Assembly: GCA_964059195.1 (NCBI GenBank)
Contig: CAXKWD010000006.1
Span: forward strand, 178,186,825 to 178,250,824
DNA from: Ectobius pallidus
Lineage: Eukaryota; Arthropoda; Insecta; Blattodea; Ectobiidae
DNA: 64,000 nucleotides
Direction of reading: 5' to 3'
The position numbers and the translations under genes were made by a program. The notes under the pieces were generated by a model. That model ran no database searches, had not been told where the DNA came from, and worked only from the letters and a program-made list of their open reading frames with translations. Each line of letters begins with the position of its first letter. Position 1 is the stretch's first letter. Shown here one piece after another: positions 1-64,000 of the stretch.

Positions 1-489
1 CGAACATAGCTGGATAGCCCCAGCCTGACTGGATTCATAGGCAATGAACCGTATGACTAACTTCCTGGCAGCACCCCCCCGGACTTCCGGAACCAAGGTC
101 CACTGTAGCAGGGGTCTGACATTAACATGTATGTCCACAAGTCTATCTGCTTGAGGTACCTACCCATCAGACTGTCTCAAACATTTCCGTCCTTCTAATA
201 CCCGTTGCATGACAAGAGCAATAAGTGTTAGCAACTATTAAATTCCACCCAGGTATATTCAACGGTCTGAATATTTAACAACGGGAGAATTTGTCTGGCA
301 AACGTAAATTCCTGTACATTTATTTTGATGCTAATGTTGTAACCAGTGTGTCATTTGTTTTTACAGTGTTGCCTAAACATGATAAACAACATAAAGGTCG
401 CGTGGGCTTTGTAAATATCTCATGGCCTACTATTTAGTTGATATTTTAAAATCAATATAGTTTACCATAGTTAAATTTGTACGTCCAAG

Positions 490-754
490 CAGCGGTCCCC
501 AAACTTTTTTGTGCTGGGACCCACCTTCGCCTAGAAATTTTTTTCGCGACCCACTATTACATAACGATAACCAATGTAGGCAATATAAAATACAGCACAT
601 CTTTTTCATATGCCTTTCAATAGTTTTATTGTGTTCAAATGCCTTATATTCCTTATATTGAAAAAAAGTTTAATTTTTCTGCCCTTTTCGCGACCCACTA
701 AAATTGCTCCCGCGTCCCACCAGTGGGTCGCGACCCATAGTTGGGGAACCACTG
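490..754. mobile_element. hAT-type MITE
   Basis: The ends are imperfect inverted repeats, CAGCGGTCCCCAAACTTTTT at the left and the complement of CAGTGGTTCCCCAACTAT at the right, with subterminal 'gcgacccac' motifs. This end type is typical of non-autonomous hAT elements. The flanking 8-mers (cgtccaag and gtctaaag) are only partly alike, so the target duplication is weak or decayed. There is no coding capacity. Confidence 0.7.
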
Positions 755-1514
755 GTCTAAAGCAATGTATGACATAAATGGACAAACATCTGACTACATT
801 GTGTTAAATACTGAGAATGGAGTAAGTCTACTGAGGCCTTTACGTGCGGGTTTTTCAAATATGACCCTCCATAAGACCGATTTACGTGAAAACATGACCC
901 CGATTAAATAAATTTGTTAAGTGCGTATTGTGCATCGCTACTAACAAAAAAATAATATAATTAAGTGATTCCCTTAACATATAATGTAAATAAAGTTGAT
1001 CATTCTTACATCTGTTCAGGAATCAGCACTGTAATTATATTTGTAGCATATATCTTGCAAACAATGCTGAGGGTGATCGATTTTTTTCGTAGAGAACATC
1101 CCCATAGATTAATTATTGTTATTGTAATCCTATGCCAGTACTGCTGGTCTACAGGATTGCTAAATAAATAAAAAATTATCTGTCATGATCGCAATCTAGT
1201 ATACTACGACTAATAAAGAACTACTATTATTATTATTACATTGGCTGTGATAAGCAAGCAGATTGTCATGTTGAACAAATGAATGTCGCGACAGTCGCGA
1301 TCCCAACCAAAGCCCCCTCAAATGCGGTACTTTTGTTGTGGGAACCTACGTTATTTAAACTATTAAATCTTGTCTTGTCTGTGTTATTAATATAACATGG
1401 ATGTAAAAAACGGAGACCTGCGACGTCTGTTTAATGTCATAAACATTGCGAGGTGTTAATTTGTGATTCTCATTATTAACTCTGAACGTTTATCTGAAAT
1501 ACTCTTACATGAAG
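755..1514. other. AT-rich flank with no recognised feature
   Basis: No exon-like reading frame, tRNA or clear repeat was recognised. A short open frame at 965-1171 looks random. Confidence 0.5.
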
Positions 1515-1990
1515 TGATGCCCAGCCAAATCTAGAGCCCGCAGAGATCTGATGCACCTAAAAGCCAGGAAATTTTATTTTCGTTTTCGTTCGTGAGTTAC
1601 GAGTGAAAAACTGACGGAAAACGTGATTTTTTTGGTACAGTTTCGAAGCATCGGTTTTCGTTAAAATATTTCCATCGTAAAATTAATCGCAGGTGGCCTT
1701 GTTCTGCTGGCATGGCAACCACGAAAGAGAGCATCGCTGAAATCAAGTTTTTCAACACAACGCAAGGAATTGTCGATTACTTCGATTTTGTTTTTGTTTA
1801 TAACATTACGTCACGCATGAATCTGGAAGGTGGACAGAAGGGAATCATGAATGCAGGCCTAAATTGGGAATCATGCGGACGAAACACAGTATCCGGTTTT
1901 TTTAAAGCCAGAGAACTCAAATCTAAGTTAGTTTTTTTCCCGGCCTCGAAGCCAGATTTTTAGGTTTTTCATTATTAAACTTTTAGTAGG
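1515..1990 (+). mobile_element. Helitron-family fragment
   Basis: It shares 'gatgcccagc', 'gcagagatctga', 'gagttacgagtgaaaaactg' and 'agaaaacgtgatttt'-type blocks with the Helitron at 10971-12497, in the same order and orientation, and includes the 'atcatgaatgcaggcctaaa' block seen in other copies. Neither terminus is clear. The short open frame at 1712-1963 is inside this repeat and is not a gene. Confidence 0.65.
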
Positions 1991-1994
1991 TAAT

Positions 1995-2340
1995 TGTTTA
2001 TGAATGGTTTACGTATAAGTCTAATTTTTGGATTGTTGGACTTTTTAATATTGGGTTTTTATACTTTTTTGAATTTTTTTAATTTTGGATTTCTTATTAT
2101 TAAATTTTTTATTTTTAAATTTTGGATAGGCCTATTTGGATTTTTTATTTTTTTAGATTTTGGATTTTTGGACACTTGAATTTTGGATTTTTGGACACTT
2201 GAATTTTGGATTTTTGGACATTTTAATTTTGGATCTTTTAATTTTTTTTAATTTTGGATTTTCAATTTTTTAATTTTGGATTTTTAAAATTTTTATTTTC
2301 GATTTTTTAATTTCGGATTTTTTAAACTTTGGATAAGCCT
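1995..2340. repeat. Degenerate T-rich tandem repeat
   Basis: A run of imperfect units built on 'ttttggattttt', 'aattttggattt' and 'ggacacttgaattttggatt'. Two 21-nt copies containing 'ggacacttgaattttgg' are directly tandem near 2165-2215. It is low complexity, with no gene. Confidence 0.8.
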
Positions 2341-2545
2341 AATCATTGAGTTGATTGTTTTCTGTGCAGTCCGTTCCATCACACCTCATTAATTTCGTGA
2401 CGATTTTTGAGCGTTACACAAACACTCGATTTACCCCTACTGCGACTAAAGAGGTTTCACTTAAAAAATAAGCGATGGAATTTAAAAAAACGCGGGCAGC
2501 TGCTAGTATAAGCAGACGTGTAAGTACATGATATTCGGCCAACAA

Positions 2546-2735
2546 CAGTGGCGGACACAGAAATTTTTTTCGGGGGGGATTTTAATAGGTAGAAAGAATA
2601 CTAAAAAAAATTAATCAACTTACATATACAATTAGTTTATAAAACTGGCCACTTAGAGTACATATATAGCCTTTTTTTCAAATTTCGGGGGGGGGGATGT
2701 AACCCCCTTATCCCCCCCCCCTGCGTCCGCCACTG
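2546..2735. mobile_element. hAT MITE with perfect 8-bp target duplication
   Basis: The ends are CAGTGGCGGACACAG and its complement-like TGCGTCCGCCACTG, and G/C runs lie inside each end. The 8-mer GCCAACAA is present at 2538-2545 and 2736-2743, a perfect hAT-style duplication. The element is 190 bp and non-coding. Confidence 0.92.
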
Positions 2736-3159
2736 GCCAACAAGTATACAAAACATTACCAATTTACATTAGGAGAATTTCCTCGAAAACTGTTGTTTCG
2801 TTGAAATTTTCTACACATTGCATTATAACATTTTAACCTCGGGAATCATGAAACTGTCATGTATGTAATCTTATCATCGTTTAAGATAAAACACTTGATA
2901 AAGGCGGGCCAGTTACATTGAGATAACATGACGTCATCTGCTGCTTACCTGTCAATCAGTTGAGACAGACAGATTAGGATCTGGTACAAGGAATTTGGCA
3001 ACTTTTTTATATGATTAATTGATTGAATAAATAAAGGCAATATGTTTAGGTCATTAGTTGAATTACGTTACGTTATTTCTGATTCCAATCCTTGTCTCTT
3101 ATAACTATTATTATTACTATTATTTTATTTTATTTTTTATTTATATTTTTATTATTATT

Positions 3160-3485
3160 ATTTTTTGTGCTGGGTGGGGTAGTGATACAATATATAAACA
3201 AACATGCTAAACCTGGGGTACGAGTTCGATTCTCGATGAGGTCATTGAGATTTTTCAATTGGCCTAATCCTTCTGGTGGCACTATGGCCCTGGGGTCGAC
3301 TCAGCCTCCAACAGAAATGAGTACCAAGAGCAATCCTGGGGGTAAAAGCGGCCGGTGCATAAGGCTGACAACCTTACCACCTTAATGTGTCGAATGTCCA
3401 AAATCTGGGAGCCTCAACCTCCTGGAACCCTTTGGGCCTCCATGGCCTTTATAGGGATCACTGTACTTTACTTTTACATGCTAAA
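3160..3485 (+). repeat. SINE-like repeat
   Basis: A box-B-like motif (acgagttcgattctcga) is followed by a body containing 'actatggccctggggt', 'cagaaatgagtacca' and 'ggctgacaaccttacc', ending before 'ctttacttttac'. The same body is found inverted at 25395-25580, so this is a dispersed family. Open frames here are accidental. Confidence 0.75.
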
Positions 3486-3518
3486 CCTAATGCTTCCCTC
3501 TGAAGTTTTTTCTTTTGC

Positions 3519-4458
3519 AAAGAGTGTCCCAGTAGTATTAATTTAATAGTATTTATCGTTTCCCATTTTCAAAACTATGTAACACATTTATTTAACAAAG
3601 AAATAAGCTACATTGAACATTTTTAAATGTCTTACAGTCTTGGATTTGCAATTCTGGTCTTACTTTTTTAATATAATGTCCTTGAGATGCCCTCCGTTAA
3701 CTTCAACACATTGCCGCAATCTCCCTCGTACACTGGCCATTATGCATTGTGTGGTGTCTTGCATAACATGTGCAATTGCCTGCAAATCCACGCATAATCC
3801 ACAAGCGGAAACTTCACAGTCCTAAGGTCGTGTTGTGGTGTGCCTTTGCAGCACAGGGTATTATTGGCCCTTATTTCTTTGAGAGCGACAATGGTGCTTC
3901 GGTGACTGTCAACTCTGAACGTTACAATCGCATGCTGCAAACTTTCTTCCTACCAGAATTGACACATCGTAACTAGGATATTAAGAGATTTTGGTTTCAA
4001 CAGGATGGTGTTGTAGCACATACTGCACATCTTTCAATAGACACCCTTCATGCTGCTTTCCCCGACCGAATTCATTCCAGTTTGGTGATATCCAATGGCC
4101 CTCCAAATCTTCCGACCTTACTGCACCAGATTTTTTTTTTTCTCAGGGACGGTCTGAAGTCTAAAGTTTTCGCTCATGCCCTCTCTGACATTAACAGTTA
4201 AAAAATGCAATTCAGCAGGAAATTGCAAATGTTACGCAAGACACCACACACCGCGTAATGGCCAGTGTACGAGGGAGAATGCAGCAATGTGTTAAAGTTA
4301 ATAGAGGGCATCTCAAGGAAATCATACTCAAAAAGGAAGACCAGAATTGTAAATCCAAGACTGTAATAGATTTAAAAATGTTAAATGTAGCTTATTTCTT
4401 TGATAAATAAATGTGTTACATGGTATTGAAAATGGGAAACTTTAAATGCCGCACCCTG
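3519..4458 (+). pseudogene. Fold-back DDE (IS630/Tc1-mariner type) transposase remnant
   Basis: The + strand encodes HSPKVVLWCAFAAQGIIGPY through FFES and then, after stops and shifts, RFWFQQDGVVAHTAH, matching the catalytic domain of an IS630/mariner-type transposase. The N-terminal half is missing. Instead, about 225 nt of the 3' coding end and terminus (4214-4440) reappear inverted at 3558-3782, so the element can fold on itself. The right end CACCCTG is followed by TA (4459-4460). Several stops make it dead. Confidence 0.82.
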
Positions 4459-5359
4459 TATAATATTCACAAGTAACAATTGATTATTTACTTTTTTATG
4501 GTAATTAAGTGCCTTGCCCTGTTGATTCAACACTTGTACATAATCACTGCTATTGTCTGGTTTCTGTCTTGTCTTGTGTTGTGTTGAATAATTGTTAGTG
4601 TACAATTTTTTCCGACCCAGTTCTAAAAATGGCCTTCCCTGCTACAACAGAAGAAAATGTCTCTGGGATTAGCAAACAATAAGCAACTCATTTCACAAAG
4701 ATGCCTGTAGACAGATGTATATATGTTTTCACTCTCTCATCTAGTGCCAGAGAAACAATTGAGTTTTAGACCATGATTTCTTGAGAAAGTTTGATAAGCA
4801 CATGAGGAGGAATAAGTGGGATAACTAGAATATTAACAGAATGAATATTACAAAAATCCCTCTCGTCAAGAATATTCCTTTATTTTTGAGAAATCGTCTG
4901 CAGGCGTACAAATATGCAGTCGCTTGTTCTCAGTTCCCAACAACGTATTCATTGCTATCAATTGATGCAAATTTGCTACTTAAAAAGCATGTGACCAGTA
5001 AGTTAAGTGATTGTTACTCCGGTACCGGTGAACCAATTTCTCCCAATATCAATATCCTATGGACTTTATAAGCGTGTAAACTAAATTTCATAGAAGTGTG
5101 ATAAAGGGTATTAGTTATCACACGTCCAATATGAAACCTTAATAATTCCATGTCCACATATCATCTATGCTTGCGTGTAGAGCTCAAGGTAGAGAAATTG
5201 TATGAAATTTGATGTTATATTGTTCTTAAGAAAGCAATTTAATTATATATATCTGTTATATGTGTCACGAAGATTGACGATGACTTTCTCTCACTTTTAA
5301 CTGTCATTTTACCTGTAGAAAATTCCATTCTTTTATTCTATCAAAAACAACTAAAATTA
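4459..5359. other. Non-coding flank with no recognised feature
   Basis: No convincing exon, RNA or repeat was seen. The open frames at 4381-4605 (minus) and 4841-5071 (plus) show no family similarity that I recognise. Confidence 0.4.
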
Positions 5360-5386
5360 CATAAGAATATTATAGGAGAAAAATTC

Positions 5387-5460
5387 CTCCGGCACTGGGA
5401 CTTGAACCCAGGACCTTTGGCTATTCGCGCCAATGCTCTACCAACTGAGCTAAGCCGGAG
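5387..5460 (-). tRNA. tRNA-like sequence, probably not a functional tRNA
   Basis: Read on the minus strand it has a D arm (GCTCAGTTGGTAGAGC), a 5-bp anticodon stem TTGGC/GCCAA, a perfect T arm (CTGGG, TTCAAGT, CCCAG) and a near-perfect acceptor. The anticodon loop is GCGAATA, which lacks the usual U33. It is embedded in a dispersed repeat. Confidence 0.4.
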
Positions 5461-5765
5461 TTCAATTCACAGCACCAGATGGAACCTCTCTCCTATGACT
5501 GATTGCCCCAAAGGTCTACCTCACAGACAGACAAGTCCTGTCATATGCAGTACTGTGAGGCACACTAAGTAGTGATTTTTGTGACCGGGCTCCCACTGTT
5601 ATTGTACAGTTAACATTCAAGATAGTTATATAAGCATTTAAGAACCACAAATTATTGTCTCTGTTGGACATTACATGAGAATATTATAGGAGAAAAATTC
5701 ATCCGGCACTGGGACTTGAACCCAGGACCTTTGGAGAGAGATTCTGTCTGGCACTGTGAATTGAG

Positions 5766-5839
5766 CTCCGGCTTAGCTCAGTTGGTAGAGCATTGGTGTG
5801 AATAGCCAAAGGTCCTGGGTTCAAGTCCCAGTGCCGGAG
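5766..5839 (+). tRNA. tRNA-like sequence, probably SINE-derived
   Basis: It is nearly identical to the unit at 5387-5460 but on the plus strand. The loop is GTGAATA, so the nominal anticodon would be GAA, but residue 37 is a pyrimidine and the left arm of the inverted repeat repeats its 3' half. It is more likely a repeat than a host tRNA gene. Confidence 0.4.
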
Positions 5840-6187
5840 GAATTTTTCTCCTATAATATTCTCATGTAATGTCCAACAGAGACAATAATCTGTGGTTCAT
5901 GAATGCTTATAGGCCTATAACTAAAATTATTTTCGCTTAATTCTTCTAAGGTATTTTTGTAAACATTTATGAATTGTGTTCTAGAGGGTGTGTATTTCAT
6001 GTTTACATAAATCCAACAAATTTCATAATACATGGATGTAATTTGCTCAGTACAAGAGTGATATTTTAAGCATCGGCAAAGCTAAATACAGCTAAGGAAA
6101 ACTGTTATTCATGTATGTAAGATGAAATAGCTTGCGAAGGGGTGACTTCTATGGCTTCCTGTCGAGAAAGCCATACAGCAGTCCTGT

Positions 6188-6442
6188 TCATAATGACGAG
6201 CTTCATCACCTGTACTCTTCACCGAATGTAGTGAGGGTAATTAAATCACGGAGGATGAAATGGGCGGACAAGGGGGAGGAAAGATATATTCCTATCTAAA
6301 CAATATTGACTAGGAGACCCGAAGGGAAGAGACCTCTTGGAAGACCTAGATGTAGGTTGGAGGACAATGTTAGGATAGATTTAAGGGAAGTAGGATTTGC
6401 GAGGGATGTTTGGATGGAGTTAGCACAGAATAGGGTTAAATG
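6188..6442 (+). pseudogene. LINE 3' coding tail fragment
   Basis: It translates as LHHLYSSPNVVRVIKSRRMK then, after a shift, RPEGKRPLGRPR and EDNVRIDLREVGFARD, the characteristic C-terminal tail of an insect non-LTR retrotransposon reverse transcriptase. The same tail is found at 46860-47185 and 55000-55275. It is 5'-truncated and broken by a stop. Confidence 0.8.
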
Positions 6443-6690
6443 ACACAGTATACAAAACAAACACACCACAGACAGTTTCTTTGATGTGGTCCAGATAATA
6501 ATCTGTATTTAATTTGCACGAAAATTACCAACTACAACATTCAAAAACGTGAAGGGAAATCTATTCCTTAATTTTTTCTCCACTGATAATATGGTATGCG
6601 TACAATAGTTACAGAGTAAAATTTAAGGATACAGTGACAACACATGACATGTTGTACACTAAAGCACTGCCTCCTGGTGTTCGTTATTAA

Positions 6691-7425
6691 TAGACTTTGG
6701 ATTTTAGGTAAAAACCTATCTTAATCCTTAAGTGATATGTGGATGAAAACTTGTATATGCATGTTTCTTAAGTGACTGTGCCTAAAACTGATACTCTTAC
6801 AGGACCTAAAACAGCCTATTTTTACGTTAGAGCCTAATATTGCCTCTTTGCTTGTTTTTCCTCTAAAGTTCAAAATAAGTTATTTTTTGTTATAAATTCT
6901 AGCATTCATTTTCAGTTCGTACTAAATTTTTAGCTTGAAATGTGCAGTACAGACATTTGTGACGTGGAATACTTTGTCTTCAGTAGAAAAATTCCTTGGA
7001 ATTCCCAAGAAAATGTAGTGTTTTTCTCCAGACTCCCACATCCAGAAAAAAAAAAGAAAAAAGAAAGAAAGGGGGGAAAGAAAAAGTAGTTCTCTGAATC
7101 GCTGAGGGATACAAGGGGTTGAATATGCTAGCGTGCGTAGCTTCTGGGTACAGGGATTAGGTTTTCACTGTTATGGTAGTAATACAGGCCTTATATAATT
7201 GTGTGTACCATAAGCCTATATCTGTGTTTTATCATGATTATTGAGTAATGATGACTTCAATAAATATAATATCCTGCATTCCAATTGAGATATTTCAGAA
7301 AATTGGCAACTTAAACGATTCTATAAGAGAGTGTTTTACAATTTTTAAAACCTATTTTCTAATTTTTAGAGCCTATTTTAGGTACCTAAAACAGCATTTT
7401 TAGCAACCTAAAAGTCCGAAGTCTA
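6691..7425. mobile_element. hAT-like DNA transposon with perfect 8-bp target duplication
   Basis: The inverted ends are TAGACTTTGGATTTTAGG and the complement of TAGACTTCGGACTTTTAGG. The 8-mer GTTATTAA flanks it at 6683-6690 and 7426-7433. The inside is AT-rich with repeated 'cctatttt' and 'acctaaaa' motifs. Its right half recurs at 52545-52735. No coding. It sits 75 bases upstream of myosin VI exon 1. Confidence 0.85.
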
Positions 7426-7500
7426 GTTATTAACATTAGATTGAACTTAATGTGATTGCAATTTGTACCTACCACTGAATTAGATATTAATTTATTTCAG

Positions 7501-7703
7501 GAAAGTGATGGAGAAACAAAGGGTGTGGGTTCCCGACCCGGTGGAAGGGTTCGTCCTCGGGACAATTCAAGACATCAGCCACAATGGGGAAGCTACGATT
7601 GTTCCCATCAACACAAGACATTCCAAACAAGCAACGCTAACGTGCAACCTGGATAGAATATACTATGCCGAACTACACGACCGAGTGGATGTCGAGGATA
7701 ACT
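7501..7703 (+). CDS. jar (Myo6): Myosin VI exon 1 (7 nt of 5' UTR, then start)
   Basis: A tttcag acceptor ends at 7500, so an untranslated exon must lie further upstream. The ATG at 7508 starts [18 protein letters not shown], which aligns with the myosin VI N-terminal SH3-like region. The exon ends inside the Cys codon of VEDNC before a gtaagt donor at 7704 and encodes about 65 residues. An in-frame GTG precedes the ATG at 7505 but is not a plausible start in an animal gene. Confidence 0.95.
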
Positions 7704-10700
7704 GTAAGTAACAAATACTGCTTTTAAAATACAGGAGGTCAAAGTCAAATTACATGACCTTGGAGAGCATTCCTCTCAATGACCCTGTAAAGAAGGGTAC
7801 AAGATTTTGGATATTGAAATTAATACTTTACAGCCATTTCATAATCACGGGTGGAACATTCTAGCAAATTATAAAAACTATTTTTGTTTATTACATATCA
7901 TAAATAATAAACTAGAATTGGTTCTTCACATTCTGTAAAATTTACAATGCCTTCTCCTCCACACTACATGCAAAGCATTATTTGAAATTTATTTTAAATT
8001 TGTTTTTCAAAATCTGTTACGGGTGGGACATAATTTGGACACTGATTTTAATGATGCAAAACAAAAGCTCATTTTCTGTTCTGCTATTACTGTTAGCGTC
8101 TTAATGTTGTTATTAATGAAGGCACGAGGGATTCAATACAAATTATAAACTTTTTCCAGGTTGTCCGAAAATTTATTTAACTGATCAATAATAATTTAAC
8201 AAAACTATCACTGTTACGGGTGGGACAAAAATTCCCTTGTTTGTTATTTTACATAGTAATTAACCACACATATTTTTTGAAGTTAATCTTATACCAAATT
8301 GTACCTTAAGATGTATATTTTCTCAAATGAAAATGGACATAGCTGATTACTCTTGACTACATGGTATTAAAGGGTGTTAAAATCATGATAAAAAAGGCAA
8401 AAAAGAAAGTAACTCAACGCTATAAATAAGTAAATCAACAGATTTTACACATGAAACCACTTCAGATACACCCAAGTCCTTAATATCCAGAGAATTTGAG
8501 GTTTTAAACTTATTTTTGACCACCCAATTACAATAATTTTATTACTTCTCTCTTTGAGGGAAAAATTCCCATATTTTATGAAATGGCTGTTTAGGAGAGA
8601 ATAAGCAATCGCAGGTATGAGACTGTGTTGTTGTGAAAAAAATAATATTGAGATAGGTCCATACACTGCTTCCCTTATTTTAATTACTAACCTGAATAGT
8701 AATTAAAATAAGGGAAGCAGTGTATGGATCTATCTCGATATTATTTTTTTTGTAATATTAACTTCCCTGTATAAACTTTCTAAACTTCTATATACTGTGT
8801 TGTTGTGTTTTCAGGTGCCCTGATGTACCTGAATCCAGCGACGTTACTGAACAACATCCGCACCAGATATGACAAGGATAAGATCTATGTAAGTGAGATG
8901 GATGTGCATTCTAGTGGACACTCAGGGAATGGATAGGCGGTTCTCTCAACACTGTGTTTGCTTGTTTCAGACGTACGTGGCCAACATCCTCATTGCTGTC
9001 AATCCATATTATGAGATTAGAGACCTGTATTCTTCAAGGACAATAAAGAGCTATCAAGGAAAGTCGCTCGGAGTGATGCCCCCTCATGTGTTTGCAATCG
9101 GTGAGTGAGATTATACCAGTTGTTATCTCTATTGCTTGTTGCATCAAGGGTCATCCAGAAAGTAATTGTGGAAACATTTTCCTGCCAGAAATCGCTTCAT
9201 GAGACTGAAGAGATGAAAGTCACTTGGCGCGAGGTTGGCGCTTTAGAGTGGGTGGTCGAAGATCTTCCATCCAAACTGAAGCATCTGTTTGGTGTTGGCC
9301 GTGCGTTGTGGAACATGCCTCTTGTCAGCACTTGGCAGGAGACAATATCAGTGCAGCTAGTTTCTCCTAGCGCTGTGCAAAAATTACTGGGTTGCAATTG
9401 GACAGCAGCATTCCCACATACCCCCTCTCTAATGATACGCATGCGTGTGTGTGTGTCTGACTAGTCATGCCATCTTTGGACATGATCGGAACTTACTTTC
9501 TGGATGAATATCTTATAATTAAGTGCCTTTAATATAGTCTGGCGACAAAAATTATGGTCACTTGAACTTTACTTCTTAAGTCTGTTTTAAATGAACGGAA
9601 AACATTTTCAATTGAGAATCACCTTATATTCTGAACAAAGCATTACAAAAAGTGTTGCCTCTATCACATGTTTGAGTTTAATGAGGTCACATTCCTTCCT
9701 TCTTCTTTTAAAGATGCTTCATGTAACACACATTGAGGTCACATGAAATTGCCAAGCAGATCATTCAAATAATGATTTATCATTTGAGTCAGTTTTTATT
9801 TTTAGGTAGATTTTCGAAGAAAAATCTACCTATTGCAATGGATACCACTTTATGATTTTCGAAAAATTCTTTCATATCTTTACGTTTCATGCTCCCCTAA
9901 GTACGAAACCACCGTCCGTTCAAAAAAAATTTTTGTGATATTTATATATATATATATTTATATATATATTTATATATATATTTATATATATATTTATATA
10001 TATATATATTTATATATATCTTTACACGATAGCGGCCGTAATTTTGAAGATATTTGAACCAAATTTTATTATGTTATTTCTAGGCCCAATAGTTCGGACA
10101 AGTTCGTTAATGGGCAAAATTGGCCCAAGGGGGTGGTCGGGGGAGGGGGTTGAAATTTTTAAAAATGTATATCTCGGCCCCTATGAAGTATAGAGGGAAA
10201 CTTTGTTTGAATAAATTAGAGTACTCCCTATGGAGTTCACAGTGACACCAACGATTCGGGGGTTCGAGTGAGGGTGGGGGTGGAGGTGGGGGTGGGGGAT
10301 GAAAATTCGAAACTTTTGAAACCACGTCTTGTGGGGTATCGTTGAAAAGCTCTTGATGAGTACTCTACAAATCAATAAATAGTTTCTTGATAGCTCTCAT
10401 ATTACGCGAGATTTTAATGTTTGAAAATAATAACACTTAAAAGAATTATTATAATATCATAATTTTGTCTTGTTTAGCGGCTTTGCTAATTTTATTCATT
10501 GCTGATCTTGCGCACGGCCTCCCAGAATATTATATCCGATTCTTGTTGTCAAAAGAAATGATTGTAGGCTCTTCCTCTTTACCGAATTCAGTTCTTATTA
10601 CTGCAGGTTAACCATGCCAAGGCTAAAGAAGAAGAGTGCTATGCAGCGACAATAAATTAAACCAAAAGCACTTCGAAATCTACCTCCGCCTGTAGGCCTG

Positions 10701-13700
10701 CCTAAAGGGATTTTTTTATTTCTTCTCAGCTGCCAACTGGAGTTCTCGCATCGCAAGTACTTGGATCCTGCATTCGTCCGATTTCATTTGAATGTTCATT
10801 GAATTCTTTATAACCAGGGCCTGGATTCTGATGACCTAAAATTGTTTGAAAATGACCTATAAAATGACCCTAAATTTTAAAGAAAATGACCAAAAAACTG
10901 ATATTTGATTTATAAAAAATTATTATTGTACACACATAGTTATAGACTAGTTTGTACATAATTGCAAATATCTATATTAATAAAAGGAAGTGTCTGTCCT
11001 CCGTCTGTCTGTCTTCCGTCTGTCTGTCCGCGATGCCCAGCGAAATCTACTCAACGCAGAGATCTGAAATTTTATAAGTAGGCGGACTAAAGGGTCGGAA
11101 TGTGCACCTCGAAGCCGGAATTTTAATTTTCGCCTCCGTTCGTGAGTTATGAGTGAAAAACTGGCAGAAAACGTGCATTTTTTTGCGTTTTAGAAGCATC
11201 AGTTTCAGTAATAAATTTCAATATCAAATAACTTACAGATGGCTTTGGCTATTTTTGTCAACATACCTCATAGCCTACCTTGAAAATAAAAGCAACGCGA
11301 TCGCTTGATTTTGTAAGTCCATCCTAGACGATTCATTTGTTTAGAGTGTCAAAGCCCACAGACAAATGACATTTTCAACCTACACGGAAGAAGGATAATC
11401 AACCCTAAATATGGTCAAACATTGTTCGATTTGAACGAAACTCACTATACAGGGGTTTTCTGGGCCAAGGAACTCGAATCTGAGGTCGCTACCTAATCGT
11501 GGAATGCACTCCACGTGATTTAGGTGTTAATAATTATAATTTGAAATAATTATCGCGGGGGAAGCCGCGGGCACATGCTGTTTGTCTGTCTGTCCACGAT
11601 GCCCATCGAAATCTACTGAACGCAAAGATCTGAAAATTTAAAGATAGATGGACTGAAAGGTGGGCGAATGCACCTCGAAGCCGAATTTTTAATTTTAGCT
11701 TTCGTTCGCGAGTTATGAGTGAAAAACTGGCAGAAAACGTGATTTTAGCGCTGTCGAAGCATCAGATTTCAGTAATACATTTCAATGTCAAATCAATTGC
11801 AGTTGGATTTGGCTATTTTTGTCATACCATGGAAATAAAAGCATCGCGATCGCTTGAATGTTGTAAGCCCACGCTGGTCGATTCATTTGTTTAGAATGCC
11901 AAGGCCCGTAGACATATGAAATTTTCAACCTACACGGAAGAGGGATAATCAACATAGACCTAAATATGGTTAAACATCGTTCGATTTGGACGAAACTCAC
12001 TATACTGGATTTTCTGGGCCAAGGAACTCGAATCTGAGATAGCTTTTACCAGGCAACGATATCTAATCGTGGTATGTAATTCACGTGATTTAGGTGTTAA
12101 TAAAATAATGATTTAACTATTATGCTCTTAATTTTTAATTCTTGAAATAATTATCGCGGGCGATCGCTTGATTTTGTAAGTCCATCCTGGACGATTCATT
12201 TGTTTAGAATATCAAGGCCCGAAGACATATGAAATTTTCAACCTACACGGAAGAGGGATAATCAATATAGGCCTAAATATGGTCAAACATTGTTCGATTT
12301 GGACGAAACTCACTGTACAGGGGTTTTCTGGGCCAAGGAACTCGAATCTGAGGTCGCTTTTACCAGGCACCGCTATCTAATCGTGGTATGTAGTCCACGT
12401 GATTTAGGTGTTAATAAATATAATGATTTAACTATTATGCTCTTAATTTTTAATTTTTGAAATAATTATCGCGGGCGAAGCCGCGGGCACATGCTAGTTG
12501 TAAATAACTGTAATGTTCTGAATGTTCATTTCTCATGGAAATTTATACTGACACTGAGGCACTGGCGAGTCAAAATTCGGCATTTCCTTTTGTGGCCTGC
12601 GGATTATATTGTTGTTTTTTGAGGGTAAACAGTAGTTTGCACTCTCAAATCCAAGCAGGTGCCAAGTCAATCTAATGACAACAGAAATATAATACAAAAT
12701 TTTGACGTTTCTTTGATTCTCATTTCCGACTGACACATGACAACACTTCAACACCGAGTGTGTCCTTCTTGCATTAAACAAACAACACTTCAAAGACAGC
12801 ACCGCTAGCGACGAAAAAAGTTAATACACTTAATGTAAATACATGAAAATGACTAAATAAGGAAGCAAATGACAAAATAATGACCTAAAATTGAAATAAA
12901 TGCTTTAAAAATATAAAATTGCATAAAATGACAAAAAATGACCTATTAAAAATGTATTTCTATAATCTAGAGGCCAAGATTAGGATTTATCTACAAGTTG
13001 GCAATGTCTATGCAGTATCAATAAAAAGATTACATGTCATTAGAATCCGGGCCCTGTTTATAACACATTACTTGCTTCTTAAAATCACTCAGTATCTAAA
13101 AAAAGGCTTCAAAGTGTCAAATTGACTGAAAGAGCAATTTATAAATATACATGTAATTATTTCTTTCTTTCTTTGTAGCGGACAAGTCATTTCGTGACAT
13201 GAAAGTCATAAAACAGTCACAATCGATCATTGTGTCTGGAGAATCTGGTGCAGGGAAGACAGAGTCGACCAAGTATCTGCTGAGATATTTGTGTGAGCTG
13301 TGGGGTTCGACGGCAGGACCCATCGAACAGAAGATTCTGGATGGTGAGTGTATCATTAATGCCATGTGTATAAAGCAGATGTTTGTATGTTCCTTTAGAC
13401 TGCAAATAGTATTTATGTTTCTGAAACCATGATCTAAGAAACAGTAAACATTTCAAATGGCTACAGTCCTTTGCTCTTCCCACATATAAAAATTACATTC
13501 TTTTGCAGAATTTCCAAGAAGTGGCATTGGCAAAGCAATTGAGGAAAAAGGAATAAAAAATAAATGAGGTTTCGAAATGCCCTTCAGATTAAATAATTTC
13601 CGAGGCTAAATGAACATGAATTAGCACATGCCTTTTTTACTTATTTCTTTCTTTCTTTCTTAAATTGGCATTTAATCTAGAAGCCTGTAGTCAGTTGAGT

Positions 13701-16700
13701 GAGATGATTAGCTATGAATAACAACATCTTTTGTGTGTGATTGCAGCAAACCCTGTGATGGAAGCATTTGGAAACGCAAAGACAACTCGCAACAACAACA
13801 GCAGTCGCTTCGGCAAATTCATGGAGGTTCACTTTGACAACCAGTACCAAGTGGTGGGGGGTTACATCTCGCACTACTTGCTCGAGAAGTCTCGTATCTG
13901 TCGGCAGAGTGAGCTGGAGCGTAACTATCATGTGTTCTATCTGCTGTGCGCAGGCGCGCAGCAAAGTCTGAGAGAGCAGCTGAGCATCACCAAGCCCGAT
14001 GACTTCCGTGTAAGTGTCTTACAAGGCATATTCATAAAAAAAAAAAAAAAAATCATAAGAAAAGGATTTTATTGTCAGTTTTAGTTTACTACGTATCTAC
14101 TTCATTTTTCTACTTAATCGCCATTCAGTTCTATGCACCAGGCCTGGGAATCGAATCACTTGAAATTGCTTAAACTATTTTGATTTTGGTGAACTTGAAT
14201 GGTGCCACTGCATTGACTTTTGCTTCAATTCTGCGTTGGTGTAGGATATCCAAGTTTCATTGCCTGTAACAATGTGGGAAAACAAATCTCCATTTTGTCG
14301 AGCGGTCCAAAAACACTCGTCCATATCCAGTATTCAGGCAGACAAAATCGCTGAAGAAGTGATCTGAAAACTGCAAAGTGATCAGCGATTGACGATTAGC
14401 GCTCTGGCTGATGAACCTCTGCAAGTTGGACGTACCTCCATTTATATGATTGTTGCAGAAAAGCTCAGATATAAAAAAGTGTGTGGAAGGTGGGTACCGA
14501 AAATGCTCACCAACCAGCACAAACCGTGAAGAATGTGCAGTGGATGAGCGTTTTTGGACCGTTATTGACAAGATGAAGATGATTATTTTCTTGGTTCTTT
14601 CTGTATATGTGTACGTATGGAGTTAGGGATTGATTTGATTTGTATCTGACCCCAACTCAATATGTTCCCTATTTACATGGAAAATTCCAGCAGTCTATTG
14701 AGATTTATTGTACTATTGGCTAACTTGATTGTGTATGGCTATTTGTGTGTCTAACCTGTGTAAACAATTGCTGCGTTATTCCATGATTTAAAAAGTAGGT
14801 CTTCTATGAACAATTTTTAGTCACCTTAAATAAACTTGACATATGAGGTGTGTGTACTAAGTTCGTTGAATGGTATAATAAAAACTCAAAAACAAAATGC
14901 ACATGGGAAATACTTGCTTTGGCCTTCAAAGTAGTCTTCACCAGATACAATACACTTATGACATTGTTCGTAAAGCTTCTGGAAACTGTCGAAAAGTCTT
15001 TTTTAGGAATCGTTTTCATAAATGCTGAATCTCAGAGTCCACAAACTATGGCTCCCTTAAGACGAGGGAACAAAAAAAGTTAGCAGGAGCAAAATGAGGA
15101 AAGTGAGGTGGGTGTCAAAACAGTCATGCCATGACGAGTCAAGAATTGGTGCACATGGATGGCAGTATGCGATGGTGCATTGTCGTGCAGGAACATCCAA
15201 TTTCCGGTCTGGATCATCTGTGGCTGCAACAAACATATGAGTACCTCTAGGTAGAATGTGGCATTCAAATTTGGCCAGCAGGGATGAATTCCTTATGGAA
15301 GATTGTGTCTTTATCAAAATATATGATCGGCATGATTTTCATCTTGGATTTTTGCAAGCTAGTTTTTGTGTGTCCGGGGGAAGACAGTGAACCCCATTCT
15401 GTTGATTGCCTCTTCGTTTCGGAGTCATATTGATAACACCACGACTTGGCCACTGTGACAATGGAGCCCAGAAAGTTCAGATCCCGGTCACACATCTCGA
15501 AATCACCACAGGTTTCAAAATGTTTTGCTTCTTTGCAAGTCTGTCAATTTGCAAGTGGGGCACAAATGGTAAAGAAATCTTGCATTTTCCCAAATCGTTA
15601 TGGATGATGGCATGCACTGTGTCTTTGCTAATACCCAATTCTTCTGTTAGTTAATTGCAACACTCGCACACGTGCTGCTTGTGGTTGGCCAGCCTGAATG
15701 CAGCTCGTCTTCCACAGATTCCTTGCCAGGGCAAAAGAGTGCAAACCAATCATACACACATTTTCTACTCAAAGCATCCTGCCTGTATACTTGCACCAAC
15801 ATTTCATGAGTTCCAGTTGCCTTTTAATCCAATTTGAAGCTGTTAAACTGAATGCACTGGTACTCGGGTAATGCTTGACTGGGGACTTGTCCAGACATAC
15901 GAGCAACCTTGTTGCAAATGTTGCAAACTTAGTAGTCATACCTTGTAAAGAGGAACATAATATTAATATTATGGTGTTTTTTGTTTGAATTGCTGAGGAA
16001 TGGCCGTGCAAGTGTAAGCTAATAGTTTGGTTTGTGTTGTTTCAGTATCTGAACAATGGCTGCACACGGTACTTCACAACGTCTGCGTCAGAGAACAAGC
16101 TGAGTGCCAGTCAGAAGAGTCGAGACCACCTGTCCAGTGGGGGCCTCAAGGACTCGATGCTGGACGATGTGCAAGACTTCACCAACATGGATAAGGTAAG
16201 TTTCCTATGCAAATGAACTTGGACTAAGGCGGGGTAATTTGAATAATTTCAGACATAACAGTTTTCCCGGAATGCGTAGTCTTGCACGTACATGTTTAAG
16301 GAAGCAGTCGAGGTTTATGATATAAAAATATTTGTAAATGAAGTCACAAATGAGGTATCCAAGTTTTACAGGATTGAAGAAATACGAGGCAAATTGGATA
16401 TATTTTGGAATAACACTAGATATGTAAACTGAAAATCTATTTATAGTGTTGATTTTAGTTCATTTCATACTGTAACCATAACTTCGTTTCAAACAAATGT
16501 TTCCTTGTTAAAGCCGGCCGCTCAAGATAGTCCGCTTCTCTTACCAAACTGTATGAGGACAACCGTTATCGTAAGAACCTATTTTCACCAGTGGTGTTGT
16601 TTGTTGTCCATGATTGTGGTACCTCAGTATTGCAATTTTTTTTTCATACAGATACCAAGCAACACAATTTTTCTTTTGTTAATCCTAAACCCCTTGAATC

Positions 16701-19700
16701 CCAATTTTTTAATCCTTCTTCTAAGTTTTTCACCAGATCTGTTCCAAATACCCACTGTCATCATTTGGTTTCAATCTTTTAGAAGATATAAACAATATAA
16801 AATCAGTCATGTAAAATTCCTGCAAAGTATATCCAATTTCCTCCGAGAGAGTGCGTTTCACATATGAGTTGGCCAATCATGTGGGTTTCTGCGTTGCGGC
16901 GGGCACAGCTCCAACTCCTGAGTGATCAGGTGAAATATCTATGAAAATAAAGCCGCTAGCAGTGTAATGATTCAGGTTGTCACATTTAGAGTTAAAATTA
17001 CAATGAAAATAATCACGTACCTCATCACAAGAGCTGTTGGCACACAATACTGGCACCTTTTTAGGAAATTTTCTTTCACACTGATAATTTCAGCTTCCGA
17101 GACAGAGTTAATTTCTCTTGTGATATTTGGTGGTATAAATAAGACCAAGCCGCGGCTCAAAACTCACTAATTCATAGCAGCTGCTTGGTTTGGTATAAAT
17201 AAAAAGCGGCTTCCTCAACCACCTGCCTAGCCGTTGCTCAACGACCTTGACAGCTCAGCCGCTGCTTAGGATTTGGTATAAATAAAACTAAGCCGCGGCT
17301 CTCTGTTGGTAGCAGCGGCTTCCTTTTTTCTGAGGCACCTCATTTGCGGACTCAGCTTGCTCAAGAAAGTTTTTAATCGTATTGGCGGGGTTCATGGGGG
17401 TGATTTTTTAACCAATATGAGTAATTTATAAGGAACGTATGGATTATGATGTGCACAGATGTAAAGAACCGGTTGTACAATAAAATTGTAAAACATGTGT
17501 AACTTAACTTTGTTACTTTTCTTTATTATAATAATAATAATAATCATGAAATAATACATCATTATAGGTCTAACACATTCTCATATTTTACTGTTATCAA
17601 TATGAACTAAAATATTTCAAACGTGAATAATTATTTTAACACTATTTCAAATTGTAATGCTGTAAACTAAATAACTTCAAACCTATTATGTAGCAAGTAG
17701 ATTCAAAACGAACGTATTTTATGAATTAATTATGGAAAATAATTAAATATTAATAAAAGAACTACATATATATGTAGACCTACCTTCTTTACTAATAGCA
17801 AAACATATTGAAATAAAAATGGAAACTCCATCCTCTTACAAAGCTATTTAATGTGGGACAAAATAAGCTGATCTGAACAAATCTCGCACCCTTAAAAGCT
17901 TATCCGGGTTTGTTTGTCTTGCTATCAATTTGACTATGCCCCCTCTTCAAACAAACATAAATACTTGGAGGGAATGAAAGAAACGGGGTAGAGCACCAGC
18001 TTTTAGACTCTTCAGTTGTACAGTCTGCACAAGAGCAAACTATTAAAACTGCTAAGATTATAAAATATCCTAATTATTTACCTAATAGGTACTAAGTATA
18101 CTTGTGATTTTAGGACAATTACCTACTCTGTTAAGTATTATTTAAAATGTTAAACTATAATACGTTTCTATGACGGTACAAGTAAGCAAAATATCGAAAT
18201 GTGCTTATTAGTATAAAATGTTAACTTTTGTTTATAAAAATTAAGTAAAATTATATCTGTCTACTGTTTTAGTTAAATGCTTAATTCATTAATTTACAAG
18301 CCTAAACATAATTTTTAGTGCCCTAAAATCAAGGTTTTCTAATAAAACATGAATACTAGAGAATACTGTAGGAGAAAAATTCCTCTGACACTGGGGCTTG
18401 AACCCAGGACCTTTTAATACTAGGCCTAGAGATGTAACAACTACGAGGACATGTTCTCACTCTCTTGTCTCTTTCCTTTCTCCCAAAGTAGCTTTTCTTT
18501 CTTTAAATTCAATACTTTTATACATTATATACTGAACTTTAAATTTTAAATCAGTCACAGACAGTCAAGTGGCATGTTTATTTACACAGCTGCAATGTGC
18601 CGAGCGGTATGGGATGCAGGTGTTCAAGCACTTGCTACCAGTAGCCTGAGCCGCGGCTATGCAGGGAGGGGAAATTTTTATTTATTTGAAACAGCCAGCC
18701 GTTGCTATATTCTCAACCTTCTCATAAGCAACGGCTAGGTAGCAGTGGCTTTCTTTTATTTATACAACCAATTGTCTTTAAGTTCTTCTAACAGTATGTG
18801 ACTATTATTTATGGGGAAACTTCAAAAATAAAGTGTATAGGTCAATTTTCTATTAGTAGTTTTCATGTAAAATCTATGTATGTCCAATATCAGAATGTGC
18901 AGCAATAGAGAAGCTAGATTTGTGAAACCAGAAGTGGGCAGGGCGCAGATACAGTTAATACATTAGGATGGGAATTGCTTGGTCCAACATAAAGTATTAA
19001 ATACAAAGTCCAACATAATTAGGCAGATTAGACCACAAAATGAAAATCAAACCTCAAAAGCAAAGAGCAGATTCAGGAAAATTTCCTTTTGTAAATCGCA
19101 TTAATGTAGATTGTAATAAGAGATTAAACCACAAGAAAACTAAAATATGGATTCTACTAGTCGTTTGTAGACAATCTGGACATCGAGTTATATTTGTTGT
19201 GACCATTTAGCAAAGGTCTACATAATATTAAGCATGCGATGAATAATAAAACCATGAAAATTAATAAATCTACGCTAGTTTTGTCATTGAAACGAGAGAG
19301 GTTATGGTGATAGTGACACATGTGACTTTGTGTTTTTATCTTCATCAGCGGGTTAGATTAGCTTCATTGCTATAATTATATCATCTTATTAATATTGTTT
19401 ATTATTATTATTAAAAATGCTTCACCACACATACATTTTTATTTTCATATCTCCTATGCAGCTTATATATACACAATCACCGTGTTCAATGATCAGATTT
19501 TGATCAAAGAAGCTACAGGTACGAAGATGTTTCAGTGTTCAGTCCTTGCGAATTTAGATGAAAAAATAATTGCTTGTAGGTGCAATAAAATGAAACTGGT
19601 AAAAATAAAACTATAAAATTAGATGATTGTGATTGGTTGATTGTTACAGGCGTTGAGTCGACTAGGTCTGAGCAATGCTGAGAGACTGGATATCTACTCC

Positions 19701-22700
19701 ACTGTGGCAGCCGTTCTCCATCTGGGTAACGTGGAGTTCGAGGACAATCCTGATGACACAAAGGGGGGGTGTCGAGTCTGTGCGACCTCAGAGAAGTCTT
19801 TGGCAATCACAGCAAAGCTGATAGGAGTGGATCCTGGGGAGCTGAGACAAGCGCTTGTGTCCCGAGTCATGCAGTCGAGTCGAGGGGGTCTCAAAGGCAC
19901 AGTTATCATGTGAGTTCTGAATTATCTGTGCAAGGCTGTTCCTCCCTTTTTACCCTTTATGAGCAGAATATGAATTTTAACATTGAGATTACCAACGCCT
20001 CTCTGTGTTTCTGTGTTTAGGGTACCATTGAAGGTGTACGAAGCTAACAACGCTAGAGATGCACTTGCAAAGGCAACGTATAGCAATTTGTTTGACTACA
20101 TTGTGCAGCGCATTAACAAGTCCATTCCTTTCAAAGCTTCCAGTTACTACATTGGAGTTCTTGATATCGCTGGCTTTGGTAAGTATATGTCGAATAGCTG
20201 GTGATAGTGTGAAGAGATGAGCATGTGTAGTGTAGTGTGATGCTGGCATTAGTGTTCTCTGTCAAAAGACACCAAGAGGCCTGTCAGATTTAACATCCCA
20301 GTCATTATTAACAAATTCATATGCCTTCAATGGAGTGAGGTTTGGGATTAAAACCAGATATATTTTGTGCACAATCTAGTGTAGAAGCTGTACACCACCA
20401 TCTCCCCTAAAATCCAGCCCTCAGGTTAGGTTAGTTTGCTTGTAATCATGGGCGTCGGCATGGGGGTGCAACTGCCCCCCTCTGGATTGCCTTATGGATT
20501 CATTTATTTGTGGTACTCTTTGTCAACCTACAGTTGCAGCATGGAGAATAAAAAAAATAGAAGCACTTTATAATGAGTTTAGCAAGTATTAACTAATTAT
20601 AACTATAGTATGTATTTATAATAATATCTCACCAAGGCTATTGCTCAAAAGAGCGTATTCTGTTAACTTAAAAAACTTTGTAGCCTCGTCGAATTCTTCT
20701 TGGGTTCAAAATAACGATCCGGTTAACTAAGTGAATATTAATGTGTTTAGCCTAATGATTTGAAATTGAGGTCCGAAATTGATTCTGCCCCCCCTTAGTA
20801 AAATTCCTGCCGACGCTGCTGCTTGTAATATCTAAATAACTGTGTACTCATACAAATATAGTTAACTAGATAATTACAATTTTAACATATTATATGAATT
20901 GTACCCCATTATTTTGACATAGTCCTTGGAAATCAAAATTCGCTGTATTAATTTCATTACACATTCTCTTAGCCTGCCAGACAGTTTTCACACCTCTTAT
21001 ATTTCCCCAATCCCCCATTTTCTTCACAGACCTAATTTTCACTTTTTGTAACAGAGTCTGAGGATGCAAAAGTTGTAGGACATTCTTCTGTGGAAGACGT
21101 AGAACGTGTAGCATCCTCATCAGACACAATTCCACTATATATGGCGATATGTCAGAAGCATCTCATGCTGCATTCATATTAGTCCTATTTTAAAATATTA
21201 TAATTATTGTTTTTAATTTCTGAAACATTATTTAAAAGGAAAAAATCTGCATTACAGAGTTAACTGTATTTCACACCTTGGTTGCAGTGTAGAAAGTGAA
21301 ATTTGCAATATCTGTATGTAAAAAGATTTATTTATTTATTTATTGAATATACAGTTTAATGAACTCTATTTTACCCGAAGGTACATTAGGGTTATAGTTT
21401 TAAGAAATTTAATTTGTAATTTACATATTCAACTGTCTCTATTTGGCTATGACATACCATTCCGTTCTATAACTAGCAGTGCTGAGCATTACACCCAATC
21501 AGCCTGGTAATTTTAAACTATAATCGATTATGCACATAAGAAAGAAATTAATAAAATTGTCTAGAACAGCATTTTCATTTTAAAAGGACATCTAGATTAT
21601 GTAAAAAGATATGCTTAATGTATTCGTTTTTTACCCTTGCGTTTGCTTTACAAACTATAGATCTGTTTGTTCAATTAAAATGTCACATGACACACACAGC
21701 GGCTACCCCCCTTTAAAACCTGATGGAAAGCAGTTTTAAGTCTACGCTAATGGTCGTACTGTGATCAAATTGGACAGACATGAAACAAACATTGAAACGG
21801 ATAGATTACTGATGTCACTCCTGTCTTGTTTGTTGCAGAATACTTCACTGTCAACAGCTTCGAGCAGTTTTGTATCAACTACTGTAACGAGAAACTGCAG
21901 CAGTTCTTCAACGAGAGAATCCTGAAAGACGAGCAGAACCTGTACCAAAGAGAAGCTCTTCAAGTACCAAAAATTGAGTTCAGAGACAACCAGGACTGTA
22001 TAGGTAACGAGGAAAATCATATTATACCGCAGGAGAACTAAAAGCAATACATCTATAAAATAACAGAAAAGTTTATTTAATTTGGGAATATTAACTGCAA
22101 CATGCTGCGCAGTAACAATGACGTGCTACTCAAAAGTTCCCGAAGTTCATAAGTGGTGCATGATCCAGCTGTGAGTCATTGTACTGAGTATTTGTGAGTG
22201 TTTGTCCATTGTTGTCTTTTGCTTTTGCGATTTCTCGGTGATGCAGTGTGCTTGCATAAAATTTTGGGCAAAGTCGCAATGTAGGGGGACCAATCTCTCA
22301 ATGTGACAAGCTTCCACGGACAGGTGATGTTTTTTTGTTTTTCACTAAGCAGGTTGACCAACATGTGGCAGTTAGGTTAGGAACGGTGATATTTGTGTAA
22401 TAGGTTCTGTTAGGTTATGAACAGTGATATTAATTTAGTAGGCATTCTGTAGGTACTGTCTGTAGGTAGTGTAATCTATTGCAACATCATTGCCTAATGA
22501 CTATTAAAGAATTAAAGAATTTTCCTGTTTTTTAATTGTCATATTGTATTTCTCTCGCAAGGTTGTTGTGTTTGTGAACCTGTTTCTCAGAATTCTGTGT
22601 GTTCTGCTGTTGTGATGTCACACCTCTAACGTCCAATCACGAATTTCTTCATCATACGGAAATAAAAATATGACTGAAGTCATGCTACTTTTCGCTAGAT

Positions 22701-25700
22701 CGTGTTATAAAAGAAAGTGTATAGTTTAGGGTGGGTGGGTTTGACCAAATCATTAGTCGAGACAGCATCTCCTCTCCAGGGAACTATCTATAACAAAATA
22801 TGTGTTTTATGAGGAGAAAGTTGGTTTTCAAAGTGGGTCTCCCCACATTGCGATTTTACCAAATTTTGTTTCAATCTTTGAAAAAAGTGACAACCTTGGA
22901 GAGGAAATATGGGTAATCATCAAGTTGATTGTGAAGTTCCTGCAGATCTACAGGTGATGCTGCTCCTGCTAGCACTCGGTAATCACATATCGCAGAAGTC
23001 TTCAATGGTCTGCCTGCGATTTTGCAAGATCACAGCTCAAACAGTAATGACATTTTTGAGTGTATTGCCAGTTAAAGTCGTTCGGAATGATCATCTTCAT
23101 GAACCATTTTTGAACTACTGCTTGAGTATGGTCTAGGGCAGCATATCTCAACGTTTTTGAACGCGAGGACCTCTAAAATGTCTAAAAAAAATTACGGACC
23201 CCTAATTTTACATCCCATTTTTAGGGTCATAATAACGAAATAAATCTAAATACATTTCTTAATTCGACGAAAACACAGTTATTGAATTCGAAGTAATTAA
23301 TCCCTCATATCGTCATTAATAACAACATTAAGAGCCTAACAGTAACAGAACAGAAAATGAACTTTTGTTTTGTATCATTAAAATCAGTGTCCAAATTATG
23401 TCCCACCCGTAACAGATTTTGAGAAAAAAAATATAAAAATTGTAAAATAAATTTTAAATAATCTTTGCATGTAGTGTAGAGGAGAAGGCACTGTAAATTT
23501 TACAGAATGTGAAGAACCAATTCTAGTTTATTATTTATGATATGTAATAAACAAAAATAGTTTTTATAATTTGCTAGAATGTCCCACTCGTAATTATGAA
23601 ATGGCTGACTCCTTGAAGCAAAACATAAAGACAGAAAACTTAGCAATAAAAATCAGGCATCTATCAAATAAATTGTATGACTGTGAAAAAGTTTATATTG
23701 GACAAACAAAAAGGAGCATTGAGATTGGATTGAAAGAACATTGCATAAACATAAAGTTTTCAGACAAACAGTTGAATCCACAATAGGAGGACAGGCTACA
23801 GAAATCAGTAGAAAGGCCACAAGTCTGGGGAAAACAAACTTAGATTAATGAATTTCAATATAACAGTTTGATCAGAAGGTGCATCGATCCAATACCAGAG
23901 GGACTAAGATCAGATGTCTGATTCTCAGCTATCTATTGCCATTGGCGGCTGTGCAAGAAGCAAACCACTGCACATGTGAATTAATTTTGCAGATTTGATA
24001 GAGTCCAGAGGAACCGGCATCTTCAGTATTTTGGACGAAGAGTCCAAACTTCCGAAGCCTATGGCAGAACATTTTACGATGGAAGTTCATCAGAAATGGT
24101 CAGGACACTTTCGCTTAGCTCTGCCTAGAACATCACGACTTAAAGCACATCGCGACACCCGAGACAATGAAGGCTTCATGATACGTCATTATGCAGGAGC
24201 CGTGTGCTACAGAACGGTAATTATACTGATTTCAGTTGCTGTCTAGCGTGTCTCAACTGTTGAAATTGTTAGAATCTCTTTCAGAAACTTCATGACATCT
24301 ACAAGTAAGAATCAGCTTGAAAAATGTTATGTCATAACCGGGATTTGAACACGGATCTTCGGCTTAACGCTCCGATGCTCCGTCGAGAAACCTTCCGTGG
24401 TTTGCCTTGTCTTCTGAATCAGTTGAGGAATTTGATGTCAGACTGGCATGTTGTCATGGTAGCTCAATGGTAGAGCATCGGTGCGTTAAGCCGAAGATCC
24501 GTGTTCAAATCCTGGTTATGACATAACATTTTTCAAGCTGATTCTTACTTGTATTAATATCCCAGACATGGATTTAATGTCTATTTCCTTTCATTCCACT
24601 TAATTCATGACATCTTTTCTATCCTGTGCACATGTCGAGTCCATGATAGGGAGTGTGAACTTGGAGACCTCAGTGCCTTGCGAACCAATACGTCATGTAT
24701 TATGCAGTAACAGAAATCCCAGAGAAAACAAACATACTTTGAAACATTTGAAAGTTATGCTAGAACATGTTTTCTTCATCTGTGGAAATACACATTTCAT
24801 TATCCTATACAGTGGAATGTCTTTGGGACTGAAGGTGTATAAAGTAACATGTTAGAACTTAGGAAAAATCTTATGTGAAACTCGCATAACTTCCTCTGTC
24901 CAAATAAAAGTTAGCCTCTTAGTATATTATATTGACATTCTCTTCATGGAAATTGGTATTAAAAATGAAGAGATTGTCTTTACCACATCACATCGCATCC
25001 CTGAAGGATACATAACCCAAATAAAATCTGATTAATGCACTCACATAACTTTCTTTACCCTAAGTATGGGCAATACATTTTTCTCACTTCACATTCTGAA
25101 TAGAATAAGAGGCCATATTACAGTTGTTTCAACCTGATGCAAAGCTTTATTACTCACCAGAGTTTCTTTAAACAGTGGGTGGCTTATAATACCTATCCGA
25201 GAATTTTTTGGGAAAAAATGTTTCAAATAAAAGTTTTTGCTCTTGGTATAAAAACCCCATGTACAAAATTTAAAGGAAATAGTTCAAACCATTTTTGAGA
25301 AAATTGCAAAAAACGAAATTTTCTTTATGAAAAGTTCCCTTAAAAATAAGAGAAAGTTGTTGCCAATCTTCTTGTCACATCCTCAAAAAGTTAAAGTAAA
25401 GTAAAGTGTTCCCTATTACAGGCCATGGAGGCTCAGAGGGTCCGAGGAGGTTGAAGCTCCCAGGTTTTTAGACAATTGGCACATGAATGTGGTAAGGTTG
25501 TCAGCCTTACGCATCGGTTGCCTTTACCCCAGGATTTCTCCTGGTACTCATTTCTGTTAGAGGCTGAGTCAATCCCAGGGCCATCCTCAAAAAGTACCTA
25601 ACCCAAATACAACATTTTGTTTTCATACAATTTTCCGATTTGGAGCTAGGCTGTTCACACAGACACACACACAGACATGTTGACATTATTTGTAATTGTT

Positions 25701-28700
25701 TGTCCATTTATGATTACAAAAGGAATTTGCAAATTAATTCAGCACCACCGGTTTGCACACCCTAACAGTGGTGTGGCACAAGGCAACCAAGAGTTGTCGT
25801 GGGTTCAGTCCTCGTACCGGCTCAGATTTTTCTGAGTAGGGAGGTCTAGTGTGGGGTGCTCTGAGCCTTGATTAGCTCTGGTCTCAGAATGGACCTCATC
25901 TGCAGCAGACTTGACCCATTACATGCAGTGTTATGCTCTGTAACCCTGGGGCCTCCAATTGGAAATTTTGGTACCTAGACTAATTTTGTTCCATGAGAAA
26001 ATAGAGGGACACGTAATAGGAAACTCTCACAGGAAACTAAGGTATTATTTGGACATGAAAGGGCAGAGGAATTTTGTCCAGGGGCTCTAAATTATACCCG
26101 GAGTTCTTTTACATTCCATAAATCTATGAGACTGGTCCCTCAGCTTAAAGTCACCCCCGAGGATTCCATGCCCAGGATTTATGCATCCTGAAAAAACCAT
26201 CGACCATGCCAGGTTTGATCCTGCAATCTCCCGATCTAGAGGCAAGAGCACGCTACCTCTGCACAGTTCTTATGGGCTAAATGAGTTTTCATTCACAGTA
26301 ACAGTGTATTTAAATGTTAACCCCTTGCTGCACAGTTAATTAACTTCACTTGTCTTCTCTGTGTATCTGCATTCTGCTTGCACCAAATATTGGCTGTTTC
26401 CTATAATTTCAAAATAGCATCGTGATTGACATTTGTGAATTGTTTTGTTTCCAGGGCCAGTTTATCGAGAAGAATAACGATGCTCTGCACACGTCATTGG
26501 AAGCGTTGGTCCAGGAGAGCAGGAACCCGTTCCTCAGGGAGTTGTTTGTGTTGTCGTCCAACACGAGTCAGCAGCGAGGCAAGCTTGCATTCAGCAGCGT
26601 CGGCTCTAAGTTCAAAACCCAGCTCGGGGAACTCATGGAGAAGCTGAAGAGCACCGTAAGTCACAAGTTGTAGTACTGACCAATAACGTTTAGCAATTCC
26701 TCGAATATAGACCAATTTTGTAATATGCTTCCTTGTTTCACAAGCATGCAATTTTATCTGATGAAATATCAGCTCGTAAGGCATCAACGTGCCATTATTA
26801 AATATGTCAGAAGCTGCCAGTGAAGAGAATAAATACACTTATTTTAAGCAACATAACTTGTTTAGAAATTAAAATAATGTAAATGTGTATAGATTAAAAC
26901 ATTTTTATAGCATTCTGATGCTGACACTCCATCTTGGTACCATTGGGAATTCGAATCAATGCATGGACTGATCATTCATTTAGTATGCCATGATCTCACA
27001 GCTGACAGGATTTTGACAGCAAACTAAGGAAGTAATTATTATTTACAAAATTCGTTACTTTTTATTTGTGGAATAGTCTTAAATCCTACTCGAGATTACA
27101 AATTTCATCGGATAAATTTGCTCAAACTTTGTTCTCGCAAATTTATTGATAATTGGCATAATGATAATGACATAACGTTACAATATCATAAATATTCAAA
27201 TTTAATAATACATTTTAGCAAATATATGTGAACAACGACATTGTAGGCCTAACTTAAAATTAGTGTCTTGTTATAGAAAAAATACACAAATCATTAAACA
27301 TGCGGTGTACACGCTGCCAAACAAATTACACTGATGCGTAAGCAAATAAAAGAAAAACGCATTTTAGCAGTTGGTAATCAAATTAAAAGATTGAATATGC
27401 ATAGTATTAAAATCCATCAATTCACGAAACTTCAAAAATATGTTCCTGTCAAATGATGGAATTAGCAGTCAAAGTGTGTTTCCAACAGTCGTGTCACATC
27501 TTAACCCAGAAATAACATTGTTTTGTTCTCGAGTTGTAAGCACAGACGTCAGAATGTGTGAGTTACAGTAGAACCAAAGACCGGATTAAGCAAAACCACT
27601 CGGAAAAATGTCTGATTGTAAGGAATTACTTTGATATTTAACCCTTTACTGCTTATGATTTAAACTCTCCTGCTAGACTGTAATATCCGTGTTTTTCAAA
27701 CTGGGTGTTTAAATTTCGAAGATAGAGCTGCCTAAATGCACCTTTTCAAGAAAAATAACAGGCGAAAGACAAATACAAGGTGCACTTTAAGCTCCGTCCA
27801 CTCGATATTCACATTTTATTTCTCAGCGAAGCATGGTGACAAACTATCCTTGTATATTGTCACCGACACTCCCAACCGTACCAAATATTAAAAATGCGAG
27901 AGTGCCCCTTGTACCAAATATTAAAACTGCGAGAGTAAGTGCCTTGTATCCACAGGTTTGCCTTGTACCCAATGGTTTGTCAGCCTGTTTATCCACAAAG
28001 AATTGCTAGATCGTGGTATAAAAGAAAGTGCTTCACTGAGGGTGGGTTAGGGTGGGATATGTGTCATGCGACGATGCACCTTATATTTGGTTTTTCCCAA
28101 ATAAGATATTAATAAAACAAAGAATGCTAGACATATAATTTCTTTTGCACTTTCATTCTGAAATATCCATACATTTTTATTAGTTCCACACTTGCTTCAG
28201 GCCGGGAGTAAAGGCTGTGTTTATTATTAGTATTGTAATTTCTTTCGGGTTGTAAGAAGCATTTCAGAGCATTAAGCATGGGTTTAAATCTCGAGGATTT
28301 TGGAGCGTTCAAAACAATTGCAGTACAAGAAGAGATAACAGTATTGACGTGCCTGTCATGTTTTACAAGGGATAATGGGACTGTTTGTTTTTGCAGGGCA
28401 CAAATTTCATAAGATGTATAAAGCCAAACCAGAAGATGGTGGACCACCAGTTTGAAGGAGGGTCCATCTTATCGCAGCTGGAATGCTCGGGCATGACGAG
28501 CGTGATGGAGCTCATGCAGAACGGTTTCCCGTCCCGCGTTCAGTTCCAGGATCTGTACAATATGTATCACAAGTTCCTGCCGCCCAAACTGGCCAAGTTG
28601 GACCCCAGGGTTTTCTGTAAGGTAACGCACATTTATAGGAAGTTAATAAATATGTATTAATACTTGAGATGAAGAATTTAACTTCACTTAATTGAAACTG

Positions 28701-31700
28701 GTTGGTTACTGAGTTTGTGTTGATGGCCACCAGGCACTGCTACAAGCGCTCGGCATGACGGAGAACGACTACAGGTTTGGTGTGACCAGAGTGTTTTTCC
28801 GACCTGGCAAGTTTGCAGAGTTTGATTCCATCATGAAATCAGACCCTGAGAACCTGGCCAGCATGGTGGCTAAGGTTCAGAAATGGCTCGTCACGTCAAG
28901 ATGGAAGAAATCCCAGTGGTGCGCGCTCTCTGTGATTAAATGTACGTACTATTGTGCATGCATACTGTAATTGTTTTAGCTTGGGTAAACCCCACCCCCT
29001 ACACTCCAGCAGACCTTTAGTGTGCTGGGGGCTGACAATTGTTGCAAAATTAGCATTTTATGTGTTAAAAATAAAAACGGTTAAGTTTTATAGTTTCAAA
29101 AGGTCTTGAACTAATCTAGTTTTATTGTGTTGCAGTAAAGTACAAAATTTTGTACAGGAGGCAATGTCTGATTACAATTCAGAAGAATGTGCGCATGTTC
29201 CTGGCAAAGAGCGCTCATCAGCCGAGGTACAGAGGGATCATGAAGATCAACAGTCTCCAGGTTAGTCGTGTCCAGTTGTTTCTTTCTCCCACATTTATGG
29301 AAAATTTCTTTGGTGATGATTTTATGGAAATAAACCATGGACATCTGAAGTCCCTCTAATTGCTTTGACTTGTGTATAATATGTTTGAAATAAACGGAGC
29401 CTAAATCCACTCAATGAATAAAGAGAAATGTTTTCTTATTGCAGGCCAAACTGAAGCAAATGGAATCGACTATAAGTCAACTGAAGAAAGACAGAGAGCT
29501 CAGCTCATCAGAACTGAAAAAGCTTCAAGCAGAGATGTTTGCAGCTGTTGAGAAGATTAAGGTAGGTACAGTGTGCTTAGTGGCCTACATTTAGCATTCG
29601 TCTGTTGAAATTAATACTCCAGTTTAGCAGCAAGAAATACAACCAAAATTAACCCTTAGGGCATGTACGATGACCTGCTGATATCATATTTATCTGCCAG
29701 ATAGAGAACCTATCTGGAAGTTCGCCAAGAATTGTGTACTATGATCGCCTGACAAAATCTGTCTTCCATATAAGCTAGATGTCTTGTAATACCACCGCTG
29801 AACTGCTATCGGGAAGAACTCTTCCATATAAGCTAGCAGGAGGATGGAGTGGCTGACAAACTTCGAACTGCTAGTTAGGGAATCTTGGTTGAAACAAGAT
29901 GGCAGCAAGCTGAAGTTTCCTGGTCACCAGAATTTTAGAACTGATGCCGGAAGATTTAATTTATACAAAAATGTCATTTTACGCTCACTTATGAATGAAA
30001 TAGTATTGCACAAATCAATTAATGCGCTTAAAACAATATGTTCTTATGTAATTTAATTGTACAAATACAAATCCGAGCTGCCACACCTAGCGGACGCCTA
30101 CCGAACTACAACAAACACACCTCTTTGCTCAATGAGCTAAGGACCATTTTACAAAATTTTACTGCGTTCTTCCCGATAGCAGTTCAGCGGTGGTATTACA
30201 AGACATCTTCCAGTTAACCTGTCTGGAAGTCACGTATCAGGAGGAATTGGTGGCAGGTGGTAATACTGGCCCTGAGAGTCGGTTTGATGTGCATGTGTGT
30301 AATGCAATGAGCAAGGCAGTCTAGCAATGACAAAATGGATGAGCCCAGATCTTCGTTAAATTTCATGTTATGCTAACTGTAAATTTGGGGGGGAGGGGTA
30401 AGCAAGTGGCAATATGGAAGAAATAGAAAAAGGCCTGGGGGGCAGGCTGAAACGTTGTACAGTGCAGTGAAAGGTTTTTAACCGATTTTATTTACGTTTT
30501 TAACCACTAACTACAAAAAGTGTTGCAATGTACATACATTACCTATAGTTTTAATGGAAGAAATTCAGTTGCTTCCTTGTTCAGTAGATTTGGGAGGGCA
30601 GTCAACATAAATCTGTCCTCTAACCCAGCGTTTCTCAACCTTTTTGAACCAGAGGACCTCTAAATTGTCTAAAATATTTTACAAACCGCTAATTTTACAT
30701 CCCGTTTTTAAAAGTAGGCTATATGTAGGCCTATATTCTTAATATTTGGGGTATTAATTATAGGCCATTATAACGAAATAAATCTAAATACATTTTTTTT
30801 TAATTTGACAGTTATGGAATTGGAAGTAAACTATTGACAGTAAAATTAAATTTTGAACAGACTTTAATATTTATTACCAATTTGATAATATAATTATCAT
30901 TCTTGTAATCGAGTCATAGAGACTACGAGAATGATTTTAAATCATGTTCTTATATTCGTCTTGGAGGTAATAGATCTAGTAATTTATTTGATAATGGTAT
31001 GTTAAGGATCTTCAGAGCTAGATATAGCTGTCTCGTAAAATTTCACTTTTATTTGCATCGCATTTTCACGTTACAGAGAGAAGACAGGATAAAGGCAGCA
31101 GAGATAGACAAATTGTACGCAGGACTGGTAAACAATACAAACAAACAAATGAATCAACTACAGAAGAAAGTTCAGGAACAGAAGAACGCAGAGGAGCAGG
31201 AACGAATAAGAAAGATGCAGGAAGAGATGGAAAGAGAGAAGAGGAGAAAAGAGGAGGAGGAGAAGAAGAAGCGAGAGGAAGAAGAAAACAGGAAAAAGTG
31301 AGTGTAGCTATTATGTGGTTCTCATTTCATTGAATTTTAAAGGCACTTTTGAATTTGAAAATATTAGTTCATATGAACATAATATGAATTCCAGCAGTTT
31401 TTTCAATTAGTTTTTATGAATATTTTCCAGTATTCTGGTACAATATTAGCTCTATGTGAACTGCTCACTGCACAAGGAGGAAAATGCATGTTCCAACATA
31501 GTCTGCTGGTCTTGTGAAATATAATTCGAATTCGGTTTTCAAGAACTGTTTGTTTAATAAATTCTGTTAGATATCAGTATTCACTATGAATCAGAAGTAT
31601 CTCATCGAAACGATCGTCCTTTTGGTAAGTTTTTACTTACTTTTTTCGTCTCTATGAAGACGAATATACTCATTGATTATATATAAATACACTTCACAAT

Positions 31701-34700
31701 GTTTTCCCGATTAATTTAATCAAACATGAGTACAATCAACAGATCCTATTGCAGTAGGAAAAGTGTATCGTTCCATTTTCTTTACAAAATATGTAAAGAC
31801 CTTTATAATCAATCACTGATGAGTTTCTGCAAGCTTTGTACTTATTTCTGTGCCAAAAAAACTATCAAATACACTGTCGTTGGTCATTTTAATTGGATCA
31901 CCTATTAAGGTTATTCCAAAATTTGTGAGAAATTTCTCCAACCTATGAGTAAACTATAATTTTTATTGATACCAAAGTCAACAAATTGCTCAACACTGAA
32001 TGTGTATTGATATGACACAGTAAAAGAAATTATTTTTACTAGTTCATGTTTGGGTGATAGAAGGCTGCGTGGTCTTGTGGTTAGCATTGCTGGCTACAAA
32101 TTTGCAGGCCCCGGTACCTCCCTTTCTGTGTTAAGGAGGTCTCTGAAACCATTATTAACAGTCGTGGGTGTCAGCATGCTGCCGTCTGCCTATGGTAGAT
32201 GATGCAGCGGTTGGGTGGTAGGCCTAGTCCCTTCAGGGATGCAACACCATGGAGTTCAGTGTAGTTTATGAGTGGCAAAACTCGCAACTTCATGCTTATA
32301 TAAATATTACTTTGTAGGAAAATTGAAATGGAAGCGAGGAGGAAAGCAGAAGAAGCAGAGAGGAAACGGCAAGAGGAAGAAGACAAGAAGGCCGCTGCAG
32401 CACTTCAGGTTAGTATCAGGCGTCCGAACGCACTCAAAGCTCAATTTTAATTTTCGGTTTAATTTGCAAGTTACAAGCGACAAAATGGCAGAAAAAGTTA
32501 TTTTTTGCGTTATCTAGGTACCAGATGTGGCTAATATACAGTGTGATCCATTTGAGATGTGAGAAAAGTAAAACGTTATATTTCAGAGGTTAATGTACAT
32601 AGCTCTGTGCAATTTGCTGTAATGTAAGTGGAAAGGATGGGAGTTAACAATGAGTGATGTTTCAGACTTCGGCCACATGGCGTGGCGGCGCTATCAATTT
32701 TATTAGCTCCTGCTTGATTTATTTGGTTAGCCTATAACATTACAATAAGCAGAGATGTGATTTTTTTTTGTATAGGGGATCATGAATGTAGGTCTAAATG
32801 GAAAAACATTGAACGATTTGGACGAAACTCACTTTGGGAGGGGGGAATTCTAATCTGAGGTTTTGTCGCGGGTAGCGTACTTTTAACCGTGAATTGCGCC
32901 TCAAAGCTGGATTTTTACCTTTTTAACTATCAATAGTTTTAATTGTTTATGCATGATTTGTGTAAGGTTCATGAATCTGTGAATCGTTTTAATCGTTTCA
33001 TTTCGAATCTGTATGCCCATATGACAGCACAAAATTAATTTTCTTCTATTTAATTATTTGTATAATTACTATGTAAAACAATGTAATTAAAAGTAAAATA
33101 TAATACCTGTAATTTACGTAAAACGATGTCAGTGGTAAAGAAAAAAAAATTATCTTGTTTTTGTAAAATTTGACAATAGAACACACTCTTATTGTTAAAC
33201 TTGTTCACTTTCCTAGTTTGTACTTTTAATGTCTCAAGTTTGTTGGAGAGAATTTTCACAGTCACTTGTCAGGGCCGTAGCTAGGTGGTAAGGAGATGTG
33301 CCCCCACCAAGGGCGCAGGTATAAAGAAGGCGCAAAATTAACCATGAAAAATACCACCTTTTTTAGACTGGTGTTATTTATCAAGCAATAAAAATTCTAG
33401 ATTTTATGATTTAATTACTTTTTAAGGACGGTAGTTCAGTCGTCTGAAAATAAGGTTTTAGTACCTTGAAAGTCCAACACTTAGTTTATTTTCAAATTGA
33501 GGTTTAGGTTTTCTTTGTTAATAATAGTGTTTTTATATTAAAATAAACAATTTTATATGAATTTTAAAAAAATGTCTAGACCCCCCAGTGTAAGAGGGCG
33601 TAGATTTGTCAAACTCACCAAGGGCGCATAAGGACCTTGCTACGGCCATGCAGCTTGTGTGATAATTTTCTCCACCTATTCATGGCCACTGTGACCTACT
33701 AGCGATTTACTATGAACTAAGTACTCACTGGCTGTAAGTCGCCACTGGGTTGTGGCGAGTGATATTGAGAACGCCTGGTGGTATACCAGGATATGTGAGT
33801 AAGAAGGAGAATTTAATGTTGTACTGGCATGTTGCCATGGTAGCGTAATTGGTAAGATCAGCGGCACAGAAGAGCCGATGATCCTGGTTCAAATCCCAGC
33901 TGTGGCATTGAATTACCTTTCCATCATAATAATTTTCTTAGTGTTTATTGTATAGACGAATATGATATTAGAGGTCTCATTGCAGGCTCAGTTGGAAAAG
34001 GAAGCGATGGAAGACGCTGAGTACAGGGAACAAATGGAGCAGGAAAGAAGAGATCATGAATTGGCTTTGAGACTCGCGCAAGAAACCAACGACCAGCTGG
34101 AAGAGATGTCTCCGGAAGACAATAAGAGGTACGACATTGGCTTCAGACAAGGAAAAGTCGGTGTTATTACATCAAACCTGCCTAAACAGCCAGTCACACA
34201 GGCTTGCAAGTTAAACTAAATAATGTGCGGTCTGCCAGATTATATTGTTGTTTATTGAAGGTAAACAGTAGTTCACTTGAGTGTGTCCTTCTTGCATTAA
34301 AGAAACAACACTTGAAAGACTGACTGCTTTAGGCAGGTTTGACTGCTCTTGCCTCATGCAAACGTTATAAGTACGTTACATTTGTGGTTGATATTGCTTG
34401 GTTGTAGGACCGGGCGGGCAGGCATCAGGAGCCCACAACCAAATGGTCTGAACAGGTACCGTATGCGTTGTTGTCCTGCTTGGCTTTGTCACTAACCTAA
34501 CTAACTTGATAACCCATCACGTCGTACACTTCTCCTTCTGAGTGGTGTACGTGTAGATGTCGATGCTAACCATTGGTTTTATTCTTCGCTAGATGGCTCA
34601 TGCTGTGTGAAGGAAAACAGGGTGGGGCTTTAGCGGAGTCCCCTGTGCGAGTAGCGAGTGATCTCGAGACGTTACATTGTGCAATTTTAGTTGTTCGATA

Positions 34701-37700
34701 AGAAATTATAAATAAACCAAAAATATCAAGCATACCATGAGAAAGAAGCCAAATGTACACCTCCTGGGAGTAGTGTCGGGAGATCTACACTCTCCATTAT
34801 TAATTGTAGTGTTTTCGGTTTGAAAAGAGGTCTTCGCTTTTAGTAACCCATCGTAATTCACAATGGAGATTCAACGAGCTCCGTAGGTATTGCACTTATG
34901 TAGGCTGTACTTATCTAGGCTGCTTGAAGTTTACTTTCCTTTTCATGACAAAAACATTAAATACAAGCAACAGAAACACTGCTGTGATGTAGTAATGTAG
35001 TTTGTGTAGCATGGTAGCAGTAGTGTGAAACTTAAGTTTAAAACATTATTTTTGCAGATCAATAGCCATTAACTACGTTTTTTTGAAATGAAATTTCAAA
35101 GGTTAAAGAAATATCATCTTTTTAGCAAAAAGTATCTTCATAATTTTGTGCTCAATTAAATCCATTCAAATCATAAAATTTATTTTTCCGACTTATGGTT
35201 AATTGACACTTTGCAATGTTTTCAAGCTATTAGTTACTAAGTTGTAGACTTGGTTCCTCGTCTTCCTGCTGCATTGAAGACAGACCTGATGTAATTAAGG
35301 AAAATGCCACGTCTGAATGCATGTATCAGTTTGTTAATATGTGTGAAATGTTTATCTTGTCTTCCCGGATTAGGTAGCATTCTGTTATTAATTTGTGAAG
35401 AACAAACAAAACATAGTGCTGCGTGGGTCGAGGTGTTTCCACCAGATGACATTTATATTGCTGTACAATGGAATAGACTAGAATAGAATTCTATTTACAC
35501 ATACTTTTACATACATAGTTATCTGCATCCACTTTAAATATCTCTTATCTATAAGTCTAGCACTACCCACTAAGATTCCCTTCATACTATAACCACTGGG
35601 TTTAGTGTATGAATGGGGATTCTGGTTAACTTACCACACCTTTCCTGATTATTTTGCTCTTGATCTATTTCCTAATTTTTCTCATCCACTTCTCTCTCAT
35701 TTTTCCTAAATATTCCTAGTCTTTTCTTCTCTGAATTTCAACATCTTGATGGTTATTATCTCATTATGAAGTTTATCCCACTTTGTCTCTCTGATTTCTT
35801 CCCTCCACCGTCTTACCCCTTCACATTCCGTTAAGTAGTGTGATATTCCTTCCTCTCTGTCCTTCCTTAACCCTTTCAGATATATCACCCCTGTTCTCAT
35901 CCATGCATATCCCTCTCTTCCTTGCCTATCACAACAATCCACATATTTCTCCCTTCCCTGCTCTGTTTATATAGCTGTAAGAAGTGAGCCGGTATGGGAT
36001 ATTGGTACTGGAGTTTTTTCAGTTGTCATACCAAACTGACTACGGTATTAAATGCTCGATTTTGAGATGTTTTTTCTTTAGAATGGATTCCTGTTATATC
36101 AACTGCAGATATAACCTTGGCAAGTGCGGGAACACATCAGACTTTATAAAGAAAATAGCATCGATATCTCAGCTATAGCTATACTTCCTGAAAATTCCAC
36201 TCCATCCACGCAGCACTTGGTTTTGTTGTGATCATTCTTCGAAGACAATGTTAGGAATATTAGAATTTAGTACTTGAGAGGAATACAAGATAAACATTGT
36301 AGAGTGTGTAAGCATATGAGTGGAGACTTAATACACTGAACTTCACTAAATATTTGTACTAACCTGGACCGGTTTCGGGATTACAACTTTACCCCATTTT
36401 CAACGTACTCCGACTGATGTTTGTGTTGTATGGGCACCCTCCCGCGGACGTCCTGTGAACCTCCTGACCAGGTCATCTTCTGTTGGTATTTCAAAGTTCA
36501 TTAGGTTATCTGCATTCTTCTGGATAAATATCTTCTCCCAGACTGTCAGTTCACTATGTCCGTGGGCGCACTTAACCAACTTAGGTTCTTGTTCAACTTC
36601 ATAGTTCATGTTCCAGACATGGGCTGCTACTGCGGACTTTTCAATTTGTGCATATTTGACGTGTCTTTGGTGTTCCTTCATCCTGGTCTCTGTATTTCTT
36701 TTTGTTTTGCCTATGTATTTTTGTGGACAGTTTTTGCAACTAAACTGGTAGATGCCCAATTTTTTCAGGTGTTGTACTCTCTCTATGTTGGTAGACCTTA
36801 ACATATTTCCTAAACTGTATCTATTAACCGGGGCTAAGGTGATGTTGTGGTCTTTGAATATTTTCTTGAATTTTATTGTCCATTATTGGGTGGTAGGTGA
36901 TTTTCCTGTATGTAGACTTCTGCTCTTTTTCCGGTTTTAGTGTAGTCAGATCTGCAATTTGTTTTTGCCTATGATATTTTCTCATGGCCTACATGGCCTA
37001 CCAAAGATCCATAAACCCGGCAACAAGATGAGACCTATAATCAACAACATTAATGCTCCCACTTACTATCTGGCAAAATGGCTCAACGTAAGATTTACTT
37101 CTTTCCCAGAATATGAAAGCAGAGGTATCAAAAACTCATTCGAACTCATTGATAAAATAAAACGCATAGAAATTTCTCCAGCAGATCAACTCGTATCATT
37201 CGATGTAGTAGCACTATTTCCGAGCATCGATAATGATAAACTTCTGAAATACCTTACTAATTGGCTGAGATCAAGTGGATTTAGTGATAACACTATCAAA
37301 GAATATGTCTCATTAACAAACCTATGCATTAACCAAACATATTTTACATTCAATGGAAAATTTTATCAACAAAGGCAGGGACTAGCAATGGGGAACCCAC
37401 TATCACCCTTCCTAGCAGACCTATATATGAGCTACTTTGAGACTCATATTACATCAGCCTTCCCACATATGTACAAAACATGGTTGAGATACGTGGATGA
37501 CATATTCGCCATAGTAAATGAAAAACATATACAAGATGCATTAAAACTACTTAATATCCAGGACCAATCAATCAATTTTACTCTAGAGCAGCAAACTGAA
37601 AACCATCTCCCCTTTCTGGACATAAAGATCACAAAACAAGACAATAGGCTGGAATTTGGAATTCACAGAAAGGAAACTCACTCGAACAACTACATAAAAG

Positions 37701-40700
37701 CCAATAGTTTCAACCCTATCAATCACAAACATGCAGTACTGAACAGCTTAACTTATAGATTAGTGAATTTACCACTCAGCAAAGAGGAACACAAGAAGGA
37801 ATATGAAACAATTATTAATACAGCACAACTAAATGGATTCCACAAAGAACTGGTCGACAAAAAATTGAGAAAATATCATAGGCAAAAACAAATTGCAGAT
37901 CTGACTACACTAAAACCGGAAAAAGAGCAGAAGTCTACATACAGGAAAATCACCTACCACCCAATAATGGACAAAAAATTCAAGAAAATATTCAAAGACC
38001 ACAACATCACTTTAGCCCTGGTTAATAGATACAGTTTAGGAAATATGTTAAGGTCAACCAACATAGAGAGAGTACAACACCTGAAAAAATTGGGCATCTA
38101 CCAGTTTAGTTGCAAAAATACATAGGCAAAACAAAAAGAAATACAGAGACCAGGATGAAGGAACACCAAAGACACGTCAAATATGCACAAATTGAAAAGT
38201 CCGCAGTAGCAGCCCATGTCTGGAACATGAACCATGAAGTTGAACAAGAACCTAAGTTGGTTAAGTGCGCCCACGGACATAGTGAACTGACAGTCTGGGA
38301 GAAGATATTTATCCAGAAGAATGCAGATAACCTAATGAACTTTGGAAGATGACCTGGTCAGGAAGTTCATAGGACGTCCGCGGGAGGGTGCCCATACAAC
38401 ACAAACATCAGTCGGAGTACGTTGAAAATGGGGTAAAGTTGTAATCCCGAAACCGGTCCAGGTTAGTACAAATATTTAGTGAAGTTCAGTGTATTAAGTC
38501 TCCACTCATATGCTTACATATTTAATAACTTCACTGTGTAAACTTCCTTCATTAATTACATAATTGTAGAGTGTGTTTATGCATGCACCCAGCACGGCCA
38601 ACATTAGCATGATGTGTCCTTCACTTTCTGTTTGCTAAGTTAATTTATCCTCGTCAGACTACTTGGAACAATTGTCATGGGTTCCATCCTTGTTACAGAG
38701 AGATTCAAGCATGATGTGTAATTTGTGTAACATTCGTCTTGGTGTTGAGTGTGACACCATAACAAAACACTTACAGCATGAATAACATATACAAGTAAAG
38801 TTTGTGCTTTTATTCATTAGGGTTGTATCCTACAGACATGGTCCCAGAATTACGGGTCTGTAGAGGTTAAGTTTGTGAACATTTTGATTTTGGATAGCAC
38901 ATTGATGACTGGCAACTCCCTCTGTGTGAGGATATGTGTACTTTTTACAGTTATTTACAATGTCAAACCGTTATATAGAACTTCAGGCAAGCACAAAGCT
39001 AACAATTTGCTTATGCTTAGAATAGTAATCAAAAACTTTTTGGTAATTCCGTATGTGGTAAAATTCTGGCTCTTTTGGTTGGCAACAATTAGTTTTAAAA
39101 CAAATCACATTATGAAACAGTTGAACATGCCAGAAACATCTGCGTGTATTGAATTGTGATCTATTTGTAAATGCGTCTATTTCTCTCTTGAAGATATACA
39201 AATGGAAAATATTGAAACAATATTGACAAATCGTGTGCTATGATAAGGAATTGCATATTTTAAATGAATGAGCAGAAATGAATGTCATAAGTAGTGTTTT
39301 GAGTGATAAACTAAATATTATGTTGGCTTACGATTGTCCTTTGTCAGAAACATAACTGCTGGTATCGACGTTCAGGACCAAACTGTTTTTGCTGTAATAG
39401 TTATATATGTTATTTTGATACACGATAATAGTAGTAGTATTGTAGTGGTTAAAATGAAGGAAAGTGATGCAAAATCTATTTTCCAGGGTGACAACCCAGA
39501 ACCTTCTTTTTTTTTTTTTTCAAACATACCTAATATTTTTAAGTGATGGGAAGATATTTTAACCGTTCACAACAAACAATGGTAATTCATAAAATTTACG
39601 ATATGTACTCTTATTTTTGCTTATCTCTCACATTCATACGCCGCATGTTTGATGTTACGTTATATTGTGTCGCAGGTCGGAAGTTGTGAAATCCGTGCAA
39701 GCAGCCCAAGGCAAACAGAAGTACGACTTGTCAAAATGGAAGTATTCCGAGCTACGAGATACCATCAACACGTCTTGCGATATTGAACTACTTGAGGTAA
39801 GTTTGAGGTTATAGCTGTTATAATTATAAGATCTCTTCCCAGGGTCTTATCTAGGTGGTTGTATGGAGAAATTTTCCTTTTGGGGCTGATGGGGCATTTG
39901 GAACCTCTTTGCACGGGAAACACTCGATAATGTTCACATGATGGCAACATTATAAAGTGTCGTCACCATTCTGACTGAAGTCACTCAGTCCAAAATGTTA
40001 GTTTTGAGATTCAGCTTTGCATACATGGACTGCTTTATACCAATGTGGTAGTAAATATAACTCAAATTGGCCAGTTAGTTTAGTTTATGAATGATTCATG
40101 TGTTGTGATTCTGTTGTAGGCCTGCAGAATTGAGTTTCATCGTAGGCTGAAGGTTTATCATGCATGGAAGGCCAAGAACAAAAGGAGGACGACAATGGAT
40201 GAAAACGAAAGAGCTCCTCGTTCTGTTATGGATGCAGGTATACCAACATTACCATCCTACCATCCTCGTTTGCATTTGATGATTACTTTTCATTTCTTGC
40301 AGGGTTGGTGTAATTTCCTGTCCTTGTGTTTCAGCCAATAAGATTCCACGTGCAGCTGTAAAGACGCCAATAAATACGAGTTCTCAGAGATACTTTCGCA
40401 TTCCTTTCATTCGGCCCTCGGTAACCGCCAACACAACAGCGCTGAATGAGTCTGCAGGGCAGAAGCGCGGCTGGTGGTACGCCCACTTTGATGGCCAGTA
40501 TGTGGCGCGCCAGATGGAGCTGCACCCAGACAAGCCAGCGATTCTTCTCATCGCTGGTAAGTAACAGAAAACTAAATCAAATTAATTTAAATTAATGCTT
40601 CGAGCACTGAGCCTCGCTCAGTTTAATGGTCTAGTTTGATAAGCATATGTGAAGGAATATGTGGGTAGTGTTATTTGTCAAAGCTATATGTATTGCAACT

Positions 40701-43700
40701 TCCAAAGCCGTATATGAACACTAAAATAATATGTTGTCATAAGAACAGATTTCCAGTTGATAAATTCTTTCTAATATATTACCATAAAATAGGCACTAAA
40801 TTCCGTATTATTCCAGTACCGGTCAACCGATTTGGTACAATATCAATAGGCTTCTTCCCATGGTTGTTATAAATGCGTGTACCAAGTTTCATGAAAATGT
40901 GATAAAGCGTATTGAATTATCGTGAATACAGACACTTGGACAGATGGAGACGTTCTGGCACTTAATAATCAAATATAATGACACTTTTTAGCAAATATGT
41001 ATGTAACAATGGCAATGTAGCGTAGTCTAAAATTATAGCAGAAATACACAAATTATTAGCCTGTAATTTCTTAAAACTGTTTTTGAACATAATGTTTAAA
41101 TAAGTTTTTAAAAAATTCTAAAGGTAAGTAGGTAGGCACAGCAACAAACCTCCGGGTTACATAAAACTGGTAACAGTCGTTTAGCTTGCTTAGGAATTGT
41201 CTATTGCCACTGAGACTTGAAGCTCTCCTGTCTGGTCGTCTTGTGGCACAGGGGATGCATAAGAGAAGCAAACACAGTGGACCTGGGTTGGAATCCTAGT
41301 CGAGGTGGGGTTTTTTTCCGGGGTGTTTCCTCATCAGACAAATTTCAGGTTACTTTAGGTCCTTGTGGTCCCTGGATATCATCTGGCCGTCATTATCATC
41401 TTCATCCCAACCTCGCCTTCGCCTTGTTTAGAGTAAATGTGTGTTCGTCTTGTTTCGGAGGTGGCCTCGGCATTGTCAGTAGATAATCCCTCTCCTGACG
41501 GACGCTGCCCTGAATGTGGGTGCGTAATTCCTAGAGAAGTGACACCCATGCCCATACAGTGTGTGAGAGCTGCCAGCGCTATTGAGTATAAAGTAACTTA
41601 ATAAAACTCTGTATTTATAACTAGCTTGAAAGACACTTACGGCTTGTACTGCTATTTCCCAGTAAATCATTTATCTACCCTCTTGTCTACACTGTGTGTG
41701 TGGACGATTCCATAAGGCTATACTTAACGTACATAAAATATCTTATCACCATTTGAAAAAGGGAAGTTTCTAGTGTAATACGGCAGACGTTCAGGCGGTG
41801 ATCCCATTCATGCCAAACTCTCTTCAACGTGTCTTGTGTGATGATCTTGATGGCTGTGGTAATGCACCTTCTCAATTCCGGCAAAGTTACTGGAAGATCC
41901 GGTGAACGGGGTGGCCATGTGCAGATCTGGCTTCATCCGTGAGTTGTGGCATTGACCAATTTTCCAACATGTCCAGGTAAATGTTGGTAATGCAGCCATT
42001 TTCTCTGAACAACTGTTTCCCTCTACACGACAAATGAAAATCAGATGTACGCTACAAAACTTCTTTCAACCTACAAGCAATGCTTTACTCGCAGTGGCTT
42101 CCTGTAGCATGCGAGTGAGATCGCTAAGTCAGCACTTGACAATATTCCCGGAGAGAGCGCTACGAAATATATTTTTGTCTGCATTAAAAGAGAATAGGAG
42201 TTGTTACAGCGTGCTGCAGCGCATTAGCACACGATCATCGACTGCCCCTGATCATAGTAACAAGAAAACTACAATTAACTTATTGTTCTTAAATGCAATA
42301 TAGGACTACACGAAAACCAATCCGAGCAAGGTGGCAGAGGTAAAAGGTTCTGTTATAGCAATATAAAAATTGAGTCAATTTTTGTGACACTTACTTCACT
42401 TGAGTCCTCTATTTGGAGACTAGTTTCGGGAAGTTATTCCTCCCATATTCATTCCATTTTGACTGCTGCTTGTTGCTACTTGACTGCCCTCTGGTTTCTT
42501 TAAGATGAATTTATTGAACAGGTCATTGGAGGCCCTGCCTCCAATGACCTGTTCAATAAATTCATCTTAAAGAAACCAGAGGGCAGTCAAGTAGCAACAA
42601 GCAGCAGTCAAAATGGAATGAATATGGGAGGAATAACTTCCCGAAACTAGTCTCCAAATAGAGGACTCAAGTGAAGTAAGTGTCACAAAAATTGACTCAA
42701 TTCTTATATTGCTATATTAGAAAAACTTCACTGTTACTAACTTCCTGTAATAATTAATATTTAAAAGGTTCTGTGTTCAGATCTCAAACCTCATGGCTTG
42801 ACTTTTTCAAGGTTTCCTAATTTACAAGTGCAAACCCTGACTTGTATGGGTTGACTACATCGCCACTGTATCACCCAACATCATTAGCTTTTAAACTAAA
42901 ACAAATTATCAGTAATCGCAGTATTTACAATTGTGAAAGCAAAAAGAGGGAACCTACTCTACTGGGATTGAACCTGAAACCTTTCACACTGCAATCTCAG
43001 ACATTTACTACGTTTTCATGGTGAATACACTTGTTGCATTGAAAACGAAAATTCAGATTGATTTGAGTCTCAGGGTTGAATTTCCTACAAAAGTGATAAA
43101 GACTCGTCCCCTTTTCTTTATATTCTAATCAGGTCGGAGACTCTGAAGGCACTGACTTATGGGCATGTCACCAGTGTCGTGGGGGATTTATTCTGGAAAT
43201 AGAATGAATAAAACCTACATTATAGGTCAACGCAGTGTAGCATCTCAAGAGGTAATGCAAACTTCCAGGTGAATCGGATCTGGAAACACGTGTGGGAAAA
43301 GTTCAAAGCATAGAAAACATGTTCAAAATGTTGCCAGAGTTTAAACATATCTTATTTTAGGATTTAGGCTATATTACTTTTGTAGATACAAGCGTTCTAT
43401 TCATTCCAGGTCCATAACTCAAAGCTGTCTATTTCCTTCCGGTCTTGTTTGTTTTTATTGATGCCAGAGTCCTTGAGAATTTTCTTCAGCTTTGCCACTG
43501 CTGCTCATCCTAGACGTTGTTCCCAAAAAGTTGAAATTGTCTGCACTTGTTCAGCTGTCCACCTTTTGCTTTTTCCAGGTTCTTCGCTTTTCTCTTTAAC
43601 TCTTTTCAGTCATAGGGAGGTAGTGTTGCAGTTGTAATGAATGTTCGTATGATTGCAGGCTCCGACGATATGCAGATGTGCGAATTGAGTTTGGATGAGA

Positions 43701-43810
43701 CCGGACTCACAAGAAAGCGCGGCGCCGAGATTCTGGAACACGAGTTCAACAGAGAGTGGGAGAAGCATGGGGGCAAGCAGTACACATCGGCGACAATCAG
43801 AATGCAATGA
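7508..43810 (+). CDS. jar (Myo6): Unconventional myosin VI, complete coding region in 22 exons
   Basis: Myosin VI is the actin motor that walks toward the minus (pointed) end and works in endocytosis, vesicle transport and membrane anchoring. The 22 exons join in frame to 1242 residues plus stop (3729 nt); family members are about 1250-1290. Visible features are the P-loop GESGAGKT near residues 154-161, switch I NNNSSR at 204-209, switch II DIAGFE at 461-466, TEDS-site threonine near 410 (16 residues before DALAK), the reverse-gear insert near 775-810, one IQ motif near 812-835, a charged single alpha-helix near 920-990, a ubiquitin-interacting segment [12 protein letters not shown] near 1012-1023, and cargo-domain motifs RRL (1087-1089) and WWY (1165-1167). 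No frameshift or stop interrupts it, so it looks functional although its introns are full of transposons. Exon structure is by eye from GT-AG sites and homology; the symbol is by orthology. Confidence 0.97.
7830..8250. repeat. Dispersed repeat shared with 23290-23605
   Basis: Blocks such as 'gttacgggtgggacataat', 'ctagaattggttcttcac' and 'aaactatttttgtttatta' occur in reverse complement at 23290-23605. It lies in myosin VI intron 1, non-coding. Confidence 0.75.
8635..8751. repeat. Short hairpin (inverted repeat, 54-nt arms)
   Basis: The arms 8635-8688 and 8698-8751 are almost perfect complements (core 'cactgcttcccttatttt') around a 9-nt loop. It lies 64 nt upstream of the exon 2 start in intron 1. 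It is probably a MITE. Confidence 0.85.
8815..8888 (+). CDS. jar (Myo6): Myosin VI exon 2
   Basis: Acceptor ttttcag at 8814 and donor gtaagt at 8889. It encodes [19 protein letters not shown] and DKIY, the conserved start of the motor domain (residues about 66-90), and ends on a codon boundary. Confidence 0.95.
8971..9100 (+). CDS. jar (Myo6): Myosin VI exon 3
   Basis: Acceptor tgtttcag at 8970 and donor gtgagt at 9101. It encodes [20 protein letters not shown] through SYQGKSLG and PPHVFAI (residues 91-133), a strongly conserved part of the motor. Only an 82-nt intron separates it from exon 2. Confidence 0.95.
9146..9507. mobile_element. Mariner-type non-autonomous element
   Basis: Perfect 15-nt inverted ends, TCATCCAGAAAGTAA at 9151-9165 and its complement at 9493-9507, match the usual mariner terminus style. 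The element is about 360 bp. A long open frame runs through it, but I see no recognisable transposase motif. It lies in intron 3. Confidence 0.7.
9804..10685. mobile_element. Candidate TIR transposon containing an AT microsatellite
   Basis: AGGTAGATTTTCGAAG at 9804-9819 is matched by CTTCGAAATCTACCT at 10671-10685 in inverse orientation. A small hairpin using the same motif is at 9804-9833. Inside are (TA)n and G-rich runs and no coding. No clear target duplication was found, so the boundaries are tentative. Confidence 0.5.
9938..10020. repeat. (TA)n/TATATTTA microsatellite
   Basis: About 80 nt of 'tatatatattta' repeats. The apparent reading frame of alternating Ile-Tyr is an artefact. Confidence 0.95.
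10971..12497 (+). mobile_element. Non-autonomous Helitron with internal tandem copies
   Basis: It starts TCTATATTAATAAAAGG after an A and ends with the hairpin CGCGGGCGAAGCCGCGGG followed by cacatgCTAG and T: 5'-TC, 3' hairpin and CTAG with insertion between A and T are the Helitron hallmarks. Inside, blocks such as 'cctacacggaaga' and 'tttctgggccaaggaactcg' occur three times, so the body is tandemly amplified. No Rep/helicase is encoded. Confidence 0.88.
12595..12800. repeat. Repeat segment shared with 34240-34325
   Basis: 'gattatattgttgttt', 'gtaaacagtagtt' and 'gtgtgtccttcttgcatta' recur at 34240-34325. Part of the hAT body or of an older insertion in it. Confidence 0.55.
13179..13343 (+). 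CDS. jar (Myo6): Myosin VI exon 4, P-loop exon
   Basis: Acceptor ctttgtag at 13178 and donor gtgagt at 13344. It carries the ATP-binding P-loop GESGAGKT (residues 154-161) preceded by SQSIIVS. It follows the 4.1-kb intron 3, which holds several transposons. Confidence 0.96.
13747..14009 (+). CDS. jar (Myo6): Myosin VI exon 5, switch I exon
   Basis: Acceptor attgcag at 13746 and donor gtaagt at 14010. It encodes [20 protein letters not shown] with switch I, then [10 protein letters not shown] and [14 protein letters not shown]. Exon length 263 nt; it ends in phase 0 at PDDFR. Confidence 0.96.
14257..14570 (+). pseudogene. Mariner transposase N-terminal remnant with inverted ends
   Basis: The + strand reads [10 protein letters not shown], then [20 protein letters not shown] and [18 protein letters not shown], matching the N-terminal helix-turn-helix region of mariner transposases. 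The segments 14299-14321 and 14543-14564 (gagcggtccaaaaacactcg type) are inverted to each other, so the fragment is again fold-back. It has stops, so it is dead. Myosin VI intron 5. Confidence 0.75.
14810..15870 (-). pseudogene. Mariner-family transposase pseudogene
   Basis: On the minus strand, in order: an N-terminal piece with [21 protein letters not shown] codons (about 15590-15640), [20 protein letters not shown] (about 15400-15440), [14 protein letters not shown] with the second catalytic region (about 15160-15215), and the C-terminal end KTIPKKDF. The catalytic 'HDNAPSHTA' is typical of mariner. Several frameshifts and stops break it. It lies in intron 5, opposite to myosin VI. Confidence 0.85.
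16046..16195 (+). CDS. jar (Myo6): Myosin VI exon 6, insert-1 region
   Basis: Acceptor tgtttcag at 16045 and donor gtaag at 16196; 50 codons. It starts [12 protein letters not shown] and then has the myosin VI-specific insert 1 near the nucleotide pocket (a Ser-rich stretch to LKDSMLDD). The insert is more divergent from the vertebrate sequence than the flanking exons, as expected for this loop. Confidence 0.93.
16196..17128. other. Intron 6, left part, nothing recognised
   Basis: Open frames at 16505-16867 and 16967-17170 show no splice-consistent or family signal. Ordinary AT-rich intron. Confidence 0.45.
17129..18776. mobile_element. Candidate DNA transposon with repeated GC-rich subterminal motifs
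   Basis: The left end has three 'ggtataaataa' blocks alternating with AAGCCGCGGCT, AGCGGCTTCC and related 10-mers; the right end (18640-18776) has GAGCCGCGGCT, GCAACGGCT and 'tttatttatacaacc', the complement of the left motif. The centre is AT-rich and non-coding and contains a tRNA-like repeat fragment (18361-18416). The exact termini and target duplication were not resolved. Confidence 0.55.
18361..18416 (-). repeat. Fragment of the tRNA-like repeat family of 5360-5925
   Basis: 'taggagaaaaattcctc' and 'gcttgaacccaggacc' match the earlier copies. Truncated after the T arm. Confidence 0.7.
18777..19649. other. Intron 6, right part, nothing recognised
   Basis: AT-rich intron sequence up to the exon 7 acceptor. 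No repeat, RNA or exon-like frame recognised. Confidence 0.45.
19650..19909 (+). CDS. jar (Myo6): Myosin VI exon 7
   Basis: Acceptor ttgttacag at 19649 and donor gtgagt at 19910. It encodes [20 protein letters not shown], then [11 protein letters not shown] and [17 protein letters not shown]. The TEDS-site Thr (about residue 410) is within KGTV and is conserved with the vertebrate phosphorylation site. Confidence 0.95.
20021..20178 (+). CDS. jar (Myo6): Myosin VI exon 8, switch II
   Basis: Acceptor ctgtgtttag at 20020 and donor gtaagt at 20179. It encodes [20 protein letters not shown] and ends in VLDIAGF, with the switch II glutamate completed by exon 9. Confidence 0.95.
20447..20821. mobile_element. 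hAT MITE with perfect 8-bp target duplication
   Basis: The ends are CATGGGCGTCGGCA and TGCCGACGCTGCTG with C/G runs just inside. CTTGTAAT is repeated at 20439-20446 and 20822-20829. The element is 375 bp and non-coding, in myosin VI intron 8. Confidence 0.88.
21839..22003 (+). CDS. jar (Myo6): Myosin VI exon 9, relay helix
   Basis: Acceptor tgttgcag at 21838 and donor gtaacg at 22004. It encodes [20 protein letters not shown] then [10 protein letters not shown], the near-invariant relay helix, and ends at DNQDCI. Confidence 0.96.
22004..23138. other. Intron 9, left part
   Basis: Mostly unrecognised. A block near 22690-22740 ('ctagatcgtg', 'tataaaagaaagtg', 'agggtgggt') recurs near 28005-28050. 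No exon candidate. Confidence 0.4.
23139..23605. mobile_element. hAT-like repeat piece
   Basis: It starts CAGCATATCTCAACGTTTTT, the same end type as CAGCGTTTCTCAACCTTTTT at 30626, followed by 'aggacctctaaa' and 'acatccc' blocks. From 23290 on it matches 7830-8250 inverted. Its right terminus was not resolved. Confidence 0.6.
23610..23790 (+). pseudogene. Penelope-like element remnant, GIY-YIG domain
   Basis: The frame contains [20 protein letters not shown] and GLKEH, matching the GIY-YIG endonuclease domain of Penelope-like retroelements (compare [18 protein letters not shown] at 38110-38180). It is short and isolated from any reverse transcriptase. It lies in intron 9. Confidence 0.65.
23993..24216 (+). 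CDS. jar (Myo6): Myosin VI exon 10
   Basis: Acceptor attttgcag at 23992 and donor gtaatt at 24217. It encodes [20 protein letters not shown] through [19 protein letters not shown] and CYRT, part of the lower 50-kDa actin-binding subdomain (residues about 521-595). Confidence 0.95.
24301..24603. mobile_element. tRNA-like fold-back retroelement with 12-bp target duplication
   Basis: A partial minus-strand tRNA-like half (about 24329-24380) faces a full plus-strand tRNA-like unit (24452-24524); the outer sequences 'aagtaagaatcagcttgaaa' and its complement close the palindrome. A one-sided tail (about 24553-24603, 'tattaatatcccagacatgg' onward) follows. TTCATGACATCT is present at 24289-24300 and 24604-24615. 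It lies in myosin VI intron 10. Confidence 0.82.
24956..25395 (-). repeat. Dispersed repeat related to the 50700-52000 array
   Basis: 'gtgggtggcttataa', 'tgatgcaaagcttta' and 'agaggccatatt' occur in reverse complement in the array at 50700-52000. It lies in intron 10, non-coding. Confidence 0.65.
25395..25585 (-). repeat. SINE-like repeat, same family as 3160-3485
   Basis: It carries the complement of the 'ctccatggcctg', 'ggctgacaaccttacc' and 'gaaatgagtacca' blocks. The open frame at 25507-25707 is accidental. Confidence 0.75.
25765..26270. repeat. SINE-like repeats with box-B-like motifs
   Basis: 'gtgggttcagtcctcgtaccg' near 25798 resembles a tRNA-derived box B, and 'ggtttgatcctgcaatctcc' near 26212 another. 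The texture is that of SINE bodies; no copies were matched with confidence. Confidence 0.4.
26455..26655 (+). CDS. jar (Myo6): Myosin VI exon 11
   Basis: Acceptor tttccag at 26454 and donor gtaag at 26656; 67 codons. It encodes [19 protein letters not shown], then the loop-2 region and [20 protein letters not shown]. Confidence 0.95.
26656..28396. other. Intron 11, nothing recognised
   Basis: About 1.7 kb of AT-rich intron. A short direct repeat ('gtaccaaatattaaaa' twice near 27875-27920) is the only structure seen. The minus-strand open frame at 28127-28447 overlaps exon 12 antisense and is not supported. Confidence 0.4.
28397..28621 (+). CDS. jar (Myo6): Myosin VI exon 12
   Basis: Acceptor tttttgcag at 28396 and donor gtaacg at 28622; 75 codons. 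It encodes [20 protein letters not shown], the classic myosin IRCIKPN motif, the SH1-region helix [20 protein letters not shown], and LDPRVFCK. Confidence 0.96.
28734..28941 (+). CDS. jar (Myo6): Myosin VI exon 13, converter and reverse gear
   Basis: Acceptor gccaccag at 28733 and donor gtacgt at 28942. It encodes [20 protein letters not shown] then [11 protein letters not shown] (converter), followed by the myosin VI-only insert 2, with [20 protein letters not shown]. That insert repositions the lever arm and explains minus-end-directed movement in the family, so its presence identifies the subclass. Confidence 0.97.
29136..29260 (+). CDS. jar (Myo6): Myosin VI exon 14, IQ motif
   Basis: Acceptor tgttgcag at 29135 and donor gttagt at 29261. 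It encodes [20 protein letters not shown] then [14 protein letters not shown], the single light-chain-binding IQ region of myosin VI. Confidence 0.93.
29445..29561 (+). CDS. jar (Myo6): Myosin VI exon 15, lever-arm helices
   Basis: Acceptor attgcag at 29444 and donor gtaggt at 29562; 39 codons. It encodes a helical stretch [19 protein letters not shown] onward, equivalent to the proximal tail three-helix bundle that extends the lever arm in the family. Confidence 0.92.
29763..30215. repeat. Inverted-repeat element in intron 15
   Basis: A 42-nt segment (29778-29819, core 'taataccaccgctgaactgc') is found inverted at 30172-30213. The left copy is bracketed by a 16-nt direct repeat 'cttccatataagctag' (29763-29778 and 29821-29836). 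Probably a decayed TIR transposon or nested insertion. Confidence 0.6.
30626..30845. mobile_element. hAT-like end fragment
   Basis: It starts CAGCGTTTCTCAACCTTTTT and shares 'gaggacctctaaa' and 'acgaaataaatctaaataca' with 23139-23290. Right end lost. Myosin VI intron 15. Confidence 0.6.
31077..31297 (+). CDS. jar (Myo6): Myosin VI exon 16, start of charged helix
   Basis: Acceptor cgttacag at 31076 and donor gtgagt at 31298. After [20 protein letters not shown] it turns into a long Glu/Lys/Arg run ([20 protein letters not shown]), typical of the myosin VI single alpha-helix. It ends in phase 2. Confidence 0.94.
31298..32060. other. Intron 16, left part, nothing recognised
   Basis: AT-rich; the open frame 31726-31908 lacks recognisable similarity. 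Confidence 0.4.
32062..32260 (+). repeat. tRNA-derived SINE-like repeat
   Basis: A box-A-like 'gcgtggtcttgtggttagca' followed by 'gcaggccccggtacctcc', then a body with 'gtcgtgggtgtcagcatgct'. It ends about 55 nt before exon 17. Confidence 0.5.
32318..32408 (+). CDS. jar (Myo6): Myosin VI exon 17, charged helix
   Basis: Acceptor tttgtag at 32317 and donor gttagt at 32409. It encodes [20 protein letters not shown] and [10 protein letters not shown], continuing the single alpha-helix. The splice joins AA|G in frame with exon 16. Confidence 0.92.
32440..32960 (+). repeat. Helitron-family fragment in intron 17
   Basis: 'ggatcatgaatgtaggtcta', 'gatttggacgaaactcac' and 'gaattctaatctgagg' correspond to the Helitron body at 10971-12497. 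The middle part (32520-32750) is unrelated, so this is a disrupted copy. Confidence 0.55.
33270..33650. mobile_element. hAT MITE, sister copy of 45064-45721
   Basis: The ends are CAGGGCCGTAGCTAGG and CTTGCTACGGCCATG. The interior (e.g. 'ttttagtaccttgaaagtcc', 'gaggtttaggttttcttt') is found inverted at 45064-45721. Flanking 8-mers tcacttgt and cagcttgt agree at five positions. Myosin VI intron 17. Confidence 0.8.
33826..33910 (+). repeat. tRNA-like sequence in intron 17
   Basis: 'tactggcatgttgccatggt' then a D-arm-like 'gtagcgtaattggtaagatc' and a T arm with 'ggttcaaatcccagc'. The leader 'ctggcatgttg' is shared with the tRNA-like elements at 24440 and 48318, so this is another member of that family. 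It ends 75 nt before exon 18. Confidence 0.6.
33986..34128 (+). CDS. jar (Myo6): Myosin VI exon 18, ubiquitin-interacting segment
   Basis: Acceptor cattgcag at 33985 and donor gtacga at 34129. It encodes [20 protein letters not shown], then [12 protein letters not shown], matching the family's motif interacting with ubiquitin. The frame stays open past the donor to a stop at 34217-34219. I prefer the spliced form because exon 19 joins in frame through a shared Arg codon. Confidence 0.9.
34240..34330. repeat. Repeat shared with 12595-12800
   Basis: See the shared blocks 'gattatattgttgttt' and 'gtaaacagtagtt'. Short fragment in intron 18. Confidence 0.5.
34331..35480. other. Intron 18, left part, nothing recognised
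   Basis: No repeat or RNA identified. Open frames on both strands around 35237-35486 overlap each other and show no known motif. Confidence 0.4.
35690..35965 (-). pseudogene. Probable LINE reverse transcriptase C-terminal fragment
   Basis: The minus strand reads [20 protein letters not shown] then [20 protein letters not shown]. The pattern resembles the C-terminal zinc-binding tail of insect non-LTR elements ('...LTECE...'), though the Cys pair is missing. Weak but plausible. Confidence 0.45.
36400..36960 (-). pseudogene. Penelope-like GIY-YIG endonuclease end, inverted copy
   Basis: The minus-strand frame contains [20 protein letters not shown] then [20 protein letters not shown]: a GIY-YIG nuclease domain with the GIY and YIG halves and the following Arg. 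It keeps the CPQ segment that the plus-strand copy has lost. The reverse transcriptase is absent. Stops upstream show it is not independent. Confidence 0.9.
36959..38125 (+). pseudogene. Penelope-like reverse transcriptase, 5'-truncated
   Basis: A 388-residue frame with LPKIHKP (14-20), motif [12 protein letters not shown] (80-90), motif [19 protein letters not shown] (140-157) and motif C YVDD (178-181), all intact and typical of Penelope-like elements. The first 12 or so codons belong to the inverted left copy, so the N-terminus is truncated. At about 38118 an 11-base deletion relative to the left copy breaks the frame at the GIY-YIG endonuclease domain (GIYQFSCKN), which continues in another frame ([18 protein letters not shown]) to about 38350. 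The enzyme was recently active but this copy is defective. Confidence 0.93.
38577..39675. other. Intron 18, right part, nothing recognised
   Basis: AT-rich to the exon 19 acceptor. No RNA, repeat or exon-like frame recognised. Confidence 0.45.
39676..39796 (+). CDS. jar (Myo6): Myosin VI exon 19, start of cargo domain
   Basis: Acceptor tgtcgcag at 39675 and donor gtaagt at 39797. It encodes [11 protein letters not shown], then [20 protein letters not shown] and IELLE, almost identical to the vertebrate start of the cargo-binding region. The 5.5-kb intron before it holds a Penelope-like insertion. Confidence 0.95.
40120..40237 (+). CDS. jar (Myo6): Myosin VI exon 20, RRL motif
   Basis: Acceptor ctgttgtag at 40119 and donor gtatac at 40238. 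It encodes [20 protein letters not shown], including the RRL adaptor-binding motif and the adjacent basic patch (WKAKNKRR) that corresponds to the phosphoinositide-binding site in vertebrates. Confidence 0.95.
40335..40556 (+). CDS. jar (Myo6): Myosin VI exon 21, WWY motif
   Basis: Acceptor tgtttcag at 40334 and donor gtaagt at 40557. It encodes [11 protein letters not shown], a short variable linker, then [20 protein letters not shown] and [15 protein letters not shown] is the Dab2/Tom1-type adaptor-binding site. Codons here are GC-rich compared with the introns. Confidence 0.95.
41187..41470 (+). repeat. SINE-like repeat in intron 21
   Basis: 'tcgtcttgtggcacagggga' and a box-B-like 'cctgggttggaatcctag', then a T run and 'ttcctcatcagacaaatttc'. 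The preceding 'agcttgcttaggaattg' block also occurs at 47227 and 54269. Confidence 0.5.
41687..42040 (-). pseudogene. DDE transposase remnant (IS630/mariner superfamily)
   Basis: On the minus strand, [16 protein letters not shown] matches the middle of a DDE transposase and, after an internal deletion and frameshift, [20 protein letters not shown] then [15 protein letters not shown] matches its C-terminus. The catalytic aspartates between are deleted. Myosin VI intron 21, opposite orientation. Confidence 0.75.
42354..42761. mobile_element. Small palindromic Penelope-like insertion with target duplication
   Basis: Two 179-nt arms (42354-42532 and 42538-42716) are nearly perfect complements around a 5-nt loop. 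Each contains 'ctagtttcgggaagttattc', like 'ccggtttcgggattacaact' at the end of the larger Penelope element. A one-sided 45-nt tail (42717-42761) shares AACTTCACTGT and AACTTCCT with the tail at about 38520-38562. TAAAAGGTTCTGT is present at 42341-42353 and 42762-42774. Non-coding. Myosin VI intron 21. Confidence 0.88.
42775..43658. other. Intron 21, right part, nothing firm
   Basis: No convincing coding or repeat. A box-B-like 'gggattgaacctgaaacctt' near 42962 hints at an old SINE in minus orientation. Confidence 0.35.
43659..43810 (+). CDS. jar (Myo6): Myosin VI exon 22, last coding exon
   Basis: Acceptor gattgcag at 43658; stop TGA at 43808-43810. It encodes [20 protein letters not shown], then [20 protein letters not shown] and a short end [10 protein letters not shown]. 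The last ten residues do not match the vertebrate end (QYLQNAIESRQ type) and the protein stops some 15-20 residues earlier. I saw no canonical AATAAA in the first 1.2 kb after the stop, so the 3' end is unplaced. Confidence 0.92.
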
Positions 43811-44070
43811 CAGTATTATCTAACCTGACAGGTGGTGGGAGTTAGTAAGAATGTGTGTGAATACATGAATGTTAGAGATGTGAGGTTCCTTATTCACACT
43901 GCACGTCCATGCTCCTCCCACTTCCTTACATCCGTGCAAATCCATAGCAATCGATGCTAACCACGTGACCAAGCAACTTCTTAAATGCAGTAATCCTGAT
44001 TTGATAAATATTACAATCCTCGTGACAAACTGACCTTTCCTATCTCTACACCATCTTCATCTTCGACCTA

Positions 44071-44710
44071 CCGTATTTTACGGACTATAAGACGCTCCGG
44101 ACTATAAGATGCACCTTGATATTAGGATAGAAATTTAAAGGAAAAGAAATTTGATGCGATTCTAAACAAAAAAATTTAAAAGGAATAATATTCTTCATTC
44201 CATAAACAATTATAACCCTGTGAAATGGAATCAGTGCAAATCACTTCTAACTTAAAACCTGCGTTGTACGAAACTCTCTTCTGTACAGGTGGCATCGTGT
44301 AAATTTTAACAACTGAAATTATTTTTCATAAAAGACTGAAAATACTTTTACACCTCTCCAACCCTCAATTCAGCATGCAGTAACTGTAATGGGACTAAGT
44401 TGTTTAGGGGTCATTTGCCTTTATTTAAACAACCCGGTGGAGAATAATTCTTTCGTATAAAAGGACTCAACATTCCCTTCTTTTCACATTGTATATCTGG
44501 CTTCCAGCTACCCTCATTTTACGATTGTGCCAAGTCCACTGATGTACAGTCTGTGCCAAAATTTGTAACTAATTGTTTATAAATATGGTATTACCGGCAA
44601 TATTTACCATAATTTTTTTATTTAGTTTACTTCGAACCATTAGACGCACCCAACTTTCAAGGCTCCGTTTTCAAAGTAAAAAAGTGTGTCTTATGGTCCG
44701 TAAAATACAG
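44071..44710. mobile_element. TA-flanked MITE with CCGTATTTT ends
   Basis: The left end is CCGTATTTTACGGACTATAA with a second 'ggactataagatgcacc' copy just inside, and the right end is its complement ('cttatggtccgtaaaatac'). TA dinucleotides flank it at 44069-44070 and 44711-44712. Length 640 bp. It starts 260 nt after the myosin VI stop and so may lie inside the 3' UTR. Confidence 0.85.
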
Positions 44711-45063
44711 TACTTCCAAAAATCATTTGTGTTAATCAAAATCTCAAGTGCATGAGATGTAATTATCGCCAACAACTTCCTTCAACAATTGAAAAGTTCA
44801 GTTTTTTAACTTCGTGGGGAATTCAAGATTTTTAAGCTTATGATGATCGTGTCCTACTCAAGCAAGGAGTAACAGACACTTCCCCCACACCTCGTGTGTG
44901 AAGTTCTTAGGTTGAAATGTGAACTAGTTTTGTGTTTATAATCAAATCAGTGTAATAACATGAAATCTCATCCTTAAAATTCAGAATATTACTTAAAGGG
45001 AACCGTATGGGTTGTCATGTCTAAGCTACCCTCAAATTTATCACATCAATAGGTCTTCGTTGC

Positions 45064-45721
45064 CAGGGTCATAGCAAGGTCCTTCTGCACCCTTAGCGAG
45101 TTTGACAACCTGCGCCCTCCAATACTGGGGGGTCTGAACAATTTTTTAAAGATTTCTGTAAAATTGTTTATTATATTAATAACTTATAAAAACACTGTTA
45201 TTGTCAAAGAAAACCTAAACCTTAATTTGAAAATGAACTAAGTGTTGGACTTTCAAGGTACTAAAACCTTATTTTCAGATGATTGAACTACTTAAAAAAA
45301 TAATTAAATCATAAAATCTAGTATCAAAAGTAAAGCACCAGAGGCCTACTAAAATGTTTATACATTAATATAGATAAAAGTATTTTTTTCGAATAGACAC
45401 TTTTTCAAACAGCTTCTGCAACATGCAATGAGAAAATTAAAAATGCATAGCCTAGTATATTTTATTAACAGTTAAATCGATCTGTAGGCCCGGGTTCGGA
45501 TTTTTCTGAGGGAGGTAGGTCTAGAACAGATATACTACAGATAGTTCACTTGCAGTAATTTTTAATAACCTGAAAGATTTCTTCCATAAACATAGAATTT
45601 TTTCCTTACTAAATTGCACCAGTCTAAAAAAAAGGCGGGATTTTTCATGGTTAATTTTGCACCATCTTTGTACTGCGCCCTTGGCGGGGGCACATCTCGC
45701 CACCGCCTAGCTACGGCCCTG
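45064..45721. mobile_element. hAT MITE with perfect 8-bp target duplication
   Basis: The ends CAGGGTCATAGCAAGG and CCTAGCTACGGCCCTG are flanked by TTCGTTGC at 45056-45063 and 45722-45729. The body matches 33270-33650 in inverse orientation, and it includes the 'aaaggcgggatttttcatgg' block. No coding. Confidence 0.92.
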
Positions 45722-45729
45722 TTCGTTGC

Positions 45730-46640
45730 AAATAGACACATGCAATACATTAGCTGCTCAGAAACTTTTAAGTGGATGAAAATTAATTGGGAATCTGAAA
45801 ATTTGAAGTATTGAGTAGCCTCACAAAATACTCGACAGGAGGAATTGGGACCTTCCTTACCAGCGCATGCAAAGGTGCATCAGCTGTCACAGTGTTGCAG
45901 ATCTACATGTAGTTAGCTTTGTCTGTCCCTGTCCTTATCACTTCCAGTGGGTAACCTCAAGTCCTTAACACTAGCAAAGAGGTTTAAATTAGTTCATTTA
46001 CTTGTTTTTTTACTTCAGCCTTTTTACTTTACTAATGAACACAATACTTAGTATGATAGTCAAAGTTCTTAATACTTACAAAGTTTGTCTGGGCATTAAA
46101 TGTTAACAATATAAAGCGCTAGTATAGTGACTTGCTGCACGTGGCGAAAAATATTTGTTTTAACCATGCAAATCAACTGGTCACCTTCACACACACTAAC
46201 AATCGTAACTAACTCCTTAGTGTCTATACACATTATATAGTTTCAAAATGAGGAAATGATAAATGATTATCTAAAAATTATCTAGCGAAACCCATTCAAG
46301 TAACAACAAGGTAGCTCCTCCCACTGATGCTTCCCAGCATGTGACACTAGTGCCCTCTGTTGTTTCCTTGCAGAACAATGCAAACAGGTTTTCACCCACT
46401 TACAGTTTGTATGAGCAGCTAAGTTTTTGCATGTGTCTATTTACAATGAAGACCTATTGATATGCACAATTTGAGCATACGTTTCGACATGACAACCCGT
46501 ACAATTCCTTTGTTAGATCAACTCAACTCAAATTAACATCTTGCAATCTGGTAACTGGTCACTCCCTGGTGTAAAACTGTAGGGCCATTCCTGCTGGACA
46601 TGCAACAGATGTAACGATGCAATACACACAAAGAGATATT
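45730..46640. other. Intergenic, nothing recognised
   Basis: No exon, RNA or repeat recognised. Confidence 0.4.
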
Positions 46641-46689
46641 TCTCGACCAGGAATCCACTGAGACACGTTAGTATGATGGTAAAGTTATT

Positions 46690-47185
46690 TGGTCTTGCCA
46701 TGCATAAAGTCTGTACAAGATGTAAGGATCCTTGGAATAAGTGTCGATTGAAATCAGGAAATGCCTGTTTTTATGCAGTTCAGAAACTCTTATCTTCTCG
46801 TCTTCTGTCCAGAAATCTAAAAATAACAATTTTAAGACAATTATCCTGCCGGTTGTAATATATGGATGTGAGACATGGCCCCTTACATAATCTGAGAGTG
46901 TTCGAAAACAGGGTGCTTAGGAAAATACTGGGACCTAAGAGAGATGAAAACCGCTTAACATAACCTGTACTCTTCACCGGATGTAGTAAAGGTAATTAAA
47001 TCATGGAGGATGAAGTGGGGAGGAAAGACATATTTCAAAAATACGATTGGGAGATCGGAAGAGAAAAGACCACTTGGAAGACCTAGATGTGGAAGGGAAG
47101 ACAATATTAGGACAGATTTAAGGGAAGTAGAATTTTCGAGGGATGGTTCGATGGAGTTAGCAGAGAATCAGGTTGAATGGTAGAC
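46690..47185 (+). pseudogene. LINE reverse transcriptase C-terminal fragment
   Basis: It reads CRLKSGNACFYAVQKLLSSR and LLSRNLKI, then in shifted frames ILPVVIYGCETWPLT, VFENRVLRKILGPKRDE, and the LYSS..VIKSWRMK and RPLGRPRCG..DNIRTDLREV tail. This is the end of an insect non-LTR element, with several frameshifts. Same family as 6188-6442 and 55000-55275. Confidence 0.85.
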
Positions 47186-48128
47186 TCATGTAAGTCTGGG
47201 TTTCATCAAATAGATAATATTCCTTCAGCTTGCTTAGGAATTGGATAACAGATCACCTACTGGGACTTCGTCATGACTGGATATAATGAATAAGTCAGCT
47301 CCAATAAATTCCAACTCGTCCAAAGCCAACAGGAAGTCACTGTTTTACCACAAATAGATCCTTCGCTCCTGATAGGCATTTTTACAGAATTACAGGACCT
47401 CAAATTTCCAACCAGCTCACTTCTTCTCAGAAGCTAGGACGTCCTTTTAACGTGTAAGTTACTTTCAAAAGGTGGGCGAGTTGTTTCACAGTTATGCAAC
47501 ATAGCAGATGTCAGCACTGTAAGTATCTTGAGCACAGTTGGAGACATAATCACTTTACTGGCTATTGGGTTGTCTTGCTGTTCCCAATGTTTTCTACAAT
47601 AGGGAAAAATAAGTGAAAATACATAAAAAAAATACAGTAATTAATTACAATCAGCTATTCTCTATGCTGTACCAACCTCATAAAACTAAATCATAGAGGC
47701 TATCTGTAATATGATTACTTAAGCTCATGGGCAGATACGTCTTAGTTGCCTGATGAATTCTCGTAATCCTAGAGTGGGTGCGTGGTGTACGCTTTAACAT
47801 CTGAGCTAAAGCTAAATGTCTGGTGACACAAGCAAACATCTTGATAATATATTTTGACAATACAGGAAAAGTTTTTATTGCTTTCAGTAAGAAATAAGCC
47901 GGGCGCATGGTGTACAGAATACTCCGCCGCTGCTGTGATCGCTCTAACACAGCAAGTGATTAGGTGGCTGTAAGATTGAAACTGTCAAGTTCAAGTATCT
48001 CGTCTGAGGTTACAAGACTACGTGTGAAGAGTACTTAGGTACACTCCCACAGCAAAGTGAAAATGGTAACAAATCAATATTTGTAAAGTATTGACTCCTC
48101 AAGTAAGAATCAGCTTGAAAAATTTTAT

Positions 48129-48201
48129 GTCATAACCGGGATTTGAACACGGATCTTCGGCTTAACGCGCCGATGCTCTACCATTGAGCTACCATGACAA
48201 C
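48129..48201 (-). tRNA. Inverted tRNA-like unit of the same element
   Basis: Near-perfect inverse copy of 48328-48401, so both strands of this element carry RNA polymerase III-like boxes. Confidence 0.4.
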
Positions 48202-48327
48202 ATGCCAGTCTGACATCAAATTCCTCAACTGATTCAGAAGACAAGGCAAACCACAGGAGGTTTCTCTCCGTGAGAACACACATCCAAATGGCGTCGACGC
48301 CATTGAGGAATTTGATGTCTGGCATGT

Positions 48328-48401
48328 TGTCATGGTAGCTCAATGGTAGAGCATCGGCGCGTTAAGCCGAAGATCCGTGTTCAAATCCCGGTTATGACAT
48401 A
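48328..48401 (+). tRNA. tRNA-like unit of a fold-back element
   Basis: Acceptor TGTCATG pairs with TATGACA allowing one G-T; D arm GCTCAATGGTAGAGC; anticodon stem TCGGC/GCCGA with loop GCGTTAA; T arm with TTCAAAT. The loop lacks U33 and the T stem has a mismatch, so it is probably not translated. Internal A and B boxes could drive RNA polymerase III. Confidence 0.4.
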
Positions 48402-48493
48402 AAATTTTTCAAGCTGATTCTTACTTGTATTAATATCCCAGACATGGATTTAATGTCTATTTCCTTTCCTTCCACTTAATTTATTGACTCCTC

Positions 48494-49400
48494 GTTTATT
48501 AAACGCAATACCAGGGTCATTCTAATACGCTCTGTGTATTATAAACAAATGGTTAGAGCCTTAACAAGTAATAGTTTTGATTGTACAGGGTTTGAAGTAT
48601 TTGTCTGACAAAAAATGTTTCGTAATGTCTAGAAGCCAAAATAAGTATTTTAAAATTAAATCTGTCTGTCTGTGTGTCCATTTTTAAGACCTTTTTTTGG
48701 AATTCTATCAAACCAGAAAGAATTTTGCTGTAACTGAAATATTAAGGGAACTTTTCATGTAACTTTTTCAATAAAATAAAAAATGCTCTAATGATTTTAA
48801 TAAAAATGTAAATTTTGAAACTTCTATATTTGGCTGAAAAAATGGCTACATTGGTTTTTCTGTAAAAATGACGTAGGGACCTCGTGTCATTTTTTATTTT
48901 TCTACACTATTTCCAATACATGAAAACTTAGCGCAGTGAAGTTGTAGAGGAAGTTAAATTGAACTTTTTTGTCGTACATGTTTTTACACCTACTAGATGT
49001 CAAGATAGAAACGAAATAAATATGACGTAAATGCAGAATGTCCGTGCGTAAATTATTAATTAGAAATGAAAGATGTTCTTTTGTTTCCCATAGTAACAAG
49101 AACACTATTATTAACTTATTATTGTGATGTTTCTTATTGATTAAAATTTAACATGTATATGTTTGAAAGTTCGTACACTGTTTATTTGTATTTATTTTTT
49201 CTGACTTCACCATAATTCAAGTTACTGCTTCAAAGATATCAATGCAAAGAAAAAATCTATTCTTAATTCTTCAGTACAAAGTTTATATGAAGAAATATAT
49301 TGTGCATTCTATAAATGTTTCATAAAAAGAGCTTGTAACAAATTTAAATGTTCTCATTCCGAAATACCACAATCACTTGCGAAGCTGGTGCAACACAACT
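48494..49400. other. Intergenic, nothing recognised
   Basis: AT-rich, with short TE-like texture near 48660-48690 ('tctgtctgtctgtgtgtcca'). No gene. Confidence 0.4.
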
Positions 49401-49405
49401 CTTTC

Positions 49406-49620
49406 TAACCGAGCGAGGTGGCTGAGATGGTAACGTCTTGGACTCACATTCGGGAGGTCCCAGGTTCAATTTGACATGGGTTTCTTCATGGTTTCCCCAG
49501 TTGTAAAGGCAAATGCCGAATTGGATATTTACATACCATGAATCATCCTCGCCATTTCATCCTGTATCATATCCATTTAAATTAATATCAATTGAAATTT
49601 ACTTTATAAAAATTCACCGA
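49406..49620 (+). repeat. tRNA-derived SINE
   Basis: 'accgagcgaggtggctgaga' followed by a box-B-like 'ggtcccaggttcaatttg', then a body 'gggtttcttcatggtttccc' and 'ccatgaatcatcctcgcc', ending in an A/T-rich tail. A classic arthropod SINE layout. Confidence 0.7.
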
Positions 49621-50690
49621 TAATAGAAAATAATTAACAATCAATAGTTCCATGGGCGAACTCCTAATATGGCCTTGTAGCTAAAGGAGCAGAGTGTTCT
49701 TAAAGTCATCGGAGAAAATGTGCTTTTTTTAAAGCCAATGGATATGCGATGAGTACGTTGAGCAATGTAAATAAAAACAATCCAATGGATTACCGTATTT
49801 AAACATTATACTGAAAATTCCAAATCTTGGCACGCTTTTCACATACCATATGTGAATATATTTTATCGTCATTAAGCATAAAATACATCAAAAAACATAA
49901 ATAAACTTATTGGATTAAATTAAATGCCTTTGATTTAGTAAAATTTTCAAAGTTGTTGATGTGTCAAATTCTTTACATTGAAAGAAATCGTAATTGTATA
50001 AAAGGGATTTTTTTATTAACCAGTCATATAATAAAATATCAAAGTTACTATCACTATCTGAATCTGAAGATTCTTCCGTCTCATTGCAGTTTCCTTCATT
50101 GTGTCATCAGACTGTATAGGTTAAGTGTTAAGAGTTACGACTTCCTTATACAGAAAAGCAGACGATCATAGTATCATGGTAGACGACAATGGTCAATTGC
50201 ATTTCTATCAGTACCAAAGACTGATGGAAGTGTTTGAAGTGCGATGAATCATGCGATACTATCATATTCTGAAAAGTGCACACTTCATGGCAGTAAAATG
50301 AATTCTAAAAACATATTTGCATATTTTAAAACTTAATTTTTTAAGAATATTCATCTAAAGGAACTATGAAAACACAAAATAAATATTTATATTGAGAAAC
50401 TGGACCGTTCTATATCTAAGATTCATGCAAAACTTCCGTTTAAATTTCAGTGGTAAGAGAACATTGCACAGAAAAGGAATACAGACAAAAGGGCCAGTGG
50501 AAGAGACTTGAAAACGCGGGAGAAATAAGGCGTGACTTCAGGCTTTCCCTGTAGATGGTGCTGGTGCTGCGGTAGTAGTCTCGTATTTACCCGCTAGATG
50601 GCACAAGCAGCACCTTACTCTTCAAGGTCGCTGCGTCTCTGTCCATTCAGTAGCCCGCATCTCAATGAAGACATTTCTGATGTTATTGCT
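49621..50690. other. Intergenic, nothing recognised
   Basis: No exon-like frame or RNA. AT-rich. Confidence 0.4.
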
Positions 50691-50699
50691 TCCTCTGCC

Positions 50700-52000
50700 C
50701 GAATGTAGGAATGTGACACAACTTTCTCTTACCTCTACTGTAAAAGAAGGAAATTTCTCTTTTCAAATTATTCTGTAAAACAGCTCTAACGATTTTTTTA
50801 CACAAAAGATGTTATCTAGAGTTAGAACTTATTGAAACATTTTTGTCGTACAAATTCTCTGAAGGGTAGTTATAAGCCACCCACTGTTTGTAGAAAATCA
50901 GTCTTGCCTGGTGACCAATAAAGCTTTGCATCAGGTTGAAACAAATGAATACGCACTCCTTGCAATATGGCCTCTTGTTCTAAGTCAGAATGTGAAGTGA
51001 GAAAGGTGTATTGTCCATGCTTAGGGTATAGAAAGTTACGTGAGTGCATTAAGTAGATTTAGTTTGGGTTTTGTTTCCTTCGGAGATGCGATGCGACGCG
51101 ACGTGCTAACGACATAATCTTCATTTTTACAATCGATTTAAGTTTTTTTACTTCTTCTGCCCGTACCATAGGTAGGCCCTACTATAGGTAGAGGAAGTAT
51201 TGTTTTCGACCCCAAAATTCGAAGTTGAGTTTTTAGCATATATACACGTTTCAAGGCCACCTGGATCCATAAATACTATTTTTGGAAACATGTCTGTGTG
51301 TCTGTCTGTGAACAGGCTAGCTCGAAAACTGAAAATCGTATGAAAACAAAATTTCGTATTTGGGTCAGATACTTTCTGAAGATGTGAGATGAAGATTGGC
51401 GACAAGTTTTTCTTATTTTTAAGGGGACTTTACATGAAGAATTTTTCGTTTTTCGCGATTTTCTCGAAAACGGCTCTAACGATTTTCTTTAAATTTTGCA
51501 CTTGTGTTGCTTATACTAAGCGCTAAAACTTTTATTTGAAACATTTTTTCGAACAAATTCTCTGAAGGGTAGTTATAAGCCACCCACTGTGAATACACGC
51601 TCTTTGCAATATGGCCTCATGTAACGGAAAGTCGTACGAAAACAAAATGTTGTATTTGGGTTAGGTACCTTCTGAGGCTTTGACACGAAGAGTGGCGACA
51701 ACTTTCCCTTACTTTTAAGGGGACTTTACATGAATAAATTTTCGTTTGTCACGATTTTCTCAAAAACGGCTTGAACGATTTCCTTTAAATTTTGAACATG
51801 GAGTACTTATACCAAGAGCTAAAACTTTTTTGAAAAAAAATTCTCTGAAGGGTGGTTGTAAACTACCCACTGTTTGTGGATACTCTGCCTTGCCTGGTGA
51901 ACAACTCAATAAGCGGACATTCACGGCCTCTTATTCTATTATAATAATGTGAAGTGAGAAAGATGTATTGTTGGCCATGCTCTGAGTAAAGAAATATCTG
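50700..52000. repeat. Clustered copies of a dispersed repeat
   Basis: The block 'ctctgaagggtagttataag' followed by 'ccacccactgt' occurs near 50858, 51559 and (as 'gggtggttgtaaactaccc') 51848. 'aaggggactttacatgaa' with 'gattttctc' occurs near 51420 and 51716. It looks like at least three partial tandem copies. A single inverted copy lies in intron 10 (24956-25395). Confidence 0.7.
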
Positions 52001-52544
52001 AGGGGAATATTCGATAAATTTCGGAAATTATTCTGAATGGCGGAAAGTTCAATAAACGTTTGCAGTCACTTGTCTTTCTTTCTTTTTTTAGTTTGTCCAT
52101 AGCCTGTGTTTTTAGTCGCAACATTCAAATGAGGGGCTATAAGGTATTTACAGCATAATTAGTGTAAAATTGTGTCTTGCGATTCTGTACAAGGAGAATA
52201 TGTGAATACTGGCAACTTTACCGTTAAAGTTATTTTTTTATTTTTTTTTGTAGTTTTTTTTCAGGCTGGATACTTAGCCTATTGTATACACTAAGATGCT
52301 AAATTTTATTTGGGCAGAGGAAGTTATGTGACTTTCACATCAGATTTTTTTATATAATAAATTTATTGCCACAAATTACAATATAAATATTTACAAGTTC
52401 AATACAATGAAACAACCTACACTAAAATAATTATTTACAATAGTTCAGAAGTACGAGTTTACAGTAAGGACATGACATGTTATATTTACAACAATGCAAA
52501 TGTACTAGATGTAACAAAGTGCCAGAATGCTTTCGTTTAATCAG

Positions 52545-52735
52545 TGATGATTGATTAATGGCGACTTCAATAAACATAACATTCTGCATTGCAATTGAGA
52601 TATTTCAGAAAATTGGCAACTTAACGATTTTATAAGAGACTATTTTACGATTTTTAGAACCTATTTTCCAATTTTTAGAGGCTATTTTAGGTACCTAAAA
52701 TCTCATTTTTAGCAACCTAAAAGTCTACTCATCAC
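52545..52735. repeat. Copy of the right half of the element at 6691-7425
   Basis: 'gagatatttcagaaaattgg', 'ttttaggtacctaaaa' and 'ttttagcaacctaaaagtc' match 7280-7420 in the same orientation. Confidence 0.75.
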
Positions 52736-52931
52736 TTAGAAACTAAATACTGGAGGTTGATTGAACACATATCACAAGTTTACTTTTCCAAAAGGCATTG
52801 AAATGCAATTTGAGAGCTTAATTTTACAACTGTTAAAAGCTAAATGTCATACTGAGGCAACACATCAGAACGTAATAGTTATGTGATATTGCAGTAGCGT
52901 GACATATCGATGTTCGTTCGTTCATTTGTTA

Positions 52932-53175
52932 CCACTAGCAGTTGCCCTTCATTTAACAGGAAAACAAATTATGGACAAATTGCAAAAATTACATAATTTT
53001 ATCTTTAATTATATTATTTTCCTTAGTAAATATAAATGATTAACTGCATAAAACCAATCTTGTGCTGCATATGGGCATAGAAGGCGCCTCAGATTCTAGT
53101 TCCCTAGCCCAGAAAACCCCTGCATAGTGAGTTCAATGTTTTCCCATTTAGGCATACATTCATGAACCCCTTCTG
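52932..53175 (-). mobile_element. Helitron-family fragment, minus strand
   Basis: On the minus strand it reads 'ttcatgaatgtatgcctaaa', 'ttttctgggctagggaacta' and then ends 'gggcaactgctagtgg', resembling the CTAG-type end. Degenerate hairpin. Body order agrees with 10971-12497. Confidence 0.55.
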
Positions 53176-53919
53176 TCCATCTATGTTAAAGAAAAAGTTC
53201 GCTATGCCAACGTTCAATTATTTCCACAATATGGAATGCGGTGTACACGGAAACACCAGCTCAAATAAGATATTACATTTCATACTCATTACCTTAAATG
53301 TTACATAAAAACATAGGCCTATATAACATATACGTCTGTAAATATAGCTATCATGGGTCATGTAATCAAAATGTTTAAATTCTTGCGTGTCTATACAGGA
53401 TGTTCCTTCACTACCTAGACAGTATGAGCTGTATAGCAATGATAAGGACACGACGAGTGAATCCATCAGTTTAGAAATCGGAACAGATGAACCATATACT
53501 AGCTTGTAGCTCGTTTTTATTACAGGTGAAAACGTATTTTGCACGGTTTTTAGCTACTAAATAATAATTATTATTAGACACCGGATGTTTTATTCTTAAC
53601 CGTTATAGATACCATAGAAATTACTTAATATGAGTTCAATCCACCATCCTTAGAGCTGTTTTGATTGAGTTAAATCTCCCTATTTTTGTCTATTTTAACT
53701 TATAATGCCGATTTATGCCTATTTCCGCATTTGTGAGGAAAAAACTAAATTTTATCGAAAAATTATATTTCTCAGCCTTTTTCTCCTTTTGCATGCACCT
53801 CTAAAGGTTTTAGTACCTACTTTGACGGTTGTAGTGCCTGTTTTACCTGCCTATTCTACATTTTAAATACCTTTTTGCCTGCCTATTTTGAAATTTTTAA
53901 GTGTGTAAAGTCCGGTCTC

Positions 53920-53926
<7 letters not shown>

Positions 53927-53960
<34 letters not shown>
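53927..53960. repeat. (AAT)n microsatellite
   Basis: About eleven 'aat' units. Another (AAT)-type run is at 59145-59160 and 59605-59632. Confidence 0.95.
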
Positions 53961-54089
53961 TCATAAGAGCTAAGAATTATATGACAAAAACTCCATTGTT
54001 TTCAGTGACTGTTTGATAATATTTCGATTCAATACTCGTGTAAAGCAGGCCAAATCAAAATGCATTAAATTTCTTAGGACCTTCGGGTT

Positions 54090-54258
54090 TACCAGTAGGC
54101 CGTGTTTATTGAATGCTAATGATTGGATCATAGGTCACTTCTGTCAGAGATGTTGTGATGTTGGGGATGACGTAAACACAATCCGGAGAAATGCAGAAAG
54201 TCTCTTCGATGCCTTCAAAAACGTTGGATTGGAAATTAATACAGAAAAAACTAAGTAG
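54090..54258 (+). pseudogene. LINE reverse transcriptase palm fragment
   Basis: VGDDVNTIRRNAESLFDAFK then NVGLEINTEKTK matches the region just after the YADD motif in the LINE family also seen at 58598-59400. Here the YADD itself is decayed (CDVGDD). Confidence 0.75.
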
Positions 54259-54739
54259 GCCTTCCTTTAGCTTACTTAGGAATTGTCTATTGCCATGGTA
54301 TATAATCTACTCTTATACAATTCAACGGCCCTAAATAGCGTGCTCACTCGCTCGCCCGCTTCGTGAAACATCGGGCATACTCGGCGATGTTCGTCTCTCT
54401 CAGTCTAAACTTTCACGAAGATTACAAAATTAGGAAACCCGTTTCTTTATTATATAAGGCCTAAGTGAAATGAACACATATTCTAATTTTATTTTTACTT
54501 ACAATTTTCATAGCTCTGAACCACAAACATTTTTAATAAACTGCCAGTGTAAATTTCTTTAAAATCCTGGAGTCAATTAATAATGGCGGGCGAAACTGCG
54601 GGCAGTATCGCGGACAATAAAAATCCAAACAAACCATTCCTTCCCTTGAAAAAGTATATAATTTCTGAAAATTACACTGAATTTATCAAATAAAATTCAC
54701 ATCATATTCATCCGTCAACGAACAGTTGAGAAACAATAC

Positions 54740-54986
54740 GTATTATGTGTTCACAGGTTCCTTTGGTACTGCATAATCGAATCTGAGATCGTTTTCCCAG
54801 GGGCGTTTTCTAATCGTGGAATGTACTCTGAAGCCGGAATTTTAGCTGTTTCATTAATTACTAATGGTTTAGTTTATGAATGATTGGCGTGCAAGTTTTA
54901 ATAAATATAATGCTTTAATAATTATTATACTCTTAGTTTTTAATTTTTCAATTAATTATCGTAGGCGAAGCCGCGGGCACCTCCTA
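54740..54986 (+). mobile_element. Helitron 3' end
   Basis: 'ataatcgaatctgagatcg' and 'aattattatactcttagttt' blocks precede a hairpin-like GCGAAGCCGCGGG and the terminus ctCCTAGT. Same family as 10971-12497. A LINE tail begins directly after it. Confidence 0.7.
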
Positions 54987-54999
54987 GTAATATACATAT

Positions 55000-55275
55000 T
55001 ATAAGACAATTATCCTGCCGGTTGTATTATATGGATTTGAGACATGGCCCCTTACATAATCTAAGTGTTCAAAAACAGGGGGCTTAGGAAAATACTGGGA
55101 CCTAAGAGAGATGAAAACTGCATAACCTGTACTCTTCACCGGATGTAGTAAAGGTAATTAAATCATGGAGGATGAAATGGGGGAGGAAAGACATCTCAAA
55201 AGTATTAACTGGGAGACCCGAAGGGAAGAGACCACTCGGAAGACCTAGACGTAGGTGGGAGACAGATTTAAGGGG
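55000..55275 (+). pseudogene. LINE reverse transcriptase tail fragment
   Basis: ILPVVLYGFETWPLT and, shifted, RKILGPKRDE then LYSSPDVVKVIKSWRMKWGR-like and RPEGKRPLGRPRRRWE codons. Same family as 46690-47185 but shorter and separately degraded. Confidence 0.8.
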
Positions 55276-55672
55276 CACGCTGTATAAGGAGATGTGTTAA
55301 TATTCCGCACACGGAGTCGAAGCTCGCACTCTGCACTGGTATATCTGCCATGTCAATCTGGACGGCATTGTGATGTCACTTGATTTGTTCCTCCATGTAC
55401 CTACACGCTCATGTAACATGTTCATCCGATCAATTACACTCTGTCTCCCAAACCGGCTCCAGACTCCCTTTATTATTCCCAACTATATCACCACACAAAA
55501 CTGCCTTAATTCCCTAGAATTAACAAAACTCTGGAAGTTGCCTAAATATGCAAAAATACGACAGTAACGAAAAGTTAATAAGAAACGTTCAGTTCTTGTT
55601 GAAATTATTTCTAAGACTGAGCCGAAAGTAGCTTCCATTTATTCGAGTATCGATTCTGAAATATTCAATATA

Positions 55673-56192
55673 CAGAGTGTTAATGAACAACACCGAAATA
55701 TTTTAGACAAGCAACATTTATTAGGAAACTTTTGCTCTATGGATTCAGTTTTCCCTGTTACAGCATAAAATCTCCCAAGGCATGGCCGCCACTGACTTCT
55801 AACATTAGAAAAAATGCAAAACAAAGGAACTTCGTTGTTAACACTGTAGTCAGTAGTTATGAATTAAAGAAGATTAATGCAATGGTGGCCAGTCATGTGA
55901 TTAGTCTGTAAATTTTGCAGATTATGAAATCTCTAAATTATGATATAGCTGTGGATGAATGATTAAGAATCAGATTTTTATGGATCACCAAGTAGGCATG
56001 AAGTCGATTTAATGAAAATTGTAACCCTATTTCGCTCCATTATTGACTTATGAGCACCAAATTGTAATGACTTTAATGCCCTGTAGCATATACATTTTAT
56101 GTCATAGAGCAAAAATCTCCTGATAAAAGTTGCTTGTCTATGTCCTCTCTATACACAGGTAAAATATTTCGGCGTTATTCATTAACACCCTG
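55673..56192. mobile_element. TA-flanked MITE with long inverted ends
   Basis: The left end CAGAGTGTTAATGAACAACA and right end complement of CAGGGTGTTAATGAATAACG extend as inverted repeats about 70 nt inward (e.g. 'gacaagcaac'). TA flanks it at 55671-55672 and 56193-56194. 520 bp, mariner-like end style; internal open frame is not a recognised transposase. Confidence 0.8.
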
Positions 56193-56980
56193 TATGTTGT
56201 GTATTTGATTCATGTCTTACAGGAGGTGATTACAATTATGGAATATTGTAATGCTAATTCCTGAACCGATGTAAGCTCAATTCAGTTTATTCCCACGCGT
56301 GTGACGGGAAGAGCAGTCAGAGGTGGGCGTGTTTCTCAGTCACTGTGTTTGTTTTGTGTTAATTTCAGCTGCTGTTAAGTAAATATCATCCAATCCGGCA
56401 TTAATTACCTTTACGAGTCAGATTGGCCAGTTTTGTAGACTTGCTGTTGAGATTCTACAGAAATGGAATTGCATTTTCCTTTGGCCTATGACCGCGTAAG
56501 CTAATATATATTTATTCTTTGCTATTGTTGATGTATTTGGGGTGAAATTGGGGTGTGAATTCGCACCCTTGTGGCGACCTGAATGCGGGGGTGCACACTG
56601 TAATGATGATGTGGAAACTGAAGCTGGGAGAATCTCCACGGCTCGTTTAGACAGAGAGAGGAAAGAGGGAATGGACCAGACCAGAATGACTGATATAGAT
56701 GTACGTCGGCACGGTTCTTAACGGCCGCACGTTTTCCGTGCAGGATCTAGCGCCAACCAGCCGGCATAATTAAGCAGCGAGTGACCAGGTGCAGGAAAAG
56801 TGGATTCAGAAATCAATCACACATACGTGTTAACATATGTAGCAAATATGATATCTTCTTAACGCTCGTGTATTGCATACTATTTTTTCTACGGTATCGA
56901 TTTACCCGATGATAAAAACGTTACCTCAAACTAATTACTCACTCATTGATAAATTTCATTTTGTTCCTCTAGTGCTAATA
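56193..56980. other. Intergenic, nothing recognised
   Basis: No exon or RNA could be supported. Confidence 0.4.
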
Positions 56981-56983
56981 GTA

Positions 56984-57126
56984 AGTTTATAATTATGAAT
57001 TCTTTTCCACCTTCAAGCACTAGTATTTATACTGATATTGAAATGATAGGGTGCTGACGGAGAATTACTAATTACTAATATAAATACTAGTGCTTGAAGG
57101 TGGGAAAGAATTCATAATTATAAACT
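56984..57126. repeat. Inverted repeat, 48-nt arms
   Basis: 56984-57031 and 57079-57126 are almost exact complements (core 'ccttcaagcactagtattta') around a 47-nt loop. A second, smaller inverted pair 'ctgtcgtttatt' follows at 57180-57232. Confidence 0.8.
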
Positions 57127-57239
57127 AATAATTACTCACTGCAAGTTGGCTTGTACTGATCTGTATTTAGACACATTTTCTGTCGTTTATTCGACATGGA
57201 TCTCTTTACATTTTACAACAATAAACGACAGTTTCTTGT

Positions 57240-58040
57240 TACTATGAATTCATAAACAAAAGAAACGCGTTATTCATATTTCCAACGCGTCTGCATCGTC
57301 TTCCTATCTTTTAGTTCGTCGTTATCGTAAAATAAAACAAATTTAGAAAGACTAAAACGCCTCCTATGAAGTTTTCTCTGTAGCTGAATGCAGTTGACTC
57401 ATCTCTGCTATTTACATCATAATCATCAACAATGAATATGGCAATAAACAAATGCAGAAGTGGTTACAGCGAAATAAACCTGACAAAGTTTCCAGTTGAC
57501 CATTCCATTGCTTGTCAGCTGTTTATAATGTGGATATCAGAATAGTAAAATAAAAAATAAACATAAATGTAGAACAGGTGACCAACTTTATTAAAAAGAA
57601 AAACATTCCTAGATTTATCTGTGTATTTAAAAAGCATTATTTTGTAAGAGAGAAGGCCATGTTTTGATTGACTGTGGCTGGCAGCTGAGCTGGGTTGGAT
57701 ATAATATCTCAATCTTACAGTAATTGCTGCTTGCAAGATCTTCCACCGCGCCCCCAAATCAACAGCGGAGTGGAGCGGAGGCACCTGACCGGTTCCGGGG
57801 GGGCGGAGGGGGGGCAGCGCTACAACCTGTGTAGTCTCACATTCCATCTCACTCACTCGCTCGCCTGCCTGCCTGCATTGCGGGCTGTGCACATTCAAAC
57901 ACTGCAACATAATATACAAGATTTCAGATCAAGCAGAGCGGGTTAACAAAATCGACGCGTTATTCTGAAAAAAATAATTTGCGATGCTCTTCTTTCCCGA
58001 TTGCTATGGGAGCAGAACAAGGCCTCCTGCGATTAATTTT
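57240..58040. other. Intergenic with a local GC-rich patch
   Basis: 57735-57865 is unusually GC-rich, with G runs near 57797-57815. Open frames on both strands are accidental so far as I can tell; no splice-consistent exon is supported. Confidence 0.35.
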
Positions 58041-58044
58041 ACGA

Positions 58045-58245
58045 TTGATATATTTTAGCGAAATCTGATGCTTTGATAGCTCAAAAATTCACGTTTTCTG
58101 CCAGTTTTTCACTCGTAACTCGCGAACGAAAGCCAAAATTTAAAATCCGGCTTCGAGGAGCATTCGGCCACCCTTCAGTCCATCCCTGTATAAAGTTTCG
58201 GATCTCTGCGTGCAGTAGATTTGGCTGGGCATCACACACAGACAA
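58045..58245 (-). mobile_element. Helitron-family 5' part, minus strand
   Basis: On the minus strand: 'gatgcccagccaaatctact', 'gcagagatccgaaactttat' and 'cgcgagttacgagtgaaaaa' in the order of the Helitron at 10971-12497. Confidence 0.65.
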
Positions 58246-58282
58246 TCGCTTCCTCTTATTACATGGATTGCATTATCCAAGT

Positions 58283-58420
58283 CCATCGCCGTGGGTGAGT
58301 CGGTAGCGCGCCTGCCTACCACTCCGGCGGCCCGGGTTCGATTCCCGGATTTTCAGTAGTGAAAAATCCCTTTCCCGGGTTCAGGACTGGGTGTTTGTCA
58401 GTAGGTTAAGATAATGCACA
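58283..58420 (+). repeat. tRNA-derived SINE head
   Basis: 'gccgtgggtgagtcggtagc', then a perfect box-B-like 'cgggttcgattcccgg' and a body with 'gtgaaaaatcccttt'. The T arm is intact, typical of a relatively young tRNA-derived SINE. Confidence 0.7.
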
Positions 58421-58574
58421 TTGTGCGCGATTCCTTAATTATTATTATTTAATCCAAGCACCGTACCATCGTTGTAGACAGCGGAAATGTTTTAGACAGT
58501 GGTATTGCCCGCCGTAAAGTAAATCAGTCTACACCTACTACAGTATTGTTCATTTTTGATAACTTGTTTTATCC

Positions 58575-59370
58575 TGACTATTCCATTCATACGCCACATC
58601 ATCTGCATAAGCTAAAATAGGGTGACTGCCATTTAATTCTAGGCCTACCTTGTTTTCCTAATGGCATATTCCAAAGCGAAATTAAAAAGTAAAGGCGATA
58701 GTGCATCTCCTTGCTTCAAGCCGCTTCTGATGGCAAACCTATCTGATATAAATTTCCCTACCCTAACTCTGTTATAGGTTTCATTTAGATACATTTGGAT
58801 CAGCCTAACTAACTTCTTTGGTATCCCAAACTCAATGAGGATATTGTACAATGTGTCTCGCCTAACTGAATCATATGCTTTTAAAAAAATCTATATATAG
58901 CTAGTGAACAGACTTATTGTATTCCCACTTTTTCTCCAACATTTGGCGAATACAAAATATTTGATCAGTGGTTGCTCTATTTCGCCCGAAACCCCATTGA
59001 TTATATCCAATGATTTTGTCCACATATGGGGTTAACCTTGAAAAAAGTTTTTTTGGCAGTATTTTGAACGATGCTGATAAGAGAGAAATTCGGCCCAATC
59101 TCCCTTTTTAAGGATATAATTATATATTCTTAATATAATAGATAATAATAATAATAATAATATTAATAATAGATTCTTTCCATTCCTTTGGCAATTCTTC
59201 CTTTTTTTCCAAATCATAAAAATGTGTTTATGGATCTTTGAGTTTAATCTATCCCCACCTGCCTTAATTAATTCTGCTGGAATTTGGTCAACGCCTGGAG
59301 ATTTGTATGTTTTTAGTTTACCTATAGCTGTTTCTACTTCTGTTAGAGTTGGTTCAGCAACCAATGGCTA
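58575..59370 (-). pseudogene. LINE reverse transcriptase, broken
   Basis: Minus strand, in order: PTLTEVETAIGKLKTYKSPG then VDQIPAELIKAGGDRL; ISLLSASFKILPKKLFSRLT then PYVDKIIGYNQWGFGRNRAT; VLYNILIEFGIPKKLVRLIQ then GLKQGDALSPLLFNFALEYA; and, after a frameshift, VGLELNGSHPILAYADDV. These are the ordered reverse transcriptase blocks of an insect non-LTR element, with frameshifts, an inserted 'aataat' repeat and a missing endonuclease. Confidence 0.9.
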
Positions 59371-59399
59371 TTTCACTTTCTACACTTGGGACATCTCCA

Positions 59400-60180
59400 T
59401 GTACATTTAATAATTGATTAAAGAAAATTCTCCACTTATTCAAAATTCCTACAGCTAAAAAAGTTATTTCAGTCGAAGTGCATTAAAATTTATTAGTGAG
59501 TTTGGTGATTTACTAAAGCTTGCCGCTATGTTCATACAGAAATGGCCACCTTTCGGACAATTTCTACAAAAAAAAAAAGAAAATTAAATTAAATTAAATA
59601 AAAAAATAATAATAATAATAATAATAATAATAATTTAAAAAAAAAGTTTAAATCTATAGGCCTACATATAAGCGGTTTAGCCCTGACAGAGAATCACAAT
59701 ATAATAGGTAGAGACTTGGAATTTTGACAGTACCTTCGTTTCATAATGTAATTAATGTAATTCACTAAGAAAGGATTTTGCAAAATTTTTATTTTTAATG
59801 CCAAAAATCAAATGATTTCGAGGAGACGAAACACACGAGCATTTCGATTATTAGGGGAAACGTTCTTATTAGCAAGTTGTAACCTATTCAATTGTGAATT
59901 CATTCTATAACGTAATGCTAAAACTACACTTTATACCTGATAGACCAAAATGTTGTACGACTTTACTTTAATTTTAGATAGAAGAATGTTTGAAAATAAG
60001 TTTTGCGAAAATAATTGTTAGGGCATGTAATTTGACAGACTTATAGCTTTTAGCGTGTAACCGACGAGAAAATTCCAGAATGTTCTAAATTTTAAATGTT
60101 TACCCCAGAAAAATCTTAAAGTCGTTCCGCAGATTTTTTTAAGGTTTAGTATGGCTAAGTAGTTATTATGGGCTACGGCA
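59400..60180. repeat. AT-rich flank with a truncated repeat end
   Basis: 59660-59760 ('ggtagagacttggaatttt', 'tgacagtaccttcg') is the inverse of the 5' end of the Helitron at 61036-61810. Otherwise microsatellite and AT-rich. Confidence 0.55.
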
Positions 60181-60369
60181 GTCTAAATGCAATTTATGTA
60201 TCTCTTCTATAAAGTGTCAGTTAAAAAACAAAAACAAAAAAACTTTTTCTTAGAACCACACAGAGAGGCAGAGCCCCACTGGGAATTTGGAGGTAGAGCC
60301 CCGAAGAGCAAAGCGACTATTTATATATTATCAGGTTATGTATTTAATTCCTGTAAAACCACCCCCTCC

Positions 60370-60600
60370 CCCATGACTGAGTGGTTAGATTGCTCGCCTT
60401 CCACCGCTGCCTTCCACCGCTGGGACCCGGGATCGAATCTTGGTGGATCCATGTGGAATTTGTGGTGGACAAAATGGGGTCGGGGCAGGTTTTCTCGGGG
60501 TATTTCTGTTTCCCCTGCCACATATTCCATCAGAGCTCTATTCATCATACTATGGCCATTGGTTGCAATAAAAGAAATTATTATAATTCCCGTAAAATAG
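60370..60600 (+). repeat. tRNA-derived SINE
   Basis: 'catgactgagtggttagatt' and box-B-like 'gacccgggatcgaatcttgg' begin a body 'ggacaaaatggggtcggggc' and 'cacatattccatcagagctc', ending before 'ttattataattcccgtaaaa'. A 13-nt internal duplication ('gccttccaccgct' twice) is present in the head. Confidence 0.65.
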
Positions 60601-61035
60601 TGCAACACCCTGTTCCTACACCCACGATCCGCCACTGCTATAGTTCTTCGGCACTTTTGTAGATGGATGAGAGATTTTGAATAAACTGTTCTACCGTAGA
60701 CTTTATATTACTTATAGTACTTATAATTTATACGAGGAGTCAGACTTTGAAACAGAACTTATTGCTTTACTTATCAGATTATTTCCTAAAATAAGTAGGC
60801 CCTAAATAACTTCCGCTAACTGTATTGTCTCAGCCTCATTGAAGGGTCGAGGCAAGTTTGAGTAAGAAATCAGTGCTCTAGAGCGCAATTAATCTTTATA
60901 ATAAAGTCCGATGTTCGGTGCCACGAAGCATTTTGATTGGCTCTCGAGAGGCTCGCAGTACACGTGCTTTTAAATGCAAGTTTAATTCGTGTGAAATGAA
61001 TGCTGTAGCTGCATAATGTTATGTTTTATTATTAA

Positions 61036-61810
61036 CTAGCTTAAAAGACCCGGTATCGACCGGGTTTTTTATTTTTTAATTGGAAATTAACTTTTGAAGG
61101 ACTTTCGATTTTTAAATTCTAGGTCCTTTTATAGGTATTTATAATTTGAAATGAGGAAGAATGACTTATCACACTCAAACTATTCCTTCAGAAAACGCTT
61201 GCATTGTAGAATTTTGCATCGCCTGGTAGGGGTTCAAATAAGAAGAAACAGAAATTCCTGTAACATAAAATTGTAATATCGAGACGGAAAATTTTATTTC
61301 TCACTCTCATGTTACCATAAAACTGTTTTGGGGATGAAATTAAACAGAAAGCAATATCACTTTTATACTTCTCTCCCCAAAACATATTACCGTACCTCGT
61401 TTTGTTTTCCCTATGTCCAGGGTAGAGAAAGTTATGTGACTGCATTATTTTCGTGGATTTCATTCTGTAAAATTTATTTATAACATGAATATTATATTGA
61501 TAGCTTTTCTAAATTGGCAAAGTCGCGTTTCACTTAATTCCAAACCCATGTGATACCACTTGCAACAATACTGTTGTCAAGTTTTCTGTGATTTGGATTT
61601 GATAATTCTGTGTAAAAAGGAATTTTGTATTCTCAAAAAATTTTGATTTTTGACATTTAAAATAAAAAAATTTCAAAATCCCTTCTTAGTGAGCACCTAC
61701 ATTATGAAAGGAAGGTACTGTCAAAATTCCAAGTCTCTACCTGTTATAGTTTAGGCTCTACGTTGATTCCTGTCAGTCAGTCAGGACAAAGCCTTTTATA
61801 CATATAGAGA
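61036..61810 (-). mobile_element. Non-autonomous Helitron, minus strand
   Basis: On the minus strand it starts TCTCTATATGTATAAAAGGC after an A and ends with the hairpin ACCCGGTCGATACCGGGT, cttttaag, CTAG, then T. The 5'-TC, 3' hairpin, CTAG and A/T insertion all fit. 775 bp with no Rep/helicase. A different subfamily from 10971-12497, though the starts are alike. Confidence 0.78.
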
Positions 61811-63550
61811 TAGCACAGACCTACTTAGTAATGTTTCTCTGCTGTAAGAGATGTCCCATAAAGGCCCTAATATTGTGTAGATTGGAGTATCTGTCAAGTA
61901 TGTGAATGTATTTGCTACAACATAAACATTATGGGCAAATGTAATGCAATGAAAATATTTTATGCGAACAAAATTTTTAAAATGTCATATCATAGTTTCT
62001 ATAATTCACGTGTGTATTATGTTTGCTTCTCTATGAATTTATATTTTAAAATCATTATCGATAACTAACCAATCATTCCTTGTGAAATAACTAGATTTAA
62101 AGCAAGGCTTTGCGACTGCATTTTGTAGTCAAGGCCTTCTCTATTCAATATAAGCTCACTGAGGCCATGATTTCTACATTCATTTGTCCAGACCCAAGTC
62201 ACATATGAGGTTGTGATGCAGAATTCAGCATCTGTGGGTCGTGTCCCACACACTGCACGCGGCCCGCAGATTGTCCCTCAACATTCTCATTGGCTGGTTA
62301 CTTTGATTGTATCGTACAGTGCTGCCAATAACAAGCAGTGTAGTGTAGTGTAGTCATTGCCTACACTCTATCATGGTGAGATTGATTGTGACCAGTATAA
62401 ATTACACCATTTTAGGTTATATAAGTGCTGACTTCACGATTTTTTTCTTTCGGAAATTTTGAGAACAAGCTGAGTTTATATTTGAATTCTGTAGGTTCTA
62501 AAAACATTACTACCTCAAATATGACAGTTTTTTTTAAAATAAAAATAATAATTTAAGGTTATGAAGGTCCAATGTGTGCATAGGTAATAGATAACAACCC
62601 AACGCGTTAAGTAAATAACTAATCATTCGTTTGTTTGAATTCCAACGCATATAGAGAGATGTAGGAAGTATAAATAGTGTTGATCAATAGCGGATGTTAG
62701 ACTGACATCATCTGCATCCATAATCAGATGCTGTCACATAACAAACCATCTGTATTATACTTTATTATGGTCGAAGCCCCCAAGCAATTTGATTGACTCT
62801 CGAGTCGCCACAAACATTAGTATCCGTAACTAAGGTAAACAAGACAAGTTCAGATGTATCAGTTTCTATCAGTAGAAATAATAGACGAAATTTGCATTTC
62901 CAACTGATACTTTACATAAACATTATTAATTGTGCAGATGACAGCATATAAACATTAATTAATATAGTAATAATAATAATAATAAATAGTAGCTTGAAAT
63001 ATAGATTACTATATTTTCTTAAACAAATCTGAATTTTAAAAATGAAAAGTATTCATAATTATATTGTATTACTTAGGCCCTACTTAAAAATAAAACAATA
63101 ATAATAATTGTTATGCATTTTCCATTCTCTTTTATATTTATTTTCATGTTGATGTACTGTATTTGTTAGGGCACCAAGACAATTATTTATTTATTTCACG
63201 TTGAACTTCTCCTTGTTTCACCCATTTAATGTTTCTATTTTCCTACACTTTTGCATAAAGTGTTTATTGTCTAGTGTAAAACTGGAAACCAACGACAAAA
63301 AGCACAATAGATAATGAATATTTTGCAAAGTAAAATATTTAGAAAACAAATGTCGAGTTGAATAATTAATTAAATTTACCACTCGTAGGAACAAAGTTGA
63401 AATAGGATTATTTTGTTTGTCCCATGCCGTCGGTACGAGGTAATGACTGAGATGCGGCTTCGGTGCCCCGAGGCAGTTTCTAATATTTTCCAACCACTTT
63501 TTCCTTTGATATAAAAAGTTAATTATGACATAAGGAGATAGTTTAAACAT
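61811..63550. other. Intergenic, nothing recognised
   Basis: AT-rich. 'attttgattggctctcgaga' at about 60933 is echoed by 'atttgattgactctcgagtc' at about 62791, a short shared repeat. No gene supported. Confidence 0.4.
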
Positions 63551-63639
63551 GGGCTCTGCGCATGCCTAGATCCTCGCTTCAGATCCGGTAGGTCGGGTTT
63601 GTATGTTGGAATTTTAGTCGGCTGTGTGTTGTGTGTTGA

Positions 63640-63910
63640 ATTGCTTCGGATGTTCTCCTTCCTTCTCTCTTTGTACGGACCTGCCCTTGTATTTGAGAGA
63701 GAAGAAGAAGAAGACGAAGATGGGGGGGTTGGCCCCAGCTGGGGGGGAGGGGGAGGCGAGTCCCCGAGTTGGAGCCAGTTTTCAAGTTTCGTAGTTGAGT
63801 TGTAAAGCCGGGCTGTCATCCCAGCTCCTCGCTCGCCTCTAAGCTTGTGTTGGTTCGTTTCTGTATTACAGTCGATGTAAGGAAGACCAGGTCGTGATGG
63901 CTCGGTGACC
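63640..63910 (+). promoter_or_regulatory. GC-rich leader or promoter region of the second gene
   Basis: This GC-rich stretch contains purine runs (GAAGAAGAAGA), G runs and CpGs, unlike the AT-rich DNA to its left. It looks like a promoter-proximal or 5' UTR segment for the frame opening at 63911. The antisense frame through it (Pro- and Ser-rich) is most likely only a reflection of the G runs. Confidence 0.35.
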
Positions 63911-64000
63911 ATGCCAGAGAAAGAAGTATTCCACCATGTGCATTCCCCTGCCGCCACCTCGGGGCTGCCCCTCCAGTTTCCCTCGGCCTTTGCCGCGTTT
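63911..64000 (+). CDS. Probable first coding exon of a second gene, cut by window end
   Basis: An ATG in good context (gtgaccATGcc) opens 30 uninterrupted codons, MPEKEVFHHVHSPAATSGLP then LQFPSAFAAF, to the window edge. The stretch is much more GC-rich than the rest of the window and rich in Ala, Pro, Ser and Phe, as in the N-termini of many regulatory proteins. A possible acceptor (ctgtattacag) ends about 40 nt upstream, and a tiny upstream ORF (ATG at 63898, Met-Ala-Arg-stop) precedes it. I do not recognise the family. It could be chance, but composition and context argue for a gene start. Confidence 0.45.
   Translation, partial: MPEKEVFHHVHSPAATSGLPLQFPSAFAAF

Follow-up and report, generated by a model that had tools for sequence, protein, structure and literature searches.

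Short tRNA-bearing fold-back retroelements of Ectobius pallidus, very probably inserted by the enzymes of Penelope-like elements

The genome of Ectobius pallidus contains short, non-coding, tRNA-bearing retroelements, which were very probably inserted by the reverse transcriptase (RT) and GIY-YIG endonuclease of Penelope-like elements (PLEs), following the mechanism proposed below. Our starting point was one fold-back copy in the window, i.e. the whole analysed stretch of 64,000 nucleotides, which belongs to an assembly of 2.12 Gb. The initial annotation had suggested that this copy represents a non-autonomous partner of PLEs. In support of this idea, the tRNA elements and PLEs have the rule of one tailless and one tailed end (A and B), a duplication of about 12 bp and the flanks AAAC-N12-GTTT in common, all of these being hallmarks of insertion. 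The tRNA elements are thus most likely non-autonomous and mobilised by PLE enzymes, and the data suggest that they borrow Penelope's copying machinery.

The copy at 48100-48481 of the window had been described as a fold-back bearing one tRNA-like sequence per strand, with a 54-nt tail on one side only and a duplication of 12 bp around the whole, and direct reading, ARAGORN and Rfam confirmed this description. The target-site duplication TATTGACTCCTC is read directly at 48089-48100 on the left and at 48482-48493 on the right (both unstranded). The left arm (48100-48295, minus strand) corresponds to monomer positions 245 to 52 in antisense orientation and has the tailless end A as its outer end, whereas the right arm (48303-48477, plus strand) corresponds to monomer positions 117 to 295 in sense orientation and terminates in the tailed end B. 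ARAGORN predicts a tRNA-Asn(GTT) in each arm, at 48127-48199 (minus strand) and at 48328-48400 (plus strand), and both score 55.7 bits with Rfam RF00005, for which the gathering threshold is 29 bits. The inverted arms 48100-48208 and 48319-48427 are complementary over 109 nt to 100%. Shortly 3' of the right-arm tRNA the sequence reads TTTTT (48405-48409, plus strand), which resembles a pol III terminator. The tail, which is the stretch from end A to end B, is present on the right side only (48428-48481, plus strand). The GTTT of the target signature is found at 48494-48497 (plus strand); the left side of this copy reads AAAG. The layout is not due to chance, as it recurs genome-wide and in a second Asn-family copy of the window (24289-24615, plus strand), which has the duplication TTCATGACATCT with AAAC preceding the left one.

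The building unit of the Asn family is a monomer of about 295 nt, which harbours one tRNA and is often arrayed head-to-tail. Counted from a start point of our own choice, it comprises the tRNA (about 146-218), TTTTT, site A (about 245-257), the tail, and site B (about 295). Site A ends with ...CTTACTTGTA and site B with ...CCACTTAATT, neither of which is a simple repeat. At one locus (L009), for example, three monomers (two of them full) point one way and are followed by four (two full) pointing the opposite way. Since the unit is a one-tRNA monomer in frequent head-to-tail arrangement, the palindrome is made during insertion and is not present in the building unit. Instead of a SINE with two heads, the element is a tandem monomer with a single internal tRNA. 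The one-sided tail is real, but it is no addition. As the tail precedes B, and B runs straight into the next monomer in arrays, it is the stretch between two alternative ends and also occurs within internal monomers.

A search with a 34-letter pattern of the Asn tail, allowing up to two mismatches, yielded 3,818 forward and 2,581 reverse matches genome-wide, about 6,400 in all, which are not to be equated with insertions, because a single insertion may hold several; the reversed control pattern gave zero matches genome-wide. The strand imbalance suggests at least one very long head-to-tail array. Two Asn arrays contain different elements of about 760 bp that look like DNA transposons by eye (L063, 3499-4259; L065, 2137-2900); both are A/B fold-backs with this further insertion inside.

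Two more families were recognised. The Phe-like family has a monomer of 314 nt and is represented in the window by a fold-back at 5349-5929 (unstranded) with the duplication AACTAAAATTA, AAAC at the left, and tRNAs detected by ARAGORN at 5386-5460 (minus strand) and 5766-5840 (plus strand). Repeats at 11018-12500 of the window, spaced by about 314 and 566, appear by eye to be unrelated to this element. The Ser-like family was read by eye at two loci, one with a fold-back, a 13-bp duplication and AAAC/GTTT outside (L059), the other with a copy in a single orientation (L057). A stretch of the window with a 75% match to the Asn monomer (33809-33914, plus strand) was assigned by eye to the same family. 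In a genome search for Ser-like sequences (40 scored of 3,568 first-look candidates), tandem and inverted neighbours occur among the matches listed. The region 5' of the tRNA is related between the Asn and Ser-like families (score 47; shuffle maximum 24), while a similarity between the Asn and Phe-like families is unsupported (score 17; shuffle mean 16.1, maximum 26).

From the 42 tail places or place clusters that come first on contig C1, 40 were used to describe the ends of insertions; the two left out are an A/B fold-back (L017) and a place near 28.76 Mb. The sample was drawn from exact tails only, which favours young copies, and was not picked by similarity to the window copy; the classification relied on the largest hit group per locus. 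A/B fold-backs account for 30 of these 40 tail-ascertained loci. Nine loci have a single orientation only (six with B, three with A), and the remaining one (L059) is a merged row of a Ser-like and an Asn copy, of which the Asn copy alone is A/B. Duplications of 10-15 bp were found in 28 of the 30 fold-backs, with exactly 12 bp, the mode, in 17 cases; in the other two no duplication was found. As a control, the left and right flanks of different insertions share longest words of 3-11 nt, and of 4-6 nt in 401 of 500 draws. The recurrence of fold-back, tail and 12-bp duplication across copies is thus borne out, and the tail-ascertained sample does not consist mostly of single tRNA heads with A-like tails. 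B/B insertions, which would be visible with tail-based ascertainment, are absent from the 40 loci, whereas A/A insertions without an internal tail escape it. In the Phe-like family, 11 of 12 hand-picked loci are A/B fold-backs, with duplications of 11-15 bp.

PLEs are abundant in this genome. The RT of the window PLE, used as a query, had 14,846 first-look candidates; 105 of these were scored and gave 106 matches, among them several head-to-head pairs. We picked 18 pairs by the head-to-head arrangement of their RTs, not by a tail, and could resolve 16, the fetched piece having missed an end in the other two. The resolved pairs represent about five PLE families as judged by end sequences. In each of the 16, a tailless end is paired with a tailed one; the tail measures about 40-50 nt, and the duplication 9-13 bp with a mode of 12. 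An independent even choice of ends would give 16 mixed pairs with a probability of 0.5^16, i.e. about 1.5e-5. The layout of the tRNA elements is thus found in the resolved PLE pairs as well. In the window itself, a PLE at 36296-38574 (plus strand), the 3' part of which is also present in inverted form at the left, is bounded by the duplication ATTGTAGAGTGT with AAAC and GTTT outside. It contains an RT (PF00078; 36941-38125, plus strand) and an inverted GIY-YIG piece (PF01541; 36400-36882, minus strand). Another fold-back at 42341-42774 (plus strand), with a PLE-like 3' end and tail by eye, is a near-perfect palindrome with 186-nt arms and a 3-nt spacer, flanked by the 13-bp duplication TAAAAGGTTCTGT with GTTC outside. 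This is probably a PLE 3' fragment that was inserted by the same route as the tRNA-element fold-backs.

An alignment at the duplication revealed AAAC before and GTTT after it in Asn insertions (42 chosen by us, 27 from the C1 sample and 15 others), in Phe-like insertions (11) and in PLEs. The motif GYT occurs at position +1 outside the duplication in 22 of 56 Asn flanks, those of the 28 C1 fold-backs with a duplication, whereas the offset positions that served as a control have it in 15 of 504 cases (p = 2e-19). The corresponding values are 14 of 32 versus 8 of 288 for the PLE pairs (p = 5e-14; 17 of 36 flanks when both window PLEs are included) and 6 of 22 versus 8 of 198 for the Phe-like family (p = 2e-4). 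At least one side shows GYT in 13 of 16 PLE pairs, versus 5.8% of random 12-bp windows from the C1 loci, and in all five bounded window insertions examined (two PLE, two Asn, one Phe-like). In this comparison, which spans Asn, Phe-like and PLE insertions and uses offset positions and random windows as controls, we regard the common target signature as the strongest link of the tRNA elements to PLEs, because the flanking bases are part of neither element.

According to passages of an in vitro study, purified anole PLE protein cuts and extends both target strands and prefers AT-rich DNA (Frangieh et al. 2024, PMC11167929). In the same passages, the RNA has two adjacent internal sites at which reverse transcription begins, and the PLE tail corresponds to the stretch from one to the other. 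By analogy, ends A and B would be these two internal start sites (PMC11167929). It is reasonable to propose that a PLE protein would bind a multimeric transcript of the tRNA element and that its endonuclease would cut the two target strands at AAAC^N12^GTTT with a stagger of about 12 bp. Both cut strands would then serve as primers for reverse transcription, which would begin at the internal site B for one strand and at A, located about 48 nt upstream of B, for the other. Joining of the two same-sense cDNAs at a variable point would give a fold-back with a tailed and a tailless end and a duplication of about 12 bp. Direct support from the present sequences exists for the monomer, the tandem arrays, the A/B rule, the duplication length, the common target signature and the arm identity. 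The two internal start sites and the cleavage and extension of both strands are carried over from published PLE biochemistry (PMC11167929), and we infer the action of PLE enzymes in trans on this RNA, a multimeric transcript, a single template RNA for both arms, and the order of steps. The evidence against a role of PLE enzymes includes the nine of 40 Asn loci without a fold-back. Moreover, the anole protein showed no strand-dependent choice of start site on the target in vitro (PMC11167929, in the passages considered), whereas A is paired with B in the genomic copies analysed here.

From sequence comparisons, the tRNA fold seems to be kept. Among 122 complete regions from 55 insertions, the two commonest tRNA forms (42 and 36 regions) differ by one anticodon-stem base pair, G29-C41 versus A29-U41. 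In 52 distinct Asn-, Phe- and Ser-like tRNA sequences, 94.2% of the cells are paired, and two-sided changes occur at six of 19 pairs, although these go back to a small number of events that many copies have inherited; 40 of the 52 sequences lack one T-stem pair. Slid structures pair in 28-47%, a biased control, given that these very sequences served to derive the structure. Three of five covariation measures lie above all 500 shuffles, while two do not exceed the shuffles, namely the pairs with a two-sided change (6 versus 5.7) and the further pair types (19 versus 18.7). Relative to the majority, substitutions amount to 3.4% in the 5' part, 1.8% in the tRNA, and 1.4% each from the tRNA to A and in the tail. 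TTTTT also follows the tRNA in the Phe-like array and in the Ser-like copies read. Since TTTTT is located behind the pol III boxes, a transcript from an internal promoter should stop there and not span the element. Together with the internal position of the tRNA (146-218 of 295, with the start point that we chose), this would disfavour a SINE driven by a pol III head.

A more far-reaching reading, which we put forward only tentatively, is a guild of tRNA-bearing PLE parasites. Three families or more, among them the Asn-, Phe- and Ser-like ones, would use the start-site pair and the endonuclease of PLEs, with the Asn- and Phe-like families lacking detectable similarity 5' of the tRNA; the tRNA-like fold, kept by compensatory changes, would be a required cis element; and two RTs, each primed from one strand of the staggered cut, would copy one RNA in tandem, as reflected in the A/B rule. 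Here the tRNA fold may serve, e.g., the processing or circularising of the multimeric RNA by host tRNA enzymes, thereby replacing a hammerhead ribozyme.

Information on the template comes from the similarity of its copies. After removal of hits under 88% identity, 176 monomer pieces from 60 loci were compared. Within an insertion, identity is 99.0% both between opposite arms (105 comparisons) and between same-strand monomers (71 comparisons), versus 96.9% for monomers of different insertions (11,250 comparisons). Therefore, the arms and monomers of an insertion stem from one source RNA or from very similar ones. One might think of a tRNA-bearing retrozyme-like element with a circular RNA template, in which the tRNA fold replaces the hammerhead ribozyme. 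Tandem monomers of about 300 nt that are 99.0% alike within an insertion agree with the passages on metazoan retrozymes (PMC7229834), and the monomer lengths of 295 nt (Asn) and 314 nt (Phe-like) lie in the range of 150-450 nt for the tandem monomers of retrozymes. However, neither Rfam nor a motif scan detected a hammerhead in the monomer, with a weak positive control (Rfam in none of six PLE 3' pieces, the scan in two of 14 PLE pieces) and hence a low sensitivity to minimal forms. Furthermore, the inversion points are scattered without clustering at the tRNA ends, so that there is no sign of cutting there. Only one and two of 102 are within 3 nt of the 5' and the 3' end, respectively (expected 2.4 each), and template cutting at the tRNA ends was rejected as a general mechanism. 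Ten of 51 inversion points are near-palindromic, more than the 3.6 expected, and seven of these ten are among the 30 C1 junctions. On balance we consider a retrozyme-like element unlikely; it is compatible with mobilisation by PLEs and not opposed to it.

We also looked for PLE sequences in the tRNA elements and vice versa. The RT query matched three and the GIY-YIG query five of the first 68 loci, six different loci in all, and in the sampled loci these matches are located outside the A/B monomer fold-backs. The tRNA element was thus rejected as an autonomous PLE, since RT and GIY-YIG are lacking and 30 of the 40 sampled insertions are monomer fold-backs. At two loci (L015, 475-1924; L034, 1427-2767), a diverged PLE is interrupted, between its RT and GIY-YIG parts, by an Asn array that has its own duplication; such nesting may be due to chance or to preferential insertion into PLE sequence. 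A tRNA is absent from all 20 fetched PLE 3' pieces, no PLE with a tail or leader matching the tRNA element was present among the fetched PLE pieces, and the tails of both differ in sequence by eye. Nor is the region 5' of the tRNA clearly similar to three PLE leaders: nine comparisons were made, and the score of the best one was reached by 5 of 300 shuffles, those of the other eight by 74 to 273. It is quite improbable that the monomer is the pLTR of an autonomous tRNA-carrying PLE family, of which we see internally deleted members. Although the copies have a layout identical to that of PLEs, which form tandem and partial-tandem structures with pLTRs (passages in PMC11167929 and PMC3846280), an RT-bearing family copy was not seen among the first 68 loci (a non-exhaustive set), the two arrays with their own duplication interrupt diverged PLEs, and the 20 PLE 3' pieces lack the tRNA.

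In three PLEs (L121, L123, L125), site A falls within the loop of an AU-rich hairpin or next to this loop; the hairpin is closed further out by AAGTGAAGY...RCTTCACT; this closing stem covaries by eye between PLE families (AAGGGAAG/CTTCCC in one). The fold energies of the A-site hairpin are no better than those of shuffles, and among the tail regions no stable fold was found, none beating shuffles by more than about one standard deviation.

An ordinary tRNA SINE moved by a LINE, with fold-backs due to accidental inversion or twin priming, would explain the tRNA-like sequence and the 10-15 bp duplications but is highly improbable, as fold-backs outnumber all other forms in the sample (30 of 40), A and B are fixed ends neither of which is poly-A or a simple repeat, the tRNA is internal (146-218 of 295 in our numbering), and the target flanks agree with those of PLEs.

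In the textbook case, LINEs have SINEs as their non-autonomous partners, and tRNA-derived SINEs, including Twin SINEs, are short, non-coding and possess a tRNA-like module. If mobilisation by PLE enzymes is true, a high-copy tRNA-carrying counterpart of PLEs would extend the SINE/LINE rule to the third retroelement class, and the many insertions are a natural record of PLE integration. The A/B pairing and AAAC-N12-GTTT suggest two-strand priming by an enzyme pair, a step that the 2024 in vitro study left to be worked out, according to its passages (PMC11167929). A literature search by title and start of the abstract, with subscription papers and Repbase outside its scope, found no report of tRNA-bearing PLE-dependent elements.

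Compared with tRNA-derived SINEs including Twin SINEs (see also PMC3272025), the elements presented here have an internal tRNA, two fixed 3'-type ends, fold-back insertions and no A-rich tail. Metazoan retrozymes are likewise non-autonomous and consist of non-coding tandem monomers of about 300 nt, but in the passages of PMC7229834 they are defined by a type I hammerhead ribozyme, which was not found here; the tRNA element carries its tRNA-like sequence instead. PLE inserts in general are described as having pLTRs in inverted orientation and short duplications, and a tail may be present at one of their ends (Arkhipova et al. 2013, in passages of PMC3846280). With Penelope/Poseidon-type PLEs, the tRNA elements have in common the tailed/tailless fold-back, duplications of about 12 bp and AAAC-N12-GTTT flanks in this genome, as well as a tail as described in passages of PMC3846280 and PMC11167929. 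Unlike these, they have no RT or GIY-YIG, and they carry the tRNA-like sequence that is missing from all 20 PLE 3' pieces. Movement in trans has a precedent in Adineta vaga, where PLE activities moved a host NRPS gene located between pLTRs (passages in PMC3846280). This case resembles ours in the transfer of non-PLE sequence, the target-site duplication, and the direct and inverted repeats; yet it is one clear event with recognisable PLE pLTRs, whereas the tail of the present family has about 6,400 matches and PLE sequence was not recognised in it. A further comparison is with Penelope elements of heliconiine butterflies (PMC6685494), which are also short, PLE-type and non-autonomous; the passage considered is silent on a tRNA and on structure. 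Non-autonomous PLE-type elements are thus already known, and what is new is the tRNA and the scale.
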